This document shows positions 1 through 64,000 of a DNA stretch of 64,000 nucleotides, piece after piece. This stretch comes from a virus. Within the stretch, counting starts at the first letter, position 1; each line of letters begins with the position of its first letter. The stretch spans positions 30,772 through 94,771 of IMG/VR virus record IMGVR_UViG_3300043425_001673; one strand, 5' to 3'. The position numbers and the translations under genes were made by a program. The notes below the pieces were generated by a model. That model made no database searches. It was not told the origin of the DNA and saw only the letters and a list, made by a program, of their open reading frames with translations.

Positions 1-1656
1 TCGGTATCCGGGGGAACCATCAAGCGTGATGGTTTGGATTGGAGCGTTCCGCTTGTCACTGTCGGCCAATTTGTTCGGGTTGGCTTTGCCTATAATGCGG
101 CTGAAAACTGGGTTGATACGACTTTCAGTTCGGCATCGGTTACGCTTGGTGCGCTCACCGATCCTGGGGTTCTCCTTGATGCTCTTACCGGAACCAAGAT
201 CGGTTACATTGACCTTGAGAGTGATGGAGTTTCCAGCTTCAAAACGCCGAATTCGGTGTCAGGTTACATCGAAAACGCTGTGTCGGGTGTTCCCTATATC
301 TTCCGCTTTTTGAGCGGCGGTGGAACCGGGACGGGCACCGGGGATGCATCGACAATCAGAACGGCGCTGGAAAACCAGCTGCAGGAATCGACCTATGATC
401 TTTTGACAGCTGTTGATTTTGCCATTGATGAGGATGCCTTTGTTGACTTGGCATCGACAGGGATCTATTCCAATCGCAAGTTTGTTCTTGCCGTCTCAGG
501 CGACACATTTGAATCCATCAATTTGTTTGATGCTTCAGAATATTTGGCTGATCCGACCATTCCATCAAAGATCGACATCACAGCCTTCTGGGATGCGCTG
601 GCGATAGACGCCGATGCCGTTTACGAAGTCAGCCGTGATGGTGGGGTTGATTGGCAGACTGTTTCCGGGATGGAGCGGGTTGGTGTTGCGACGAATGGTT
701 TTGTCGGAACCCATATCTTTGATTACGGGACCGATTCGACCTTCACATCCAACACAGCCGCGCAAACCAGCGGCTATGAGATGAACAGCACAAGCCAGAC
801 CACCTATCAGGACAGTTTCGCTGTTCTTGAGTCGTCGGTAATTCGCCGGGTTCAGCTTTTGAACTTTGTGAAGACGGGAAGTCCGGTTGGAAATCTGTAT
901 GTCGATATTTGTGCTGATAACGGCGGGAATCCTGGCAACGTTCTGGCCACGTCCTCGGGTGTCGCGGTGTCCGGTCTTTCCTCGGGAACGGTGACGATTG
1001 ATGTATCGGAAGCGGCTTTGGTGGATGGAACCTACTGGGTTGTGGTGCGTACCGATGCCGTTTACAAATCCAGCTTCTCGGCAGGTGTTACGAGCGTCAC
1101 GCTTTCCTTGAATGCCAACGGACTCAGAGGCAATTATCAGGGCTATGTGCTTGACCTTCGGCTTCGGATCACTTCAGCAAATCCGAATGTGAACCTGACT
1201 GGCTTCGGTGTCTTTTACATGCAGTCGATCGGAACCGTGCAAGGCGGCTCGATCAAAAAGGATACGAAGATATTTAGAACGACTGAAAACCTCAATGAGT
1301 TCACGCTGAACTTCATCGCTGATCCTGATCTTTTGAAGTGTTATCACATCGAAACCGGACAGGTTTATCACCATCCGGCTTTTGCGCTTTCCGGTTCGGA
1401 TGTGACTTTCCCGGTCAACACCTTTCAATCCATCTCTGATGAGCAGGTCACGCTTCTTTTCCTTCAGGTTGAAGGATCAAGCTTTGACAATAGCGACCTG
1501 AATGCAGCGCTTCTGGCTGCAAACTTCCTTGGATCAACGGATACTCTCGTGGATCGAAGTTCAAGCGGTCGCGGTATTTTCCTGAGAAGACCTGATGGGA
1601 CCTTGAGGGAAATCACAATCGACAATAGCGACAACATAGCTGTCTATAGCGTTTAA
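1..1656 (+). CDS. Tail fibre or adhesin-like structural protein (5' partial)
   Basis: The frame is already open at the first base, so the true start lies upstream and only the last 551 codons are visible. The product is rich in Gly, Ser, Thr and Asp and shows no enzyme motif. Around visible residues 260-375 there is a beta-rich stretch (GNLYVDIC, GGNPGN, DGTYWVVV) of the kind found in extracellular beta-sandwich 'choice-of-anchor' domains. The phrase GGTIKRD near the window start recurs near residue 414 as GGSIKKD, so the protein may be modular. It ends 15 bases before the next fibre gene. A tail-fibre or baseplate-appendage role is inferred from composition and neighbours; the exact family is not recognised. 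Confidence 0.6.
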   Translation, partial: SVSGGTIKRDGLDWSVPLVTVGQFVRVGFAYNAAENWVDTTFSSASVTLGALTDPGVLLDALTGTKIGYIDLESDGVSSFKTPNSVSGYIENAVSGVPYIFRFLSGGGTGTGTGDASTIRTALENQLQESTYDLLTAVDFAIDEDAFVDLASTGIYSNRKFVLAVSGDTFESINLFDASEYLADPTIPSKIDITAFWDALAIDADAVYEVSRDGGVDWQTVSGMERVGVATNGFVGTHIFDYGTDSTFTSNTAAQTSGYEMNSTSQTTYQDSFAVLESSVIRRVQLLNFVKTGSPVGNLYVDICADNGGNPGNVLATSSGVAVSGLSSGTVTIDVSEAALVDGTYWVVVRTDAVYKSSFSAGVTSVTLSLNANGLRGNYQGYVLDLRLRITSANPNVNLTGFGVFYMQSIGTVQGGSIKKDTKIFRTTENLNEFTLNFIADPDLLKCYHIETGQVYHHPAFALSGSDVTFPVNTFQSISDEQVTLLFLQVEGSSFDNSDLNAALLAANFLGSTDTLVDRSSSGRGIFLRRPDGTLREITIDNSDNIAVYSV

Positions 1657-1671
1657 TAGGAAAGCAAAAAT

Positions 1672-3990
1672 ATGGCAAGAGCACTTGTTGGAAATCTTGG
1701 TGAGACGGTTTCAAAGATCAGTGAATCATTCACTGATCTTCCAAAGATAAATGTTCCACTTACGAATATTGTGAATCGGGGACAAATCACAGACTTTGCG
1801 AATGATGGTCTGCCAAAGTTTGCAATTGAAAGAGTAAATATTCAAACGATCGTTGAAGTTCATAATGAAAGCGGTCCTGCTGGGCAAAAAGTATGGAAAG
1901 CAGTTAATGATATTCATGATCAAATCCGCTTTTATGGACCTTGGACGAATCCTGTTGATGTAAACGGCCAAAGACCACAAGGCGCATCAGGTGCTGTATG
2001 TGAGATCACATTTTATGGAACTGGATTAAATCTTCTTCGTTATAACGACAGTTCAAACAGAACTTTTAGTTATAGTGTTGATGGTGGTGCCTCAAACAAC
2101 GTAACAGGCGCATGGTCTGATGCCATTCTTGCAAGAAGTTACAATCCCAACATAGTATTCAATCTGACTTCAAATCTTACTCTTGGCTGGCATACTGTTA
2201 TACTTACCAGTTCCAGTAATGCTCTTGGTGTTTTTGGATTTGAAGTCATTAATTCAAGTGCAAATATATTTCTTCCGACTACCACAACTTATTCTGCTGG
2301 AAAAAAACTTTCAGCAGCATCAGGAACGACTGCTTATAATTCAGGTTTTGAATCAGGAACACTCGGGACTCGTGGTGGTCATGTTTTAGTTTATCAAAAA
2401 TCTGATGGAACAATTGCCAAAGCGGTAACTCCAACAAACGCAAGTGCGGCTTATCTATCCAGTGCTGACCACACCAATGAGGAAATGATAAGAAGATTAA
2501 ATCCAAGAGAATTTGGCGCTGGAAGATCCGATGATTTTTCGACTGTCACCATGAATGGAAGTGAAGTTCTTGCCTTCACTCTCGATGACGGAACTACAAC
2601 GTTGATGTCATCAGGGGCATATTTTAACAGTTCTCATCAAGGTTATCTGGGTAACAACACGGTCGGGGTGTATTTTACTCTGACATTTGTTGGAACTGGT
2701 CTTGATATAACGCATTTCCCTTTTAATACAACAGGCACTCAGACATGGTCTGTGACAATTGACGGCGTGGCTCAGGGAAGCTATGATGTCACAGCTGATT
2801 CAGGTTTGATTAAGAAATATAAAATTTGTTCCGGCCTTCCCTATGGCACTCATAATGTTCGCATCACAACAACAGCAAATCCTGCAGGCGCTCAACTATT
2901 TACGTATTTCGATATTTATGCTCCAAAAACACCTACACTCCCATCCGGTGCTGTAGCTCTCTGTGATTATTTTATCATGGCGGATTTTGCTGCAAACAGC
3001 ACGGCTGGTGTTGAGCGAATATCATCAGGTGTTTTGAGAAAAGTTTCCACGCGAGAATTCACTTATGTAAATGGCACGGGTGGAACAGTGGATTGGCAAG
3101 TTGGTGGATCACCTTTTACAAGTAATATTGGTGGTCCTCAGCTTGAGACAAACAGACAAAACGCATATTTTGAATATACGTTTTTTGGAACTGGTTTTGA
3201 TTATAGGTTCCCTTCTATTTCCAGTGGCTCAGCAAATATTCAATTATCTTTGCAGAGTCTATCGACAGGTGGATCGCTTCAGAATTTGACCACCGCAAAT
3301 TTCCCGACTATTTCTTCATCAGTTTATGGGACTGGCGCAGCTTTTAATGCAGCAACCGGCGTTATGGATCAGCTGGATGCTTCAAACACTGTTGGTTGTG
3401 GAATCGTAATATCAGGATTACCTTTAGGGTTATACAAAATAAGATTTTTGAATAATACTGCTAGTTCGTATATTGTTCCCAGTGTTCTTGATATTATCAC
3501 GCCTATACATGCTCCGAAGGAAATTGGCCCTTCAAGATTGCAAAACATTTCTTTAATAGGATCTAATGCGATCCGTGATCTTAGAAATTTTTCCTCTTTG
3601 ATAATAGCTAATCAAAGTTCTTTATGTCAGGCCATAGGGATTGTTTCAGCGCCAACTACTACATCTGGTTCTGAAGTTCCTTTAAAAGATTCATGTGTAG
3701 TATTGAAAACCACAGGAAAACCTGTTTTTGTAGTTTTTGATGGGATTTTCACAAATAATTCAGTTGGTCAAACAACTGATGTTCTCCTTTATGTAGACGG
3801 AATTGGTGTTGGAGCTACAAGACGCCAAGCGATGCCAGCAACAAGTGGTTATCGGTCTGTGGTATCTTTTTCATATATGCTTGAATTGTGTGCTGGAACT
3901 CATAAAATTGATGTTTATTGGGCAGTTTCAGGAGGAACGGGTACGGCTATTGGTGGCAATAGAACTTTGATTGCGAGAGAAGTTCAGTAA
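1672..3990 (+). CDS. Large tail-fibre-like protein, paralogue of the gene at 41441
   Basis: A 772-residue beta-rich protein with AGGAAAG seven bases before its ATG. It is clearly related along its whole length to the 766-residue product at 41441-43741. Shared landmarks are NRGQITDFA/NRAQVTNFA near residue 36, VNDIHD near residue 82, EITFYGTGLNL, TRGGHVLVYQKSDGTIAK in the middle, LPYGTH, ADYFVMADFAAN and a C-terminal block from IHAPK to a final REVQ/REL. The repeated FYGTGL/FVGTGLD/FFGTGF phrases suggest three or more related beta domains. A fibre or tail-spike role is inferred; no depolymerase active site is visible. Confidence 0.65.
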   Translation: MARALVGNLGETVSKISESFTDLPKINVPLTNIVNRGQITDFANDGLPKFAIERVNIQTIVEVHNESGPAGQKVWKAVNDIHDQIRFYGPWTNPVDVNGQRPQGASGAVCEITFYGTGLNLLRYNDSSNRTFSYSVDGGASNNVTGAWSDAILARSYNPNIVFNLTSNLTLGWHTVILTSSSNALGVFGFEVINSSANIFLPTTTTYSAGKKLSAASGTTAYNSGFESGTLGTRGGHVLVYQKSDGTIAKAVTPTNASAAYLSSADHTNEEMIRRLNPREFGAGRSDDFSTVTMNGSEVLAFTLDDGTTTLMSSGAYFNSSHQGYLGNNTVGVYFTLTFVGTGLDITHFPFNTTGTQTWSVTIDGVAQGSYDVTADSGLIKKYKICSGLPYGTHNVRITTTANPAGAQLFTYFDIYAPKTPTLPSGAVALCDYFIMADFAANSTAGVERISSGVLRKVSTREFTYVNGTGGTVDWQVGGSPFTSNIGGPQLETNRQNAYFEYTFFGTGFDYRFPSISSGSANIQLSLQSLSTGGSLQNLTTANFPTISSSVYGTGAAFNAATGVMDQLDASNTVGCGIVISGLPLGLYKIRFLNNTASSYIVPSVLDIITPIHAPKEIGPSRLQNISLIGSNAIRDLRNFSSLIIANQSSLCQAIGIVSAPTTTSGSEVPLKDSCVVLKTTGKPVFVVFDGIFTNNSVGQTTDVLLYVDGIGVGATRRQAMPATSGYRSVVSFSYMLELCAGTHKIDVYWAVSGGTGTAIGGNRTLIAREVQ

Positions 3991-4017
3991 AAAAATTCCA
4001 TTTTATGGAGCTATGAA

Positions 4018-4821
4018 ATGGGTCAAGTATTAACAGCCGATAATATTCCCGATCTTGTTATTGCATCCACCACGACGATTACCATGGCAACGACATACCT
4101 TGGTAAATCGACACGAATCACGATCGGTGGTCAGCAATACAAATATTCTTCGCTCACGACATTGAATTTTGGGACGACTGGATTCAATGGCCTTGATACA
4201 GGTTCCATTGCATCCAACACTCTCTATTATATCTATGCGGTTCAGTCGGCTGGAACGCCTGGACTTGTGGCCTCGCTTGCAGCACCAACGGTAGGACCGA
4301 CTGGTTTTACAGCATGGAAGGAAGTTGCAAGGTGTAGAACGCTTTACACGGCAGCGACTCTTGCAGCTGTCGCCAATAGGGTTGGTGGTTCATCGCAGGC
4401 GTTAATTTCATCAAAAACATTTTTTACGCCTATTTTAGGTGGGACAAGTGGCAACGGATCAGGTCTTTCTCTTTCTCAGAATGGATCATTTTATACTCGA
4501 AGCGGTGAGTTGGCTGATGTTTGGATAGAATTGGTAATGTCAGCAGTTTCTGTGGCTCCTACAGGATTTTTAACTTTAGGCATACCAAACGCGACTCCAA
4601 ATCTGGTAACAGGTTCCAGTACAGTCCATGTTGGATCAGGTTATTTTCAAGACAATAGCGGTGGGTTGAATTTAGGTGACTGCCCAATATATGGCGACAA
4701 CACGCCTAGAGTTTACATTTCGCAAAACAACAACACAGCCACACCTTCATTGGCGGCGAATGATATTGTTCGGATTTCTTATACAATACCTATTATTGAA
4801 TGGTCTGGTCTTTACACCTAA
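4018..4821 (+). CDS. Putative fibre/appendage protein
   Basis: 267 residues, preceded by GGAG eight bases before the ATG. The N-terminal half contains LVIASTTTITMATTY and LDTGSIASNTLYYIYAV, a pattern common in phage fibre proteins where a shaft segment leads to a beta-strand tip. The C-terminal half (about residues 140-267) is beta-rich and could be a trimeric tip, which is an inference from its sequence pattern. It lies between two fibre genes in a co-directional run. No catalytic motif is seen. Confidence 0.5.
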   Translation: MGQVLTADNIPDLVIASTTTITMATTYLGKSTRITIGGQQYKYSSLTTLNFGTTGFNGLDTGSIASNTLYYIYAVQSAGTPGLVASLAAPTVGPTGFTAWKEVARCRTLYTAATLAAVANRVGGSSQALISSKTFFTPILGGTSGNGSGLSLSQNGSFYTRSGELADVWIELVMSAVSVAPTGFLTLGIPNATPNLVTGSSTVHVGSGYFQDNSGGLNLGDCPIYGDNTPRVYISQNNNTATPSLAANDIVRISYTIPIIEWSGLYT

Positions 4822-4844
4822 AAAGAATTGGTAGGTTAAAAACT

Positions 4845-6173
4845 ATGTCGATAAACGCAAAATCCGTAAAATCCATTCGTAAAAAGGATTTGAGCACACA
4901 AAAGACTCCTTTTGTTGCATTCAAATCCTTCAGCTTTGCTCATGAAGCAACAGCTGGTCAAACAGTTATCAGTCTTACATCTCTGAGCACACCAAGCAGT
5001 CTTTCATCTCAAGGCTTTTTGCAGCCTTCAGCTTCTGATTTGGCAGCTGCAAATCTTCTCATGTATAAGCGAAATCTCAGACTCCAATCAAGTCTGAGGG
5101 GAACTCTTATCGAGTATGATTCCTATCGTATCGTTGGTAGCAGCACGATTCAGCTGACTTTTGAAGCCGAGTCGGGGGAAATATTTGTTGGCGTTATCTC
5201 TGACATTGCGAAGTCCGGTCTTCAGGTTATTGATGCCAATACGCTTGTTGCCACAGGAACACTCGCAGCAGGTCAGACTGATTTTGTGGTTGGTCAATCC
5301 TTTGCTCTGAATCAATATCCTTTGAAGCAGGTTGGCGATGTCCTGGTCTTTCTGGATGGTGTTCAACAATTCCGCAATGTCGGAAATGCAACAGCATCTG
5401 TGAGTGCTGATGGAAATTATCAGGAAGTTGATGGTGGACAGGGATTAAGCAATACGATCAGGTTCAATATCGTTGATCCTTTAAATGATCGCTCAATTCT
5501 TGTCGTAAGCAACGGAACTTTGGCTGAAAGACCTGAAGGAAGTATGCGGGCTGAGATTGAAAGCCTTGCTGCTCAGGTTGATTCGGTGATTGAAACGCTT
5601 GCCGTTGTCGCAGGAGTGCCTGAGTCTAATTTTCAGAGTGCTCCGAATCAGGTCGATCTTCAGACGTTTGGTCAAAGGGTAATTAATCTTGAATCAAACC
5701 GGGCTCGGATCGACCAAACAAATACCTTTTCTGTTTTTCAGAATATCCCTGGAAGAACTGATGGATTAGCTGTTTCTGCTGGTTTTCCAGGGGAACATAT
5801 AATTGCTGCTGTTACCAACGCAACAACTCCTGGAACAGGTTCTGGTTTTGCTAGTGTGGTATGCAGGACTTTGACTTTGAACAAAGGTGTTTATCTAATT
5901 TTGTCTCAATTCAATCCGTCTGGTTTTGGAGGTAATACTGGATTGACAGTAGTTTCGATTGCTGCTGGTGTTGGAAGTCCAACTTTGCTCGGCTGCACGT
6001 CATCGACAGCTTATAGTCCAGGCGCGGATATTACCAGGGCTTCTCATACAGCATTTTGTATTGTTAATACAGACAACTCAACTGTAACACAATCAGCCAG
6101 CGCATCAACGGGCTCTACTATTTCAGGGACTGTGACTTTGGGTGGTGCTTTGGTAGCTGTCCGAATAGCATGA
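4845..6173 (+). CDS. Putative fibre protein with TDG-AV tip domain
   Basis: 442 residues from the ATG at 4845, which has GGTAGG about ten bases upstream; an upstream in-frame start at 4800 would overlap the preceding gene and was not chosen. The basic N-terminus (KSVKSIRKKD) is followed by alternating beta segments. Near residues 300-320 it carries GRTDGLAVSAGFPGE, closely matched by GKTDGIAVDSLKVGE in the next gene, so the two C-terminal domains are probably paralogous tips. A short coiled region with repeated IE/LAAQ lies near residue 240. Structural role is inferred from context. Confidence 0.5.
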   Translation: MSINAKSVKSIRKKDLSTQKTPFVAFKSFSFAHEATAGQTVISLTSLSTPSSLSSQGFLQPSASDLAAANLLMYKRNLRLQSSLRGTLIEYDSYRIVGSSTIQLTFEAESGEIFVGVISDIAKSGLQVIDANTLVATGTLAAGQTDFVVGQSFALNQYPLKQVGDVLVFLDGVQQFRNVGNATASVSADGNYQEVDGGQGLSNTIRFNIVDPLNDRSILVVSNGTLAERPEGSMRAEIESLAAQVDSVIETLAVVAGVPESNFQSAPNQVDLQTFGQRVINLESNRARIDQTNTFSVFQNIPGRTDGLAVSAGFPGEHIIAAVTNATTPGTGSGFASVVCRTLTLNKGVYLILSQFNPSGFGGNTGLTVVSIAAGVGSPTLLGCTSSTAYSPGADITRASHTAFCIVNTDNSTVTQSASASTGSTISGTVTLGGALVAVRIA

Positions 6174-6212
6174 AGAACCTAAAGGCAACATAATAAAAAA
6201 TAAGGAACGAAT

Positions 6213-6812
6213 ATGGGTGAGCTTGTAAGAAAACCAGCTTCATCGACTGCATCGGGTGAACTAACTGCTGGCACGCAGACAATATATGGTGCAAAAAGTT
6301 TTTCAGGAGCCATAACACCATTAGGTGGAATTATTGGCAAGACTGATGGTATTGCTGTTGATAGTCTTAAGGTTGGCGAACAGTTGACCGCCAGCCGCAA
6401 TTCTTTTTATGGTTTGCCTTCTCCTGTTATAAATACTTTGTATGATATTCCTTCTCTATCTATTTCTCTTACTGCTGGTGTTTGGGCTTTATCATTGAAT
6501 GGTGGTGTGATTAGAGGTGCTGGAAGCACCAATAACTTTACTGTCGCTGCTACTATCAGAGACGGCAGCAACAATGTTTTGGCCTGTATTGAATCGACTT
6601 CAAATGCAATTACAACAGCAAACTCTGTTTCTTTGTCGGGTTTAAATACTATCGTGACGACAGCCACAAATTTGACAGTAAAAATTTCAGGCGGGATTTT
6701 TCAGACTGGCGGTTCCCCTCCAACAGGTATCAGTGGTGATTTTGTTCTAAACGCTGGTGGAATTTCTGCAATCATATCTGCAGTTGTGTTTCGAGCTACA
6801 AGACTTATCTGA
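6213..6812 (+). CDS. Putative fibre tip protein, related to the C-terminus of the preceding gene
   Basis: 199 residues with AAGGA seven bases before the ATG. The central GKTDGIAVDSLKVGEQL matches the TDG-AV-GE segment of the preceding protein, followed in both by a beta-rich domain of about 140 residues ending in an LGGALVAVRIA/ISAVVFRATRLI strand. This looks like a short protein made of the tip domain alone with a small N-terminal adaptor. It ends six bases before the next start. No enzymatic residues are visible. Confidence 0.5.
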   Translation: MGELVRKPASSTASGELTAGTQTIYGAKSFSGAITPLGGIIGKTDGIAVDSLKVGEQLTASRNSFYGLPSPVINTLYDIPSLSISLTAGVWALSLNGGVIRGAGSTNNFTVAATIRDGSNNVLACIESTSNAITTANSVSLSGLNTIVTTATNLTVKISGGIFQTGGSPPTGISGDFVLNAGGISAIISAVVFRATRLI

Positions 6813-6818
6813 GGGTAT

Positions 6819-7121
6819 ATGGCTTATCTTGAAGGTCCAAGAGATCCGAAAAACATCATGCAGGTCCAGCAATTCGTTGCTGAGCCTGATGTTGATATTT
6901 ATATTGGATTGAATGATGTTATTCTTTTAATGCCTATTTTCAAATGGGATGCAGAGAATCTTCATTACATAGATGCCACAGGTGATTATGATTTATGCAT
7001 GAGCGAGGATGGTTTGAAGTATAAGTTCATCAATCGTCGCAGTGAAACGATTCGCTTTGCCTATCGGTATTTGCCGGGTTATTGGCTTGCAAAACGCATA
7101 AACGTATCAGGAAGGCCATAA
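6819..7121 (+). CDS. Hypothetical phage protein
   Basis: 100 residues, preceded by GAGGG close to the ATG and ending four bases before the next start, so it is almost certainly co-translated with its neighbours. The sequence (VDIYIGLNDVILLMPIFKWD, then a basic C-terminus ending KRINVSGRP) gives no family match that I recognise. Its position between fibre genes and a baseplate-like gene suggests a tail or baseplate component. Confidence 0.5.
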   Translation: MAYLEGPRDPKNIMQVQQFVAEPDVDIYIGLNDVILLMPIFKWDAENLHYIDATGDYDLCMSEDGLKYKFINRRSETIRFAYRYLPGYWLAKRINVSGRP

Positions 7122-7124
7122 ATC

Positions 7125-7880
7125 ATGGGTGTGGCTCAATCCCTTGCCAGTGTTCTTGGTATCAGTGACTCAGTGGTTCCCGTTACTGCTGGGATAGCGG
7201 AACTTGATCGTAAATCGCAGCGTGAGGTTCCAGGAAGCATCCAGGCGTTTCAGTATTTTCCTGAAACGATATCGGATACCAAGGCTGCAGATTGGGTGAG
7301 AAAGAATGTTCCCGGTGGTTCGCATCCCATTTTGAGTTTCATAAATGGTGGTGAGCGCACCTTATCTTTTACGGTTGTTTTCACGCAGGAAGAGAATCCC
7401 GAGGAAGTTTCGACAATCGCAAGCCTTTTGACAGGTAAGTTTGAGTTGTTCAAGGAAAGCAATCGTAAGGATACGGAAAAAAATCTTGCGGGAGCTATAG
7501 CATATTTGCGTGGTTTCACATATCCTGATTATGTGCAGGGAGTCAGCAAGTCACCGCCGTTTGCGATCGTTTATCTGCCAAACAGTGGAATAACCTCACA
7601 GCAGGGTTTTGAGGATTCCATTGTCGGTGCCATGGTGCAGTGTGATGTGACTTATGAAAAATTTCATAGGAACGGTGCTCCGAGATATGTTGCCATGCAG
7701 CTAAGCTTTGTTGAAATTGTTCAGACTTCCGAGAACTGGAAGTTTATTGGCAGAAAAGACCTTAAGGCTCAGTATGAAGGCAGGCAATATAAAAGGGCTA
7801 TGGTAGGTTTGAAGGCTGGGACCAGTAATAATCCCGCTCAAAGCGCCTTGGATGCAGTTACAAAGGCATTTTCAAAATGA
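7125..7880 (+). CDS. Putative baseplate / tail-tube initiator protein
   Basis: 251 residues. The N-terminal part (FQYFPETISDTK, then PGGSHPILSFINGGERTLSFTVVF) resembles the 'FNP...' opening of contractile-injection-system tube-initiator proteins (T4 gp48/gp54-type and CIS_tube families), in which a residue pattern of aromatic-Pro-Glu precedes a beta-rich tube-like domain. The C-terminus is basic (RKDLKAQYEGRQYKRAM), as in LysM-type tail proteins. The assignment rests on pattern only and is uncertain. It sits just after the fibre cluster and before a membrane protein, fitting a baseplate role. Confidence 0.45.
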   Translation: MGVAQSLASVLGISDSVVPVTAGIAELDRKSQREVPGSIQAFQYFPETISDTKAADWVRKNVPGGSHPILSFINGGERTLSFTVVFTQEENPEEVSTIASLLTGKFELFKESNRKDTEKNLAGAIAYLRGFTYPDYVQGVSKSPPFAIVYLPNSGITSQQGFEDSIVGAMVQCDVTYEKFHRNGAPRYVAMQLSFVEIVQTSENWKFIGRKDLKAQYEGRQYKRAMVGLKAGTSNNPAQSALDAVTKAFSK

Positions 7881-7921
7881 TCGTGTTCGCGTGAACCAAT
7901 AGATGGAGAAAGGGACAGAAG

Positions 7922-8239
7922 ATGATTTACATCTACGCCGCCTTGTTCTCATTGATTCATGGTTCATTGGCTTTGGCTCAGGAAACAAGTGAAGCTGTTC
8001 AGCAGCAGGTTCAGCAGGTTGGTTTAGGTGAAATTCTGCTTCCTTTCTTGCCAGCTGGCACAGCAGAGACTTTGGCCATTGTGTTTGCGACTGTTGGCGC
8101 TTTGAATGCGACCTCCATTGTCCTTGAAAAGGTAGCAGCCAAAACTGCGACCAAGAAGGATGATAAGGCGGTAGCCAAATTAAAAAGTGGTATCGTCACC
8201 GTTCAAAAAGTTTTAAACTTTTTCATTGCCAAGAGATAA
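7922..8239 (+). CDS. Small membrane protein, holin-like
   Basis: 105 residues with AAAGGG nine bases before the ATG. Residues 1-19 look like a cleavable signal or first membrane helix ending SLALAQ; a second hydrophobic helix spans about residues 48-70 (ETLAIVFATVGALNATSIVLE); the C-terminus is strongly basic with several Lys. One or two membrane passes and a charged tail are typical of phage holins, but many unrelated phage membrane proteins look alike. A terminator follows immediately, so this is the last gene of the first transcription unit. Confidence 0.45.
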   Translation: MIYIYAALFSLIHGSLALAQETSEAVQQQVQQVGLGEILLPFLPAGTAETLAIVFATVGALNATSIVLEKVAAKTATKKDDKAVAKLKSGIVTVQKVLNFFIAKR

Positions 8240-8273
8240 GACTTCGTTCTTGAAAAGTGTTAAGGGTGATAGG

Positions 8274-8300
8274 AACCACGTTTGTTAACGTGGTTTTTTT
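8274..8300 (+). terminator. Rho-independent terminator
   Basis: A perfect 9-bp stem (AACCACGTT at 8274-8282, AACGTGGTT at 8287-8295) with a 4-base loop is followed by an uninterrupted T run. It closes the fibre/baseplate transcription unit 35 bases after the holin-like gene. Confidence 0.9.
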
Positions 8301-8332
8301 CTTTTCATTATTGAAATTTTAGGCCATAACGT

Positions 8333-8530
8333 ATGCAAGATTTCGATTTCAACCAAAAAGATGGTTTGTTCCTTGTGGGTTTGCCTGATCAGCAGCTGGT
8401 TCTTTTGCAGGCTTTGTCAGAGAAGCTTGGGAGCGATATCCCGACGATTATGGCAAAGAGTTTCATCTTTCTTGCAAAGCATGTTTTGTCTGATCAGGAG
8501 CGACAGGAACTTCAAAAAAAGATGAGGTAA
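8333..8530 (+). CDS. Small hypothetical protein
   Basis: 65 residues, first gene after the terminator at 8274-8300. It is predicted to be mostly helical (LPDQQLVLLQALSEKLG, then ERQELQKKMR). No family recognised. The ribosome-binding site is weak (AGG eleven bases before the ATG). It ends five bases before the next gene, whose SD lies inside it. Confidence 0.5.
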   Translation: MQDFDFNQKDGLFLVGLPDQQLVLLQALSEKLGSDIPTIMAKSFIFLAKHVLSDQERQELQKKMR

Positions 8531-8534
8531 CGAA

Positions 8535-8867
8535 ATGGCAATTACAGGAACAGGCAAATGGACCAAAGGTGCAGTCACGACAAGTGTTGATGATCGTGAT
8601 TATTTCAGTGGTATGCTCACCATATCGAACACAACCTATACGACAGCGCAAACCTATGAGTTTGGTTTTTCCGCACCAGAGGTTCATGTTGTGAATACCT
8701 CGGCAACGCAATTGGTCTTTCAATGGCTCTCAAGATCAGGTCAGGCGGTTGACAGTGGTGTGGTTCCTGGCAACGGTTCCCTCATATTGAGAAATGCCAA
8801 CAAGCAGGGAATCCGCCTTCGTGTGGAAGCAGGTTCAGCGACCTGTTACGTCATGGCTTGCGGCTGA
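8535..8867 (+). CDS. Hypothetical beta-rich structural protein
   Basis: 110 residues with GAGG seven bases before the ATG. The alternating polar/hydrophobic pattern (YEFGFSAPEVHVVNTSATQLVFQW, then GSLILRNANKQGIRLRV) predicts a small beta-sandwich such as a head decoration, fibre or adaptor protein. Five bases after its stop lies the first copy of the TGAACTTGAGTTCA palindrome. Function unknown. Confidence 0.5.
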   Translation: MAITGTGKWTKGAVTTSVDDRDYFSGMLTISNTTYTTAQTYEFGFSAPEVHVVNTSATQLVFQWLSRSGQAVDSGVVPGNGSLILRNANKQGIRLRVEAGSATCYVMACG

Positions 8868-8872
8868 AAAAC

Positions 8873-8886
8873 TGAACTTGAGTTCA
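8873..8886. promoter_or_regulatory. TGAAYTYRARTTCA palindrome, copy 1
   Basis: TGAACTTGAGTTCA, arms TGAACT/AGTTCA. It starts five bases after a stop codon and ends three bases before the ATG at 8890, occupying the place where an SD would normally be. Confidence 0.7.
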
Positions 8887-8889
8887 CAC

Positions 8890-9288
8890 ATGATTTTGAT
8901 AGGCCATAGGAAGTCAATTCCTGACGCTGTATGCCTTTCGGTTGAAGAGTATATCCAGCAAAAGCTGTCATATCCTGAGATGATCGCTCGTGGTGAGCCA
9001 TTTATCTTTGGAGTCAATATTCCTTTGATCTATGCTTTCGGACCTAGAACCTATTGGCGCGTCAAGGGTATTGATTTTGCGATTTATGGACAGGCTTGTG
9101 ATCCCGAGGACTATGAGGAAATGGAAGACATCCTGGATATGAGACGCATCGGCAATATCTATGGCCGATGGTATTCGAGATATCAAAAGGATGGTGAAGC
9201 AGGTTATCAAATGTTCAATACAGTTGAACAGATTGGTTATAACGAGTTTGCGAAAGCAATAGACCGATATGAGAAGGGTTATGATTAG
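8890..9288 (+). CDS. Hypothetical phage protein
   Basis: 132 residues. The ATG at 8890 was chosen because it follows the palindrome directly and avoids overlap; an in-frame ATG at 8794 lies inside the preceding gene. There is no SD, since the palindrome sits in its place. Sequence is mixed alpha/beta (PFIFGVNIPLIYAFGPRTYW, then an acidic EDYEEMEDILDMRR segment). No family recognised. Confidence 0.5.
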   Translation: MILIGHRKSIPDAVCLSVEEYIQQKLSYPEMIARGEPFIFGVNIPLIYAFGPRTYWRVKGIDFAIYGQACDPEDYEEMEDILDMRRIGNIYGRWYSRYQKDGEAGYQMFNTVEQIGYNEFAKAIDRYEKGYD

Positions 9289-10258
9289 TCAAGATTATTT
9301 GGCGATGCTTGAACAAAGAGAGTGTCGCGGCGGCTGTGGGCTCAAGTTCAAGGTTCTTCCGCAAAGCAAGCAGCAGTATGCTCGCAGCAATTGCGAGTCC
9401 TATTGCAAGGATTTCAGAAAGAAGGACTATCATCCTGCAGATCCCATACCGAATACGACTCTTGAGCCTCAACTGAAAAAAGAATTAAGAATAGTCACTG
9501 AACAGGTGATTGAAGAAAAAACAGTGGTTAAGCCATTGCCTGATGAACAGCCAATGACTGAAACAAAGCCGCTGATCGAAAAGGAAAAAGTAATGCTTGC
9601 CAGGGAAACTCCAAAAGAAACCAAAGCCATTAAAAAGCCTAAAATTGAAGTCGCTGAGCCTGTGGACCTGGATAGAAAAATGCCGGAAAAAAAACCAATT
9701 TCAGCATCTGTCACGGCTTCAAACAAGAGTGTTGTTTCCAAGGTTACAAAGGCAAGACAGGCCATTTGCAAAATTTGCATTGATGATGCAAAAAAACTTT
9801 CTGCAAATGTTCAATCGCTATCGTCAAAGATGGAACTTGTCTATCTATACAATACCTATCGTGAGTTCAGTGAGGACGAAAAACCATTCCTTGAAGCTGT
9901 ATCTTTAAAGGCTGAAGAGTTCAAGAAATGGCAGCAGGTTTATTCGACGATTTACGAAAGACTCACAGTCAAAGAATGGGTTTTAAAATATCCTGTTGAT
10001 GATCTTTATGGATTGTGTAATCAGATAGATAAGGATCATTCTGAAGAAAAAATCAAAAGCATTGTAGAAGAAAAACTTTTTGGGAATTATAAGCTGGCGA
10101 TTGATCATTCAGACAAGGCACTCAACAATCTTTTGTCCTTCTATGAAAAGGTTTCCTTTGAACTTCTTGATGATCAGTCTCTTGACAGCACATATACTCT
10201 CGTCAAAAGGCTTTACAATCGCTTTAGATCACAGATAGATAAAAAGAGGAAGAAGTAA
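9281..10258 (+). CDS. Zinc-ribbon-like plus charged helical protein, unknown function
   Basis: 325 residues, overlapping the previous stop. Residues 14-42 hold CRGGC...FKVLPQS...ARSNCESYC, a probable zinc site (CxGGC, then C-x3-C). Almost the same arrangement occurs at the N-terminus of the protein at 56925-57782 (CLGGC...FWVCPES...ARSDCLFVC). The next 100 residues are a Lys/Glu/Pro-rich, probably disordered linker; the rest is helical. No catalytic motif. An alternative start 12 bases upstream is possible. Confidence 0.5.
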   Translation: MISQDYLAMLEQRECRGGCGLKFKVLPQSKQQYARSNCESYCKDFRKKDYHPADPIPNTTLEPQLKKELRIVTEQVIEEKTVVKPLPDEQPMTETKPLIEKEKVMLARETPKETKAIKKPKIEVAEPVDLDRKMPEKKPISASVTASNKSVVSKVTKARQAICKICIDDAKKLSANVQSLSSKMELVYLYNTYREFSEDEKPFLEAVSLKAEEFKKWQQVYSTIYERLTVKEWVLKYPVDDLYGLCNQIDKDHSEEKIKSIVEEKLFGNYKLAIDHSDKALNNLLSFYEKVSFELLDDQSLDSTYTLVKRLYNRFRSQIDKKRKK

Positions 10259-10260
10259 AC

Positions 10261-10653
10261 ATGGCAACAGCGGAAAGCACGGCAGAGAGTCCAGTAACAA
10301 AAACAGCGGTAGCACCTCCCGCTCAACAAACCGCACCACTTGTAAAGAAGACGCTTGATGTTTCCGATCCAGAATCGGCCAAATCAAAGATTCTGGACAT
10401 TGTCACATTCGGTGATCCCAATCTTTGGCTGGTCCTGGCAAAGGCAAGCAGTGAGCGGGAAGGCTGGATGAAGTCCACCAAGGTTCTTCCTATTGATGGT
10501 GTGGGCTGTCTTGTTCAGGTATCGACTCAGCAGCGGAATCACGACGGAACAAATACCGTTGCAGAGGCGCTGCAGTTTCTTCCGGGAGTTAAGTTGATTG
10601 AGGAACGCGATTCGTCAGGTAATGTAATCGGGCGTAAATTGCGACATTTGTAA
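10261..10653 (+). CDS. Hypothetical phage protein
   Basis: 130 residues with a purine-rich leader (GAGGAAGAAG). The first 35 residues are Ala/Thr/Pro-rich and probably disordered; the remainder forms a compact domain (FGDPNLWLVLAKASSEREGWMKSTKVL, then VEIL-type strands) with the phrase GCLVQVSTQQR. It resembles nothing I can name. Its tight spacing with the flanking genes indicates co-transcription. Confidence 0.5.
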   Translation: MATAESTAESPVTKTAVAPPAQQTAPLVKKTLDVSDPESAKSKILDIVTFGDPNLWLVLAKASSEREGWMKSTKVLPIDGVGCLVQVSTQQRNHDGTNTVAEALQFLPGVKLIEERDSSGNVIGRKLRHL

Positions 10654-10676
10654 TATTGGTTTTTGGAGTAAGAGAA

Positions 10677-10949
10677 ATGAAAGCAGAATTTCGTAATGAT
10701 GGTCTTTTGGTAGTGCCTGAAACAGCTGATGAACTTGCTCATTTTCAAAAGCTTTTTCCTGAGCAGTTTATGCGCAACAGTCGATATCTGAATGTTCGCC
10801 AGTTTGTCGATCCGTTTGGAAACCCGGAACCCAATCGTCCTTATCTTTTGATCAACGGATATGATCCGAGCACTGAGGCGACCGCTGTTCGTCCACGTAA
10901 GAAAAAATTGATCGTTGAGAACGAATCTCAAACCGCTGCAAATCAATGA
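10677..10949 (+). CDS. Hypothetical phage protein
   Basis: 90 residues starting at the ATG with GGAG eight bases upstream; an upstream TTG at 10656 was rejected. Sequence opens MKAEFRNDGLLVVPET and ends in a basic RPRKKKLI segment. The stop overlaps the start of the Fpg-like gene (ATGA). No family recognised. Confidence 0.5.
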   Translation: MKAEFRNDGLLVVPETADELAHFQKLFPEQFMRNSRYLNVRQFVDPFGNPEPNRPYLLINGYDPSTEATAVRPRKKKLIVENESQTAANQ

Positions 10950-11959
10950 GAATCGAGACGCCTTATAAGTTATGGACATTGGCTGGCGAACTCAATACAG
11001 CCATAGTAGGCAGCACCATCGAGGAAGTTTATATTCCAAAGTGGAACCTTTCCAGATTTGATAAGGCCGTCAAAGTCAGGGCTGAAATTCATCCATCAGA
11101 ACTTGTTGGATGGTATTTCAGTTCTGTTGAAACTCACGGCAAATCCCTTATTTTAAAGCTTGAAAACTTTGGGATAGGATCAAGATACATTGGCTGTAAT
11201 CTTGGTCAGGGATGCTGGGTTGTTCGTCCTGAGTATTTCAATTCCGCTCCTTGGGATGCGTTCATTTATGTTCTATATCTTTTGAAGCATCCGACTGGTC
11301 AGGTGTTCCAGCTGATGTTTTATGATAAAAAACGTCATGGAAAACTTGAAATCAGAGAGAGGATTCATGAGGTTCAGCTTTTGAATCGCTATGGTCCAGC
11401 GATTGATTCCCCTCAATTCAGTCTTGAGTGGGTTTATTTCGTTTTCAGGTCGCAGCCGAAAAGAAATGAAAAGCAGGAAGGATCAGTTATAAAAAGGATT
11501 CTTCTGGAACAGAAGTATTTTGCTGGTCTTACGAACAAGATGGTCAGCGAAATTTTGTTTCTTGCCAATATTCATCCCATGACCAAGGTTCACAATTTAA
11601 CGGATGAGCAGATAGACAAGATCTATATTTCTGTTCTTATCATCTTTTCAACTTTCGCAAAGAAACGTGGTTATCATGAATACATGATATCGGGACGTGT
11701 GAACTGTCCAGTCTGTGAGACAAGGGTTGAAACCAGCAAATACGCAAATCTGACAACATATTTTTGCCCAAAATGTCAATCCCCTGACTATCGAAAGCCT
11801 CTGCCTGTTAGCCGGGAGTACGTTGAAAACATCCTGAAGATTACAGCGAATATGGAGTATGTCAAAAATGGAATTGAGCGATGGAACGAAAGAACACGAT
11901 CAGTTTCGGGCGAGGGATTTTTACCTGTCGATGTCGAGCAAACCGAAAACATCAAGTAG
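10946..11959 (+). CDS. Fpg/Nei-like protein (H2TH plus zinc finger) lacking the usual N-terminal proline
   Basis: 337 residues. About residues 178-215 form a helix-two-turn-helix region (VIKRILLEQKYFAGLTNKM, SEILFLANIHP) matching formamidopyrimidine-DNA glycosylases, which excise oxidised bases. Near residues 252-275 a zinc finger CPVC...YFCPKC is in the expected place. The N-terminal domain keeps VGSTIEEV, like the family's VGKTI. However, family enzymes use Pro2 as the nucleophile and begin MPE; here the protein begins MRIET, with no alternative start nearby. It may be a DNA-binding relative without glycosylase/lyase activity, or may use another residue. The family call is good; activity is doubtful. 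Confidence 0.75.
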   Translation: MRIETPYKLWTLAGELNTAIVGSTIEEVYIPKWNLSRFDKAVKVRAEIHPSELVGWYFSSVETHGKSLILKLENFGIGSRYIGCNLGQGCWVVRPEYFNSAPWDAFIYVLYLLKHPTGQVFQLMFYDKKRHGKLEIRERIHEVQLLNRYGPAIDSPQFSLEWVYFVFRSQPKRNEKQEGSVIKRILLEQKYFAGLTNKMVSEILFLANIHPMTKVHNLTDEQIDKIYISVLIIFSTFAKKRGYHEYMISGRVNCPVCETRVETSKYANLTTYFCPKCQSPDYRKPLPVSREYVENILKITANMEYVKNGIERWNERTRSVSGEGFLPVDVEQTENIK

Positions 11960-12116
11960 AATTCTGTCGCTGTCAATTTTTGACAGCCTGACGAGAAAAC
12001 AGCATCAGATTGACGTTACTCTCAGTCATGTCGATTGCATCAGCAGGCCACGCGAGGAAATCGAAAATATTATTCGTGGGAAATTCGATGATCTTTTGAA
12101 GGCGGTCAACATTTGA
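11931..12116 (+). CDS. Small hypothetical protein
   Basis: 61 residues starting inside the end of the Fpg-like gene. The first half is basic (SSKPKTSSRIL), the second half a helix (PREEIENIIRGKFDDLLKAVNI). An earlier in-frame ATG at 11859 is possible. No SD is obvious, consistent with translational coupling. Function unknown. Confidence 0.4.
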   Translation: MSSKPKTSSRILSLSIFDSLTRKQHQIDVTLSHVDCISRPREEIENIIRGKFDDLLKAVNI

Positions 12117-12119
12117 GTG

Positions 12120-12135
12120 GGCTCCCGCAGGAGCC
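12120..12135. terminator. Possible bidirectional terminator hairpin
   Basis: GGCTCC at 12120-12125 pairs with GGAGCC at 12130-12135 around a CGCA loop, between the ends of convergent genes. There is no clear T run on either side, so termination strength is uncertain. Confidence 0.45.
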
Positions 12136-12142
12136 TGGGCAT

Positions 12143-12451
12143 TCAGTGTTTGGCTTTTTCGTGCAACATGAAGGCGCTGGAAATCAATTCCTTGACCTGC
12201 GAGATTGTAACTTTGTCTTCGCTTTGAATTTGCAGAGATTTTTTTGCGGTTTTTAGTAATTCCGGCAAATGATTCATGACATCCACAATGAACTGCAGCC
12301 TTTCATCCCTGCCTTCCTGGTCCTCAAGAGATGCCTGATACATTACCCATTTTTGGGTGTCGTCCTCCAAACGCTTGTCTATTGTCTTCCACGGAGCCTT
12401 AGCATATTGCTCACAAAGTTCTTCAAGCTGGTTAATTTTTTCAAGATTCAT
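12143..12451 (-). CDS. Small helical protein on the opposite strand
   Basis: 102 residues, preceded by AAAGGA eight bases before its ATG on the minus strand. The sequence is charged and helical (EKINQLEELCEQYAKAP, QFIVDVMNHLPELLKTA). Its C-terminal phrase LHEKAKH and MNHLPELL segment resemble short accessory proteins found in many phages, but I cannot assign a role. It is isolated between plus-strand blocks and convergent with the 11931 gene. Confidence 0.6.
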   Translation of the reverse strand: MNLEKINQLEELCEQYAKAPWKTIDKRLEDDTQKWVMYQASLEDQEGRDERLQFIVDVMNHLPELLKTAKKSLQIQSEDKVTISQVKELISSAFMLHEKAKH

Positions 12452-12550
12452 TTTTTCATCCTTTGAAAAATTGTTGACCTTATTTCCTAAGCATACTAAA
12501 CAAGCGGCTGATTAGGCATTTTTCAAATGCTACTGATTAGGGATAAATTT

Positions 12551-12751
12551 ATGATAGCTATGAGTAGCCGTCTTTTTGCGGTAGGTCCAGAGGATATTGG
12601 CAAGCCCGTTTACGTGCGCTCTGCCAATAGAAGTGGAATTATTGTTTGGTTTACGCCAGAGCGTGTTTGTGTGCTTTCATCTTCTGATAAAAAAGCCCAC
12701 GAATACAAGTACGAAGATTGTATGTATCTCCGCAATTATATCCGGCACTAA
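12551..12751 (+). CDS. Small hypothetical protein
   Basis: 66 residues with AGGGA seven bases before the ATG at 12551; an in-frame ATG at 12527 lacks an SD. The predicted fold is a small beta-barrel (IGKPVYVRSANRSGIIVWFTPERVCVL) and the C-terminus has several Tyr and Lys. A promoter-like TTGACC lies 70 bases upstream. Function unknown. The 160 bases that follow, up to 12912, show no gene. Confidence 0.5.
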   Translation: MIAMSSRLFAVGPEDIGKPVYVRSANRSGIIVWFTPERVCVLSSSDKKAHEYKYEDCMYLRNYIRH

Positions 12752-12911
12752 ACTTTGGACAGCATCAGCTGTCCATTTTTGCATGGCTCTCTTGTAATTT
12801 CCTGCCTTTTGAGACATACTGTCTAAAGCTTTCCTGAAAATTCTGTCCAATTCCCATGGTCTTTTTCGCCTTTGGTATCCTGGTTTTTGAAAAAAATCCG
12901 TGGAGAATCTC

Positions 12912-14618
12912 ATGTTGCTGAAGATCATCGTTCTCTTTTTTCTTATTGCCGGGTGCGCTCCTACCGCACCTAAGCAGCAGACAGAGCCGCCGCAGGTTCT
13001 GCCACAGTTTCCCGATGATAACGATCCCAGCTGTCTTCAGGGCAAGACTGTAGGATTTTCGGGACCTGTTGCGGAACTCCTGCAGGACAAATGTGCATCG
13101 TGTCATCCTTCTTATAATGATTATGAATCGGTGTCCTCTCCTGCCTACGGCAATCAAATTGTCAGTCGTGTATTTTTGCCTAGCAACGATGTACGCAGGA
13201 TGCCAAAGTTTCCTGCAAATGAGTTGAGTTTTGCTGAGAAGAAGCTTTTGCGTGATTGGCAGACTGATGGTTTTCAACTTGAAGGAACCTGTAAAGATCC
13301 TGGCAATCTGAATGATCAGGCATGGCTCGATCTGAATGCTATTGAGCGTTATATCCTGGCCGACCTTGACTCCATCGAGAGTGACAACGGACAGGCGAAC
13401 GCTCGTTATCTTGTCATGACTCATCGCTCTGATGCCAATGTTGCGAAGGAAACTTTTGTAAACTGGGTGAAAGGTCTGAATAAGACTGTTAACACATTGA
13501 GCAGCAATCAAAATCTGGTTAAGGTTACTCCGATTGATCCAAGTGAGACGATCTATCGCTTTGAACTTGCTACTTATGGTCTGACTTCTGCTGACTGGAA
13601 TCTTATTCTCGGCAAAGATGTCTATAAGTTTGAATCAAGAACAAGACGTGGTCTTGAGATTCAACGCAGGACCAGAACACAGTTTCCCTGGCTTCACGCT
13701 GATAACTTCAGCTTCATTTCTCTTGGTGATCCGGCGGTATATAATCAGTTGACAAGGGTTCAATCCACTCTTGCTCAGGAGCAGGCTCGCTTTGGGGTCA
13801 ACCAGTCTCAACAATTTGCCAACTTTGAGGCACGTTTGATTGGCTTTAACGGCAGTCCTATTTCTGAGAACAAAAACCGTCTTCTTCTTAGACTGTCGGC
13901 TGATAACAACGAAAGTTCTTTCTGGCAGACATTTGATCCAAACTCTCAATTCTCGGCTCAAAAGAACCTTTTTGATTTTCCACTGGTGCAGGTCGGTGAA
14001 AGACGATTTGTTTTTGATGCCAGTGAAACGATCGGCTTTCTGGATAATGGCATGATGATTTTTGGTCTTTGGAATTCACAAGGCCAACGTCAAACCGAGG
14101 CTCCGATTGATGTTGTGGTCAACAACAGAAGTCCATTCAGTGCGATTATCAAAAACGGTCTTGATTGTCTTCGCTGTCATAGCTCAGGTCTTTTGAATGC
14201 TGTCGATCAGGTGAAGGCTCAGGTCAACGCAAACGCAAGTGAGTTTGCAAGAAATGATGTTGATCTTGTGAATGCGTTTTACCGCAATGCAGCAACAAAT
14301 TCAGCCTTGTTTATAAATGACAACAAGCGTTATCAGGATGGACTCAGAAAGCTTGGAATAGATCCACTTGGGGAAGATCCGGTCAATCAGTTTCTGGATG
14401 ATTATCGTGCGGATTTGAGCCTTGTAAAGGCTGCAAGCTTTCTTTTCATGACGCCACAGGATTTTTGCGCTGCTTTGCAAGGCTCGGCACAGGGAAAGGC
14501 ACAGATTGGTCAGCTTTGTACGACACCGCCTGGAACTGTGACTTTGGTGCAATGGCAAAATACGTTTCCAATCCTGAAGCGTGATTTCAGACTTGGGCTC
14601 GATCCCTTGGACAATTGA
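12912..14618 (+). CDS. Lipoprotein with two c-type cytochrome haem motifs
   Basis: 568 residues with GGAG seven bases before the ATG. It starts with a lipoprotein signal (hydrophobic residues 4-13, lipobox LIAGC, Cys15). A cytochrome c-like domain follows with CASCH near residue 62 and a possible Met ligand in RRMPKFP about 40 residues later. A second haem-type motif, CLRCH, lies near residue 423 after a long region with no recognised family. CxxCH in an exported protein normally means covalent haem attached by the host Ccm/Ccs system in the periplasm. A phage-borne haem lipoprotein is unusual; it could change electron flow or the envelope, but this is inference. It is followed by a second cytochrome-like lipoprotein. 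Confidence 0.75.
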   Translation: MLLKIIVLFFLIAGCAPTAPKQQTEPPQVLPQFPDDNDPSCLQGKTVGFSGPVAELLQDKCASCHPSYNDYESVSSPAYGNQIVSRVFLPSNDVRRMPKFPANELSFAEKKLLRDWQTDGFQLEGTCKDPGNLNDQAWLDLNAIERYILADLDSIESDNGQANARYLVMTHRSDANVAKETFVNWVKGLNKTVNTLSSNQNLVKVTPIDPSETIYRFELATYGLTSADWNLILGKDVYKFESRTRRGLEIQRRTRTQFPWLHADNFSFISLGDPAVYNQLTRVQSTLAQEQARFGVNQSQQFANFEARLIGFNGSPISENKNRLLLRLSADNNESSFWQTFDPNSQFSAQKNLFDFPLVQVGERRFVFDASETIGFLDNGMMIFGLWNSQGQRQTEAPIDVVVNNRSPFSAIIKNGLDCLRCHSSGLLNAVDQVKAQVNANASEFARNDVDLVNAFYRNAATNSALFINDNKRYQDGLRKLGIDPLGEDPVNQFLDDYRADLSLVKAASFLFMTPQDFCAALQGSAQGKAQIGQLCTTPPGTVTLVQWQNTFPILKRDFRLGLDPLDN

Positions 14619-14619
14619 G

Positions 14620-14637
14620 TGATGTTTGATAACATCA
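14620..14637 (+). terminator. Weak hairpin after cytochrome-like gene
   Basis: TGATGTT and AACATCA form a 7-bp stem around TGAT immediately after the stop. No T run follows, so it may attenuate or stabilise the transcript more than terminate it. Confidence 0.35.
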
Positions 14638-14665
14638 GGGAAACATTTCTCTTGAGGTTATCGAC

Positions 14666-15058
14666 ATGATCAAGTTTCTTTTGCTTTTCATGATGGTTCT
14701 GTTTGGCCTGTCTTGTGGCAAGGAGAGCGGGGATGGTGGATACTCAAACCCTCCTGCTCCCCAGCCACAGCCTCAGCCGAGTCCCAATCCCAATCCCCAG
14801 CCAAACCCAACCGATCCGACGCAGGAATTTAATACGACTGTTAAACCGTTGCTGCAAAAAAATTGTGGCGGTGGTAATTGTCATACAAGCGGTGGTAGCA
14901 GGGATGCAGCGATACAAAGTGCTAATAATTTTATTAAGGGCACTTCAGGTCAGCGTATTCAATCGGGTAATATGCCGCCTAGTGGAACCGCACAGGCAAA
15001 TAATTTCAGTGCAGCCGATAAGAGCACGCTTCTGGGCTTTATCGCAAAATACAAATGA
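14666..15058 (+). CDS. Small cytochrome c-like lipoprotein with CX4CH haem motif
   Basis: 130 residues, GAGG eight bases before the ATG. Signal peptide with lipobox LSC (Cys17), then a Pro/Gln/Asn-rich linker (about residues 30-53) that would hold the domain away from the membrane. The remaining 75 residues look like a mono-haem cytochrome c: KPLLQKNCGGGNCHTSGG gives a CX4CH attachment site, and GNMPPSG would supply the distal Met, followed by a C-terminal helix (SAADKSTLLGFIAKYK). CX4CH is a known but uncommon variant of CxxCH. It is in the same operon as the larger cytochrome-like lipoprotein. Confidence 0.75.
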   Translation: MIKFLLLFMMVLFGLSCGKESGDGGYSNPPAPQPQPQPSPNPNPQPNPTDPTQEFNTTVKPLLQKNCGGGNCHTSGGSRDAAIQSANNFIKGTSGQRIQSGNMPPSGTAQANNFSAADKSTLLGFIAKYK

Positions 15059-15067
15059 GGACTGGCT

Positions 15068-15295
15068 ATGGTGAGATTGCCTCTGCGTATCATTGTTGTT
15101 TGCACTTTCCTGTCTGGATGTAACACCACGATGGAAATTACATCAAGACAATGGGAGAACTGCCTTAAGCTTTGCGGAGGCAAGCTGGCCAAGGCCGGTA
15201 TGGACTGGATGTCCACTGAAAAAACCTGTCTCTGTGAAAACAGGGTTCGGTTTCGATATGAAGGCAAGCAGACATCAGAAGAAGAAGTTGAATGA
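15068..15295 (+). CDS. Small lipoprotein
   Basis: 75 residues with GAGGA six bases before the ATG. Residues 6-17 are hydrophobic and end in a lipobox LSGC (Cys18). The mature part has four Cys (WENCLKLCGG, TCLCEN), so disulphides or metal binding are possible, and ends in acidic TSEEEVE. Third consecutive lipoprotein of this block; its stop overlaps the start of the exonuclease gene. Function unknown. Confidence 0.6.
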   Translation: MVRLPLRIIVVCTFLSGCNTTMEITSRQWENCLKLCGGKLAKAGMDWMSTEKTCLCENRVRFRYEGKQTSEEEVE

Positions 15296-15945
15296 AAGAT
15301 TTGTTTATAGTTGATATTGAGACTACGGGTTTAAGTTATTCTGATATGACTCTTGAATTCGTGATTTTGCAGGTCATGAGGGAGCGAGGATTTTACAAAC
15401 CCGGTCGATTTTATCGCCGGGTTTTTCATTACTCACATCCACCTGAATCGACATTTGCCAAAGCCAATCATCAAAGTCTCTATGAAGAGGCAAGGCATGC
15501 AGAATCAGTTGCACCTTCGCTTGTCCATGCCGACCTTGATGAATTTTTTGAGTCCTGTGATTCAAAAGATTACAAAAATAGGATTATCGTCGGGAGCAGG
15601 CTTAGTTTGAAGCTTGAGATGCTGGATAGATCCAGACTTTTTTTCAAGCCTCAAACGCTTGAACTGCAAAGCGGAAACAAGCAGGTTGGACATTATTTCG
15701 GAACCATTGATTTATATGGTGTTGAGGGCTTTGTTTCGGAACTTTTTGATGAACATAAATCAAAGGTTCGGGAGAAATTGACTTCCCTGAAGATGCAGCA
15801 CAAAATGCCTCAAGGTCTGCGCAGACACAGAGCGCTTTATGATGCATTTTTGTATTTGAATCGGCTCAATGAATATAGGCTGTTTTTTCTGTCACCATGG
15901 GAATCGGGCAATGAAAAGTTTTTTGAAAAAAATTGCGTCCTTTAA
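15292..15945 (+). CDS. DnaQ-like 3'-5' exonuclease
   Basis: 217 residues. Exo I motif VDIETTGL at residues 7-14 with Asp and Glu for metal binding, and a late motif HRALYDA (about residues 182-188) matching Exo III HxxxxD. The second acidic motif is less clear. The size and motif spacing fit an oligoribonuclease or small DEDDh exonuclease, which degrade short RNA or DNA ends. It starts at an ATGA overlap with the lipoprotein gene, leading into the replication block. A second exonuclease of this superfamily is at 40376. Confidence 0.7.
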   Translation: MKDLFIVDIETTGLSYSDMTLEFVILQVMRERGFYKPGRFYRRVFHYSHPPESTFAKANHQSLYEEARHAESVAPSLVHADLDEFFESCDSKDYKNRIIVGSRLSLKLEMLDRSRLFFKPQTLELQSGNKQVGHYFGTIDLYGVEGFVSELFDEHKSKVREKLTSLKMQHKMPQGLRRHRALYDAFLYLNRLNEYRLFFLSPWESGNEKFFEKNCVL

Positions 15946-16339
15946 TAGCATCTATCGCCTTCCAGTCAATGACGTTCCGACATTGCCAACAATGGATGAT
16001 TTGAAACGCTTCAGGTCCATTCTTCAGGAGGAACTTGAGGAAGTCGATCAAATCATCAATCAGCTTGAGTTGGGTGTTGCGGATAGGGATCATGAGATAA
16101 AGCTTCTGACTGAATTGGCTGACTGGCATGGGGACATGATTGTTTACTGCCACACCAACGCTCATCGCTATGGACTTCCCATGGATGAGGTTTTGGATGT
16201 GATCATGGAAAGCAATATGTCCAAGCTTGATGCCAATGGCCAGCCGATTTACGACGAACGAGGCAAGGTGATGAAAGGTCCAGGCTATTGGAAGCCTGAA
16301 GATCGGATTTCCGTCATTATCAGGGGGTATTCCGCATGA
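15911..16339 (+). CDS. MazG / PRA-PH-like nucleotide pyrophosphohydrolase
   Basis: 142 residues from the ATG at 15911, overlapping the exonuclease gene by 35 bases. The all-helical sequence has an EELEEVDQI segment near residue 40 and LTELADWHGDMIVY near residue 62, matching the ExxE...ExxD metal-binding pattern of MazG-type and phosphoribosyl-ATP pyrophosphohydrolases. The tail with LDANGQPIYDERGKVMKGPGYW, which is typical of phage and bacterial members, strengthens the call. Such enzymes hydrolyse nucleoside triphosphates to monophosphates and could adjust nucleotide pools or alarmone levels. Confidence 0.65.
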   Translation: MKSFLKKIASFNSIYRLPVNDVPTLPTMDDLKRFRSILQEELEEVDQIINQLELGVADRDHEIKLLTELADWHGDMIVYCHTNAHRYGLPMDEVLDVIMESNMSKLDANGQPIYDERGKVMKGPGYWKPEDRISVIIRGYSA

Positions 16340-16620
16340 AGACAAGAGAGGAAATACAGAGAAACTGGGAAACGTCCTGGTTCACTCCGCTTGCAGATTC
16401 CCAATCCCTCTCTTTTGAACAAAGAGCCAACATCAAAACTGAACTTCGCAAGGAGGTTTTTTGGGTAGCGACCTTGCCGGGTGAAGTCGATTTACAGGAA
16501 GTTTTGAATATACGGCTTACCAAGATTCAGACAATACTCGATGCCAATGACGGGGATGCCAGTGCGTTTGATGTTTATTACCAATATAGACAGCAGTTTT
16601 TTACATGGTGTCTAGCCTGA
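16336..16620 (+). CDS. Hypothetical protein of the replication block
   Basis: 94 residues starting at an ATGA overlap. Helical and charged (REEIQRNWETSWF, RANIKTELRKEVFW). No recognised family. Its position in an uninterrupted run towards the helicase loader suggests co-expression with replication genes. Confidence 0.5.
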   Translation: MKTREEIQRNWETSWFTPLADSQSLSFEQRANIKTELRKEVFWVATLPGEVDLQEVLNIRLTKIQTILDANDGDASAFDVYYQYRQQFFTWCLA

Positions 16621-17030
16621 AATTTCTTTCAACAGAGCCACAGATACCGCACGATGAATACAGCCAATTGCTTGACACAGCGTTTGGTGTTTCAAGATTT
16701 GGAAGACGAATTTTTGCAAAACATGGTTTATCTTCGAGTCTGAAAATTCTGTCCAGTTTTGTCTATCCGGTGCCGACCATTCAGGATTTTTTCTGGTTTT
16801 TAAGGCATACGAAACCAATTGGACTCAGTGACGGATTTGAGGTTATTTGTGTGGCAGAGAAGTTTGTTCTTGACGAATATACCAAATTTGATTGGATACG
16901 AGCGGAGCTAAGTCCTGCCGTGGTTCTGGCTCCCGATGTGATGGATGATTTATTGGGATATGTTGCGCATGTTACTTTTTATAAGTGTCTGCGCTATCAA
17001 TGGGATAAGTTTGATCAGGATATGCCATGA
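16605..17030 (+). CDS. Hypothetical protein of the replication block
   Basis: 141 residues overlapping both neighbours. Contains many aromatic residues (PTIQDFFWFLRHTK, HVTFYKCLRYQWDKF). Start is uncertain because no clear SD precedes the ATG. No family recognised. Confidence 0.5.
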   Translation: MVSSLKFLSTEPQIPHDEYSQLLDTAFGVSRFGRRIFAKHGLSSSLKILSSFVYPVPTIQDFFWFLRHTKPIGLSDGFEVICVAEKFVLDEYTKFDWIRAELSPAVVLAPDVMDDLLGYVAHVTFYKCLRYQWDKFDQDMP

Positions 17031-17623
17031 AAACCAAGGTCAAAATACTATGGTCGAAAAAAACCGACCATCAGCCGAAATCAGCCGCAACAGAGTCAAA
17101 CAGAGCCGTGCCAGTCAATCCGAAGGTCGATGATTTTGACGGCACCTTGAAATTGGAAAGTTTGACTTTGTCAGAGATTGACACGCCAAACAAAAGCAAG
17201 CCAAGCAATCACACGGTCGCCTATCTCAGCAGTCTTGGTGCTCCCCCGGAAGGCATGAGCAAGAAGGAATGGGAGGACAAGATATGCTGCGAAAGGCTTG
17301 TGAAGCTTTTTCAGGAACGCATGCTGAACCGCTATGGAGTGAATGTCAGCATCATTACGATTGCTGATCGCAGCTGCTTCAAAAATTTCTATCGTTATAT
17401 GCAGGATCTTCGCCTCACCGAGGAACTGATGTCCTATATCATCGAAGAGTGGTCCGGCATTAAGGCGAGATATCGACTGCCTTACAACACGCCTGTCCCG
17501 AGGACTTTTGCCAACTCTGATTTCATCAAGCAGATTGCGATAGAGTTTCACACCAAAAAGCATGTGATACAACACAATCCAGAATATACGAGGACGTATG
17601 AGTCAGACTGGGAATCCCTTTGA
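17027..17623 (+). CDS. Hypothetical protein upstream of helicase loader
   Basis: 198 residues, ATGA overlap at its start. The first 70 residues are polar and likely disordered; the rest is a helical domain (KKEWEDKICCERLVKLFQER, then FYRYMQDLRLTEELMSYI). The order unknown gene, unknown gene, ATPase, helicase resembles phage replication blocks where such a protein helps load the helicase, but no sequence family is recognised. Confidence 0.5.
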   Translation: MKTKVKILWSKKTDHQPKSAATESNRAVPVNPKVDDFDGTLKLESLTLSEIDTPNKSKPSNHTVAYLSSLGAPPEGMSKKEWEDKICCERLVKLFQERMLNRYGVNVSIITIADRSCFKNFYRYMQDLRLTEELMSYIIEEWSGIKARYRLPYNTPVPRTFANSDFIKQIAIEFHTKKHVIQHNPEYTRTYESDWESL

Positions 17624-17915
17624 ACGCAGCATGATGATGATTGAGATTGACAAAAGGGATGTTGAAATAGCGTCACTGAAAGAGCAGCTTGGTTTGTATG
17701 AATCATCGACGATGAGCATGGCAGAGGCTTTGAAAAGCATTTCCGAGCAGCTTTTCAGAGTCAGTAAATATGACGACAGGGATTGGAGTGAACTCAAGTT
17801 CATACTCGATAAATACGGTGTTGTTCTTGATTCTTCAGTCATGACGTATCTTTCACTTGCCATACCTGAATTTGTAAGGTGGAAACTGGGACGCACCGAT
17901 GAAAAGCCTGAATGA
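17598..17915 (+). CDS. Hypothetical coiled-coil protein
   Basis: 105 residues with GAGGA just before its ATG, overlapping both neighbours. An N-terminal helix has heptad-like spacing (DKRDVEIASLKEQLGLYE). A perfect copy of the genome's palindromic box (17789-17802) lies inside the coding sequence. Function unknown. Confidence 0.5.
   Translation: MSQTGNPFERSMMMIEIDKRDVEIASLKEQLGLYESSTMSMAEALKSISEQLFRVSKYDDRDWSELKFILDKYGVVLDSSVMTYLSLAIPEFVRWKLGRTDEKPE
17789..17802. promoter_or_regulatory. TGAAYTYRARTTCA palindrome, copy 2 (inside a gene)
   Basis: TGAACTCAAGTTCA, the reverse complement of copies 1, 4 and 8. It is the only copy inside a coding sequence, 97 bases before the loader gene start. 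Confidence 0.5.
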
Positions 17916-18486
17916 CAAGGATTACGTTCTCATGGGATTGCCGGAAAGATTCCGCAATGCCAACTGGGCTTTCATGCAAAAACATGGACTGGCATCCGAT
18001 TTTGAAAAATATTTGCGAAACTTATCACTTGCCAAGGAGCAGGGAATAGGTTGTTTTATAGGTGGAATTCCATCTTCAGGAAAAAGTTACAGTGCTGCCG
18101 TGATTGCAAAGGCATTTCGGCAGAATTTTTTTTCTGTGCAATGGCTTGATGCAATTGAAGGCTATCAGCTTTTATCGTGGAATCGTGATTTTCCCGATGC
18201 TGAATATGGGACCTGGATGACAAGAGCGCTGGCAGTCGATCTTTTGATTGTGGATAACTTTGGTGCTGAGAAAGCAACGAATAGAACCAAAATCCTGCTT
18301 GATGTTGTGAAGAGAAGAGTTGATTTAAAACTTCCAACTGTCCTCACAACAACACAAACACCAAATCAGCTTTCCGTTACTTATGATGGTGAGTCCATGG
18401 CCTGGATCAAGGATGCAATGAAGGTTGTCGAATTGAAAAAGAGAATCGAAAGTGAAAACAAAAAATTCATAGCGGATAATTTTTAA
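17899..18486 (+). CDS. DnaC-like AAA+ helicase loader
   Basis: 195 residues. Walker A GIPSSGKS near residues 55-62 and Walker B LLIVDNFG near residues 115-122 define a small AAA+ ATPase; the layout (about 50 residues, then ATPase core) and size match DnaC/DnaI/IstB-type loaders, which place the replicative helicase on DNA. The Walker B has Asp-Asn in place of the common Asp-Glu/Asp-Asp, noted as a small deviation. It ends one base before the helicase gene, strong support for partnership. Confidence 0.8.
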   Translation: MKSLNDKDYVLMGLPERFRNANWAFMQKHGLASDFEKYLRNLSLAKEQGIGCFIGGIPSSGKSYSAAVIAKAFRQNFFSVQWLDAIEGYQLLSWNRDFPDAEYGTWMTRALAVDLLIVDNFGAEKATNRTKILLDVVKRRVDLKLPTVLTTTQTPNQLSVTYDGESMAWIKDAMKVVELKKRIESENKKFIADNF

Positions 18487-18487
18487 G

Positions 18488-19780
18488 ATGGATCTTGATC
18501 GCGGACTTCTTGCAGCGGTAATTCGGGAGCAGGATTTTTCGGCTTTTCAGAAGATCAGCCAGGAAATGATTCAGGGTGATTCGATAGCAGCCTATCGTTT
18601 CATTGAAGCCTACTATCTTCAGTATCAAAAAATTCCGAGCTATGACCTGATCCTGAATCAGACCAACATAGATTTGATTCAGGGGATAAATCTCAGGGAA
18701 CCATCGGATTTTTTCGTTGATAAAATCAAGGAAAGGTATTTCTGGTTCAAGGCCAGGGATGGTGCGCAAAGCCTTGTGGCTGCTCTTGAAAGACAGGACA
18801 GCATTCAAAACATCAAGGCCATTCTAACGAGGATGCTTCATCAAGAACTTTATGATGCATCATCATCCGATAGTCTTCCGAGAAGTATTTTCAATAACGG
18901 CGATGAGATTCTGCGTGAGTATGAGAGAGCGAAACTTGAGGGTTTGACAGGTGTTCCAACTCCATGGCCAACAGTCAATCGCATGACCATGGGTTGGCAG
19001 CCTGAAGATTTTACTCTTTTTGTGAGTAGGCCAGGATCGGGTAAAACATTTTTGTTGATAGCCATTTTGCTGCATGCTTGGGAGTGTGGCTATAAAGTTA
19101 TGCTTTTCAGTACGGAAATGAAGATTCTCGCTTTGAAGAGACGTGTCATGGCGCTTCTTACAAAACTTTCATATTCATTGATTAAAGCTGGAAGGCTTTC
19201 GCCAAGTGAATACGAAATATTTAAAGATACTTTGCATAATTTTTCCGCTGATGATCGGTTCCTGGTTGTCGGCAACGACACCACTTTGAAGCGAAGCATC
19301 ATCGAGCAGAACATAGCTATGGGAAAGCCGGATCTTGTCGGCATTGATGGTTATTACATGGTTGAAGATGATATGGAAAAGCATCAAAAGGATGATCGTG
19401 GCGCAATCTGGAAAGTCGGAAAAAAAATTGCTAAAAAATATCAGGTTCCTCTTCTCGTGACGCATCAGTTAAACCGAAAACCTCAACATGAAAAGCCGGG
19501 ACAAAAACCCACTCTTGACAGGCTTGCTCATTCCGATGCTGCGGGCATGTATGCGGACTTTGTCTTTTCCATCTGGCAGACAGAGGAAATGTTCAACGAC
19601 AAAAGACTTGGCTTGAACCCAATGAAGACTCGGGATTCGGAATTGAAGGATGCGATCGAAATAAGATGGGACCTTACCAATGGAAACTTCACGGAAATAG
19701 ATCGCAACGCAGTAACCTCAGAAACCTCGCAGGTGGTGGACTACACGCAGCCTCAAGAAATTTCTGATATTCCTTTTTGA
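18488..19780 (+). CDS. DnaB-like replicative helicase with SSB-like DIPF tail
   Basis: 430 residues. The RecA-like motor starts with PWPTVNRMTMGWQPEDFTLF, a DnaB/gp41 signature, followed by Walker A SRPGSGKT near residues 178-185, a glutamate-containing FSTEMK, Walker B-like LVGIDGYYM and VTHQLNR (motif H4). The N-terminal 140 residues are the helical domain. It is the 5'-3' helicase of the replication fork. The last four residues are DIPF, the same as the tip of the phage's own gp32-like SSB; bacterial SSB tails use DIPF to recruit partners, so a tail of this kind on a helicase is unexpected. It may compete with or mimic SSB. Confidence 0.85.
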   Translation: MDLDRGLLAAVIREQDFSAFQKISQEMIQGDSIAAYRFIEAYYLQYQKIPSYDLILNQTNIDLIQGINLREPSDFFVDKIKERYFWFKARDGAQSLVAALERQDSIQNIKAILTRMLHQELYDASSSDSLPRSIFNNGDEILREYERAKLEGLTGVPTPWPTVNRMTMGWQPEDFTLFVSRPGSGKTFLLIAILLHAWECGYKVMLFSTEMKILALKRRVMALLTKLSYSLIKAGRLSPSEYEIFKDTLHNFSADDRFLVVGNDTTLKRSIIEQNIAMGKPDLVGIDGYYMVEDDMEKHQKDDRGAIWKVGKKIAKKYQVPLLVTHQLNRKPQHEKPGQKPTLDRLAHSDAAGMYADFVFSIWQTEEMFNDKRLGLNPMKTRDSELKDAIEIRWDLTNGNFTEIDRNAVTSETSQVVDYTQPQEISDIPF

Positions 19781-19787
19781 GAAAAAA

Positions 19788-20888
19788 ATGGACGCACAAG
19801 GCATCGAGCATATATTGCGTGAACTCGGTTCTGAGAAGATCAGAACCAAAAACAATACGGTTCATGCGACCTGTCCTTATGCGCCTTATGCGCATCAAAA
19901 AGGAAAGGACTCTCATCCGAGTTTCGGTGTTGAAATCAATAGTGCCGGGACATCCAAGTGGGGTTGTTTTGCCTGTGCGAACGGAGCCAACCAAACGTAT
20001 TCGCTGATTTATCGCTTCAGGGATTATACGGGGATATTCAGGCAGGATTTGATCGACTACATCAAGGAGCGCGAGGGGGAAAGCCTGAGCTATAAGCTTT
20101 CAAAAATGGAATGGCGTCCTGCAAAACGGGTTGAGAATCCTCAATACGTATCCTCGCGTGTGCCTGACTATGAGCCAAAATTCGATATCAAGGATTATGC
20201 AGAAGTCCTTTCCTATCTGCCGACCTATGCCATGGAAAGAGGAATCACACCGCAGCTGGCCATGCGCTGGAAACTGGGCTGGCTCAGGGCTGGCATGCAG
20301 CTGGCAGATGGTTATATCGCAAATTACGACAGACTTTTTTTCACGATCATCGACCATGAGCAGAGGATGATAGGCTGGTCGGGACGCCTGATTCAATCCT
20401 TTCCGGCTGATTATGCCTATGCACCACCGAAGTATCATCATGCGCCTGAAATCAAAAAGGAGAAGTATCTTTACGGTGAAAACCTGATCGACACGAAGCT
20501 GAGGATTGGTTTCGTCGTCGAGAGTTTCATGGACGTGTTGAATTTGGCTGGGTTTGGCTGGAAAAATGTCTTGGCGATTATGGGAGCAAATGCTAGCTTT
20601 ACGCAATTATCAAAGCTGGCAAAATGGTTCGATCACGTTTATGTCCTAAGACATGCGGACCAAGCTGGTTTTGAAATGGCTGAAAGACTTAAAGCACAGT
20701 TAAAGACCATTGGTGTTCAATGTGAAGTTATAGAGCCGTTGCCGGAAAGAAAAGATGCTGGCGAGTGGACAAGGCAGGAAGCCGATTGTGTACTTCAAAA
20801 TCTAGGGATTGATTATGGTGTCAACGCACAAGTTGAAGAAAAAAGCAGAGAGGGAGAAGGAAAAGCAGAAACTCATGCGAATGAGTGA
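19788..20888 (+). CDS. DnaG-type primase
   Basis: 366 residues. An N-terminal zinc site (ATCPYAPYAHQ near residues 28-38, WGCFACANGA near residues 63-72) matches the CHC2-type zinc domain that reads the template. The central part and a Toprim-like domain (GFVVESFMDVLNLAGF near residue 243, then YVLRHADQAGFEMAERL near residue 285) contain the Glu and Asp expected for metal binding; the DxD is written as HADQAG. It would make RNA primers with the adjacent helicase. It is shorter than DnaG, as usual in phages. Confidence 0.85.
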   Translation: MDAQGIEHILRELGSEKIRTKNNTVHATCPYAPYAHQKGKDSHPSFGVEINSAGTSKWGCFACANGANQTYSLIYRFRDYTGIFRQDLIDYIKEREGESLSYKLSKMEWRPAKRVENPQYVSSRVPDYEPKFDIKDYAEVLSYLPTYAMERGITPQLAMRWKLGWLRAGMQLADGYIANYDRLFFTIIDHEQRMIGWSGRLIQSFPADYAYAPPKYHHAPEIKKEKYLYGENLIDTKLRIGFVVESFMDVLNLAGFGWKNVLAIMGANASFTQLSKLAKWFDHVYVLRHADQAGFEMAERLKAQLKTIGVQCEVIEPLPERKDAGEWTRQEADCVLQNLGIDYGVNAQVEEKSREGEGKAETHANE

Positions 20889-21435
20889 GCAGCGTTTAAA
20901 GCAGGTAAACCCGCCGACTTTCAATTTTAAGGAAAGTGATCTTCTCGTTTTGCAGCAAACTGTCAAGCAGCTTGTTTCTGCAAACAACAATCATCATGAT
21001 ATAATCAAGGAAGTTGAGACATCGCTTAAGGAAAAAGTGATCCAGTCTCATATCATGTGTCAGGTGATTCTCAAAATTCTTGTCGATAAAGGTCTGACGA
21101 CAGTCGAGGAAGTTGATGATCTTACCCGGCAGGCTCAGACCAAGGATTCCGGGTATGTGAAAAAGAAAGGTCCAGCGAAAAGCGGGGACCTTCTTTTAAT
21201 TTCATTCATGCTCTATGATTCGGCAGGTGAACTGGTTGAGGATCGCTCAAAAGAGGTTCTTGCATACAATCTGGGCAGTGGAGGACTTCCATGTGATGCT
21301 CAGCTTGAGGGTATTGTTGAACGTGAAACAAGGCATTTGACGGTGGTGTTTGGTGAAAACTTTACCCACAAACATCTAATTGGTCATGAGTTGATGCTGC
21401 ATCTTACTTGTCATGATGTGCAGGTCAAAGCTTGA
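20815..21435 (+). CDS. FKBP/trigger-factor-like PPIase-domain protein
   Basis: 206 residues. The ATG at 20815 was chosen because AGGGA lies six bases upstream; the gene overlaps the primase end by 74 bases. The N-terminus is highly charged and helical (KKKAEREKEKQ), followed by an alpha-helical region. Residues about 123-204 look like an FKBP/trigger-factor fold: KSGDLLLISFMLYDSAGELVED, then YNLGSGGLPCDAQLEGI and LIGHELMLHLTCHDV match the GD-V-I-Y...DG, lGxGxxxPxFExxlxG and LxGkxaxFxVxvkxV framework. A proline-isomerase or chaperone-like role is suggested by this framework; catalytic residues are not all present. Confidence 0.5.
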   Translation: MVSTHKLKKKAEREKEKQKLMRMSEQRLKQVNPPTFNFKESDLLVLQQTVKQLVSANNNHHDIIKEVETSLKEKVIQSHIMCQVILKILVDKGLTTVEEVDDLTRQAQTKDSGYVKKKGPAKSGDLLLISFMLYDSAGELVEDRSKEVLAYNLGSGGLPCDAQLEGIVERETRHLTVVFGENFTHKHLIGHELMLHLTCHDVQVKA

Positions 21436-21466
21436 CTTTTCCCACTCCAAAAAGGGGAAAAGCCGA

Positions 21467-22027
21467 ATGGGATTGAATGAATGTGCTTTTTTACTGATGT
21501 CGTGCATAAGCCTTGTGAAGCCCTTGAAAAAGGACCTTTCACATCTGGATAACCAGGAAATCAAAAGGTATAACCTCGCTATCAATGAAGCAGCACTGCG
21601 TTACAACATAAGTCCTTATCTTTTGCTGGCCATTTTCAAGGTTGAATCCAACTTTGGACGCAACATGGTTTCGCAGACCAATGATCACGGACCTATGCAA
21701 ATCAATACGTGGTGGTTCAGGCGTCTTGGAATCAGCAAGAAAACGGTCCGCAGTCCAGAGGGAGCGATGGTGGTCGCAGCCAAGATTTTGGATTATGCGC
21801 GTGAAGACCAGGGAAAAAACCGCAGGTGCTGGTGGTCGGCATACCATAGTGTGACGCCTGAGTATCGAAGGATATATGAAGCCAGCATTTTAAAAGCTTT
21901 GCGAGATATGGGATTTCGTGCAAACTGTAGCTCAGAGTTTTTAAACAGTTATTTGTCTGCTCTTGAGGTTACTGCTCAGCTTCGCGTTGACGCAGGCGCA
22001 ATTTTGGCATCACATAATCCCGAGTGA
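21467..22027 (+). CDS. Lytic transglycosylase (SLT-type lysozyme)
   Basis: 186 residues from the ATG at 21467, which has AGGGG about ten bases upstream. Residues 7-18 are hydrophobic and may be a signal or anchor. The SLT core follows: NISPYLLLAIFKVESNFGRNM contains the expected catalytic Glu, followed by GPMQINTWWFRRLGI (the GLMQI-like motif) and the YHSVTPEY motif. It would cleave the glycan strands of peptidoglycan during entry or lysis. Its stop codon TGA is also the first three bases of palindrome copy 3. Confidence 0.8.
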   Translation: MGLNECAFLLMSCISLVKPLKKDLSHLDNQEIKRYNLAINEAALRYNISPYLLLAIFKVESNFGRNMVSQTNDHGPMQINTWWFRRLGISKKTVRSPEGAMVVAAKILDYAREDQGKNRRCWWSAYHSVTPEYRRIYEASILKALRDMGFRANCSSEFLNSYLSALEVTAQLRVDAGAILASHNPE

Positions 22028-22038
22028 ATTTGAGTTCA
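22025..22038. promoter_or_regulatory. TGAAYTYRARTTCA palindrome, copy 3
   Basis: TGAATTTGAGTTCA. Its TGA is the stop codon of the transglycosylase gene and it ends five bases before the ATG of the glycosyltransferase, which has no SD. Confidence 0.65.
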
Positions 22039-22043
22039 GTCAC

Positions 22044-24335
22044 ATGCGTATTTTGTTTTATGCTAAGAGTCCTGATGCGACAGAGGTTTATAGGGTTCAG
22101 ATTCCAGGCAAGTATCTTGCGAGAAAGCCTGGGATCGAAGTCCGCATGACTTACGCTGAAAAGCATCCCAAGTTTCCTGATTCCGGTGTGAAAAATCATG
22201 ACATTCAGTGGGCTGATGCGATCATCTTTCAAAGGCCAGCGACTGAACTTGTTCTGAACGTTCTGAAAATCATCAAAAATAACCATCCTGACAAAATCAT
22301 CCTGCTCGACTACGACGACGACTATTACAGCGTTCCAACCTGGAATCCTGGATATACCTTCATTCGAGTCAATGAGAAGTTCTGGCCACAGTTTCCGGCT
22401 CTCGTCGATGGAGTTATCACATCGACCGAGCCTTTGGCTGATGTCTTCAGACAAAAAACGGACAAGCCGATAACGGTGATTCCGAACGGATTCGATTTTG
22501 AGGAATTTGATCAGATAGAGTCAGCGCCGGATCTTTTCATTGAAAACCCTGGCTACGACAAGAAGGCAAACAAGTCCTATCGAAACTACAGTCTGAACCT
22601 CAATGAGTTTCGAGCGGTCCAGGAAGGCAGGCATCTGATCACCTGGGCTGGTTCAAGATTTCACTTCATGGATCTTGAATACATTGCAGAGGACGTGAAA
22701 AAGATCATCAAGGAACGCAGTGATGTGAACTTCATGTTTGTCAGTTATTTGCAGGCGAACGTGCTGAAGGATGCACCACCAAACAGAATTTACAGCACAG
22801 CCGGAATGAGTCCTGTGTCAAGATTCTATGGCCTTTTGAAGGCGCTTGATTCGGACATCATGCTGGCACCGCTTGATCCTTGTCAGTTTAACCGGAGTAA
22901 GTGTGTTGTTGGGGGAACCAGAGTAGTCACAAGAAATGGCATATTTGAAATTAAAGATTTGGTTCCCCATAGAATTAACGATGCCATTACACCTATTGAA
23001 ACATCAGTATGGGTTGATCAGGATCAAAATTGGAAAGCTGCTAAGGCTTCTTATTTTGCTCTGAATCAAGCAACAATTAAACTTCAGACATCATTTGGAT
23101 ATGAGATAGAAGGTACTGAAGATCATCGCATTCAAAATAAGGACGGTGACTGGGTAAAGCTTTCTGATTTTCGACTAGGTGATGAGATTAAATTATCGCC
23201 ATTTGAATTTCCTGAAGTTCCTTATCAAATGACGCAATGGCCATTTATGACGAGCAGGGTTGAATTGAATTTCCCTGATTTTGAGGCATTGAATTGCGCC
23301 AAGTTGATTATAAACGAAGATTGGGGACGGCTATTAGGTTATATTCTTGGTGATGGTTATATGAATGGAGTCAATCGTGTTCAGATAAGTTGTACGAGTG
23401 ATCATACTGATGTGATTGAAGATGTAGAGAGACTTTTTCATTCAATTGGTTTGCGATCATTTAGATCACAAAAAAAGCCGAAAAAAACAGCCAAAGGCGT
23501 GGATATAGTGGTAACAAGCACTCATCTTATGCGATGGCTCAAACATCATAATTTGATAGGTCCAAAAGGGAAGGTTTTTAGAATTCCAGAATTTATAATG
23601 AAAAGTCCAAAGTCGGTTATCTGTGAGTTTTTGAGGGGATTGTTTGAGTCTGATGGTTATACTGTTGAGCATGATCAGTGTCTTGTTGGTCTGACAAGTA
23701 AAAGTAGAGAACTTTTACAGGATGTGCAATTTTTGTTATTAGGCTTTGGTATCAAATCAAAGATTGTATCCAAGAAGATTAAACTTCAACAATGGTTAGA
23801 GCCAAGGCATTATTGGGAGTTACAACTTCGGTCTAAATCATCTCGAATTTTCCATGAGAAAATAAATTTTATTTCCTGTAAAAAGCGTGAAAAATTAGCT
23901 GTTCGGACTAAGTCAAAGCCAAGCAACAGAACTGATGATTGGGATTGGTCTGACAGTGTTGTATCCATACAAAAATCAGTGGCAGATGTTTTTGACATCA
24001 CTGTTCCTGGTCCTAATTATTATCTTGCAAATGGTTTTGTGAGCCATAACAGCAATTTAAAAATTTTGGAAATGATGGCACTTAAGGCTTTCCCGGTTTG
24101 CAGCCGTTGGGATGCCTATGAGGATGATCTTGATCCAGAACTGAACGACGACACTACGCATGGACTTTTGGTCGGCTATGAGCGTGGTGATTGGTATCGC
24201 GCAATGAATGAAGCCTTGGAGCGATCCAGGGACAAATCCTTCAAGGCAGTCAATGACGCTTATGTGAGAGCAACGCACGATGCGAGTCTGCGTTCAGATT
24301 TATACATCTCATTCATCGAAAGTTTGAAAAAATGA
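22044..24335 (+). CDS. Glycosyltransferase interrupted by a LAGLIDADG intein
   Basis: 763 residues as translated, 380 after removal of the intein (residues 287-669). The ATG at 22044 begins MRILFYAKSPDATEVYRV and follows the palindrome; the longer frame from 21963 overlaps the previous gene. The exteins form a GT-B glycosyltransferase like those of phages and group 1 families: N-terminal Rossmann half with LLDYDDDYY near residue 89, then the acceptor/donor half with VTGAGSR-like TWAGSRFHF near residue 207 and NRSK/SNLKILEMMALKAF at the splice junction, matching NxxKSxLKxLExxAxG. Insertion at this conserved Ser means an unspliced protein would be non-functional. Followed by another glycosyltransferase (ATGA overlap). 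Confidence 0.8.
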   Translation: MRILFYAKSPDATEVYRVQIPGKYLARKPGIEVRMTYAEKHPKFPDSGVKNHDIQWADAIIFQRPATELVLNVLKIIKNNHPDKIILLDYDDDYYSVPTWNPGYTFIRVNEKFWPQFPALVDGVITSTEPLADVFRQKTDKPITVIPNGFDFEEFDQIESAPDLFIENPGYDKKANKSYRNYSLNLNEFRAVQEGRHLITWAGSRFHFMDLEYIAEDVKKIIKERSDVNFMFVSYLQANVLKDAPPNRIYSTAGMSPVSRFYGLLKALDSDIMLAPLDPCQFNRSKCVVGGTRVVTRNGIFEIKDLVPHRINDAITPIETSVWVDQDQNWKAAKASYFALNQATIKLQTSFGYEIEGTEDHRIQNKDGDWVKLSDFRLGDEIKLSPFEFPEVPYQMTQWPFMTSRVELNFPDFEALNCAKLIINEDWGRLLGYILGDGYMNGVNRVQISCTSDHTDVIEDVERLFHSIGLRSFRSQKKPKKTAKGVDIVVTSTHLMRWLKHHNLIGPKGKVFRIPEFIMKSPKSVICEFLRGLFESDGYTVEHDQCLVGLTSKSRELLQDVQFLLLGFGIKSKIVSKKIKLQQWLEPRHYWELQLRSKSSRIFHEKINFISCKKREKLAVRTKSKPSNRTDDWDWSDSVVSIQKSVADVFDITVPGPNYYLANGFVSHNSNLKILEMMALKAFPVCSRWDAYEDDLDPELNDDTTHGLLVGYERGDWYRAMNEALERSRDKSFKAVNDAYVRATHDASLRSDLYISFIESLKK
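22902..24050 (+). mobile_element. Intein with LAGLIDADG homing endonuclease
   Basis: 383 residues, Cys1 at 22902 (SK/CVVGG) to Asn at 24050 (FVSHN/S). Block A CVVGGTRVVTRNG, block B GTEDH (TxxH), two LAGLIDADG motifs LLGYILGDGYM and FLRGLFESDGYT, block F VADVFDITVPG and block G VSHN, then Ser+1 in the extein. All the splicing residues (Cys1, TxxH His, penultimate His, terminal Asn, Ser+1) are present, so it should splice. A bifunctional intein in a glycosyltransferase is unusual because inteins usually sit in replication or packaging proteins. Confidence 0.9.
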
Positions 24336-26632
24336 AATACTCGCTCATTATTCCGACTGTAAAGCAGACAGAACTTGTGCGGTCCTGTATCGAGAAGATT
24401 AAAAAATTTGAAGTGAAGGACACCTATGAAATCATAGTTGTCGATGATGGTAGTGATTACAACACTCAGATTTGGCTGCGTGGTTATTGTCAAAAGCATG
24501 AAGTGAAATTCATTGCAAAAGAGGATAACCGTGGTTTTGCGCACACGGTCAACACCGGGCTGCGTGAGGCCAAGGGTGAGTATCTGATTCTGGTCAATAA
24601 CGACATCGAATGGCTGAAGCCGATTCTTTGGAAGTTTGATCAGATATTCCAGGCCAATTCCGCTATCGGTGTCATTGGTGCGAAGCTGATGTTTCCCCCT
24701 GGTGAAATCGTTCAGCATGCCGGGGTTTGTCGTGTTGGCAAGACCGCACATTTCGTTCATATCAACAAGCAAAGTCCGCGCAATCATCCAAGTGTCAATG
24801 TCAGTCGATACTTTGAAAGCGTGACTGGTGCGCTCTACGGCATCAGGCGTGAGGCTTTTGAGAAAATCGGTTACTGGAACGAGAACTATTTTTTAAGCTG
24901 CGAGGATACGGAATACTCCCTGAGAGCATGGCAGGCTGGTTATCGGGTGTTCTATTCCCATGAGATTGAAGCCATTCATCATGAGGGATACACCAGGGGT
25001 AATACCGATCACACCAAAAAGGTGAAAGGTCTTGTCTGGTTTCAAAAGGAGCGTGAAACGCTTCCAAAGTTTTATGAGGATGTGAAGCGCTATAACCTGG
25101 ACGCGATTTCCTCAACCGTTCATAGGCTGAACTCCGACACCAAAGCTGCAGCTGAAAATGTTCCGATTCAGCAGCCGCCACGAAAACCCAAAAAGCTGGA
25201 AGTCGGCTGTGGCAATTTCCCGCAGCCCGGTTACATTCATCTTGATGTGCGGAAATTTGATCACATTGATGTTGTCTGTGACTTTTCCAAGGAAAAGCTG
25301 CCGTTCCCTGATAATGACCTGGATGAAATTCTATCGAATCATTCCATCGAGCATATCAGCTGGCGACTGCTTCCCCATGTTATCGGTGAATGGTTCAGAA
25401 CGCTGCGTCCAGGCGGTCGCGTATTTTTCAGAACGCCGGATCTTGAGTTCATTTGCCGAACCTATCTTCAAAGCAAGACCACGCCAGAGCATCCCAACGA
25501 TGAAGGCTGGGTGAGGGACCATTACGGTGCGGTGAGTCCTGCATGGTGGGCCAACATCAAGCTGTTTGCTGGTCAGGACTATCCCAGCAATTTTCATTTC
25601 CTGGCTTTTGATTTTGAAATGGCCAAGCTGGTTTTGGAAAAGCATGGCTTTGTGCGGGTGAAAAGACTTCAGATTGAGCCTGTCTTTAGTCCTGGGGAAC
25701 TTCAGATTGAAGCCTATAAGCCTGACGGCTCTCTCGCTGTTCCTGAAATCAGCATCAATCGCATTCTGGTCAAAAGACGTGCTGCCATGGGTGATGTCGT
25801 TCTCACAACTCCGATCGTAAGACGCCTAAGGGAAATTCACGGACCTGATGCGATCATAGATGTGGCAAGCGACTGTGGCTCAGTCTATGTCGGCAATCCT
25901 TATGTCAATGGGGTTTACGGCAACAATCATTCGCCGAATGGATACAGTCAGGTGATCGACCTGAACTTTGCCTACGAGAAAAAACCTGAGCAGCATGTCA
26001 TAGAGAGTTATACGGAAGTCGCATTTCCGAATGGAGTCGATGGAACCTATGACAAACGTACTGAGATTTTTCCGACCGACCAGGACAGGGATATCATCCT
26101 TGAAAAGCTGAAGGCGAACGGACTTAATCCTGAACGCTGCATTGTGATGCATCCTGCTGTGAGTTGGAAAAATCGAACATGGCCAAAGGATCGCTGGCAG
26201 AAGACCGCTGAACTTCTGGCCAAGGAGGATTACAAGATCATAGTCCTTGGAGCCGGTGCTGATCATAAATGGCAGGCACCAGGAGTCTTTGATTTAAGCG
26301 GTAAACTGACGATACAGCAGATTGCATATCTGATCGGCATGTCGGCTTGTTTCGTGGGGAGCGATTCAGGTCTGCTTCATGTTGCGGGCACAACCAAAAC
26401 GCCAATCGTCGGGATTTTCACCAGCGCAAAAGGTGAATGGCGGGTTCCTTTCAGAAATGGCGAATATGGGGGGGATTGCAGCATAGTCAAACCCTCCATT
26501 GAGTGCTATGGTTGTCTCGCAAAAGAGAACCGGCCAGCGGTCTTCTGTGATTGCAGGCGCGGTGATTACGCTTGTTTGGCTCAGATTACTCCCGAGATGG
26601 TTGTGAAAGCCGTTAAGGAGTTTTTGGTATGA
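24332..26632 (+). CDS. Trifunctional protein: GT2 glycosyltransferase, methyltransferase, GT9-like heptosyltransferase
   Basis: 766 residues. Residues 1-235 are a GT2 domain (SLIIPTVKQTELV, VVDDGSD, LVNNDIEW for DxD-like metal binding, and SCEDTEYSLRAW). Residues about 285-430 are a class I SAM methyltransferase (KLEVGCGNFPQPGYIHLDV, then HSIEHISWRLLPHVIGEW and LRPGGRVFFRTPDLEF). Residues about 480-766 resemble a GT9/heptosyltransferase (RAAMGDVVLTTPIVRRL, VMHPAVSWKNRTWP, SDSGLLHVAGTTKTPIVGIF). Three separate transfer activities in one chain suggest construction of a methylated glycan, perhaps on phage particles or the host surface. The fusion is the odd point; no frameshift is seen. Confidence 0.85.
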   Translation: MKYSLIIPTVKQTELVRSCIEKIKKFEVKDTYEIIVVDDGSDYNTQIWLRGYCQKHEVKFIAKEDNRGFAHTVNTGLREAKGEYLILVNNDIEWLKPILWKFDQIFQANSAIGVIGAKLMFPPGEIVQHAGVCRVGKTAHFVHINKQSPRNHPSVNVSRYFESVTGALYGIRREAFEKIGYWNENYFLSCEDTEYSLRAWQAGYRVFYSHEIEAIHHEGYTRGNTDHTKKVKGLVWFQKERETLPKFYEDVKRYNLDAISSTVHRLNSDTKAAAENVPIQQPPRKPKKLEVGCGNFPQPGYIHLDVRKFDHIDVVCDFSKEKLPFPDNDLDEILSNHSIEHISWRLLPHVIGEWFRTLRPGGRVFFRTPDLEFICRTYLQSKTTPEHPNDEGWVRDHYGAVSPAWWANIKLFAGQDYPSNFHFLAFDFEMAKLVLEKHGFVRVKRLQIEPVFSPGELQIEAYKPDGSLAVPEISINRILVKRRAAMGDVVLTTPIVRRLREIHGPDAIIDVASDCGSVYVGNPYVNGVYGNNHSPNGYSQVIDLNFAYEKKPEQHVIESYTEVAFPNGVDGTYDKRTEIFPTDQDRDIILEKLKANGLNPERCIVMHPAVSWKNRTWPKDRWQKTAELLAKEDYKIIVLGAGADHKWQAPGVFDLSGKLTIQQIAYLIGMSACFVGSDSGLLHVAGTTKTPIVGIFTSAKGEWRVPFRNGEYGGDCSIVKPSIECYGCLAKENRPAVFCDCRRGDYACLAQITPEMVVKAVKEFLV

Positions 26633-26820
26633 TGAACACTGAAGCGATGTATTATTTGCTTCTGGTTTTGGTTTTTTTTATAGGATTTATTCTTGGTGCG
26701 ATTGTGGTGCTTTGGAATTTTGCAAAGGACAAAAGCATTGCCCGTATTGGTGAAGATGATGTCATTGTAAAAAAATCAGAGTTGGAGCATTTTAAAAGAC
26801 GTTACGTTGAACATGATTGA
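26629..26820 (+). CDS. Small single-pass membrane protein
   Basis: 63 residues at an ATGA overlap. One long hydrophobic helix (YYLLLVLVFFIGFILGAIVVLW, residues 8-29) followed by a short charged, likely cytoplasmic, tail. Function unknown. Confidence 0.55.
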   Translation: MMNTEAMYYLLLVLVFFIGFILGAIVVLWNFAKDKSIARIGEDDVIVKKSELEHFKRRYVEHD

Positions 26821-26831
26821 AAGGATTTGTA

Positions 26832-27800
26832 ATGTTTATCACTGGTTATGATAGTTTGCAGACTCAGGTTGATCGAAAACAAAAAGAATATGAAAGACGA
26901 AACAAGCCTTTTCGTTTCTATTTGCAAAGGCCGGGTGATCAGGCCGAAGTCACCTTTCTTGATGAACCGAAGCAGGCTGTTCATGAGCATAAGGTTTTCC
27001 AGGTGGGACAGCCTATGCAGATTTTCACCTGTCCCAAGTTGAATTTCAATCAGCCCTGTCCCTTTTGTGCTGCAGGGCTTCTGACAAGCTTTTCATTTTT
27101 CTTCACCGTGATTGATCATCGTCCCTATGAGGGCAAGGATCAGAAACGTCTTTTGATTGCCAATGAGGATTTGACGAAAAGCCTCATGATGATCAGTCAG
27201 CAGAACGGTGGACTTTTGAACAAGCGTCTTTTGATTATGCGTGGCCAGCAGCAAAAATCCAGCACATCTGGAAACAGCGCTCAGCTTGCCATGCGTGACA
27301 TGAGGCCGCTTCAAACGGATTTCCAGATGTATCTGCGTCAACCGTATCCGCAGGATTTCCTGAAGCCATTTGACTATGTAAAAGTTTTTGATGTTGAAGA
27401 TTTTGAGACGCTGGATTACTGGGCTAAGATTGGTGTTCAGGCGCGTGATGCAGCGAAAAAGCAAAAGCGCGGACAAATACACGGACAAGGACAATCGTCC
27501 TATCAAGGTCAGGGCGGTTATTCGCAGCCGAGTTATCCTGTCCACAACGGACAGCCTTCAGGCCAGGGATTTGTTGTCCAGCCGAATGCTCATCAACCGC
27601 CGCCACAGATACAGCCTCAATATCCTCCACAGGGATATCAGCAGCCGCCTCAACAGCCGTACTATCCACCGCAGCAGCAGCCGGTTCAGCCGCCTTATCC
27701 CCAATATGCTCAATCACCTGCTTTTGCCCAAGGTCCGGTTACTGGCGTTCCGCTTCACGGTCAACAGAATGAAGAAAATTTGCCTGACATTCCATTCTAG
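26832..27800 (+). CDS. gp32-like single-stranded DNA-binding protein
   Basis: 322 residues from the ATG with AAGGA six bases upstream. The N-terminal half has a DNA-binding core with Cys residues in FTCPKLN...NQPCPFC near residues 60-76, which with a nearby His may bind zinc as in T4 gp32. After residue 200 a long Gln/Pro/Tyr-rich low-complexity linker follows, ending in acidic EENLPDIPF. This is the universal SSB tip for protein-protein contacts. It coats unwound DNA at the fork; the helicase gene in this window has the same DIPF end. The TnpB element is inserted just behind this gene. Confidence 0.75.
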   Translation: MFITGYDSLQTQVDRKQKEYERRNKPFRFYLQRPGDQAEVTFLDEPKQAVHEHKVFQVGQPMQIFTCPKLNFNQPCPFCAAGLLTSFSFFFTVIDHRPYEGKDQKRLLIANEDLTKSLMMISQQNGGLLNKRLLIMRGQQQKSSTSGNSAQLAMRDMRPLQTDFQMYLRQPYPQDFLKPFDYVKVFDVEDFETLDYWAKIGVQARDAAKKQKRGQIHGQGQSSYQGQGGYSQPSYPVHNGQPSGQGFVVQPNAHQPPPQIQPQYPPQGYQQPPQQPYYPPQQQPVQPPYPQYAQSPAFAQGPVTGVPLHGQQNEENLPDIPF

Positions 27801-27831
27801 GCAAGTGGTTTACGAGTTATTATAATTTGGT

Positions 27832-27854
27832 GTGTTGCCCGGCTCGGGCAACAC
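27832..27854 (+). repeat. Strong hairpin, left end of the TnpB element or SSB terminator
   Basis: GTGTTGCCCG (27832-27841) and CGGGCAACAC (27845-27854) form a perfect 10-bp stem with a 3-base loop. There is no adjacent T run (a T-rich tract appears about 10 bases later). It may be the left-end palindrome of the IS200/IS605-type element or the end of the SSB transcript. Confidence 0.5.
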
Positions 27855-27888
27855 CTTCCTTCCATTTTTTTAGTTATGATTAAATCTT

Positions 27889-28935
27889 GTGGCAATAAAG
27901 ACGATCAAAATTCGCATCAAAGATTCAACGAGCGCTAGACACCTAAAAAAAATGGCGAATTCGGTGAATTGTGTATGGAATTTTTGTAATGAAACGTCGC
28001 TTTATGCAATTCGCTATAACAATGAATGGCTATCTGGTTTTGATCTTCAAAAGCTAACAAAAGGAGTTAGCAAAGACCTTGGCATCAATTCCACTACAGT
28101 CCAGGAAGTCTGTTCAGAATATGCCTTACGCAGAAAGATTGCAAAAAAGCGAAAGCTGCGTTGGCGTGGTCAAAAATCTCTTGGATGGATTCCATTTAAG
28201 AATACCGGCATATCATTTAAATATGGGAACGTTTACTATGCAGGGCATGAACTAAAGTTGTTTCAGCCTGAACGTTTGCCTTTGAATGGTGAGTATGGAT
28301 CAGGCGAATTCTGTGAGGATTCGCGTGGCCGTTGGTATCTTTGTATCTCAATCCAATATGAAGTCAAAACACCAGAAGTTTATGCTGCAGTTGGTATAGA
28401 CCTTGGCTTTAAATCAACAGCTACACTTTCAAATGGTCAAAAAGTCTCTAATGGTCGCTACTATCGCATGATGGAGCGAAAGTTGGTTAAGGCTCAGCAG
28501 GGCAATAAAAAGCGTCAAGTCAAAGGCATTCACGCCAAGATCAAAAACAAGCGAATGGATGATTTGCATAAGGCGTCAACCAAGATTGTTGAAGAGAACA
28601 AGGTCATAGTTGTAGGTGATCTGCCAGCAAAAAATCTAGCAAAAACGAAAATGGCAAAATCGGTCAATGATGCTGCTACGACTATGTTTAAAACAATGCT
28701 GAAATATAAAGCGAGTGCGCATCAGCGTTGGTATGTGGAAGTCAATGAGGCTAACACAACGAGAACCTGTTCTGTCTGTCTAGCAATACCAGACAGCGCT
28801 CCGAAAGGAATGAAGGGACTCTCGATAAGAGAATGGGTGTGCTGCGATTGTGGAACTATTCATGATAGAGACATCAATGCAGCACTGAACATTCTCCGTA
28901 TCGGGTGCGATACGCTAGCGTCTGAAGTGCGCTAG
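27889..28935 (+). CDS. tnpB: TnpB-family RNA-guided nuclease homologue
   Basis: 348 residues from a GTG start. RuvC-I is GIDLGFKS near residues 170-177. The RuvC-II region reads VIVVGDLPAKNL, where the usual catalytic Glu (VEDL) is Gly. A zinc ribbon follows (TTRTCSVC, then WVCCDCG), and RuvC-III is HDRDINAALNI with its Asp. A nearby Glu in EVNEANTTRT could serve as the alternative catalytic acid, as proposed for a subset of TnpB proteins; otherwise the protein may be nuclease-dead. TnpB cuts DNA at sites chosen by the omega RNA and helps retain the element. Confidence 0.85.
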   Translation: MAIKTIKIRIKDSTSARHLKKMANSVNCVWNFCNETSLYAIRYNNEWLSGFDLQKLTKGVSKDLGINSTTVQEVCSEYALRRKIAKKRKLRWRGQKSLGWIPFKNTGISFKYGNVYYAGHELKLFQPERLPLNGEYGSGEFCEDSRGRWYLCISIQYEVKTPEVYAAVGIDLGFKSTATLSNGQKVSNGRYYRMMERKLVKAQQGNKKRQVKGIHAKIKNKRMDDLHKASTKIVEENKVIVVGDLPAKNLAKTKMAKSVNDAATTMFKTMLKYKASAHQRWYVEVNEANTTRTCSVCLAIPDSAPKGMKGLSIREWVCCDCGTIHDRDINAALNILRIGCDTLASEVR

Positions 28936-29028
28936 GAATCTCCTGGCTTGAGCCATGGGAGGGCATCAAGAGTTTTTTTCTTGAGATTATTGTCCCTAAA
29001 AAGGCAATTTGATTATGGATGAACAGCA

Positions 29029-30531
29029 ATGATGAAGCCGAAGGTCAAGAAAAAAGTTGTAATCAGTAACATGGCATGGATCGACAAATCCACGATAAGT
29101 CCTGTCGAGATTTTTCAGTTCAAAAAAATCCTCAGCATCATTCCAAAAGTCATGAGTGACGAAGGTTCCCAGTCGATAGAGATGTTTCGTGAGACTCCTG
29201 AATGGTTTGGAATTCCCAGAAATTACTTCAGGCAGTTCGTTGAATCGAGCGGCTACAACATCAGCTATGACATTTGCCTTGGACGGAGTATTCCACCGCC
29301 AAAGGAAAGTCGAATCGAACTCAGAAAAGAGGATCAGGAGCCTTTTGTAAGGCAAATGCTTGCTTCGCTGACGTGCGGTAACTGGGGTTGTGGTATCGGT
29401 GAGGCATACACTGGTTTTGGAAAAAGTGTCATTGGCGTGAAAATCGCTCAGGAACTTGGCGTCAATGCCTTGATACTTGTTCATAACGAAGAGATACGCG
29501 ATGTCTGGATCAATGCGTTGAAAAAATTTTACCCGGAAGCCAGCGTTGGGATCATTCAGGGTGATGAATGCGATTATCAAAAGGACTTCGTCGTTGGTAT
29601 GTGTCAGTCGCTGATGAATGATAATGGCAAATACCCGAAGGAAATTTATCGGACATTCGGTCTTGTGTTCGTGGATGAAGTGCATCGCTTTGGTTCCAGA
29701 GCATTTGGGAGTGTTGCGCCGAAATTTAACAGCCGATATGTGTTTGGCCTGAGTGGAACTGTCAGGCGACAGGACAACTGTGAGGATGTTTTTCATTGGA
29801 CGATTGGCAACATTGTTGCCTGGGCTGAGCCTTTGAATCGAGTGATGCCTATTGTATGGTTCAGAAAAACAGATGTTGAGATTCCGGTGAAGTATGAGAG
29901 CTATACCGATCTACTGGGACAGAAACGAACAAGACAGGTTGTGGATAATAGCGTTCGGTGGACAAGGCCGCATCTTTTGAGGTTTCTCGGCAAGAGTAAA
30001 AAGCGTCACAGACAGATTGCAAGGGATGTTGTGGCGACTCTTAAGAAGAACAGAAATCCACTTTTGGTCAGTGAGAGGAAGGAACCGCTCTATGAAATTT
30101 CCGAGGAAATAAAAAGAATCATCGAGTCGGATGATTTTTTCAAGGACAAGGAAATCACTCATGGTTTTTATTTTGGTGGAACCGATGATAAGGAATCATC
30201 AAGAGCAAGGCTTGATGCTGCTGCCCGATGTTCAATAGTGTATGCAACACTTCAAAAGGCGAAAGAAGGTGTGGATATCGTAAGACTTGATACACTTTTT
30301 CTTGTCACTCCGAACACGGATACCGAACAGGTTTGCGGAAGGGTTTGCAGACCAATCGTGAAAAAAGTTGACGGTCAAATGGTGAATCAGGCCAGAATGC
30401 AGCCTATCGTCTTTGATTACGTTGACACTGTTTTTTCAGCCTGTAAAAGTTCATTTCATCATCGTCTTGAACTTTATGGAAGGCTTGGCTGGAAAATACT
30501 TGATCTTCATAAAATTGATTTCGGAGATTGA
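29029..30531 (+). CDS. SF2 helicase (UvsW-like)
   Basis: 500 residues. Motif I AYTGFGKSVIGV near residue 123, motif II VFVDEVHRFG (DEVH) near residue 214, motif III-like GLSGTVRRQD near residue 242, and motifs V/VI in the C-terminal RecA-like lobe (AKEGVDIVRLD and QVCGRVCRP near residues 405-445). The domain order and size resemble T4 UvsW, an ATP-dependent helicase for branched recombination and replication intermediates. It is immediately followed by recombination genes, in agreement. Confidence 0.8.
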   Translation: MMKPKVKKKVVISNMAWIDKSTISPVEIFQFKKILSIIPKVMSDEGSQSIEMFRETPEWFGIPRNYFRQFVESSGYNISYDICLGRSIPPPKESRIELRKEDQEPFVRQMLASLTCGNWGCGIGEAYTGFGKSVIGVKIAQELGVNALILVHNEEIRDVWINALKKFYPEASVGIIQGDECDYQKDFVVGMCQSLMNDNGKYPKEIYRTFGLVFVDEVHRFGSRAFGSVAPKFNSRYVFGLSGTVRRQDNCEDVFHWTIGNIVAWAEPLNRVMPIVWFRKTDVEIPVKYESYTDLLGQKRTRQVVDNSVRWTRPHLLRFLGKSKKRHRQIARDVVATLKKNRNPLLVSERKEPLYEISEEIKRIIESDDFFKDKEITHGFYFGGTDDKESSRARLDAAARCSIVYATLQKAKEGVDIVRLDTLFLVTPNTDTEQVCGRVCRPIVKKVDGQMVNQARMQPIVFDYVDTVFSACKSSFHHRLELYGRLGWKILDLHKIDFGD

Positions 30532-30533
30532 CA

Positions 30534-30824
30534 ATGGATAACGAGCAAATAGAATCAAACCATATCGTAACCAAACAAACCGACGAAACGGATTCGAGGG
30601 TAAGCATCTCACTCAGCATGCAGCGGAACCTTGGAAACTATGAGCATTGTCATTTCTCCATTCGTTACGAGCAGGCGTGCAGGTCTGATGATAGAGCCAT
30701 GATAACTGAAATTTTGGACAAGGAGGCTTCGCAATGGATTGCGAGGAGAAGCCATAAAATAGATCAATTCTTAAGGAAGAGAGATGAAGACAAAGGTCAA
30801 GGTCAAAACAACCAAGGAACCTAA
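30534..30824 (+). CDS. Hypothetical protein between helicase and RecA
   Basis: 96 residues from the ATG with GGAG seven bases upstream; the end overlaps the RecA gene start by 41 bases. Polar, with a central predicted beta strand (SISLSMQRNLGNYEHCHFSI) and a highly charged C-terminal helix. No family recognised. Confidence 0.5.
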   Translation: MDNEQIESNHIVTKQTDETDSRVSISLSMQRNLGNYEHCHFSIRYEQACRSDDRAMITEILDKEASQWIARRSHKIDQFLRKRDEDKGQGQNNQGT

Positions 30825-32058
30825 AAAACTCGAAAAAACAAGCAGCGCGGATATTGTGAAAAATAGATCCGAGCGGGAAAAAATCCTGATCGGTGATATT
30901 GAAAAGAAGTTTGGCCAGGGTTTGATCGGTCGGGCGGGCGATATTGGATATCGCTCCATACCAAGACTATCGACAGGTGTTTTTGCTTTGGATGTTGCGC
31001 TTGGCGGCGGCTGGGCAAAAGGTCGAGTGAACCTTGTCTGGGGACCGCAATCAAGCTGTAAAACCTACCTTATGCTTAAGATGATTGCCTCTGCACAGCA
31101 GCACGATTTTTATACCAACCTCCCGCTCAGTCATGTTGAGGATGGAAAGCCATACAAGATCGCCTATATAGATGTTGAAGGCGCACTGGATTTTGACTGG
31201 GCACAAAAGCTTGGTGTTGACCTGTCAGAACTTTATTATGTCCGACCTGAACACGCAGAGCAGGCGGCTGATATTGTGGAAAGCCTTATGGCCAGCGGCG
31301 TCTTTGATATCATTGTTTTGGATTCACTTGCAGCCATGACGCCTGAAAAGGAAATGGAAGGGGACATGGGGGATCAGACTGTTGGAACCCATGCAAGAAT
31401 CAACAACAAGATGTTCCGCAAAATCCAAAGCGTGATGAACAAGATCAGCAACGAGGATGGACATCTCACTCCGAGCCTTTTTGTTATCAATCAGGAGCGT
31501 GAAAAAATCGGCGTCATGTTTGGCAGCAACAAGATCAAGCCGGGTGGAAGAGGCCAGGACTTTTATACGACGATGGAAGTCCATACTCATTCACACAAGA
31601 TGGAATATTTCGATACCGAAAAAACGCTTCCCAAACATGCGCACTTCAGCTTCAAGGTTGAAAAGAACAAGGCTGCTCCACCAAAGATTGAAGGTCAATT
31701 CATATTGGCCGTTGCTGATGATCCAGAAGGAACATTTGAAGCGGGTGATGTGATGGAGGACGTGACGATTCACAACTACTCGGAGCGGCTTGGTCTTTTC
31801 AAAAAGATCGACAGTACAACCTGGGAAATGTGTGGAAAGATCTATAAAAGAAAAGGTGATCTTCTCGCTGAGTGGTATCAGGATCATGGCAATCGTGATC
31901 GTTTGAAAAGACAGATGCTTCAAATCCTTTTTCCAAAGGTCTTTGCGCATGTTCAAGAAAAAAGAGCCGAAGGAAGATCCGTTGAAGGCGTGGAGAACAA
32001 GGCCGAGGAACAACCAGCCGCCACAGAAATCGGATCACAAGACAGTCAGTCAGCATGA
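30784..32058 (+). CDS. RecA/UvsX-like recombinase with altered Walker A
   Basis: 424 residues. RecA core: RLSTGVFALDVALGGG near residue 60, Walker A GPQSSCKT at residues 87-94, IDVEGALD, Walker B IIVLDSLAAMTP, then DQTVGTHARINNKMF and NQEREKIGVMFG matching the L1/L2 regions. RecA has GPESSGKT; here Cys92 replaces the invariant Gly (codon TGT at 31057, one base from GGT), while Lys93 and Thr94 remain. This loop residue normally leaves room for nucleotide; activity could be reduced or unusual. The last 80 residues are charged and Gln/Glu rich. It would drive strand exchange with the SSB and helicase. Confidence 0.85.
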   Translation: MKTKVKVKTTKEPKKLEKTSSADIVKNRSEREKILIGDIEKKFGQGLIGRAGDIGYRSIPRLSTGVFALDVALGGGWAKGRVNLVWGPQSSCKTYLMLKMIASAQQHDFYTNLPLSHVEDGKPYKIAYIDVEGALDFDWAQKLGVDLSELYYVRPEHAEQAADIVESLMASGVFDIIVLDSLAAMTPEKEMEGDMGDQTVGTHARINNKMFRKIQSVMNKISNEDGHLTPSLFVINQEREKIGVMFGSNKIKPGGRGQDFYTTMEVHTHSHKMEYFDTEKTLPKHAHFSFKVEKNKAAPPKIEGQFILAVADDPEGTFEAGDVMEDVTIHNYSERLGLFKKIDSTTWEMCGKIYKRKGDLLAEWYQDHGNRDRLKRQMLQILFPKVFAHVQEKRAEGRSVEGVENKAEEQPAATEIGSQDSQSA

Positions 32059-32353
32059 ATCGCAAATATCGAGAGCGCTCGGTGGACAGGAGCACATAGG
32101 TTCGGGACGACTCACCGGATGGAAATCCGATGGAAGCAGTGAGTGGTATCAGATTGAGTGCAAACAAACTGAGAAGGCGTCGATCGGTATAAAGGTGGAA
32201 TGGCTTGATAAGATAACAGAAGAAGCCATGCCTTGCGGAAAAATTGGTATTGTAGCCATACGCTTTTTAAATGTTGAGAATCAGTTGACGCCACAGGATT
32301 GGATCTTGTGTCCTGCTTCAGAATTTTTTAGATTGCAGGCACTTCAGACTTGA
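31949..32353 (+). CDS. PD-(D/E)XK nuclease-like protein
   Basis: 134 residues from the ATG with AAAGG about nine bases upstream, overlapping the recA end by 110 bases in another frame. Residues about 40-95 show ESQISRALGG, GSGRLTGWKSDGSS, then QIECKQTEKAS; the acidic residues and the ECK triad fit the D-(D/E)XK active site of Holliday-junction or VRR-type endonucleases. Location among recombination genes supports a nuclease role. Confidence 0.6.
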   Translation: MFKKKEPKEDPLKAWRTRPRNNQPPQKSDHKTVSQHESQISRALGGQEHIGSGRLTGWKSDGSSEWYQIECKQTEKASIGIKVEWLDKITEEAMPCGKIGIVAIRFLNVENQLTPQDWILCPASEFFRLQALQT

Positions 32354-32371
32354 CCGCCGAAGTGAAGTCGT

Positions 32372-32394
32372 GATTCCATCCCATTCATGGAATC
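32372..32394 (+). terminator. Hairpin before RuvC-like gene
   Basis: GATTCCAT at 32372-32379 pairs with ATGGAATC at 32387-32394 around a 7-base loop. No T run, so it may be a processing or weak termination hairpin. Confidence 0.35.
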
Positions 32395-32446
32395 CATATT
32401 GATAAACAAATCGTGTGTTGCCAGGGATTGGTGACAAGGGTTTTTT

Positions 32447-32989
32447 GTGGCTGTTTCAGTTGGTTTGGATCTATCGCTTCGCCAGACTGGTGTTGCTGTT
32501 ATCACCGATACTGCCAAGGCTGAATACTTCAGTTTCGGTCGTGCCTTGTCGCAGGATGCAGGCAATTACGATAAGATCAAGCGATACATAGATTTGACAC
32601 AGGGAATTTTAAAGGTGCTGAAAAACTATCCAGACGCCTTTATCTCGATGGAGAACTATGGTTTTGGCGGTCCTGGGCTTGCTGTGCAGTGTGAGTTTGG
32701 TGGAATCGTAAAATCCCAGATATGGCTTGCCTATAAAAAGGTTCCGGTGACGCTTCCTTCCACCGTCATACGAAAGCTGCTTCTGGGAACGGATAAGACA
32801 GCGGGCACAATCAAGGAGCGTGTTGCCGACCGACTGAAGCTTCTGGGTTATCCGAAAGCCAAAAATTATGATGAAACGGATGCACTGGCTGTGGCGCATG
32901 TCGTCAGACAGCTTTTCACCGAAGCCAAAACGCCTTACGAAAATGAAATCCTTGGACGACTGATGCAGCAAATGAGTCGAGGGAGCTAA
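32447..32989 (+). CDS. RuvC-like Holliday-junction resolvase
   Basis: 180 residues from a GTG start with AAGGG six bases upstream. RNase H-like fold motifs: VGLDLSLRQTGVAV at the N-terminus (Asp), SMENYGFGG near residue 67 (Glu), and a C-terminal YDETDALAVAHVV (Asp and Asp). This is the RuvC four-acid pattern. It should cut four-way junctions made during recombination and packaging. Confidence 0.8.
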   Translation: MAVSVGLDLSLRQTGVAVITDTAKAEYFSFGRALSQDAGNYDKIKRYIDLTQGILKVLKNYPDAFISMENYGFGGPGLAVQCEFGGIVKSQIWLAYKKVPVTLPSTVIRKLLLGTDKTAGTIKERVADRLKLLGYPKAKNYDETDALAVAHVVRQLFTEAKTPYENEILGRLMQQMSRGS

Positions 32990-32993
32990 GCCG

Positions 32994-33329
32994 GTGCAAG
33001 AAGTCAACTTAACGTTGCTATCTGGAAATGTAAGCAAAATTGACTATAGCAAAACCATAAAAGTGCAGGATGAAGTCGCGTCATTCACGTTATGTGTTGA
33101 CCGTGACGGCCAAAATACTACACTGGTCAGAGTCAATGCGTATGGTTCTCTTGTGCCGCGACTCAGGGATTTCGCCGTGCAGCCGGGGGATTTTCTCATC
33201 GTGCAGGGTGAACTGATGAATCGTTATCTGCAGTCGAAACAGGCCAAGACGCTTGAATTGAAGTTACTGGACTTTAAAAAGGTCCCAATCCAAAAAGGTG
33301 ATCGCTATGCAGAATCAACAGGGAGTTGA
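32994..33329 (+). CDS. OB-fold single-stranded DNA-binding protein
   Basis: 111 residues, GTG start with AGGGAG upstream. The sequence matches the bacterial SSB/PriB framework: VNLTLLSGNVSKIDY, ASFTLCVDRDGQNTTLVRVNAYG, then GDFLIVQGELMNRYLQ. It lacks the acidic DIPF tail, unlike the gp32-like protein in the same block, so the phage seems to carry two different ssDNA-binding proteins. Confidence 0.7.
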   Translation: MQEVNLTLLSGNVSKIDYSKTIKVQDEVASFTLCVDRDGQNTTLVRVNAYGSLVPRLRDFAVQPGDFLIVQGELMNRYLQSKQAKTLELKLLDFKKVPIQKGDRYAESTGS

Positions 33330-34323
33330 GTTGGTCGAAGACATGCCTTTCGTTACCGATGAACCAGCCGATGATCCACAAATGCTTGTGACGATCGACG
33401 CTGACTCGGGTGAAATTGAAGAAGAAGAAATGCCCGAGGATACTCCCGAGAATCGAGCGATCCTTGATCGTGTAAAGAATGCGAAGCACAATCTCACCAA
33501 TCAATGGCTGCAGCTTGCTGCTGATCTATATGAAGTTCAGGAAAAAAAGCTTCATCGCCTTGCAGGCTTTGAAAAGCTGGATCAATATTTCAGTCATGTT
33601 ATCGACAACACACCACGCTATGGTTTTGAACTCACCGCACTTCATAAATATTTTCACATCGAACTCAAAGGCATGCTTGTGGACCGTCCAGAGGTTCATC
33701 AGTCTGTTGTTGAGAAGATCAAAAACATTGGCGTTACCAAGACCAAGGAAATCGCCAAGGGCAAAATTAAAGATCCAGATGTCCTTGTCCAACTCATCGA
33801 CGAAATCAGCCAGCCGCAGGAAAACGGTTACATGGCCACGGTTGAGCAGGTCAAGGAGAAGATCAACAACTATAAGCTTGCCCTCAAGGAAACGGTCGGC
33901 AGTGTTGAACTCGATGAGAAGGAAAGAAAGCGCAAGGAGCGCCAGGAGCAGAACAAGAAGGAAATTTTCAAATTTAAAATTCCTTATGGACAGGCTGAAA
34001 AAGTAAAGGAAGCGCTTTCGCGTGTCATTACAAAGCACGGGATGGACGACAATGAAAAGTCCAAGTCGCTGGCCTTCTTTCGTATCTGTGAGGAATGGCA
34101 AATTGAAAATCAGGCGGCGGTTGATGGAACCCGTCCTGGCCTTGAGTCTGAACTGAAACGTCTTGAGGATATCTATTCCTGTAAGCTTGTCGCCTTCCCG
34201 GCTGATGCATCGGGCAATCTCAGAGTGGATGCCGAGGGCATGTCCATCATGTTTGGTGAGGAAACCTTTGCCGAAATCGTTGCAGAGGATGATGAGCCAG
34301 CCGAAGAAAAAACTGTCAGCTAA
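33307..34323 (+). CDS. Hypothetical acidic/coiled protein of the recombination block
   Basis: 338 residues from the ATG with AAGG about eight bases upstream. Residues 1-45 are very acidic; residues about 60-180 form a helical domain (NQWLQLAADLYEVQEKKLHRLAGF, VTKTKEIAKGKIKDPDVL) reminiscent of ParB/DUF3102-type DNA-binding proteins; residues about 200-222 are a Lys/Arg/Glu coiled segment; the end is acidic again. No definite family. It overlaps the SSB gene. Confidence 0.5.
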   Translation: MQNQQGVELVEDMPFVTDEPADDPQMLVTIDADSGEIEEEEMPEDTPENRAILDRVKNAKHNLTNQWLQLAADLYEVQEKKLHRLAGFEKLDQYFSHVIDNTPRYGFELTALHKYFHIELKGMLVDRPEVHQSVVEKIKNIGVTKTKEIAKGKIKDPDVLVQLIDEISQPQENGYMATVEQVKEKINNYKLALKETVGSVELDEKERKRKERQEQNKKEIFKFKIPYGQAEKVKEALSRVITKHGMDDNEKSKSLAFFRICEEWQIENQAAVDGTRPGLESELKRLEDIYSCKLVAFPADASGNLRVDAEGMSIMFGEETFAEIVAEDDEPAEEKTVS

Positions 34324-34330
34324 GCAAAAC

Positions 34331-34365
34331 CCTGGTCTTTTGCGGTATAATCACAAGGGACCAGG
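34331..34365 (+). promoter_or_regulatory. Promoter-like TATAAT inside an inverted repeat
   Basis: TATAAT at 34346-34351 lies in the 21-base loop between CCTGGTC (34331-34337) and GACCAGG (34359-34365). No good -35 is seen. The inverted repeat may be a repressor site or a terminator of the upstream gene. Palindrome copy 4 lies about 25 bases downstream. Confidence 0.4.
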
Positions 34366-34375
34366 AAAACCCAAG

Positions 34376-34389
34376 TGAACTTGAGTTCA
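34376..34389. promoter_or_regulatory. TGAAYTYRARTTCA palindrome, copy 4
   Basis: TGAACTTGAGTTCA, with G and C flanks making GTGAAC/GTTCAC, followed by a short T run. It lies 34 bases before the ATG at 34424. Confidence 0.7.
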
Positions 34390-34423
34390 CTTTTTGAAAT
34401 TTTCCTGGTTTGGGGGAATTTCG

Positions 34424-34846
34424 ATGTCTTGCACTACCGAAGTCTATTTTAGAAAAATTTTAAATATAGAGGCAGTAGTCAATCGCATGGGTTGTAACCA
34501 GACCATATACTTGGTCCAGTGTGATACCGGACCAAAACTGTCGTTCACCATTCTCGATTGTGATTCCCAATCAGTTCTTACTGGTGTCAGTGGAGTCAAG
34601 CTTTTCCTGAACAGGATCAGCAGCTGTGGTGTATCCGAGTGCAATATCACCAACGAAGGTCATGAGAGTCTTTCCGGTGTCGATCCCGTCAACGGAAAGT
34701 GGACCTATGTGCTTCAGCCGGGTGATGTGTCGGGAGCGGGGACCTATTTTGCTGATTTGACCGTCTACTATGATGATGGTCTTTGTGAAACCAACTTTCA
34801 GCCGATTCGCATTTTTGTAAGAGAAAGCTGCAAACCATGTTGTTAA
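34424..34846 (+). CDS. Ig-like baseplate/adhesion protein (BppU-N-like)
   Basis: 140 residues with GGGGGA seven bases before the ATG at 34424; an upstream ATG at 34394 was not used. The pattern LSFTILDCDSQSVLTGVSGVKLFL, VDPVNGKWTYVLQPGDVSGAGTYFADLTVYYDDG fits the immunoglobulin-like N-terminal domain of phage baseplate upper proteins. Unusually, it has eight or more Cys, including CKPCC at the end, so it may be disulphide- or metal-stabilised. It follows palindrome copy 4. Confidence 0.55.
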   Translation: MSCTTEVYFRKILNIEAVVNRMGCNQTIYLVQCDTGPKLSFTILDCDSQSVLTGVSGVKLFLNRISSCGVSECNITNEGHESLSGVDPVNGKWTYVLQPGDVSGAGTYFADLTVYYDDGLCETNFQPIRIFVRESCKPCC

Positions 34847-35220
34847 ACGAAAATGGCATTCGCTTCGATCAAATGGGAAAGGTTCTCTGGCATGATGAAA
34901 AGCAGGGACTGACCATCTATGCCGGAAATATTTTTGAGGGAAGAACCGTCAAGGGCAACACCAATCTCGTTGTTGCCATGAGGGTTCTGCAAGGCCAGAT
35001 GTATTACATGCACGGTGACAAAGCCAAAAAGGTTCCAGTGGAAACCTTTGTCCGTGCGGTTTTGAATGGTGATCTTATTCCCCGGAATGTAAAAGAGGTT
35101 GACGCTGAACGCCTGAGCATGTGCGCAATAGGACTTGATAGCATTGCCAATCGGCGCACAGCCGAGGAAACAATCAAATTCTATGGCGATCAGGCTGAGG
35201 AACGTTTTAACGCATCCTGA
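34837..35220 (+). CDS. Hypothetical protein
   Basis: 127 residues overlapping the previous stop. Contains IRFDQMGKVLWHDEKQGLTIY (beta) and a C-terminal helical part with RRTAEETIKFYGDQAEER. No known family. First of a run of small unknown genes. Confidence 0.5.
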   Translation: MLLNENGIRFDQMGKVLWHDEKQGLTIYAGNIFEGRTVKGNTNLVVAMRVLQGQMYYMHGDKAKKVPVETFVRAVLNGDLIPRNVKEVDAERLSMCAIGLDSIANRRTAEETIKFYGDQAEERFNAS

Positions 35221-35252
35221 CAAAATGGTCTTACGGTTACAGGGTGATTTGA

Positions 35253-35444
35253 ATGAAAACTGAAATTGCGATGAAGTTCAAGCTGCCGAAGGAATCTTAT
35301 GAATATGAGATATACAGTCAGGCAGAGGATATGCACCGGGTATTGAACGATATGCAAAAGTTCCTGTTTTCGGGCAATCAGGATTTGAATCTTGAGGACA
35401 TCCAGGGATACTGGCGGGATGTCACTTCCGGTTTGAAGCTATGA
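35253..35444 (+). CDS. Small hypothetical protein
   Basis: 63 residues with AGGGTG six bases before the ATG. Mostly charged helix (EIYSQAEDMHRVLNDMQKFL). Its end overlaps the next ATG. Function unknown. Confidence 0.5.
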   Translation: MKTEIAMKFKLPKESYEYEIYSQAEDMHRVLNDMQKFLFSGNQDLNLEDIQGYWRDVTSGLKL

Positions 35445-35653
35445 ACAAAAAGCGCATTTCAAAGCGAATACCAATCAGTGACAAGCTTGCAACGGATCAG
35501 GTTGGCATTCAAAGGCTTGAGGAACTGAAAAGCCTTTTTGAAAGGCATCGACTGACAAAAACGCAGAGATATCTGGCCACGATCAATGTGCTGAAGTCTT
35601 TGCAGCTTGATAAACGTCTTTGGCGCATCCAGGATGGAAGCCTAGTTGAATAG
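35441..35653 (+). CDS. Small basic hypothetical protein
   Basis: 70 residues, ATGA overlap. Basic N-terminus (NKKRISKRIPISDK) followed by a helix; could bind nucleic acid, but no motif proves it. Confidence 0.5.
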   Translation: MNKKRISKRIPISDKLATDQVGIQRLEELKSLFERHRLTKTQRYLATINVLKSLQLDKRLWRIQDGSLVE

Positions 35654-35661
35654 GGATTGAT

Positions 35662-36192
35662 ATGGAAATCAGACTTAAGGAAGGCGCAAGCCTTCGCTGT
35701 GAGATTACGGGAACAGAGGAAAAGGCGCTGGTGAAACTTCAAACCGATTCGGGCGAAACTCCCTGGATGGGAATTGAAGCTTTAAGAAAGGCTTATCGGA
35801 TTCTGGCTCCAATTGCACAGGAGCCACAGGAACTTGAGCCGATCGTTCAAAAAAAAAGAGAACCTGACATTCATCTTTTGACCGATCCTCCCCAGCTGCA
35901 GGTTCAGCCCGCTCCCCAGCCGCAGGCAAAAAGGCAGCTGTCGCAGTCCGATATACAGAACCTCAGTGAGTTTCAAAACCAGCTGGTTGACCTGATCAAT
36001 GATCCCCCGCCGATGAACGATCGTGGTGGTGCTGATGGACTCTCGGAAGCGCACATAAGGGGGCTGATCCGTGATCACCAGGGACGATTTCAAGACCCGA
36101 GTGCGCTTTATCCAATTCTTCAAAGGCACCTTGGCATGGCTAGGGATCGCTTCGAGAAAATAATTGAGATGAACCAGAAGAATAGAGCCTAA
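35662..36192 (+). CDS. Hypothetical protein with Pro/Gln-rich linker
   Basis: 176 residues. N-terminal beta domain (LRCEITGTEEKALVKLQ), then a Pro/Gln-rich linker (PPQLQVQPAPQPQAK, residues about 73-90) and a C-terminal helical domain. No known family. Confidence 0.5.
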   Translation: MEIRLKEGASLRCEITGTEEKALVKLQTDSGETPWMGIEALRKAYRILAPIAQEPQELEPIVQKKREPDIHLLTDPPQLQVQPAPQPQAKRQLSQSDIQNLSEFQNQLVDLINDPPPMNDRGGADGLSEAHIRGLIRDHQGRFQDPSALYPILQRHLGMARDRFEKIIEMNQKNRA

Positions 36193-36193
36193 G

Positions 36194-36433
36194 ATGGAAA
36201 CTGAAGTCACGATAATCGAAGGTCCAACGTATCAATATGTCCCATCGCTCGATGGTTCATACTATGTGAAGGTTGAACTTGTCAAAGGCGTGACAAGGGT
36301 TGATAACTATTCGGACCGGGAAATGATCTATCACAGGACTTCGTATGCTTCATCCGTTAGCGGCGAATATGAGACGCTGTGGCTGAGGCCGTTTGGATAT
36401 GAAAGTGTCTCAGGAACCGATTACAGATCTTGA
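36194..36433 (+). CDS. Small hypothetical protein
   Basis: 79 residues starting one base after the preceding stop. Beta-rich, Tyr-rich (TYQYVPSLDGSYYVKVELVKG). Function unknown. Confidence 0.45.
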   Translation: METEVTIIEGPTYQYVPSLDGSYYVKVELVKGVTRVDNYSDREMIYHRTSYASSVSGEYETLWLRPFGYESVSGTDYRS

Positions 36434-36554
36434 TGAGTTTGCAAAAGAGGAACACAGAAAGGCCATGGACGGCTGCAGTGGAATGTTCTTTTCACTTTTC
36501 TCCATGGCCATTCTTTGGATTCTCCTGGGGGTATGGCTTTGGATGCGGAATTGA
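36399..36554 (+). CDS. Small membrane protein
   Basis: 51 residues in a frame overlapping the 3' end of the previous gene. Polar N-terminal half (EPITDLDEFAKEEHRKAMDG) and a strongly hydrophobic C-terminal helix (FFSLFSMAILWILLGVWLW). A GAGG lies about ten bases before the ATG. The csrA-like gene starts inside it. Confidence 0.45.
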   Translation: MKVSQEPITDLDEFAKEEHRKAMDGCSGMFFSLFSMAILWILLGVWLWMRN

Positions 36555-36757
36555 AACGGACCAAGTGTGTTGTGGCTCGAAAGTTTGGTGAGTCGGTCTA
36601 TGTTGGTGAAAGCAAAATAACCATCCAAAAAAAGAAGAGAAGTCAAAACACTTTTCTTCTTGTCATCGAGGCTCCCCCGGACATCGTCATTCTCCGGGAG
36701 GAAATCAGTGAAAAATATAGTGGGCAAAATGAGCCAAGCGCAGTTGATCCATGTTAA
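36533..36757 (+). CDS. csrA: CsrA-family RNA-binding translational regulator
   Basis: 74 residues. From residue 12 the sequence CVVARKFGESVYVGESKI and then FLLVIEAPPDIVILREEI aligns without gaps to CsrA: RxxGE, the IG step, the AP-[KP]-[ED]-[VI] turn and the REEI motif whose Arg contacts RNA. CsrA dimers bind GGA in mRNA leaders and block or alter translation. Phage or plasmid CsrA copies are rare, so this gene could seize the host's post-transcriptional network or control phage genes. Extra N-terminal residues (ALDAELKRTK) are not present in typical CsrA. A GGGGG lies directly before the ATG; a TTG at 36515 is an alternative start. Confidence 0.75.
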   Translation: MALDAELKRTKCVVARKFGESVYVGESKITIQKKKRSQNTFLLVIEAPPDIVILREEISEKYSGQNEPSAVDPC

Positions 36758-36790
36758 TGTTATGTAAAAGACATTGACGTGGAGCGCCTC

Positions 36791-37210
36791 ATGATTGACG
36801 CTTACAAGGGTTTGCGAAGCAGCTATGACTTCGGCATGCTTCAGATACAAACGCCAAGTTTCGCTGTCACCTTCAGCAGCCGTGATCGAACAGTCGTTGT
36901 TTTTTTCAAGCTTGGATTTTTGGATATGAGGCCGGTTTTCTATTTCGATGTGAAGGACTATCTCGTTCTCAATCGAAATAACAGGCCAAAGCCTGAGATA
37001 GATGAAAATGCGTTGAAGGAAGCTGTGATAAAAAAGGCTTCGCAGCACTTTGATACGTTTTATATCAGAACTGATGAAAGAGAGGATTTTATTGTCACAA
37101 GTCCTCTTGAAACTATGGGAGTAAAAGAGGAACACAGGCTTGTTTGTCTTGCCCTTGAGCGAAAAATAATCCCGTTTGAGGAATACTTTGAATCAGAGGG
37201 CATCGGTTGA
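36791..37210 (+). CDS. Hypothetical protein
   Basis: 139 residues, ATG at 36791 with GGAG seven bases upstream; a GTG 12 bases earlier is possible. Alpha/beta (FAVTFSSRDRTVVVFFKLGFLDMRPVFYFDV). It overlaps by 18 bases with the convergent minus-strand gene. Function unknown. Confidence 0.5.
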   Translation: MIDAYKGLRSSYDFGMLQIQTPSFAVTFSSRDRTVVVFFKLGFLDMRPVFYFDVKDYLVLNRNNRPKPEIDENALKEAVIKKASQHFDTFYIRTDEREDFIVTSPLETMGVKEEHRLVCLALERKIIPFEEYFESEGIG

Positions 37211-37465
37211 TTTCCACCATTGCTGGGCATTTTTTGTGATGTCAAGAAATTCTTCCAGACTGATCCTCAAAAGTTTTTCGTCAACTATGAGCCAAAAATG
37301 TTGTGTCAGAGTTTTCACAGCGGCTATACTCATGGAACTGTCCCAGAGAAAAATAGGCTGTTTTTCGTTCCAGGTTTTGCCGATGGATTTTCCAAACAGC
37401 AAAAGATCCTCAGTTGACGTGGCATGATCCAGGTCCTGAAGGTGGATCATAAAAAAGCTTCTCAT
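37193..37465 (-). CDS. Small hypothetical protein on the minus strand
   Basis: 90 residues, with GAGG six bases before its ATG on the minus strand. The start is 12 bases from the divergent SLOG-like gene at 37478, so both may share a regulatory region. Residues 1-20 are partly hydrophobic, the rest helical (RISLEEFLDITKNAQQWWKS). It fills an otherwise empty 270-base plus-strand gap, supporting its reality. Function unknown. Confidence 0.5.
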   Translation of the reverse strand: MRSFFMIHLQDLDHATSTEDLLLFGKSIGKTWNEKQPIFLWDSSMSIAAVKTLTQHFWLIVDEKLLRISLEEFLDITKNAQQWWKSTDAL

Positions 37466-37477
37466 GGTGTGTGCCTC

Positions 37478-37831
37478 ATGAAAATTTTGTTTTTGTCTGA
37501 TAAGAGCGTAAACTATTCACAGGAAAACCTCGAAAAGATTTTCAAGACAGCCGTTCTCCCATCGCTTCACTCCATCGAGGAAATTGCAATCGTCACAGCA
37601 TCAGAGCCTGAACTTTTTGCCATTCGCTGGGCAAGAAAGCTTCGCATTCCCTATCTTGGCTTTCTTTATAATGTTCAGGCCGCTTTGGATTATGCTGATC
37701 ATGTGATTTTGATCGGTGAAAGCTGTGAAGATGTTTTGCCTGAAATTGAAAAAAGGGGTAAAACATATCTTCGATGTTTTATGAGCGAAGGGCTTTCCTC
37801 GTTTGAAGGACTTCAACCAGTGAAAGCCTGA
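37478..37831 (+). CDS. SLOG-like nucleotide-binding protein
   Basis: 117 residues from the ATG at 37478. A Rossmann-like sequence: MKILFLSDKS, then IEEIAIVTASEPELFAIRWARKLRIPYLGFLYN and YADHVILIGES. The order (strand, helix with AIRWARK, 'P' then 'ADxVI') resembles the SLOG/DUF2493 fold that binds nucleotides or related ligands. Function is not known; in other phages such proteins are thought to affect signalling nucleotides. The start has no clear SD. Confidence 0.4.
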   Translation: MKILFLSDKSVNYSQENLEKIFKTAVLPSLHSIEEIAIVTASEPELFAIRWARKLRIPYLGFLYNVQAALDYADHVILIGESCEDVLPEIEKRGKTYLRCFMSEGLSSFEGLQPVKA

Positions 37832-37835
37832 TTTT

Positions 37836-37955
37836 ATGAACCCAATACTTTTTATTGTGGCCAATGGAATTTTGATTTTTGCGATATCGTATTTGTGCGG
37901 TGCTCTTATCGCGCTATACGGTAACAAAGATGACAAAAGGCATGATGATGAATGA
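37836..37955 (+). CDS. Small membrane protein (39 aa)
   Basis: A short frame not otherwise covered, between the SLOG-like and DUF3307-like genes. One hydrophobic helix (LFIVANGILIFAISYLCGALIALY) and a charged tail (GNKDDKRHDDE). SD is weak. It overlaps the next gene by 14 bases, as do many real small genes in this genome. Confidence 0.45.
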   Translation: MNPILFIVANGILIFAISYLCGALIALYGNKDDKRHDDE

Positions 37956-38394
37956 TGTTTCACAGATTTTTTTGATTTTGCTGATGTTTGAATTCAAGAA
38001 GCTTCTTTGTGATTATCCGATTCATCCGACATTCATTTTGAAAAAGTTCCAATCAGAAAACTACAAGGCGTTTGCCTTTCATTCCTTTGTCCATTCGTTC
38101 TTCACCTTTCTCATTATCAGCATCATGACCGATGCAGACATGGGACTGTCTCTCACGCTTTCATTCTTTGAATATATCGTTCACTTCGCTCTATCGCTTT
38201 GGAAGAGTCGCAGTCAGCTTATGGCAAGGTTTCGTCCCCTTGACCTTGATGAATTTTTGGTCGCTGACAAAAAATCAAAATTCCATCACCGCATGTATTG
38301 GGGTATCTTTGCTGTCGATCGCATGATTCATCAGGGACTTTATCTTTTGATCCTTTATGTTCTTTGCAGTCGTGGCCTTGTCTATATCATGTAA
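37942..38394 (+). CDS. DUF3307-like multispanning membrane protein
   Basis: 150 residues; several ATG codons at 37942-37948 are candidates and AAAGG precedes them. Four hydrophobic helices with His near their starts (DYPIHPTFIL, FHSFVHSFFTFLII, FFEYIVHFALSLW, MYWGIFAVDRMIHQGLYLLIL). The repeated His pattern and HF/HQ motifs resemble DUF3307, a phage and bacterial membrane family of unknown role. Confidence 0.55.
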   Translation: MMMNDVSQIFLILLMFEFKKLLCDYPIHPTFILKKFQSENYKAFAFHSFVHSFFTFLIISIMTDADMGLSLTLSFFEYIVHFALSLWKSRSQLMARFRPLDLDEFLVADKKSKFHHRMYWGIFAVDRMIHQGLYLLILYVLCSRGLVYIM

Positions 38395-38404
38395 GGATGA
38401 AGCG

Positions 38405-38806
38405 ATGAGATTTGGTATTTTGGTTTTTGTGTCTTTGGTTTTTTGTTCATGCACCAATAAGGAAAAGGTTTCCTTTGAGACAGCTGAGGAAGCGAGAAAA
38501 GTCGCAAGGGAGAATTCGGGAGTGCTTGCCCGTCAATTCCGAGCCGAAATGAAGATGGATGATTATGACCTGATGCTGCGTGGTGATTCGACGATTACAG
38601 TTGATTGCCCGCAAGGTGATGGTTGGGCTTCGATTGACATGCTGAACAAAAAAACAGGTGAAACCGTTAAACTCAAGTGCTCCACGGTATCAGCAGGCAT
38701 AGGCTGCATTCTTGATTCAGACTTCAAGCAGCGTGCCCAGTATGCAAACAAGGAAGGTAACTGTGACAAGGACGTTCCTCATCCACTTCCAAAGATCATG
38801 AACTGA
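38405..38806 (+). CDS. Lipoprotein of unknown function
   Basis: 133 residues from the ATG with AAGGA upstream. Signal peptide with lipobox FCSC (Cys17), followed by a charged helix and a beta-rich domain with four further Cys (VDCPQGDGW, KLKCST, GCILDS, NCDKDV), likely disulphide-linked in the periplasm. No known family. Confidence 0.55.
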   Translation: MRFGILVFVSLVFCSCTNKEKVSFETAEEARKVARENSGVLARQFRAEMKMDDYDLMLRGDSTITVDCPQGDGWASIDMLNKKTGETVKLKCSTVSAGIGCILDSDFKQRAQYANKEGNCDKDVPHPLPKIMN

Positions 38807-39045
38807 TGATTGCTGTTACGCTATATCAGCCTGAACTTCACACGTTCAAAAGCATCAAGCCCTACTACACTCATCGAAAGGAAGTGCGGGGGTTTTATCT
38901 TCCCGCTCCTTTTGAAGCCGCTGATGAGTCCTGGTATCGTTATCTCTTAAGGGAATTTATCCATATTGATGGAGTGCGGTATCTGGCAAACTCGGTATCG
39001 CTGGTGGATAGGGACACGATTCTTGTGATGGTATCGAGCCTGTGA
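38806..39045 (+). CDS. Small hypothetical protein
   Basis: 79 residues, start overlapping the lipoprotein stop by one base. Aromatic-rich (YTHRKEVRGFYLPAPFEAADESWYRYLL). Last gene before a terminator for the opposite strand. Function unknown. Confidence 0.45.
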   Translation: MIAVTLYQPELHTFKSIKPYYTHRKEVRGFYLPAPFEAADESWYRYLLREFIHIDGVRYLANSVSLVDRDTILVMVSSL

Positions 39046-39077
39046 AAAAAGGCAGGAAATCAATGATTCCCTGCCTT
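39045..39077 (-). terminator. Terminator for the minus-strand genes
   Basis: AAGGCAGG (39049-39056) pairs with CCTGCCTT (39070-39077); read on the minus strand the stem is followed by a run of six T. It ends the transcript of the two minus-strand genes at 39115-39791. Confidence 0.75.
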
Positions 39078-39114
39078 CGTATGGATAGACGACGTTGTTG
39101 CTCCGCTTCACATC

Positions 39115-39381
39115 CTACCGTTTTTTTTCTTCGACATCCATTTTCTGAATACGCTGGAAATCCATTTCACTGACACCATAAGACTTCCAGTCACCATCAA
39201 GCCGATCATAACCATAGATATCAGGATCAGTGTTGTCATGATTGCAAACTCCCTCGCAATGGTTCGCATGACTCCGTTCCCCTGTGATCGCCTTATCCTT
39301 GGGCGAAAGGAAAAGGCGCGAGTAGGTAATGCTGAAGACAAGAATGAAAATGGAAATGAGGATGAATAGGTATTTTCTCAT
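39115..39381 (-). CDS. Small membrane-anchored protein
   Basis: 88 residues from the ATG with AAGGCGGGG just upstream; an ATG five codons earlier is less likely. One N-terminal hydrophobic helix (YLFILISIFILVFSITYS), then a polar domain with two Cys/His (HANHCEGVCNHD), possibly metal-binding. Function unknown. It is transcribed with the next gene. Confidence 0.5.
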   Translation of the reverse strand: MRKYLFILISIFILVFSITYSRLFLSPKDKAITGERSHANHCEGVCNHDNTDPDIYGYDRLDGDWKSYGVSEMDFQRIQKMDVEEKKR

Positions 39382-39434
39382 GTCCCCGCCTTTCATGATA
39401 GTCTAAAAGGAACAGAGACATAATAGCACAGTGC

Positions 39435-39791
39435 TTATTTTTTAGGTAGGGTGTCGTCAAAACATTTGTGCTGCGGACCATCGAGTTGAACATCGGAAAG
39501 ATCGTACTTGGTCATGAGCAGCCTGAGCATGATGTTGTTGCCCGGTCCCAGCTGATTCATGAGCCAGCCAATGCAATGCGCCTCATCGCCAACGGGTGAC
39601 TCATGGCAGGCCATAACCCGAATCGTAGGCTCAAGCCTATGGCGGGATACATCATTGGCTATGGTTCCCCTCAGATGCTCATGCTTTTTTTCGTCATAGC
39701 CGTTTGGAATATCGCGGGGATTGGTTGATTTCTTCCAAGGGCATTTTGCGCATTGTCTGGTTCTTTTTAGCTGTTGTTTTTCATGGCTCAT
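39435..39791 (-). CDS. DUF6283-like zinc-binding protein
   Basis: 118 residues. N-terminal CAKCPWKKSTNPRDIPNGY near residues 14-32 is characteristic of the small DUF6283 family, followed by further Cys/His (MACHESP, AHCIGW, HKCFDD), consistent with zinc binding. The role of the family is unknown. The gene diverges from the rmlC-like gene at 39830. Confidence 0.6.
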   Translation of the reverse strand: MSHEKQQLKRTRQCAKCPWKKSTNPRDIPNGYDEKKHEHLRGTIANDVSRHRLEPTIRVMACHESPVGDEAHCIGWLMNQLGPGNNIMLRLLMTKYDLSDVQLDGPQHKCFDDTLPKK

Positions 39792-39829
39792 TCCGGCAAT
39801 CCTTATTTCTGATTCAGCGGAGTCATATC

Positions 39830-40363
39830 ATGAAAAAAACAGCATTGAAAATTGAAGATGCCTTTTTCTTTGATCGTATCAGGCCAGAGGACAGGCGCGG
39901 TTTCTTTACAACGGTTTACCAAAGTGACTGGCATGAACTCGGTCCCGAGGTTCAGTTTAACGTGAGCCAAAGCCGCAAGGGTGTCTTTCGCGGACTTCAT
40001 TATAGCCAGGGCACTCAGCCGGAAGCCAAGTTTGTATCGGTCCTGAAGGGTGAGATACTGGACTTCATCTTTGATGTAAGGCCAGGGAGCAAAACCTATG
40101 GCATCATCCAGGCTGTGAAAATTTCATCCTATCCCCCGCGCACGATTTATATCCCGCCTGGGTGTGCGCATGGCTTTGTGGCTCTCGATGATTCGCTTGT
40201 TGCTTATGCAGCAACGAAGCTTTGGAATCCCGAGGATGAGCGTGGATACAATTGGCAAAGCGATGCGACTGGTTTTTTTATCAAGACCAACATGGAATAT
40301 GAATACATAGATCCATCAAAGATCATCATCAGTGACAAGGATCAAGTTCTGCCATTTTTTTGA
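39830..40363 (+). CDS. rmlC: dTDP-4-dehydrorhamnose 3,5-epimerase
   Basis: 177 residues from the ATG with GGAG seven bases upstream. Cupin fold with DRRGFFTTVY, FNVSQSRKGVFRGLHYS, then DVRPGS, PRTIYIPPGCAHGFVAL; the GLH and CAHGF His and the Tyr/Asp residues match RmlC. It would supply dTDP-rhamnose precursors for glycosylation, in agreement with the three glycosyltransferase genes of the window. No other rhamnose genes are present, so it may complement host enzymes. Confidence 0.85.
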   Translation: MKKTALKIEDAFFFDRIRPEDRRGFFTTVYQSDWHELGPEVQFNVSQSRKGVFRGLHYSQGTQPEAKFVSVLKGEILDFIFDVRPGSKTYGIIQAVKISSYPPRTIYIPPGCAHGFVALDDSLVAYAATKLWNPEDERGYNWQSDATGFFIKTNMEYEYIDPSKIIISDKDQVLPFF

Positions 40364-40375
40364 GGTTTTAGACTT

Positions 40376-41107
40376 ATGGAAACATTGCCTTCGGATCAGG
40401 TGTCTTATGTAGCCTTTGTGGACTTTGAAACAACCGGACTTGATACCCAAAAGGATTTTGCTGTTGAGTTTGCGGCTGTCGTTTATGAACCTTTAACTCG
40501 CAGGTATATCAAAAGTTTTGAAGAGATAGTAGGAACCACGATTGATGCTTGGCATCTTAAAACTCTTTCCGAAATCAGCCGCATTGAGGCAAGAGATCTT
40601 TCACTTTTTTATAACCCTTCGCTTGAGCAGTTCCGCTATTTTTATCATCTCTGCAGGGAGCGCTTCATCACAACCATCGTTGCTCATAACGCTGAGTTTG
40701 ATCGTTCGTTCTTTGATCGACTCTGTCAGTCGCATAATCTTCCGCTTCTTGAGGTGCGGTGGATGTGCAGCTTCAAGGATTTCAGTTATAGGGATGGTAT
40801 CAAAGCCAAATCTCTTAGTTATCTCTGTGCCGATCATGGGGTATTGAACCCGATTCCTCACCGTGGATTGGCCGACTGTTTTGGGCTTTTTTTCATCGCA
40901 AGACAGTATGACTGGAATGAACTGACAATAAATGCCAACTATCCATCCATCCAGCTTCAGGCCATGGTTTCTTATCATGATCGGCAAAAGGCAAAGGACG
41001 CCGGGTTCAGATGGGACGGATCGCGGTGGATCATGGACGCAAAAGAGACGCCTGATTTTCAGAAGGTCATTGAGACATTTCCCTTCCGGGTTGAGAAGGT
41101 GAAGTAA
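40376..41107 (+). CDS. DnaQ-like 3'-5' exonuclease with extra C-terminal domain
   Basis: 243 residues. Exo I FVDFETTGLDTQ near residues 14-25, Exo II VAHNAEFDRSFF near residues 101-112, and Exo III HRGLADCFGL near residue 163 make a complete DEDDh site. Residues about 195-235 (AMVSYHDRQKAKDAGFRWDGSRWIM) resemble DUF5710, a small domain in plasmid and phage proteins. The first exonuclease at 15292 lacks this tail. Proofreading or end-processing role inferred. Confidence 0.8.
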   Translation: METLPSDQVSYVAFVDFETTGLDTQKDFAVEFAAVVYEPLTRRYIKSFEEIVGTTIDAWHLKTLSEISRIEARDLSLFYNPSLEQFRYFYHLCRERFITTIVAHNAEFDRSFFDRLCQSHNLPLLEVRWMCSFKDFSYRDGIKAKSLSYLCADHGVLNPIPHRGLADCFGLFFIARQYDWNELTINANYPSIQLQAMVSYHDRQKAKDAGFRWDGSRWIMDAKETPDFQKVIETFPFRVEKVK

Positions 41108-41136
41108 TCGACAAGCTTTCCTCAAATGGCTATAAT
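41108..41136 (+). promoter_or_regulatory. Sigma-70-like promoter
   Basis: TCGACA (41108-41113) and TATAAT (41131-41136) with an exact 17-base spacer, directly after the stop of the exonuclease gene and 30 bases before the next ATG. Confidence 0.7.
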
Positions 41137-41165
41137 TTGAGATACAGTGCGGACCAGAGGAATTG

Positions 41166-41405
41166 ATGCTGCTCAGTGAACTCATAAATTCTTTGATGCA
41201 AATGAGAGCCCAGCTGCCAGCGGACTCCGACAATCCAAGAATCATGATCCTTCGTGACGGCGAACTGCGACCTGACATAGGTTTTGGTGTGATCAGTGTT
41301 GAGGAATTCGGGGAAAATTTCCTGATGTTTTGCAGCCAGGATGACATCGAGGAAGGTCCAGATTTTCCCGGTCCGCATTTAAGGCTTATTAAAGATTCCG
41401 ACTGA
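41166..41405 (+). CDS. Small hypothetical protein
   Basis: 79 residues from the ATG with AGAGGA five bases upstream, under the promoter at 41108. Acidic; contains DNPRIMILRDGELRPDIGF and a C-terminal EGPDFPGPHLRL. Its stop codon is part of palindrome copy 5. Function unknown. Confidence 0.5.
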   Translation: MLLSELINSLMQMRAQLPADSDNPRIMILRDGELRPDIGFGVISVEEFGENFLMFCSQDDIEEGPDFPGPHLRLIKDSD

Positions 41406-41416
41406 ACTTGAATTCA
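41403..41416. promoter_or_regulatory. TGAAYTYRARTTCA palindrome, copy 5
   Basis: TGAACTTGAATTCA; its first three bases are the stop of the 41166 gene. The start of the large fibre gene follows 24 bases later. Confidence 0.7.
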
Positions 41417-41440
41417 GTTGACTTATAAAGGCAAGGAAAA

Positions 41441-43741
41441 ATGGTCAAGACCGCGACTCAGCTTCAGGACATTGATACAAGCCTCGAAACAAGACTTCCC
41501 GCGATTGTCCAGCTATCCAAAGTCGCGGCTCCCTTTACCACTGTTCAAAACCGTGCTCAGGTCACAAATTTCGCAGCCGATCTTCTGCCTCGCTTTGGTA
41601 TTGAGCGCTTCGCCGTTCAGGCTATTCAGGAAATCCAGGGCGAATATGGTCCGAACGGTGAGAGGGTATTTAAGCCGGTCAACGACATTCATGATGCCGT
41701 GCGGTTGGTAGGAACCTGGGTTCAAAACGCCAATATTTCAGGTCAATATATTGGTACAGGTGGAGCAGTTAACAATTCAGATTATATTGAAATTACCTTT
41801 TATGGGACAGGATTAAACCTGATTACCATTACTGGTAATACCAACCTCAGAACAGTTGCTGTATCTGTTGATGGTGGTTCTTCCTCTACAGTTCAGTGGG
41901 ATATCGCTACAAATTCTGCTATTAAAACCAACAGAAATTATAATGCGAATGATATTGTGTCGATGGTTCAAGGTCTTTCTGTTGGTTTGCACACCGTAAA
42001 AATCCAGCAAAACAACAACACAAACTTTTTTGTTGTAGGTTATGAAGTCGTAAATGCAAACTCCACACTTCAGCAGCTTCCTGGTTCTTCCTACGCTGGC
42101 GGCCAACGCCTCTATGCTTCAGCCCTAACAACATCAAGTCCGACATCAGGCTTCACGAATACCTATGGCACTCCCGGAACTCGCGGCGGTCATGTGCTTG
42201 TGTATCAGAAGTCAGATGGAACGATTGCCAAAGACATTCGATATACAGAAACGGCTGCAGCTTATCTGGCAAGTGCCAATCATGCGAATGAAGAAGTGAT
42301 CAGGATTCATCATTGGCGAGAGTTTGGTGCGGGAAGGACTGATGATTTTAGTAGTCTATTGAGCGGCGGTGCAAGCAAAGCATTTACTCTCGATGATGGA
42401 ACAACGACCTTGACCGGGGATACTGTCAGCACTCCTACAAACGAAGGTTTAGCCTGCGCAGGTTCAGGCAAATTCTGGACTTTGACTTTTGTTGGAACTG
42501 GACTCGATTTTATAAGAAGTGACACCAACACAATTGCTGTAGATCAGCATACGGTTTTTGTTGATGGTAGTTCTGTCGGAACGCTTACAGGTACAGGAGT
42601 AACGACTCAGCGAGTGCAAAAAATTTGCTCAGGTCTTCCCTACGGAACGCATACTGTGCGTTTAAACAGGGATGCTTTTGTTAATGCTGGTATTCTGGCT
42701 CATCAATTGATCATCTATGGTCCCAGGATTCCAGCCCTGCCGACAGGCGCTGTAGCCCTTGCTGATTATTTTGTTATGGCTGATTTTGCAGCAAATGTCA
42801 CAGCTGGTTTGGATAACCTTGCGACGGGAGTTTTAAGAAAAAATGCGACCAGGGAAATGATTTATGCGACTCCCAGTGGTTCTTATGCGGTAGGATTAGA
42901 TCCGACTTTATATGTCAGTGGGCAGCAAGTAACGATTGCAATTTCTGGCGCATCATTAAAATATACTTTTTTTGGAACTGGTTTTGAATTGCGAGGGAGA
43001 GCCAATACGGTTTTCACTGGAAACGCTACCTTAAGCATTGATGGTAATGCAAATTGGTCAAGTTTCAGTTCAAGTGCTTATGGTGGTTTTTCGATAGTAA
43101 ATTCAACAACAGGCCAGATAAGTCAAGCTGCATCCAATACTTTGGGATCGGGAATTCGTATATCTGGTCTGACATTAGGTCTTCACACGATTACCCTAAC
43201 CAACAATGCAGCATCATCTTATGTTATTGAAGCATTGGACGTTATCACTCCCATCCACGCTCCCAAGTTGAATGGTCCCTTTGTTGTCCAGAACACCTTG
43301 GCGATTGGATCATGTGCGGTAAGGGATTTGCGGAGTTTTGGTGAAAACCAGATCGTTCAACAGAAATCCTGTTCGCAGGCTATCGGTGTGACATCCGGGG
43401 TTAGTTCTGCATCAACAAGTTATGTGCCTATACCAGATTTATCCGTTTCTGTTGTCGTTCCAAAGTCAGCACTATATTTATTATCTTACAGTTACACGGC
43501 AACACCAACTGGCGCTAGTTCGAGTCAGACTAGCAAAATGTTTCTTAATGGTGCAGAAGTTGGTGTTGAAAAGAGATCCGATGCAGGAACTGCCACTAGT
43601 CCGCAGATTAGTACAGCCGACCAGTTTGTAGCCTTTTTGACTGCTGGCGTTCATAAGGTCGATGTTTATTGGAGAACGAACGGAACCGGAACAGCAACAT
43701 CCAATGGATTGGCAAGAAATTTGACTGTCCGTGAGTTGTGA
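41441..43741 (+). CDS. Large tail-fibre-like protein, paralogue of the gene at 1672
   Basis: 766 residues. Colinear with the 772-residue protein at 1672-3990 from VQNRAQVTNFA near residue 37 to the C-terminal LTVREL, with shared VNDIHD, EITFYGTGLNLI, GTRGGHVLVYQKSDGTIAK, FVGTGLDFI, LPYGTH, ADYFVMADFAAN and IHAPK landmarks. The two proteins differ most in the exposed variable stretches. Two copies about 37 kb apart may encode alternative fibres with different receptor range or two positions on the baseplate. Confidence 0.7.
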   Translation: MVKTATQLQDIDTSLETRLPAIVQLSKVAAPFTTVQNRAQVTNFAADLLPRFGIERFAVQAIQEIQGEYGPNGERVFKPVNDIHDAVRLVGTWVQNANISGQYIGTGGAVNNSDYIEITFYGTGLNLITITGNTNLRTVAVSVDGGSSSTVQWDIATNSAIKTNRNYNANDIVSMVQGLSVGLHTVKIQQNNNTNFFVVGYEVVNANSTLQQLPGSSYAGGQRLYASALTTSSPTSGFTNTYGTPGTRGGHVLVYQKSDGTIAKDIRYTETAAAYLASANHANEEVIRIHHWREFGAGRTDDFSSLLSGGASKAFTLDDGTTTLTGDTVSTPTNEGLACAGSGKFWTLTFVGTGLDFIRSDTNTIAVDQHTVFVDGSSVGTLTGTGVTTQRVQKICSGLPYGTHTVRLNRDAFVNAGILAHQLIIYGPRIPALPTGAVALADYFVMADFAANVTAGLDNLATGVLRKNATREMIYATPSGSYAVGLDPTLYVSGQQVTIAISGASLKYTFFGTGFELRGRANTVFTGNATLSIDGNANWSSFSSSAYGGFSIVNSTTGQISQAASNTLGSGIRISGLTLGLHTITLTNNAASSYVIEALDVITPIHAPKLNGPFVVQNTLAIGSCAVRDLRSFGENQIVQQKSCSQAIGVTSGVSSASTSYVPIPDLSVSVVVPKSALYLLSYSYTATPTGASSSQTSKMFLNGAEVGVEKRSDAGTATSPQISTADQFVAFLTAGVHKVDVYWRTNGTGTATSNGLARNLTVREL

Positions 43742-43748
43742 TATTGAC

Positions 43749-43762
43749 TGAATTCAAGTTCA
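43749..43762. promoter_or_regulatory. TGAAYTYRARTTCA palindrome, copy 6
   Basis: TGAATTCAAGTTCA, seven bases after the previous stop. The stretch ACTGAATTCAAGTTCACTT around it is identical to copy 7. Confidence 0.7.
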
Positions 43763-43788
43763 CTTTTTAAACCGGCAGGGAAGAAAAT

Positions 43789-44889
43789 ATGGCTTTGGCT
43801 CCACGAATAGACTCGATTCAGGCTGGCCAGAATTTGGCGATAAACGGGAACTTTGATTTCTTTCAGCGTGGTGTGGGACCAATCACAACAAATAACAATG
43901 TTTTGACTTTTTTGGCTGACAGGTTCAGAGTTCAAAATACACTGACAAGCAATGTGCAAATAGAGCGGTCAACAGATGTCCCTACCTTGGCCCAGTCTGG
44001 ATTTCAGTCACAATATAGTTTGAAATTAACCAACAGCGCCTCACCGAGTAGCCCAACCACAGGATATGTGAATGTGCGGTATGTTGTTGAGGGTTATGAT
44101 TATCAGCAATTGCATGGCAAACCTTTTCGAGTCCAGGTGTGGGTAAAGTCAAGTTTGGTTGGTACTTATAGTTTGTGTTTTAAAAACAATGCTGGCACTA
44201 GAAGTTATGTTTCAACTTGCACAATTTTTGCGGCTAACACCTGGGAAAAAAAGGTGGTCGATCTTACGGGTGATACAGCAGGAACTTGGTTATTTGATAA
44301 TAGCGCTGGTCTTCGTGTGCTTCTAAATCTTCAGACTCCATCATCAGCTGAAACATCATCACTCAATACTTGGCTTGAAGATGCTGGCAATGCCATTTTC
44401 GCATCCAGCACTCAGACTGATTGGGCTGCGACTGCCAGTGCAACATTCTTTATAGCGCAGGTTTCGATTATCCCTGGTTCATTTTCTTCTGATACTGATA
44501 TTCCATTCAAGAGAGCAGGCCGAACCATCTCTGATGAGTTGGCGATGTGTCAGCGGTATTATGAGAAGAGTTATGATATCGACACGGTTCCCGGCACTTC
44601 AACCGGGGTTGGTATATCTATGTTTAGATCTTCAACTGATGCTGGTGCTAACGGCGGTGGAACAATTTATTATAAAGCTATAAAGCGAAACATAGCGAAC
44701 GCGCCAATCTTTTATCGTCAAACAGGTGAGTTGGGTAATTGGAACTATGCGCAAAATGGTTCGAGTGGTTTTGCAACAATGTCAGCACAATTACAGGGAC
44801 AAACTTCAGTTTCTGTTTTTGGTGCTGGTGTAACAAATTGGGCACCCCTAACCATTTATGGCCATTGGACTGTTGATGCCGAACTTTAA
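43789..44889 (+). CDS. Fibre/appendage protein with N-terminal NFDFFQRG motif
   Basis: 366 residues. Opens LAINGNFDFFQRGVGPI, a phrase widespread in phage fibre and head-decoration proteins, then about residues 45-190 form a beta-sandwich carbohydrate-binding-type region (DRFRVQNTLTSNVQIERS, LHGKPFRVQVWVKSS). C-terminal 150 residues are variable. Its stop overlaps the convergent minus-strand gene by four bases. Host-binding role inferred. Confidence 0.6.
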   Translation: MALAPRIDSIQAGQNLAINGNFDFFQRGVGPITTNNNVLTFLADRFRVQNTLTSNVQIERSTDVPTLAQSGFQSQYSLKLTNSASPSSPTTGYVNVRYVVEGYDYQQLHGKPFRVQVWVKSSLVGTYSLCFKNNAGTRSYVSTCTIFAANTWEKKVVDLTGDTAGTWLFDNSAGLRVLLNLQTPSSAETSSLNTWLEDAGNAIFASSTQTDWAATASATFFIAQVSIIPGSFSSDTDIPFKRAGRTISDELAMCQRYYEKSYDIDTVPGTSTGVGISMFRSSTDAGANGGGTIYYKAIKRNIANAPIFYRQTGELGNWNYAQNGSSGFATMSAQLQGQTSVSVFGAGVTNWAPLTIYGHWTVDAEL

Positions 44890-45383
44890 CCAACCAGCCT
44901 GAGCAGTGGTCTTTGCTTGATAAAAATTCTCAAGACAAACTGCTGCTCATCCTGAGTGACGAAGAGATATTGGATATAGATGTGTGAAGTTGTTTGATCG
45001 TGGACCATAATCCCTTGAACGATTTCAGTTTTATGCAGAGCCAGAATGAAAGCAAACTGGTCCATTTGAAAGTCTTCAAGGTTTATCTGATAGACCGTCT
45101 TGGAGCCTGAGAGATAAGGGACTATTTTGCCCTCGGCAATGGCTGAATCAAAATTGAATATTTGACGTTGAATCGGTGCGGTCTGGACCGGCTCATCTTC
45201 TTTTGGTTTGATGGTGTTGATGATGCGGTAAGCCAATCCAAAGAAAAGTCCCATGGCTGAAAGAATCAACATCATTCCAAGCATATCATCAATAGTGGTG
45301 AGGCACTGACTCATGCCAAAAAACACGGTGCCAGTTACCGCTATGACATATTGTTCAAAGACATTCATTTCATCAAGCCACAT
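44886..45383 (-). CDS. Membrane protein of unknown function
   Basis: 165 residues, AAGGAG eight bases before its ATG. Two predicted membrane helices in the first 60 residues (QYVIAVTGTVFFGMSQCL and MLGMMLILSAMGLFFGLAYRI), then a polar alpha/beta domain. It is separated from the rest of the minus-strand block by a terminator and must have its own promoter. A TATTAT lies upstream in the minus direction. Confidence 0.5.
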   Translation of the reverse strand: MWLDEMNVFEQYVIAVTGTVFFGMSQCLTTIDDMLGMMLILSAMGLFFGLAYRIINTIKPKEDEPVQTAPIQRQIFNFDSAIAEGKIVPYLSGSKTVYQINLEDFQMDQFAFILALHKTEIVQGIMVHDQTTSHIYIQYLFVTQDEQQFVLRIFIKQRPLLRLVG

Positions 45384-45440
45384 GGCATATACTCCTTGTT
45401 TTTTGTCCTACCAAACTCACCACACATAATACTTTTCGAC

Positions 45441-45477
45441 AAAAAAAGGGGAACCCTTAGTGCTAAAGGATTCCCCT
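45441..45477 (-). terminator. Terminator of the minus-strand block
   Basis: AGGGGAACCCTT (45447-45458) pairs with AAGGATTCCCCT (45466-45477) with one mismatch; on the minus strand a run of seven T follows. It ends the operon of genes 45516-49492. Confidence 0.8.
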
Positions 45478-45515
45478 GGAATATGCAGGAGATAGCGCGA
45501 TTTTTACCTCGCGTA

Positions 45516-46247
45516 TCAAAAGGCCATGAATGCCAGTCTCATCTGTGTTTCGGCTACTTTCTTACGAAAATCTGTTATCTCTTGAAGAGTTACTTTCTGT
45601 ATGCCTCTGCCTGTGGTTGAAGCCAAATATTGCAGGCAGTCATTTTCGTTAATGGTGTCCGGCTTGATGTCCATGAACTGAATCATCAGATGTTCATAAC
45701 CAGTTGATAGCCAGTCTATGATGTCCTGTCTTTGAATCCCTGTAAAAGTTTTGAGAAGCCAATTTCTCTCTTCCTCATCACTCATCATTTGAATTCCCAT
45801 TTCATCAATCTGTGCAGCAAAGTTTGGGTTGGTCTTATACATGACCTTAAGGCTCAGTGATTCCAGGAGCAGCCTTTGCTTTTCCTCTTCCTCATTCCAT
45901 TCAAAGCATGGATTGGAAAGCGGGGAGTCCGGTTCCCTTTTGATTGAATGTGGCTGTTTTTCGATTCTGTCGATAGCCCTTGCTAGGATTTTGGTTTTCT
46001 CCCGCCAGGGAAGTTCGTTGCCCGAGAATTTGAAAAACATTGATCCATCGGGAAGGAGTTCTATCATCTTTTCAACTGGAACTTCTGAGTAACTGCGATA
46101 CCCATCAAAGACCGTTACAAGCGTTCCTCGCGGCTGATTCTCTGCAAACCTTTGGTAGGCTGCTTCCAGCATTTCGATTTGTTCGTTATTGCCATTCATC
46201 GCGGCTCTAAAGCCTTCAAAAAATCCCATAATCTCATCCTTAATCAT
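45516..46247 (-). CDS. Hypothetical protein, last gene of the minus-strand operon
   Basis: 243 residues; ATGA overlap with the upstream gene. A start six codons later has an AAGGA in better position. Charged helical sequence with EEEEKQRLLLESLSL and a C-terminal region (TLQEITDFRKKVAETQMRL). No recognised family. It is followed by a clear terminator. Confidence 0.5.
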   Translation of the reverse strand: MIKDEIMGFFEGFRAAMNGNNEQIEMLEAAYQRFAENQPRGTLVTVFDGYRSYSEVPVEKMIELLPDGSMFFKFSGNELPWREKTKILARAIDRIEKQPHSIKREPDSPLSNPCFEWNEEEEKQRLLLESLSLKVMYKTNPNFAAQIDEMGIQMMSDEEERNWLLKTFTGIQRQDIIDWLSTGYEHLMIQFMDIKPDTINENDCLQYLASTTGRGIQKVTLQEITDFRKKVAETQMRLAFMAF

Positions 46248-46504
46248 GTCGTTTTGAAAAAGTATTCACATTCTTTTTCAAACCGTATCAACATAAAAAC
46301 AATATCATCTTCACAGTTTTTTCCTGAATATTCCGTTGTGACTTCCATCGCTGTTCTGAACCCGGCATAAAAGGCTTTCTTCATTTCCATTGCTTGGATA
46401 GGGTGACAGCCCTTTGGCAAAATGATTTTTGCAAACTCCTGCCATATCTTTCCAAGCGTTATCTCATCAATGGGAACTGTCTCTGCCAGCTTTTCAATAT
46501 TCAT
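46244..46504 (-). CDS. Small hypothetical protein
   Basis: 86 residues with AAGGGA nine bases before the ATG. Alpha-helical; includes MEMKKAFYAGFRTAMEVTTEY, similar to short phage proteins often called 'hypothetical'. Function unknown. Confidence 0.5.
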   Translation of the reverse strand: MNIEKLAETVPIDEITLGKIWQEFAKIILPKGCHPIQAMEMKKAFYAGFRTAMEVTTEYSGKNCEDDIVFMLIRFEKECEYFFKTT

Positions 46505-46513
46505 TGCTTTCCC

Positions 46514-47296
46514 TTACCAATAATGAGCGATTGGTTTTAACTCATCAGAGCATGCAAGCGCATTCAAAAAGAGTGCATTGGCGAATATTCCGATGAATCT
46601 CACATTCTTCACTCCCAGGTTTTCAACATCACATAGTTCCGGGCTTTCTATGGATCTATGATTACGGCAGGCCAGCGGTCTTACCGGGTATATCGAGCAG
46701 AGGTTGTCAGGCTGAAGAAAGGGACAGGCTTTCTCGGAATAGACAGAATGATCCCATGCGCTTCCCTTGTCATTTTTTTGCCATGACTTATGAAGCTTCA
46801 TGCGTTCCATATTCAGATAGGTGTCGGGGTTTTTCCGAAGGTATTCCTTGATAAGGAGCGCTTCCCCATTGGTCATAAGCACCTGCTGATAGCAGCAGAA
46901 TGCACATGCTTTTCTGCAGGTTGATTTTTCCCTTGAGTCCTCGGTTAGATCGTATTGCAGATTGTGATAGTCAACGACAAGACTTGCTATGAACTTTGTG
47001 ACCTTAACCTTTGGCTTGCCTTTAACCCAGTTCGTGATCTTTTGCAAAAGGACAAGAAGTCTCATTTGCTCCCAGTGCGGTATAGGCAGAATGAAAGAGC
47101 CAAAGTTCTCAGAGACGAAAATTTCAGGATCTTCACTCAGAACCTTGGCCGCCATGGTTTTTAATTCCTGCTCTGTAACTTCCTTTGTGAGGATATTATT
47201 TATTTCATTTTTCCATTGTTTTATGACGTTGATGTCAAGCATCAGCGATTCGTCGATATCGAATCCGAACAGGGCTTCAGTCATCACTTCAGTCAT
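46514..47296 (-). CDS. YkgJ-like cysteine-cluster protein
   Basis: 260 residues, GAGG about nine bases before its ATG. Residues 120-220 contain the YkgJ/CxxCxxCC family arrangement: CRKACAFCCYQQ, then KACPFLQPDNLCSIYPVRPLACRNH. In this family the Cys set is thought to bind zinc or an iron-sulphur cluster. About 120 N-terminal residues are helical and family-unknown. It is the only gene of the block with an identifiable domain; a role in metal or redox handling can only be inferred. Confidence 0.7.
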   Translation of the reverse strand: MTEVMTEALFGFDIDESLMLDINVIKQWKNEINNILTKEVTEQELKTMAAKVLSEDPEIFVSENFGSFILPIPHWEQMRLLVLLQKITNWVKGKPKVKVTKFIASLVVDYHNLQYDLTEDSREKSTCRKACAFCCYQQVLMTNGEALLIKEYLRKNPDTYLNMERMKLHKSWQKNDKGSAWDHSVYSEKACPFLQPDNLCSIYPVRPLACRNHRSIESPELCDVENLGVKNVRFIGIFANALFLNALACSDELKPIAHYW

Positions 47297-47299
47297 TGC

Positions 47300-47617
47300 T
47301 CAGACCTCTTCATTGAATACACCGTTCTTGACCAGTTTGCTTTGCCCGAGAACCTTAAGGATTTCTTCCATGGTGCATATCACTTCCAGTTTTTCACCAT
47401 CCTTGAAAACCAGCATCATGCTGTTTTTGGTTTTTTGAAGGAAGTATTTTATCTCAGACAACGGAACGCAGATTCGTCCCATCCCGGCATCATTCCCTTC
47501 CTTGATTTTCCTGCCTATTGTGTCAATGTTCTGTGCGGTAACTTGAATTTCCAGGTGCGTGTGACTCAGCTGAAAAACGATATAGACGTTATCAATCGGC
47601 GCTGGGGGGAAGAACAT
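47300..47617 (-). CDS. Small hypothetical protein
   Basis: 105 residues with AAAGGA eight bases before the ATG. Alpha/beta with a central beta-rich part (NVYIVFQLSHTHLEIQV) and a C-terminal helix (MEEILKVLGQSKL). It overlaps the end of the next gene upstream. Function unknown. Confidence 0.5.
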   Translation of the reverse strand: MFFPPAPIDNVYIVFQLSHTHLEIQVTAQNIDTIGRKIKEGNDAGMGRICVPLSEIKYFLQKTKNSMMLVFKDGEKLEVICTMEEILKVLGQSKLVKNGVFNEEV

Positions 47618-48125
47618 CTGTCTGATCCTTTGTCATGGTTGGGAGTGTTACGTTTTGAGGTTCGGCTGGACTCTTGTTGCCGTTGTTGTCATACAGGCTA
47701 TATTGGGAAAGGTCTGGTTTAGGCCAAATGGTTTTTGTCTCAGCCCTATAGCCCTGCCTTACTCTCACGTCCCTTTCATCAATCCAAAGAACCGTCTTCC
47801 ATGGAAAGCGAAAGATCAGATCATCTATTCCTGCAATCCTACTGGCCTCGGTGAGCAAAGGGCATGGATCGTAGTCGGTAGCAACGATTACCATTCTTTG
47901 TTTTTTGCTTTCCTCGGCAATCAAAGTTTTGAGCGTTGCTTTGAATATTCCCAGCTGTTCGGCAGTCAGTCTTGGAACTTTCTGGCTTGCATCATTGGCC
48001 ATAATCGTTCCATAGCCTGCTGGATCACCGCTATCGTGTACGACAGGCGCGGTGATAACATTCGTCCACCATTCGGCTGCAGCTTCGATTGCTTCGGCTG
48101 GTAATTCTCTATCCATGTTTTTCAT
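47592..48125 (-). CDS. Hypothetical protein
   Basis: 177 residues, ATG with AAGGAAG upstream, overlapping both neighbours. N-terminal helix region (EAIEAAAEWWTNVI) and a central segment with RMVIVATDYDPCPLLTEASR. Family not recognised. The last 30 residues are Pro/Thr-rich. Confidence 0.5.
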   Translation of the reverse strand: MKNMDRELPAEAIEAAAEWWTNVITAPVVHDSGDPAGYGTIMANDASQKVPRLTAEQLGIFKATLKTLIAEESKKQRMVIVATDYDPCPLLTEASRIAGIDDLIFRFPWKTVLWIDERDVRVRQGYRAETKTIWPKPDLSQYSLYDNNGNKSPAEPQNVTLPTMTKDQTDVLPPSAD

Positions 48126-48388
48126 ACGGCTTCCTTTGGAGGCAAAAGTTTTTTGAGTTCGGTCACGACTTCAATCCAGTCGATATCCTTATCCTGGATT
48201 TGCTTCAGCAGCGGGTGTCCTTTGGATTCAATGCGTTCGTTCTTCCATAGGGCTTTAAGGTTCCCAATGGCTTCCTTCATCGGATCTTCGGCAATCTTTA
48301 AGGCATAGCCTTCAAGATCGGGTTCACTGCAGATATAGACAAAGCATCGCCTTGTCGCTACCGATCGCCAGACTTTTTTAAGTTCCAC
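48122..48388 (-). CDS. Small hypothetical protein
   Basis: 88 residues from a GTG start with GGAAGGA upstream. Basic N-terminus, then acidic helices (IQDKDIDWIEVVTELKKLL). Overlaps the next gene start (ATGA). Function unknown. Confidence 0.5.
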   Translation of the reverse strand: MELKKVWRSVATRRCFVYICSEPDLEGYALKIAEDPMKEAIGNLKALWKNERIESKGHPLLKQIQDKDIDWIEVVTELKKLLPPKEAV

Positions 48389-48441
48389 TTTCTTCCTTCC
48401 TCTGCTCTTTAATTGTCACTTCAACTTCAACGAGTGGATCA

Positions 48442-49182
48442 TCAAACTTCGCTTTCATCGAAAGCCAGTCCGAATTGATATTTTCCTGTCGCAAATATCG
48501 CAGGCGCTTCCAGGAGCCGTGAGAGATTCTTTTCGAGGATGTATTCTTCAGACAGTCTTAGCTCTGTCTCAGGAATGATGGATTCATTCTGCCGGGTGTA
48601 GAAATGAAGAAATCCATTGTCCCAGCTTTGCAGTGTGCTGTGGATGGTCTTGAGTGTATTTCTGTCCTGACTAAACTCCTGCCATTCCGCACTTGCTGGC
48701 TTACCATTTATGAAATGAATGAAGATTTGGCATTTATCGACAAGACATGGGGATGATGGTTTTCTGAGAGCGATGCAAAGCTTTTGGATGTCGTTGATAA
48801 ATCCTTTAGGTTCATCCTCTGACCAGTGACATTTTCCACAGAATCTTCCCTTGCAATATTGACCGCATCCCTCACAGTGACTCTGCATATCTTCCAAGGC
48901 CGCTTCTTTATAGTGGAGTTCGCCAAGCATGCAGAACTGAAGGACGGTCGGATCAATTATTTTTCCAGAAGGATCAACCAGCCATGCATGAGGGTATTGT
49001 TTTGGAAAGTCCGGGTGAGCGTTGTCAGGGTTCTGAAAGCTGAACACATAGCCTTTTTTGAGTGTAAGTTCGGGAAAGTCTCTTTTCATGGCAGTTACGA
49101 ACTCGACACACTTATTCCATTGGCTGTGCGCGTCCTGGGGGAATATGATTTGCATATATCTGATGTAGTGCTCGGTAATCAC
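48442..49182 (-). CDS. Hypothetical protein with Cys-rich insert
   Basis: 246 residues from a GTG start with AGGAT upstream. N-terminal region has YPHAWLVDPSGKIIDPTVLQF, a phrase seen in transglutaminase-like and similar phage proteins; residues about 103-118 hold CEGCGQYCKGRFCGKCHW, a possible zinc site. Function unknown. Confidence 0.5.
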   Translation of the reverse strand: MITEHYIRYMQIIFPQDAHSQWNKCVEFVTAMKRDFPELTLKKGYVFSFQNPDNAHPDFPKQYPHAWLVDPSGKIIDPTVLQFCMLGELHYKEAALEDMQSHCEGCGQYCKGRFCGKCHWSEDEPKGFINDIQKLCIALRKPSSPCLVDKCQIFIHFINGKPASAEWQEFSQDRNTLKTIHSTLQSWDNGFLHFYTRQNESIIPETELRLSEEYILEKNLSRLLEAPAIFATGKYQFGLAFDESEV

Positions 49183-49207
49183 AATTCATCCTCTTATTTT
49201 TTGATCG

Positions 49208-49492
49208 TTATGGAACTTCAAGATTTTGTAGTGCGGTTTGACCGGCAAGCCATGCTTTTTCAGATAGGGGATGATTGATAATCATTTCCAGTGCCTCTAT
49301 TGCATCAAGGAACTTTGAGAGTGTTTCGCTTTGAACCTCATGTATTGAGACTGTGACTCCCTGATTTCTGTCTATCATTTTTCTAATGGCTTCACCTGAT
49401 ACCAGTTCCTTGCGGTATAGCTCATGGAGTTTCATGGGTTTGAACCTGTCAAACTTGGGTTTGATTTTTGATAAAGCAGGGGTTTTTATCAT
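49208..49492 (-). CDS. Small hypothetical protein, first gene of the minus-strand operon
   Basis: 94 residues. No SD precedes the first ATG; an internal ATG at codon 20 has GACAGG upstream and may be the true start. Basic N-terminus then a helical part (SETLSKFLDAIEALEMII). Function unknown. Confidence 0.4.
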   Translation of the reverse strand: MIKTPALSKIKPKFDRFKPMKLHELYRKELVSGEAIRKMIDRNQGVTVSIHEVQSETLSKFLDAIEALEMIINHPLSEKAWLAGQTALQNLEVP

Positions 49493-49834
49493 GGGGGTAT
49501 GGTATTATCAATCAAGAGAAAGTGGGGAATTGTAATAGGTGCGGTTTGGTTTAGGTGCTATTCTGATTGAGAGTCAAAAGATCCAACCAAGTCAACCATT
49601 CAATATAACCTCACGATATCATTAAAGAATAAAGCGCTATGGATGATGATTCACTCATGCCATAGTGATCGTTTTTTCTCTAATGTAAAAGAATTCTGCA
49701 CATTTTCCCTGAAATTCCCAGCCATTATCATTCTCAACTCAGCCGCTCCCGCAGCCAATGAATCGTTAGATTTATGCTCTTGCCAGAAAATTTTTCTTGC
49801 CTGATAACGGTCCTTCATTAAGAGGACAGTTCAA
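49493..49834. other. Divergent intergenic region with candidate small RNA
   Basis: 342 bases with no convincing gene between divergent transcription units. It probably holds the promoters of both. On the plus strand an extended -10-like TGCTATTCT (49556-49564) lies about 70 bases upstream of a hairpin followed by six T, which could define a short untranslated RNA of about 105 nt. Neither promoter is certain. Confidence 0.4.
49637..49677 (+). terminator. Plus-strand terminator in the divergent region
   Basis: CTATGGATGA (49637-49646) pairs with TCAT (49655-49658) and CCATAG (49660-49665) with one bulged G; T6 follows at 49672. No plus-strand gene lies upstream within 300 bases, so it may end a small RNA. 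Confidence 0.6.
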
Positions 49835-50383
49835 ATGGGCTTTACCGCACGTCAATTGGAAATGGTTGAGATATTGAAATCTGGCGTGGCTTTTTTGGAG
49901 TCACAGCCGAAAAAGGAAAAATACATCCTTCGGGATATCCTTGCTGCGGCTGGCGATGATTTTTCGCCGAATGCCATTTATGCGCTGATCAAACAGTTGA
50001 ATAAGAAAAAAGCAAAAATCGAACTGACAGAGTTGAAGTCGATATTTGATCGGCTTGGTGTTCACGTTGGACCTTTGGATGAGGCTATCGAGCGGCTTGA
50101 AGCTGAGAGAGCCGCGCCTGTGATAAAGATTGATCCAGGCGCACCGGAAGGCGATTGGACAGTGGAAGAGGAAGTTTTGATCCTTGATACCGAACCGATG
50201 AAGGTGGAAGTTCAAAGTGAGAAGCGAACGCTTCCAGAGCCAAGTCCGGCACCTTCAGCGCCAACATTTGAAAGTGAGATAGAGAGTCTGTCTGCTGTTC
50301 TGAGGACTCTTGCACCATTGACACGGACAATGCGTATGAACGTTCTTGCGGCTGCAGAAAGTTTTTATGGCATCGGTCATTGA
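49835..50383 (+). CDS. Hypothetical protein with acidic linker
   Basis: 182 residues with AGAGGA nine bases before the ATG. N-terminal helical domain with a possible helix-turn-helix (LRDILAAAGDDFSPNAIYALIKQLNKKKAK), then an acidic Pro/Glu-rich linker and a C-terminal helix. A DNA-binding role is possible but not shown. It opens the plus-strand accessory block. The 190 bases after it hold no convincing gene. Confidence 0.45.
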   Translation: MGFTARQLEMVEILKSGVAFLESQPKKEKYILRDILAAAGDDFSPNAIYALIKQLNKKKAKIELTELKSIFDRLGVHVGPLDEAIERLEAERAAPVIKIDPGAPEGDWTVEEEVLILDTEPMKVEVQSEKRTLPEPSPAPSAPTFESEIESLSAVLRTLAPLTRTMRMNVLAAAESFYGIGH

Positions 50384-50573
50384 AATTTTATAGTCTCAGC
50401 CTTGTCAAAGACTTCATAAACTTAACTGGCCGGTTCACGCAAGGGTGTTGGCCAACATCCAGTGTGTCATGCAATAGGGAATGGGACGAAAGTCTGATTC
50501 ACATATTCTTGAAGAGTGAAGTCTTTGGCACAAAATTCACTACAAAAAAATCCCCCTACAATATGGACCGAGT

Positions 50574-50870
50574 ATGAAAACTGAGATTATGCAGTTTGAT
50601 GAGTATTACATGCGCGTGTTGCTTAACTGTGCTTTGGGCATGATCAATGATGTGAGTTTCGGTGATATGTTTCTTGCTGTTGAAACGAACAGCGAGTTTA
50701 TTCAAAGCCAGGAATTTGAAGTCTCTGCTGAGCAGATAGCGGCTGTTGTTTATGTGCTTGTTGAACAGCTTGTTCAGGGTGACAGGTCTGGCATCAAGGA
50801 AGTCCTCGATACCTTGCAGCGAATCAGGACCATGGAATTGAAAAAAGAGATTACGGGAGTCAGGTTTTGA
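50574..50870 (+). CDS. Hypothetical protein
   Basis: 98 residues. TACAAT lies at 50557-50562, so transcription could begin a few bases before the ATG and the message may be nearly leaderless; an internal ATG at 50589 is also possible. Acidic and helical (EVSAEQIAAVVYVLVEQL). Function unknown. Confidence 0.45.
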   Translation: MKTEIMQFDEYYMRVLLNCALGMINDVSFGDMFLAVETNSEFIQSQEFEVSAEQIAAVVYVLVEQLVQGDRSGIKEVLDTLQRIRTMELKKEITGVRF

Positions 50871-51142
50871 GTCAAACCATTTGCTGGCAGTGCGGTGTTA
50901 AAAAGCCTGATCCGTCGATGAAGTATTGCAGTCCTGTGTGTGATGAGTTGGCTTCGGGCAAGGATATCTGGCGTCATTACAAAGGCCAGTTCTATCGGGT
51001 AATCACTGTTGCAAGGCTTGAGTCTGATCCTAATGTCCAGATGGTTGTTTATTGCAGCTTCAATAGAACCAGCACATGGGTTAGACCACTGAATGAGTTT
51101 ATGAAAAAGTTCACAGCTGAATATTCGAGAAGAAGCGTATGA
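50867..51142 (+). CDS. Zinc finger plus DUF1653-like protein
   Basis: 91 residues, TTG start with GGGAG eight bases upstream. Residues 6-25 hold CWQCGVKKPDPSMKYCSPVC, a small zinc site. Residues about 33-80 (IWRHYKGQFYRVITVARLES, then VVYCSFNRTSTWVRPLNEF) match DUF1653, a short beta domain of unknown function often found alone. The fusion of the two is unusual. Confidence 0.6.
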   Translation: MSQTICWQCGVKKPDPSMKYCSPVCDELASGKDIWRHYKGQFYRVITVARLESDPNVQMVVYCSFNRTSTWVRPLNEFMKKFTAEYSRRSV

Positions 51143-51432
51143 GCATGGTTTTGATGTATGTGAGAGTTGGCCAGGGAAATCCAGGTGCCTTGACTGTATT
51201 GAGAAAGCTAAGTGAAAACCATAGTGATGATTGGATGCGAAAGCTTTGCAGTGCAATGATAGAGACAGTCAGCAGTGGTTATTGTCTGTGGCTGATCTTC
51301 AAGGATGAATGCGACTACGACATCCACAAAACGCATGCGATGCTTGAAAAGTGGATGAATGAGGGGAAGTACGGTCTTAACGAATGGATCAAGACCAATT
51401 GCCCAGATTCAGCAAAATATGTCATTGATTGA
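51139..51432 (+). CDS. Small hypothetical protein
   Basis: 97 residues with ATGA overlap. Helical with several Cys and Trp (CSAMIETVSSGYCLWLIFKDEC). Function unknown. Confidence 0.45.
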   Translation: MSMVLMYVRVGQGNPGALTVLRKLSENHSDDWMRKLCSAMIETVSSGYCLWLIFKDECDYDIHKTHAMLEKWMNEGKYGLNEWIKTNCPDSAKYVID

Positions 51433-51673
51433 AGAAATCAATGCAGAACTGGCCGTCATGATTCCTTATCAGGCAAGGCATCGAAAAATACAGCCTGTAT
51501 CAGCATTCACCAAAAGTGAAGATTGGTATTCGTATCTAATAAATGATTGGATAGTGAATGAATCTGATTCAGAGGTGCTGATGAATCTTTTGATTAAGAT
51601 CCACTTTGATCCAAAGCTTTTTGTGGGTTTTGTTGTGCATGGTTTTGATTTTTGGGAGCGAAATTTTCGATGA
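51419..51673 (+). CDS. Small hypothetical protein
   Basis: 84 residues, start overlapping the previous gene. Acidic helix then aromatic C-terminus (LFVGFVVHGFDFWERNFR). Function unknown. Confidence 0.45.
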   Translation: MSLIEEINAELAVMIPYQARHRKIQPVSAFTKSEDWYSYLINDWIVNESDSEVLMNLLIKIHFDPKLFVGFVVHGFDFWERNFR

Positions 51674-51909
51674 AACTCAATTTCACTGAGTTGAATGGCA
51701 AGACCAATGTCAATGCTCCCATCAGGATCAAGGAATTTGATGCGCCTGAGCGTGAAGTTTTTACTGTGTTGACTGATGGTTTTGAACTTTATACCGAAGG
51801 TGAATTGACTGGCAGGCATCGCTTTGTTCTCTGCATAGGGACCTGGACCGCCTATGAGGTTCACACTCAGGATGGACAGAAAAATGTGATCGTTGAAAAG
51901 GCTTGGTGA
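51670..51909 (+). CDS. Small hypothetical protein
   Basis: 79 residues from the ATG with GGGAG nine bases upstream, ATGA overlap. Beta-rich (EVFTVLTDGFELYTEGELTG, RFVLCIGTWTAYEV). Function unknown. Confidence 0.45.
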   Translation: MKLNFTELNGKTNVNAPIRIKEFDAPEREVFTVLTDGFELYTEGELTGRHRFVLCIGTWTAYEVHTQDGQKNVIVEKAW

Positions 51910-51915
51910 AAACAG

Positions 51916-52152
51916 ATGGATATGCTTGAGCAGATAAAAAATATAAGGGAAGCAATCCAGAAGATGAGTGATGATGAGTTATTGGATCTTATTAGTGAAG
52001 TCAATCCAGAATCAGCCAAAAGGTTTGCAAAGCTTGAGCGATGGATACTAGGCAACAGTGGGGACCTGAAACAGGTTGAGAAAGAGCATTTGCAGGCTGT
52101 GGCTCGTATGGAGCACTCAATTTTTGTTGGATGGGAGGATAAAAAGAAATGA
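51916..52152 (+). CDS. Small helical hypothetical protein
   Basis: 78 residues. Charged helices (EQIKNIREAIQKMSDDELLDLI) and a basic end (WEDKKK). Function unknown. Confidence 0.45.
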   Translation: MDMLEQIKNIREAIQKMSDDELLDLISEVNPESAKRFAKLERWILGNSGDLKQVEKEHLQAVARMEHSIFVGWEDKKK

Positions 52153-52208
52153 AACCGCAAGTTCGCCTGATTGGCAAGCCTGTTTCTTGTGAATACAAAA
52201 AGGAGTAA
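52149..52208 (+). CDS. Very small open frame (19 aa)
   Basis: 19 codons with an ATGA overlap, ending AAAAAGGAG which is the SD of the following gene. It may be a leader peptide for the cysteine-rich gene or a chance frame. Confidence 0.3.
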   Translation: MKPQVRLIGKPVSCEYKKE

Positions 52209-52304
52209 ATGATGTGTTGCAAAAAACCAATGTGCTGGTGCGGTGATCCTCATCCAGAAGATCAGCATAAAAATCTTATTGAGAAACAAAAGAAGAAAAA
52301 ATGA
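52209..52304 (+). CDS. Cysteine-rich microprotein (31 aa)
   Basis: 31 residues with AAGGAG directly upstream. Starts MMCCKKPMCWCGDPHPEDQH: four Cys and two His in the first 20 residues suggest metal binding. The C-terminus is Lys-rich. Function unknown. Confidence 0.45.
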   Translation: MMCCKKPMCWCGDPHPEDQHKNLIEKQKKKK

Positions 52305-52573
52305 AGGTTCTTTCCTCACATCTTGCCATGCGCTTCTATCGCAATTGCGGGTGGACAGAGTCCCTGCTTGAGTCATGCCTGATGCCGGACTCAAAGCTTT
52401 TATTTCGTGATGATCATGTTGCTGATTTTGATTTGGCCTATTGGGTTCTAAAGGTTCATTCGCATTTTGATCTTGAGAAGCTTAAACCGCACATTACGGA
52501 AATTCGGGATTACAAAGGTGCGGTGGTTCCTGAGAATGAATGGGATGCTTTTCTGAAGGAATTCAATTGGTAG
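52301..52573 (+). CDS. Small hypothetical protein
   Basis: 90 residues, ATGA overlap. Contains FDLAYWVLKVHSHFDLEKLKPHI. Function unknown. Followed by a promoter. Confidence 0.45.
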   Translation: MKVLSSHLAMRFYRNCGWTESLLESCLMPDSKLLFRDDHVADFDLAYWVLKVHSHFDLEKLKPHITEIRDYKGAVVPENEWDAFLKEFNW

Positions 52574-52594
52574 GCAGAACTTTGTTGGTTGGGG

Positions 52595-52623
52595 TTCACA
52601 GTGATTAGCTTTTATGGCATAAT
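52595..52623 (+). promoter_or_regulatory. Sigma-70-like promoter for the exported-protein pair
   Basis: TTCACA (52595-52600) and CATAAT (52618-52623) with a 17-base spacer, 36 bases before the ATG of the AAAAQQ protein. Confidence 0.6.
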
Positions 52624-52658
52624 CAGCTATCATGCAAACAAACAACAAAGGTTCCAAA

Positions 52659-52931
52659 ATGAAAAAGATTTTACTGATTGCGATTTTTTTGACTGGCTCC
52701 ATTCCAGCCATTGAAGCCAATGCGCTTCCTCGCGGTCCTTTGGCTGCTCTTGGTCAAGGCCAAGGTCAAGGTCCATTGGCTCGGGTTCGTCAGCGTCTTC
52801 AGAACATTCGCACACGCATCCAGGAACGCAGGGCTGCACGCGCTGCTGCTGCTCAACAGGCCGCTGCTGCTCAGCAAGCCGCCGCTGCTCAGCAAGCCGC
52901 CGCTGCTCAGCAAGCCGCCGCTGCTCAGTAA
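52659..52931 (+). CDS. Exported protein with AAAAQQ tandem repeats
   Basis: 90 residues from the ATG with AAAGG seven bases upstream. Signal peptide (KKILLIAIFLTGSIPAIEANA), a Gly/Gln-rich stretch (GQGQGQG), a basic helix (RQRLQNIRTRIQERRAAR), then five AAAAQQ units encoded by 18-bp repeats. In the last unit the second Gln codon has become TAA, so the stop lies inside the repeat. A Gly/Ala/Gln-rich secreted helix could bind the envelope or peptidoglycan, but the function is unknown. Confidence 0.6.
   Translation: MKKILLIAIFLTGSIPAIEANALPRGPLAALGQGQGQGPLARVRQRLQNIRTRIQERRAARAAAAQQAAAAQQAAAAQQAAAAQQAAAAQ
52842..52931 (+). repeat. Five 18-bp tandem repeats (AAAAQQ)
   Basis: Units at 52842, 52860, 52878, 52896 and 52914, nearly identical GCNGCNGCTGCTCAGCAA. 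Such repeats change length easily by slippage. Confidence 0.85.
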
Positions 52932-52961
52932 GGAAAATTGAGAAATTAAGGATATTTGGAT

Positions 52962-53867
52962 ATGAAGCTTTTCCAAGTTGAATACCTGAAGGCTCCTGCT
53001 TTCAGGTATTTTTTATTGGGTTTTTTTGTTTTTTCCACCAATGCTTCAGCCAAAAGTCTTCAGTTGTCCTGGCGTGAGTCGAGGCTTGATGCAATTTTCA
53101 ATGCAGATGGAGAGCCTGATTTTCTGTTTGAGGATTATGTTCTTTTCAATTGTCCTGCAGCAGGTGAGGCGGGTGTGCTGGCCCGAACCAGAAACAAGGC
53201 TGATTTGTTTTCAGCTTTCTATGGCCTTGATCTAAGTCGCAGGACATCAGTTTTCTTTGGAACAGGTTTTCTTCAAATCAACACAGAGAGTGTGATTGAA
53301 GCTGCTGGTGTTGATCCAGCTGAACTGGAAGCTGATCTTAATGCCATTGGCTGCCGGTCAAAAAATTCGCGTGTCACTCGCGGTCTGACAGATGCTATTG
53401 TTTCCGTTCGCAATGAGCAAAGACTTGGTTCCTTGAGTCTTGAATTAAGCATGGCTTTGAATGTTCCACTGGATCAAAACCCTTTGATCGTGGGTGAGCC
53501 GGGAAGAAGGCTTTCAGTTGATCTGGCTTTGACACCATCATATGGGAAAAAAATCATTGTCAGTTTCCCATTGGAATTCAGGCTAAACTTTCCATCAACG
53601 TCATTTGACCGCACGTTGGGCACAAGAGTTCAGGCCAGTCTTTTTGATGTTTTATTTTCGGTTGGGATTTTGAGAATCGAGCAGTTTGGAGCGGAATCAA
53701 TTTATCAGAACAATGGCAGCTTCAGTTTGAACCATGTGTTTGATGCCTTGATCAGTCTTCCGACTGAGACAGGTGCTTTTTCCTTTGCCTATCAAAAATC
53801 CCTGTCAGGCATAAATGCCCTGGTCATTGATTCATTTGAAGTGTCACTGGTTCTTTTCAAGCTGTGA
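52962..53867 (+). CDS. Exported protein, possible outer-membrane beta-barrel
   Basis: 301 residues from the ATG with AAGGA nine bases upstream. Signal peptide YFLLGFFVFSTNASA, then alternating beta segments (LGSLSLELSMALNVPL, IIVSFPLEFRLNF) and an end in SFEVSLVLFKL with a C-terminal hydrophobic residue; this resembles outer-membrane barrels, which end in an aromatic or Leu signal. It follows the repeat protein, sharing its promoter. A phage-encoded outer-membrane protein could block entry of other phages; this is only inference. Confidence 0.5.
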   Translation: MKLFQVEYLKAPAFRYFLLGFFVFSTNASAKSLQLSWRESRLDAIFNADGEPDFLFEDYVLFNCPAAGEAGVLARTRNKADLFSAFYGLDLSRRTSVFFGTGFLQINTESVIEAAGVDPAELEADLNAIGCRSKNSRVTRGLTDAIVSVRNEQRLGSLSLELSMALNVPLDQNPLIVGEPGRRLSVDLALTPSYGKKIIVSFPLEFRLNFPSTSFDRTLGTRVQASLFDVLFSVGILRIEQFGAESIYQNNGSFSLNHVFDALISLPTETGAFSFAYQKSLSGINALVIDSFEVSLVLFKL

Positions 53868-53872
53868 TCAAC

Positions 53873-53886
53873 TGAATTCAAGTTCA
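53873..53886. promoter_or_regulatory. TGAAYTYRARTTCA palindrome, copy 7
   Basis: TGAATTCAAGTTCA, five bases after the previous stop and eight bases before the TGTCAT -35-like element; flanks identical to copy 6. Confidence 0.7.
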
Positions 53887-53893
53887 CTTCACC

Positions 53894-53922
53894 TGTCATT
53901 CCATGTAAAATCAGCATACAAT
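53894..53922 (+). promoter_or_regulatory. Weak sigma-70-like promoter
   Basis: TGTCAT (53894) and TACAAT (53917-53922), 17-base spacer, 28 bases before the ATG at 53950. Confidence 0.4.
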
Positions 53923-53949
53923 GACCTGTCAGCTGCGAGAGGTGTTATC

Positions 53950-54039
53950 ATGTCACTATTCCGCTGGCTATGGCAAATGCTGGATTATGTTCTTTTTCTG
54001 ATGGAAAAATGTAAACAGAATCATGAATCTGGTTGGTAG
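53950..54039 (+). CDS. Very small hydrophobic peptide (29 aa)
   Basis: 29 residues with GAGAGG upstream and a promoter-like sequence. Trp/Leu-rich N-terminal half (LFRWLWQMLDYVLFLM). Possibly a membrane peptide. Confidence 0.4.
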   Translation: MSLFRWLWQMLDYVLFLMEKCKQNHESGW

Positions 54040-54068
54040 CTGAACAAGGTCCAGGAGGGTATTGCATT

Positions 54069-54458
54069 ATGCTTGTGGATATCGTGACTGAAGTATCGCA
54101 TTCCTATTATCTCTATCTCTGCTCGTTGTTTCTTGGAGAACTTTCCGAATACAAGTTTCGATTTCAAAGCAAGGCAGAGACGGAAACAAGACTGAAGATC
54201 GGGAATTTTGGTGACTATGTTGTGTTTTTGATGAATAAGGACAACCTTGAGTTTATCAAGCATCTTTCACGGTCGGTCTACGATATGTATCCCGATCGGG
54301 TTTTTGTCTGTTGTCTTGATGATGAATCCTATGATGCCTATGCCTCATGGGAAGGCAAAGGCTGCACATATTGGACGTTGGATCTTGAGCAGACCATGGA
54401 CCTGATCAGACTCAATCCAAAACAAATTGTCCAGTCGTCCTCACTCGAAGTATCATAG
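54069..54458 (+). CDS. Hypothetical protein
   Basis: 129 residues from the ATG with GGAGGG about ten bases upstream. Alpha/beta (VSHSYYLYLCSLFLGEL, FGDYVVFLMNKDNLEFI, RVFVCCLDDESYDAY). Function unknown. Confidence 0.5.
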   Translation: MLVDIVTEVSHSYYLYLCSLFLGELSEYKFRFQSKAETETRLKIGNFGDYVVFLMNKDNLEFIKHLSRSVYDMYPDRVFVCCLDDESYDAYASWEGKGCTYWTLDLEQTMDLIRLNPKQIVQSSSLEVS

Positions 54459-54484
54459 TCGAAATATTCAAAAGGAATTCTGAA

Positions 54485-54637
54485 ATGAAAAAGCTTTTAA
54501 AAGAAGTCAAAGGCGATGCAGAACAGCAGGACGAAACCGAAGCCACAGTCAATGTCGGAGATAAAAAGGTTACTATTAAAGTTACAAAGAACCAGGAAGA
54601 GTCAAACCAGGGAAAGCGTCAGCTTCTCTGCGAATGA
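54485..54637 (+). CDS. Small acidic/basic hypothetical protein
   Basis: 50 residues with AAAGGA eight bases before the ATG. Charged, ends RQLLCE. The ClpX-type zinc finger gene overlaps its 3' half by 86 bases in the +1 frame, so the two could also be one product made by frameshifting. Confidence 0.45.
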   Translation: MKKLLKEVKGDAEQQDETEATVNVGDKKVTIKVTKNQEESNQGKRQLLCE

Positions 54638-54773
54638 TCCTGTTTGTTCATTTTGTAATCGTGCGGTGAAAAGCGTTCCAATCATTCAGGGAAGCAAAGC
54701 CAACATTTGCAGCAATTGTGTTAACATTTGCCAGAAGCTTTTGGAGAAAAATACAGCTGCAAAGGAACCCTGA
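54552..54773 (+). CDS. Stand-alone ClpX-type zinc-binding domain protein
   Basis: 73 residues. Residues 31-66 read VCSFCNRAVKSVPIIQGSKANICSNCVNICQKLL, matching the ClpX N-terminal zinc domain (CSFCGKSQ...LIAGP..YICDECV..C). That domain in ClpX dimerises and binds adaptors and substrates such as SspB and lambda O. No AAA+ part follows, so this small protein could compete for ClpX partners or act as an adaptor. The first 30 residues are basic. Its ATG has no clear SD and lies inside the previous gene. Confidence 0.65.
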   Translation: MSEIKRLLLKLQRTRKSQTRESVSFSANDPVCSFCNRAVKSVPIIQGSKANICSNCVNICQKLLEKNTAAKEP

Positions 54774-55034
54774 ATGAGAATCGTTTTGTGTTTCACAGCC
54801 TTTGTGCTTGGCTGGATTTTCAGTTATGCTTTTCAGATACGAACCATCAAGGAACTGAACTCCAAAATACTTTCCCTGAACGGGGAAGTGAAAAGCCCTG
54901 ACAAGGTTTTTCCGATTATCGTTTCAAATAGAGTCAGAAATCCTGAAGAGATTGAAAAGCTTGTGAAGCAAAAGATTCATGAGTTTTATGAATATGAGGG
55001 ATGCCATGATTGGAATCAACAGACAAAACATTAG
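54774..55034 (+). CDS. Single-pass membrane protein
   Basis: 86 residues starting right after the previous stop. N-terminal helix (VLCFTAFVLGWIFSYAF), then a charged helix (NPEEIEKLVKQKIHEFYEYEG). Function unknown. Confidence 0.5.
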   Translation: MRIVLCFTAFVLGWIFSYAFQIRTIKELNSKILSLNGEVKSPDKVFPIIVSNRVRNPEEIEKLVKQKIHEFYEYEGCHDWNQQTKH

Positions 55035-55275
55035 TCGTGCGGTTGGAATCCTTCGTTATGCGGTGAAGAAACCCGTGGTGACAAAGGCCATTCGCATGCA
55101 CGATGATTTTTTTGTTGAGACTGATCATGGCAGAGTTTCCGGCAAAAAGGGTGATTACCTGCTTCAAAGTGTCACAGGTGACTTGAGCGTAATGTCTTCA
55201 GAGGCGTTTGAATCAAACTATGATTTTTTGGAGAATCAAAATGTCGGACCTGAAATCCCTTGTGACTCGACTTGA
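55006..55275 (+). CDS. PGDYG-like small protein
   Basis: 89 residues, ATG with GAGGGA just upstream. Middle part VETDHGRVSGKKGDYLLQSVTGDLSVMSSEAFESNY resembles the PGDYG domain, a small beta protein common in phages and bacteria with unknown role. Overlaps both neighbours. Confidence 0.5.
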   Translation: MIGINRQNISRAVGILRYAVKKPVVTKAIRMHDDFFVETDHGRVSGKKGDYLLQSVTGDLSVMSSEAFESNYDFLENQNVGPEIPCDST

Positions 55276-55681
55276 CGAAATCATGGAAGCCCGCAGAAAG
55301 ATTTATTCACGGTTCTTCGCTCCGTGGAACCTTGAAAAGATCACCGACCTTTCCGGTTTTGACGATGAGATAAAAGGCATCTGGAAGAGTGCCCAGTATC
55401 TTGTGACAAAAGCACAGGGCGAAGCTGACAATTACAGCCAAAGACTTGACGCAGCCCTCGAAAATGTGATTGGATTCAAGAACAAGCTTGAAATGACTGA
55501 GCGAAGCCTTCAGAAGCTGAACGCTGAATACGAGCAGATGCACCATGCCTATGAACAGCTTTGTCATCAGCTTGAAAGCCAGGATGGACTCAAGATGCAG
55601 ATTGCAGCGCTGAAGGTGGAGTTGGAGACAGCCAAACATGAGTCAGGAAAGAAACGAAAAAAAGGTCAGGCAAAAAGCTGA
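55241..55681 (+). CDS. Coiled-coil protein
   Basis: 146 residues from the ATG with GGAG eight bases upstream. Long coiled-coil from about residue 60 (ALENVIGFKNKLEMTERSLQ, LNAEYEQMHHAYEQLCHQLE) and a Lys-rich end (KKRKKGQAKS). Structural or assembly role possible, no family. Confidence 0.5.
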   Translation: MSDLKSLVTRLDEIMEARRKIYSRFFAPWNLEKITDLSGFDDEIKGIWKSAQYLVTKAQGEADNYSQRLDAALENVIGFKNKLEMTERSLQKLNAEYEQMHHAYEQLCHQLESQDGLKMQIAALKVELETAKHESGKKRKKGQAKS

Positions 55682-55823
55682 AACCAAGGATGGTCGGAAG
55701 GTGACAAATCTCGTTAGAAACGAATTCGGATATTTTGGGACAGTGGATAATGTTCGCGTGATGTGGGATATGAACGGAATTTCGGGCAAGGGTGATTCAT
55801 GGACTTTGCAATTCAAGGACTGA
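55638..55823 (+). CDS. Small basic hypothetical protein
   Basis: 61 residues overlapping both neighbours. Basic N-terminus (ERNEKKVRQKAETKDGRK) and a short beta region (NEFGYFGTVDNVRVMWDM). Function unknown. Confidence 0.45.
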   Translation: MSQERNEKKVRQKAETKDGRKVTNLVRNEFGYFGTVDNVRVMWDMNGISGKGDSWTLQFKD

Positions 55824-56050
55824 TCGACAGAGCGTATTTGCGCATCCAGGCTTTGTATGACTTTTATGAAATGACAGCCTCTGACTTTGATCGCTTCAAG
55901 GTCGAGTCCCCAAGACTTTTGGAGACTATTGAAAAAATAGAGGATGTCAATATTTTAAGCTATGAAGAGATGAAGATTGTCTGTCATAAATGGATTGAGA
56001 ACTATCATTTGCTTTTTAAAAGACGGGCATACTTAAGGGGGAGAACCTGA
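55799..56050 (+). CDS. Small helical hypothetical protein
   Basis: 83 residues with AAGGG six bases before the ATG. Helical, aromatic-rich (YLRIQALYDFYEMTASDF). Function unknown. Next gene starts 84 bases later. Confidence 0.45.
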   Translation: MDFAIQGLIDRAYLRIQALYDFYEMTASDFDRFKVESPRLLETIEKIEDVNILSYEEMKIVCHKWIENYHLLFKRRAYLRGRT

Positions 56051-56134
56051 CCAACACTCCCCGATTTTTTTATTCCCTCCTTTCCAAAAGCATCTGATTC
56101 AAAAATCCACAAACACCTGAGCGGTTGAAAAACG

Positions 56135-56980
56135 ATGGATAATGTTTCAGGACAGGAAACTGTCAGCGGAACAGGCGGCGATACCCTGTTCAGTTTTGAT
56201 CCCGTCAATGCAATGTCACGTAAAAGACGAAGCAAGAAACTTGAGTCGATGCAATGCTGGCCACAGGTCAAGCACATGCTCGATAACGGTATATCAGTCC
56301 CGGAAATCGTTCACTATATTCAGATAACTCGAAAAGAATATACGAACGTCAAACCTCAAAGCCTCACAACCATCATCTATCAATGGCTTGGCAGTCTCGA
56401 TAACAGAAAGCGTCTCATTGATTATCGGGTTCCGGTCAAGCATCTTAACCTGATCAAAAGCAATTCCGAGCGTGTTGATCCAATTGACGGGATGAACATG
56501 CTGTTTGCCTTGCACATGGATCGTGTGCTTATGGCCTATGAAAAGGAAAAGCAGAAAAAGTCACCAAGCAAAGACAACAACAAGATGATTGAGATTGCCA
56601 TGGACATGCTGAACAGCCTTGCGCAAATGCAGGGTATTGGCGATCCCAAGATGATGTCACTCAAAAACCCGACAAGTTCCGTGACCGAGCAGCGTGTTGA
56701 CGGAACTCTGGCTCAGATGGATCGAATCAAAAAACAGTTTGAGGAACGCTGGGGTTCGACCGCAGCCCAGGTTCTTCTTGATCCTGAGAGCCGCAACAAA
56801 CTCTTCAATGCTGTCAACAAAATCCGCAAGACCGCAGGTCCAACCATGGCTCGGATCATTGAGGAAAACAGCAGAAAGGCAAACGAGGCTTTAACAATAG
56901 ACCAGCAGACAATTGAGGGGATGTATGATAACGAAGATGGAACCACCACAATTGACGCAAGTTTCGAGTCAGGGAATTGA
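56135..56980 (+). CDS. Possible small terminase subunit or packaging accessory protein
   Basis: 281 residues. Contains a helical segment with HTH-like ISVPEIVHYIQITRKEYTNVKPQSLTTIIYQWL near residue 52, then coiled-coil stretches (DRVLMAYEKEKQKK) and a C-terminal acidic end. A DNA-recognition domain followed by oligomerisation helices would fit a small terminase, and it lies two genes before the large subunit, but no family is recognised. Confidence 0.4.
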   Translation: MDNVSGQETVSGTGGDTLFSFDPVNAMSRKRRSKKLESMQCWPQVKHMLDNGISVPEIVHYIQITRKEYTNVKPQSLTTIIYQWLGSLDNRKRLIDYRVPVKHLNLIKSNSERVDPIDGMNMLFALHMDRVLMAYEKEKQKKSPSKDNNKMIEIAMDMLNSLAQMQGIGDPKMMSLKNPTSSVTEQRVDGTLAQMDRIKKQFEERWGSTAAQVLLDPESRNKLFNAVNKIRKTAGPTMARIIEENSRKANEALTIDQQTIEGMYDNEDGTTTIDASFESGN

Positions 56981-57782
56981 AACTAAAATTGTGACCATCT
57001 TTGGTCATGAACTCACGCTTGAAAAAAGAGTCTGCCTTGGTGGATGCAAAAAGGAGTTCTGGGTTTGCCCGGAAAGTCAGGCTGTCCATGCGAGAAGCGA
57101 TTGCCTGTTTGTCTGCAATGTTCCCATAGATGATATCCCTGAACACATCATGAAGCGCTATGACAAGGATTATGATCGTGATTCATGGGAGCAGGAGAAA
57201 AAGGACTTTTCGCGCAATCTTTTTGCCAAGACCAACAGCAAGACCAAACCGCCAAAGAAGACCGCATTCCTTCCCAAACCAAAACGAAAGCCCAAGGAAA
57301 TAGATACGGGAAAGATTGAGCGTGAGAAAAGACGCTGGAACATTGCTGTTTACCGGGTAAGACGTATCCTGCAAAGGCGTGAAGCCATGCCACGGTTTAG
57401 GGAGTCGGTTGCATGTATAGCCTCTGCTGTTGTGAAAAACAAAAAGAACTTCAGCATCAAATGCTTTTCAAGTCTTGTCGGTCTTGATAGAAAAACGCTT
57501 CAGTGCTGGATTCATGTGAAGTCGGATGTTCTTGATCATTTGACTGTTTACGATGGAAACTTTTTGGCTGCAAAGAAAACAAGGGAAATATTGAAGTCAC
57601 AGCCTGATGGTGGTTTTGATATGAACGAGGTTTTTATTCAGGAGTCCATCAAGTGCATGATGCCACAAAAAAGACAAAGAAAAAAAGAAATGGAAAAATG
57701 CTCGAATGGTTCCTCGATAACCAGCAAATCTGGAAGGATCAAAGCCTATCGGATGAAGATAAAGATAAAATCCGTTTCCTGA
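56925..57782 (+). CDS. Zinc-ribbon-like basic protein, unknown function
   Basis: 285 residues; the ATG has GAGGGG upstream; a TTG at 56913 is an alternative start. Residues about 31-66 hold CLGGCKKEFWVCPESQAVHARSDCLFVC, shared with the protein at 9281 (CRGGC...ARSNCESYC). A strongly basic middle (KPPKKTAFLPKPKRKPKE) follows and then a helical domain. A nucleic-acid-binding or structural role is likely but undefined. It overlaps the neighbours, tightly linked to the packaging genes. Confidence 0.5.
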   Translation: MITKMEPPQLTQVSSQGIETKIVTIFGHELTLEKRVCLGGCKKEFWVCPESQAVHARSDCLFVCNVPIDDIPEHIMKRYDKDYDRDSWEQEKKDFSRNLFAKTNSKTKPPKKTAFLPKPKRKPKEIDTGKIEREKRRWNIAVYRVRRILQRREAMPRFRESVACIASAVVKNKKNFSIKCFSSLVGLDRKTLQCWIHVKSDVLDHLTVYDGNFLAAKKTREILKSQPDGGFDMNEVFIQESIKCMMPQKRQRKKEMEKCSNGSSITSKSGRIKAYRMKIKIKSVS

Positions 57783-57892
57783 TGCACATGAACGGGATCA
57801 ACCATAAGGATACGCTGTTTATGTTTGACGACATGAGAAAGGAAGCCTTGATGATTTTAGGTGAAACGCATGATTATAACGGACAAATTTAA
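57653..57892 (+). CDS. Small hypothetical protein before terminase
   Basis: 79 residues, GTG start with GGAG eight bases upstream; overlaps both neighbours. Basic N-terminus, then an acidic helix (DEDKDKIRFLMHMNGINHKD). A small terminase or regulator is possible from position only. Confidence 0.45.
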   Translation: MHDATKKTKKKRNGKMLEWFLDNQQIWKDQSLSDEDKDKIRFLMHMNGINHKDTLFMFDDMRKEALMILGETHDYNGQI

Positions 57893-60800
57893 ATCATATT
57901 CCCTATTCACCGATGAGGAACTTCAAAACAGTATCGCTCAGGATATCGACAATATGAGCGAGGCTGAGCGTGCGGTGTTTTTTGAACTGCTTAACAATCC
58001 TCAGTTTGAAGGGGATTTGACCGCACTGGAACTTGATCGGGATATGGTATCGGTTGAGCAGTGGATTGAAGATGATTACTACATGGGAGCCTTGGGCAAG
58101 AGCATCTATAAGCCATGGAAGGATGATCTTCTTGAACTCTTTGAATCATGTGCCTACGACACGGCTGTCATTCAAGGGGGTATTGGCTGTCAAGCCGAAA
58201 AGACGCAGATTATGACAGACAGTGGATTGATTGCGATGGGGGATCTAACCTCATCACACAAATATCTGTCTTACGACAATGGTAAAGCTAGATTTGTGCA
58301 AGGCACACACGCTTTTGTAAAAGGCAAAGACATGCTTTACAAGGTAAGGCATGCCTCTGGTGAATTTGAAGCTACAGCACATCATAAGGTTTTATGTGCT
58401 GATGGTTATTACAGGCGTGTTGATCAGCTTGCTGATGGTATGCAGATTGTTTCGAGCGATAAATTTCAAGATGATGTTTCATGTGATCTTTCTGTGACGA
58501 AAACACTTCGAGGTTTTCTGGATCATTGTTTCTTGGATTCTCATCTATGTGATGAACTACTTCAGTTGGCAAAAGATATCGGTCAAGTTTCTTTTCCATC
58601 ACAAGTCGATGCTCAGGCATTGTCAGCTTTTTACCGTAAAGTGGATGCTCCTTTGGAACACTCACTTTTACATACTCAGTCCTGGTCTTTCCTCCCGTCC
58701 AAAAAGGGTTTTTGGAACCCTTCGGTGGACCGGCTTTTCTTTGATTCAGACCTTGCCTATGCAAAAATTTTTCAACAGAGTTATGGGATCTTCCAACGGA
58801 TGTTGCAATCTCGGAAAGTGGATGTCCTGCCTCGTATAGCGCAAGCACTTTCTCTTTTTGTTCAGAAGACATTCCCCGAGGATTTGCAACGCCTTTACGT
58901 CCCCCTTCTGAACGCCTTGGTAAATCATTTTTCAAAACATAACGAATCACAATATCAGGTGAAGGACGGCCAATCGCTTTCATTATCTCTTCATAGGATT
59001 TTTGTCCGTCTGATAGCTCATGGATTTGTGCTTTCTCGTTCTCGGTCAAAGGCTTTTGAAAATAGGGCAGGTCAAGCTTGCGAACCCAGGCTCTCACCGT
59101 CTCAGGCGATTTCCCAATTACTGTTGCGATGTCGTCAATCTTTGTTTGGAAAGAGGCCATTTTCTTTATCGTGTCTATCTGCTCTTGGGTTAATTTCAAA
59201 CTCACTTGATTCTGTCTCCTTTGGTTTTTCCAAAGTAATGTCGATAGAAAAAACAGTTACAGATTGGTATTGGGATTTGCAAGTGCCAATGACCAATAAT
59301 TATGTGTCAGGTGGTGCGGTGCATCACAATTCAGGTAAGTCAACTTTTTCACACCTTGCCGTTTTGAGGATGCTCTATGAAGCATCTTGTCTCAAAAATC
59401 CGGCTGTCAGCTATGGCCTTGCTCCCAACTCCATCATTGGTTTTTGTTCACTGGCAAAATCCAAGGAAACCGCACGGCGGGTTGTGTTTGAGCAGATTGC
59501 TGCGAAGATTCAGGAGTCGCCTTATTTCAAATATGAGTTTGCGCCTGTCAAGGATGTGAAGGATGAAATCATATTCCCAAAGGGACTTGCAATCATTTGC
59601 GGTTCATCAACGGACACATCCATCATCGGTATGAACATCTTCGGTGGAATCATCGACGAAGTGAACTTCTGGGGAAAGGTGAAAAAGACCAACCTCAATT
59701 TTGGAAAGCACTGGGGAACGGAAAGCAAGTCAGGTAGGCTCTTTGATAGCGTTCGCCGAAGGATGAAGTCGCGCTATATCAAAAAGGGAAAACTCCCTGG
59801 CATCCTGATGCTTATCTCATCGAAGACAACCAAGGACAGTTTTACTGAGCAGTTCATCAGAAAAGAAAAGGCTCTCGGCAATAACTCCACCTTTGTCCGT
59901 GACCGCTCAATTCTTGACATGAAGCGTGACAGCTTTGGCAGTAACACCTTCAAGGTCCTGATCGGAACCGTGGACTATCCCTCGCGTATCCTCATAGAAG
60001 GTGAGGATATTTCAAATCTGACTGATGCCATGGTCATTGAGATTCCCGATGATTTCCGTGTGGACTTTGAAAACAACCTGGAAGAGTCGCTGCGTGATAT
60101 TGCGGGTGTTTCAACCATTGCCATATCCAACTTCATTTCCAAACTTGAAAAAATCAACGAGATGGTTGACGACAGGTCCCATCCTTTCCAGTGTCCGCTT
60201 CTGCCTGATCCAACCATTTGGGATAGCCGCAAGCCATACAAAATCAACTGGCATGCGCTCTGCACTCAAAAGGACAACGGTGAATGGGTTCCGAAACTCA
60301 ATCCCGATGCACCACGTCATGTCCACTTCGATCCGGCTTATACGGGTGACGCCTTTGGTCTTTGCATTGCGCACATCGGGGGAATGCAGGCCGTTCAGAA
60401 GGAAGGTGAGATAATCGAGTATCAGCCTATCTTCATCGTCGATTTCATTCTGGCCATACAGGGAAGCAAGGAAGAGGAAGTCATTAACCGCAATGTGCGG
60501 GAACTCTGTTATGAGTTTTCCAATCATGGATTTCATTTGGCTGAGTTCTCAATGGATACTTATCAGTCAAGGGAAATGGCTCAAAGCCTTGAGATGCAGG
60601 GCTACAAGGCAGGCATCTACTCGGTCGATACGGGGATTTCAAGCAAGGGTGAGAACGTTGTCAATACAGCGGTCGGCAAGGTTCCAAAAGCGAAACAGGC
60701 TTATTGGTATTTGCGCTCTGCCATATATGAAAATCGTGTCAAATGTTATGATTATCCAAGACTCCTGATGGAACTGAGGAAACTGGAAGACACGCCTGAG

Positions 60801-61145
60801 AAGGTGGATCATCCCGAGGGAGAAAGCAAGGACTTGGCTGATTCACTGTGCGGTGTGGTCTGGACTCTTTTCAGATCGAAAAACCATGCGGAACTGCCTT
60901 TGCCTTCAAAGGGTGTGACAGTGAATCCCGGCTCCGAGGTGGAAACTCTTGCGGACTATGCGGAAAGTCTGAAGCAGGATATGTCAGTTGAAGCGGGTTC
61001 AAGTCAGGTGATCGAAATCAGGCAGACAAAGGTTTATGAGAAAAAGAAGCATCAGACCGTGTCACCGAAGTATCAAAAGGTTTCGACCAATGGCACAGTC
61101 AAGGACCTGACCATAAACACCGAGGACTATCTGGTTCGCGGCTAA
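57870..61145 (+). CDS. terL: Terminase large subunit (TerL) interrupted by an intein
   Basis: 1091 residues as translated, 710 after splicing. The intein covers residues 107-487 and splits the Walker A GGIG/SGKS. The ATG at 57870 has AGGTG upstream; a GTG nine bases earlier is an alternative. ATPase motor: Walker A at residues 103-106 plus 488-491, Walker B FGGIIDEVNFW near residue 593. Nuclease part: HFDPAYTGDAFGL, FSMDTYQSREMAQ and ESKDLADSLCG carry the three acidic residues of the RNase H-like fold. It packages DNA into the prohead and cuts it to length. The intein must splice out before the ATPase works. Confidence 0.9.
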   Translation: MIITDKFKSYSLFTDEELQNSIAQDIDNMSEAERAVFFELLNNPQFEGDLTALELDRDMVSVEQWIEDDYYMGALGKSIYKPWKDDLLELFESCAYDTAVIQGGIGCQAEKTQIMTDSGLIAMGDLTSSHKYLSYDNGKARFVQGTHAFVKGKDMLYKVRHASGEFEATAHHKVLCADGYYRRVDQLADGMQIVSSDKFQDDVSCDLSVTKTLRGFLDHCFLDSHLCDELLQLAKDIGQVSFPSQVDAQALSAFYRKVDAPLEHSLLHTQSWSFLPSKKGFWNPSVDRLFFDSDLAYAKIFQQSYGIFQRMLQSRKVDVLPRIAQALSLFVQKTFPEDLQRLYVPLLNALVNHFSKHNESQYQVKDGQSLSLSLHRIFVRLIAHGFVLSRSRSKAFENRAGQACEPRLSPSQAISQLLLRCRQSLFGKRPFSLSCLSALGLISNSLDSVSFGFSKVMSIEKTVTDWYWDLQVPMTNNYVSGGAVHHNSGKSTFSHLAVLRMLYEASCLKNPAVSYGLAPNSIIGFCSLAKSKETARRVVFEQIAAKIQESPYFKYEFAPVKDVKDEIIFPKGLAIICGSSTDTSIIGMNIFGGIIDEVNFWGKVKKTNLNFGKHWGTESKSGRLFDSVRRRMKSRYIKKGKLPGILMLISSKTTKDSFTEQFIRKEKALGNNSTFVRDRSILDMKRDSFGSNTFKVLIGTVDYPSRILIEGEDISNLTDAMVIEIPDDFRVDFENNLEESLRDIAGVSTIAISNFISKLEKINEMVDDRSHPFQCPLLPDPTIWDSRKPYKINWHALCTQKDNGEWVPKLNPDAPRHVHFDPAYTGDAFGLCIAHIGGMQAVQKEGEIIEYQPIFIVDFILAIQGSKEEEVINRNVRELCYEFSNHGFHLAEFSMDTYQSREMAQSLEMQGYKAGIYSVDTGISSKGENVVNTAVGKVPKAKQAYWYLRSAIYENRVKCYDYPRLLMELRKLEDTPEKVDHPEGESKDLADSLCGVVWTLFRSKNHAELPLPSKGVTVNPGSEVETLADYAESLKQDMSVEAGSSQVIEIRQTKVYEKKKHQTVSPKYQKVSTNGTVKDLTINTEDYLVRG
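58188..59330 (+). mobile_element. Intein in the TerL Walker A motif, with antisense HNH gene
   Basis: 381 residues, Cys1 codon at 58188 (GGIG/CQAEK) to Asn at 59328-59330 (AVHHN/SGKS). Block A CQAEKTQIMTDSGLIAMGDL, block B EATAHHKVL (TxxH), blocks F and G WYWDLQVP and AVHHN with Ser+1. The central part (about residues 171-448 of the full protein) shows no LAGLIDADG or HNH in the sense frame; read from the other strand it is a complete HNH nuclease gene (58372-59205). The sense frame stays open throughout. It is therefore an intein whose nuclease lies antisense to the splicing domain. Confidence 0.9.
58372..59205 (-). CDS. HNH homing endonuclease encoded antisense inside the TerL intein
   Basis: 277 residues from a GTG start at 59205 with AAAGGAG (59223-59217) eleven bases upstream. 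Three helix-turn-helix repeats lie near residues 5-45, 53-95 and 112-150 (IDDIATVIGKSPETVRAWVRK, YEEIMKAIGRPSPDIVIRYV, LSEIATSVGRSHNSVEKFLH), followed by an HNH site: EHRLVMEKKLDRYL, then EVVHHIDENPRNNDPENLEV with the expected His and Asn. Homing endonucleases of this kind cut intein-free alleles to spread their carrier. The 3' end overlaps the coding of Hint block B. Transcription here would also make an antisense RNA to terL. Confidence 0.85.
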   Translation of the reverse strand: MSLKLTQEQIDTIKKMASFQTKIDDIATVIGKSPETVRAWVRKLDLPYFQKPLTENEKAQIHELSDGQKSYEEIMKAIGRPSPDIVIRYVLKNDLPRRSEGGRKGVANPRGMSSEQKEKVLALYEAGHPLSEIATSVGRSHNSVEKFLHRQGLNQRKAGPPKGSKNPFWTGGKTRTEYVKVSVPKEHPLYGKKLTMPEHRLVMEKKLDRYLLPTEVVHHIDENPRNNDPENLEVFSSQKDHMKHHLEIYRSKQSAYHQQADQHACNNHQHIKPYDVL

Positions 61146-61147
61146 AG

Positions 61148-61161
61148 TGAACTTGAGTTCA
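61148..61161. promoter_or_regulatory. TGAAYTYRARTTCA palindrome, copy 8
   Basis: TGAACTTGAGTTCA with G/C flanks (GTGAAC, GTTCAC at 61147-61162), two bases after the terL stop and 21 before the portal ATG. Confidence 0.7.
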
Positions 61162-61182
61162 CTCGAATGGAGAAAAATTGAA

Positions 61183-62868
61183 ATGGGTTCCATAGTCGGA
61201 AATTCACTTGATCTAATTCGCACGGTTTTCAATCGAAACAATGTGCTCCCTTTGCCTTCCACCTATTGGGATGCAGCCGCTCGTGGCAGCTTTTTTATGC
61301 AGGGTTATGGACTCGGACCTGTGACCGGGGGAAACAGTCAGCTTGCGGATAGCGTGCGCCTTGAAGAAGACCTGATGACACGCTATGCGGACTACGATGA
61401 AATGGACCAGTTTCCTGAGTTGGGAGCCGCCATTGATCTTTTCGCTGATGATGCCACGGTCCAGGATGTCCTGACTGGAAAGTCGATGTGGTTTGAATCG
61501 GATGATGAAACGGTTGGTCACATCCTGAATGATATGCTCGATGTCAATCTCAAGGTTGAAAATGAACTTTGGGAAATCGCGCGTTCACTCTGCAAGTATG
61601 GCAATGAGTTCATCGAACCAATCGTTCTGGATCAGGTCGGAGTCGTGAAGCTGAATCACGTTCCTCCCCCATGGATGCGCCGTATCGAGGATATCAACGG
61701 AATCCTTTATGGCTACATGCAAGATCCAGCCATGCAGTTTTCCATTGATACGCGCACCTTCCTTGAACGAGTCAAGAACAAGGGAGCGACCGTCATGGAA
61801 CTCCCGGTGAACATGGGACAGGGCTGGCTTCAGGTTTATGAGCCTTGGGAAATTGTTCACATGCGGCTGCGTTCAAGGGCACGCCGGGACCTTTATGGAT
61901 ATAGCGTTGTGGAAGCTGCACGCTATGCCTGGAAGCGTCTTTCGATGATGGAAGACGCGATGCTCATGTACAAGGTCACTCGCTCACCACAGCGATACGC
62001 CTTCTATGTTGATGTTGGTGATGTTCCTCCCAATCAGGCGCGTGGTTTACTCAATCGCATCAAAAACGATTTCAAAAAATCAAAGTTCATTGATCCGACA
62101 ACGGGCAAGCCTTCCTTCCGTTATTCACCGCTTTCAGCAGAGGATGATTTTTTCATCCCTGTTCGCAAGGAAAGGAAAGGCACTGAAATAGAAGTTCTTG
62201 CCGGTCCTGAAGGGCAATCGGTTGAGGATGTCGAATATTTCCTGAACAAGATCTTTGCTGCTCTCAAGATTCCAAAATCCTATCTCGGTGCTGATGAGAC
62301 GGTTGGTCGCGCCAACCTCAGTCAGCTTGATGTTCGCATGTGTCGCTCCGTTATGCGCATACAGCGTGAAATCAAAAACGGCTTCAGGCAGATAGGCCGT
62401 GTGGATCTTGCAGCGAAGAACATAGATCCAGACCGCACGTCATTTGAATGTCACATGGTTATTCCATCGGGTGTTTTTGAATTGGCTCAAATAGAAGTCG
62501 AGAAGGCCAAGCTGGATTTGGCGTCAGCCTATCGTGATGCCAGTTTCAGTCAATATTGGATTTATTCAAAAGTTTTGGGTTTATCCGATGAAGAAATATT
62601 ACAGATTCAAAAGCAACGGGCAAAGGAAGGTGAAGGTGACTTCACAGCCGAGGATGTTGGTCTTATCCACGATCGACTGCCCAGGATGGTCGAGCGTTTA
62701 TCGACTGATTACGATAAGCGGGCTGACAGACATCAGAAGAAAATATTGGATGAAATCGAGTCGGGTAATACCGCTCTTGGCCGACGACTCAGAGAACTCA
62801 AGCATCTCACTCAGGAAATTAAATCAGGCATTGCTAGACAGACAAGAGTCAATGGACGAAGAAAATGA
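61183..62868 (+). CDS. Portal protein (T4 gp20-like)
   Basis: 561 residues from the ATG at 61183, with GGAG about eleven bases upstream; an upstream GTG at 61147 would start inside the palindrome. Typical portal features: DLFADDATVQDVLTGKSMW, YGNEFIEPIV, PPPWMRRIEDINGILYGYM, PWEIVHMRLRSRARRDLYGYSVVEAARY, RSPQRYAFYVDVGDVP, and VEDVEYFLNKIFAALKIPKSYLG. It forms the dodecameric vertex through which TerL packages DNA. A run of basic residues ends the protein. It directly follows terL, as in many tailed phages. Confidence 0.85.
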   Translation: MGSIVGNSLDLIRTVFNRNNVLPLPSTYWDAAARGSFFMQGYGLGPVTGGNSQLADSVRLEEDLMTRYADYDEMDQFPELGAAIDLFADDATVQDVLTGKSMWFESDDETVGHILNDMLDVNLKVENELWEIARSLCKYGNEFIEPIVLDQVGVVKLNHVPPPWMRRIEDINGILYGYMQDPAMQFSIDTRTFLERVKNKGATVMELPVNMGQGWLQVYEPWEIVHMRLRSRARRDLYGYSVVEAARYAWKRLSMMEDAMLMYKVTRSPQRYAFYVDVGDVPPNQARGLLNRIKNDFKKSKFIDPTTGKPSFRYSPLSAEDDFFIPVRKERKGTEIEVLAGPEGQSVEDVEYFLNKIFAALKIPKSYLGADETVGRANLSQLDVRMCRSVMRIQREIKNGFRQIGRVDLAAKNIDPDRTSFECHMVIPSGVFELAQIEVEKAKLDLASAYRDASFSQYWIYSKVLGLSDEEILQIQKQRAKEGEGDFTAEDVGLIHDRLPRMVERLSTDYDKRADRHQKKILDEIESGNTALGRRLRELKHLTQEIKSGIARQTRVNGRRK

Positions 62869-63353
62869 TGAAAATATTTAGTTCGAGTGACATCATTCTT
62901 GATATTAGATTGATTGATTCTCTTATTGAATCAGATGATGATTCCTATCAAAAGCACAAAATCCTTGATGTCTGGCGTGCAATATCCATTGATAAGCCAG
63001 ATGTTGCTTTGAAACTAAAAGCACTCGGAACATTTTGGGCTGACGAAAAAGATAAGGCCACAGTTTATTGGGGACAGAAAAAACCTTATTATGCAGTCTT
63101 TCATGCCCAAGTTAATCAAGATCAGATTGACCATGAAAAAACGATGTATATGCGATCAAATCCAAGATTTGCCGGGGAAGATGAAATAAGGCTCAGGGAT
63201 TTTGAAAAAATATTTGTCAAGGAAGTTGAGATTTTTAAAATACTTTCCCGCTCAGAATACATGGATGCCATAAGCAACGGAACTGCTGGAAAACCAATAA
63301 AGGTTATCAAGATGAATGCATTCCGTTCATCAGGAAAGTCATTAAACGAATAG
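62865..63353 (+). CDS. Hypothetical protein after portal
   Basis: 162 residues, ATGA overlap. Contains SSDIILDIRLIDSLIESDDDS, then an alpha/beta region (ATVYWGQKKPYYAVFHAQV) and a charged helix (EIRLRDFEKIFVKEVEIFKI). Position suggests a head-assembly role, but it does not look like the usual protease or scaffold. Confidence 0.45.
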   Translation: MMKIFSSSDIILDIRLIDSLIESDDDSYQKHKILDVWRAISIDKPDVALKLKALGTFWADEKDKATVYWGQKKPYYAVFHAQVNQDQIDHEKTMYMRSNPRFAGEDEIRLRDFEKIFVKEVEIFKILSRSEYMDAISNGTAGKPIKVIKMNAFRSSGKSLNE

Positions 63354-63370
63354 CAGTGTGGTAAAAACAA

Positions 63371-64000
63371 ATGAAGCTTGGTGGAAGCATCTTTACGCAT
63401 AATACCGACCGTTTTGATTACTGCTTTGAAGAGTCGATTGAATCTCTTTTGGCTCTCTGTGATGAGGTTGTTGTCCTGGACGCCGAGAGCACCGACAGCA
63501 CTGTTCCCAAACTAAGGGAGATGTGTGACAAAAATCCCAAGCTGAAACTTGTTGAAGGTGCTGCATGGAATGTCGGGACCAACTATGATCGGCTTGCCAT
63601 TCTTGCCAACTCAGCCAAAAACCATTTGACGACTCCCTGGCACTTCATGCTTCAGGCTGATGAAGTGCTTCATGAGCGCTGCATTCCGATTATCAGGGAT
63701 ATCGTCAACAATGATGGATACGGCTATGAGAGTTTCGCAGTTCGCCGTTGGAACTTCTTTGCAGACTTCAATCATTATGTCTCGCTTCACTCAAACAAAA
63801 AGCCCTGCAATGATGCACCGATCAGACTTGCAAGGACGCATCATCCAGCCATTGGTGATGCTGAAAGCATTCACGCTTTCAAATGCAATTACAGCTATGT
63901 TCCCCATATCGAGATTTTTCATTATGGCCTTGTGAGAAAATCGCAGGCTTTGATTGAAAAGAGCATCGACATGCAAAGCTGGTTTCATGGTCAAGGCAGT
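63371..64000 (+). CDS. Glycosyltransferase, GT2-like (3' partial)
   Basis: The frame is open to the window end (210 codons seen). Starts LGGSIFTHNTDRFDYCFEESIESLLALCDEVVVLDAESTDST, a typical GT2 opening with the LDAESTD carrying acidic residues; later MLQADEVLHERCIP supplies the DxD-like AD and FFADFNHY follows. It resembles phage or bacterial surface-glycan GT2 enzymes. Together with the two glycosyltransferases at 22-26.6 kb and RmlC it supports glycan modification by this phage. No clear SD is seen. Confidence 0.7.
   Translation, partial: MKLGGSIFTHNTDRFDYCFEESIESLLALCDEVVVLDAESTDSTVPKLREMCDKNPKLKLVEGAAWNVGTNYDRLAILANSAKNHLTTPWHFMLQADEVLHERCIPIIRDIVNNDGYGYESFAVRRWNFFADFNHYVSLHSNKKPCNDAPIRLARTHHPAIGDAESIHAFKCNYSYVPHIEIFHYGLVRKSQALIEKSIDMQSWFHGQGS

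Follow-up and report, generated by a model that had tools for sequence, protein, structure and literature searches.

A small gene on the plus strand of an uncultured phage, at 36533-36757 of the window (the whole stretch of DNA analysed, 64,000 nucleotides long), probably encodes a divergent phage protein of the CsrA/RsmA family, one that would dimerise, bind A(N)GGA hairpins and change the translation or stability of a few mRNAs. Membership of the family is established by the Pfam CsrA profile (PF02599), which matches the product with 34.7 bits against a curated cut-off of 27 (E-value 1.8e-8), the alignment spanning positions 3-50 of the 53-position profile; at the level of sequence profiles, this match is far beyond chance. 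A preliminary description had proposed a phage-encoded CsrA homologue, to be checked with an HMM of the CsrA family, and the profile, the fold model and the key residues all bear the proposal out. Further matches are to two PHROG families of CsrA-like regulators and to a family of phage transcriptional regulators, and solved RsmE/CsrA chains in the PDB are matched weakly by sequence (best E 0.0044). The NCBIfam csrA equivalog models TIGR00202 and NF002469 gave 27 and 27.1 bits against cut-offs of 70.1 and 73, and because these are far from reached, the protein is a member of the family but, by the NCBIfam standard, not an orthologue of the host type. In the source record as a whole (IMG/VR, 94,771 bases, possibly a fragment), ORF 36533-36757 is the only CsrA found.

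The gene and its immediate surroundings are the following:

36533..36757, plus strand: csrA-like gene, with a PF02599 match and a model that matches CsrA/RsmE chains
36399..36554, plus strand: 51-aa ORF upstream of csrA, whose product has a single hydrophobic segment of membrane type; the ORF ends in a TGA that overlaps the possible TTG start of csrA (TTGA)
34837..37831, plus strand: run of short, tightly packed ORFs that includes csrA, from the ORF list

The product, MALDAELKRTKCVVARKFGESVYVGESKITIQKKKRSQNTFLLVIEAPPDIVILREEISEKYSGQNEPSAVDPC, has 74 residues if translation begins at ATG 36533 and 68 if it begins at TTG 36551. The start is uncertain: the ribosome-binding site is weak before both candidates, the ATG having no good one, while the TTG and the preceding ORF's TGA stop overlap (TTGA), an arrangement that often accompanies translational coupling. 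The predicted RNA structure around the start is no more stable than that of shuffled sequences. Neither the upstream 51-aa ORF, searched as a nearly identical frame, nor the tested members of the 34837..37831 run have a Pfam match. The position of csrA downstream of recombination genes and among small phage genes is established, its frame is intact, and its codon-position G+C (0.52/0.36/0.44) resembles that of neighbouring phage genes; most likely, the gene sits in a small-ORF operon.

The two segments that would carry RNA binding are given below, with residues numbered as in E. coli CsrA, so that R16, R55 and Val14 of the phage protein correspond to Arg6, Arg44 and Leu4:

36566..36586, plus strand: beta1 segment CVVARKF, equivalent in alignments to CsrA LILTRRV (residues 2-8)
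36671..36706, plus strand: beta5 and start of the helix, APPDIVILREEI, equivalent to CsrA APKEVSVHREEI (residues 36-47)

The phage protein keeps Arg6, Ala36, Pro37, Arg44, Glu45, Glu46 and Ile47, whereas Arg7 is changed to Lys, Val40 and Val42 to Ile, and the near-invariant Leu2 and Gly33 to Cys and Val. On the RNA-binding surface, both Arg44, an essential residue of CsrA (PMC7652899, PMC3791407), and Arg6 are present, and Leu4 is replaced by Val. The AP-REEI match and the retained RNA-binding arginine of the preliminary description stand, but its gap-free alignment does not, the phage protein having, in the b2-b3 region from GES to AP-REEI, one residue more than CsrA. The Arg6 column is invariant across 54 aligned sequences; the 53 relatives among them were collected by a pattern that included A, P, R, E, E and I, so that conservation of these six residues is built in, while Arg6 lay outside the pattern. 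With Leu4, Leu2 and Gly33 changed and the score far under the NCBIfam cut-off, the specificity for RNA may differ from that of CsrA.

With the same 53 relatives, drawn from IMG/VR loci, we built an AlphaFold2 monomer model (mean pLDDT 73, pTM 0.47). In this model the protein takes the b1-b2-b3-b4-b5-a1 fold of CsrA, with strands at 21-24, 29-35 and 41-46 and a helix at 56-63, equivalent to b2-b4 and the helix. Beta1 and beta5 carry no strand assignment, which is expected in a monomer because in CsrA both pair with the partner subunit (PMC7652899). The fold of the monomer model is established by comparison with the PDB, where the 14 best matches are all CsrA, RsmA or RsmE chains; the top hits have a probability of 1.00, TM-scores reach 0.65 by query length and the RMSD is about 1.3-2.3 A for most, with Foldseek E-values that are weak (5.8e-3 at best). 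The protein would most likely form the domain-swapped homodimer usual for CsrA and bind A(N)GGA hairpins through its beta1/beta5 surface. During infection, we infer, it would alter how a small number of mRNAs are translated or how stable they are; because the phage sequence shows no overall enrichment of GGA hairpins, the likely targets are host mRNAs and at most a few phage leaders.

The preliminary description had instead suggested control of phage mRNAs with GGA-rich leaders, taking Shine-Dalgarno sequences with GGAG to be common here. They are not: of 90 leaders, 13 contain GGAG and 49 contain GGA, compared with 4% and 30% at random positions, an excess that is itself inflated because starts were partly picked by their Shine-Dalgarno match. 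Of 87 leaders, 16 are predicted to have GGA in the loop of a hairpin; shuffles give 11.3 (SD 2.4), controls from coding interiors 11 of 83, and this excess of about 2 SD over the shuffles can be explained by Shine-Dalgarno sequences. On the plus (coding) strand, the 71 stable GGA hairpins lie inside the shuffle range of 51-74, that is, without phage-wide enrichment, and the seven SELEX-type consensus sites found at 10 of 12 positions (4.3 in shuffles) are unconvincing. Thus there is no statistical sign of a phage-wide GGA regulon. The search left one candidate, singled out by eye afterwards:

17585..17600, plus strand: candidate CsrA target, TATACG-AGGA-CGTATG, a hairpin whose loop contains GGA

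Its stem holds the ATG of a 105-aa ORF (17598-17915). The window has no Rfam match and thus contains none of the known Csr sponge RNAs. At 33818-33970, A(N)GGA/AGGA sites are clustered, 12 of them within 150 nt (shuffle maximum 9); this cluster was considered as a sponge and rejected because it lies in a coding stretch of ORF 33298-34323 that is rich in Lys/Glu codons (AAG GAG/GAA).

The phage record encodes a DnaB-like helicase, a UvsX/RecA-type recombinase, another DNA helicase and a portal protein of the T4 gp20 family (PF07230, 234 bits), and its nearest portals in INPHARED, from phages of Microcystis, Flavobacterium and Synechococcus, are about 25-33% identical.

61147-62868: portal gene, without either of the intein-like inserts found in related phages

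These two inserts, in the portal genes of L138, L139 and L140, leave the frame open throughout, and each starts with Cys and ends with Asn before Ser. A 1094-aa ORF (57861-61145) immediately before the portal gene matches Intein_splicing below threshold (25.1 of the 35.8 bits required), and at 39704-40363 lies a phage gene for a dTDP-4-dehydrorhamnose 3,5-epimerase-like protein (PF00908, 139.8 bits). Scanning IMG/VR with single proteins (CsrA, UvsX and the product of the neighbouring gene at 34837) gave no close relatives. An identical portal is present in two IMG/VR records (24 and 56 kb), neither of which was found to carry csrA, and there is no CsrA in the ten portal-related records that include these two, most of them short fragments. 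A lead to the host comes from a TnpB/IS605-type ORF at 27889-28935, whose counterpart in a Pseudobacteriovorax MAG is 69% identical; the lead rests on this one transposon-type gene and makes a Bdellovibrionota host possible.

Other explanations of the gene have to be weighed against an RNA-binding regulator. The protein may be a decoy without a regulon of its own, acting as a dominant negative through mixed dimers with host CsrA or by occupying its antagonists (sRNAs, FliW). The preliminary description likewise raised titration or replacement of host CsrA, on which the sequence evidence is neutral. The lack of a clear regulon in the phage leaders is consistent with a decoy, as is the single CsrA that the Pseudobacteriovorax MAG encodes, 32% identical to the phage protein, although the identity of the host hangs on the TnpB-type gene; a pure decoy would need neither Arg6 nor Arg44, however, and both are retained, so we consider this explanation unlikely. 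Retention of critical residues while most of the rest diverged also speaks against an acquired csrA that is degenerating and currently functionless, as do the intact frame and the phage-like codon-position G+C. The strong divergence of the protein, the weak ribosome-binding site at either start and the want of an orthologue in the contigs searched would fit such decay, which we nevertheless regard as distinctly improbable.

A further idea is that CsrA took the place of RegA, the translational repressor present in T4 and many of its relatives, as the phage's own repressor of a few hairpin-shielded starts such as that of ORF 17598. A PF01818 search that detects RegA in the T4-like cyanophage S-ShM2 found none in the 94.8-kb record or in six portal-related records, which may be fragments; but the portal-related records without RegA are also without CsrA, and since the absence of one is not tied to the presence of the other, we hold replacement to be very improbable. 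Finally, a 241-aa minus-strand ORF (36410-37135) is open over the whole csrA frame and the next gene, and were it the real gene, the resemblance to CsrA would be due to chance. This we treat as having a negligible probability, given that the Pfam score is far above chance, that neighbouring genes are read from the plus strand and that no family matches the antisense ORF significantly; it is probably spurious. We therefore retain a divergent CsrA/RsmA-family regulator as the preferred reading.

Phage-borne CsrA is already established, and 36533-36757 is a further, divergent example. A survey of 2020 found csrA in 30 of 2517 phage genomes (Sobrero and Valverde, PMC7366521), knockdown of the CsrA homologue PTXU04_00028 by CRISPRi-ART gives smaller plaques (PMC11879866), and the plasmid-borne CsrA/RsmA homologue RsmQ takes regulatory control of host translation (PMC9928087). 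RsmQ is, like the phage protein, a CsrA of a mobile element, but it is borne by a plasmid and its function has been shown experimentally. In our searches, 91 of 50,697 INPHARED records matched E. coli CsrA, a few of them bacterial contigs filed as phage, and a degenerate motif search of IMG/VR, by which the relatives were gathered, gave at least 119 loci with one narrow motif; all 119 listed candidate frames match E. coli CsrA (E < 1e-3 in that small set).

Compared with CsrA, RsmA and RsmE (RsmE 2jpp/2mfc, E. coli CsrA), the phage protein shares the fold, as modelled, together with AP-x-x-V/I-x-V/I-x-REEI and the beta1 arginine, but is only about 20-34% identical and differs in having as many as 10 additional residues at its N-terminus, besides the b2-b3 insertion and the changes at Leu4 and Gly33. 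Its closest relative among the matches listed is the CsrA-like protein of L051 (IMG/VR 3300024433_000628), with 34% identity over 65 aa; both end alike, with ILREEI-x-x-x-Y-x-G, but the L051 protein is a far more typical CsrA (68 bits) and adjoins large-terminase-like and portal-like ORFs. PTXU04 gp28 and gp9 of Erwinia phage Pavtok are, as here, small and diverged CsrA-like proteins, 35% and 39% identical to ours in a three-sequence alignment. PTXU04 gp28 comes after a putative holin gene and Pavtok gp9 before the major capsid gene, unlike the csrA described here with its place downstream of recombination genes, and the differing contexts in Pavtok, PTXU04 and L051 suggest that phages acquired CsrA repeatedly. 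With the gene described here, the growing list of regulators borne by mobile elements gains a divergent CsrA from a phage whose portal is of T4 type and whose host may belong to the Bdellovibrionota, and the start-site hairpin at 17585-17600 offers a concrete candidate target for a phage CsrA. In Pseudomonas phage vsMR (L011:1303-1632), Pfam finds two CsrA-type stretches within the single chain of a 109-aa ORF, which appears to be a CsrA that has been fused or split.
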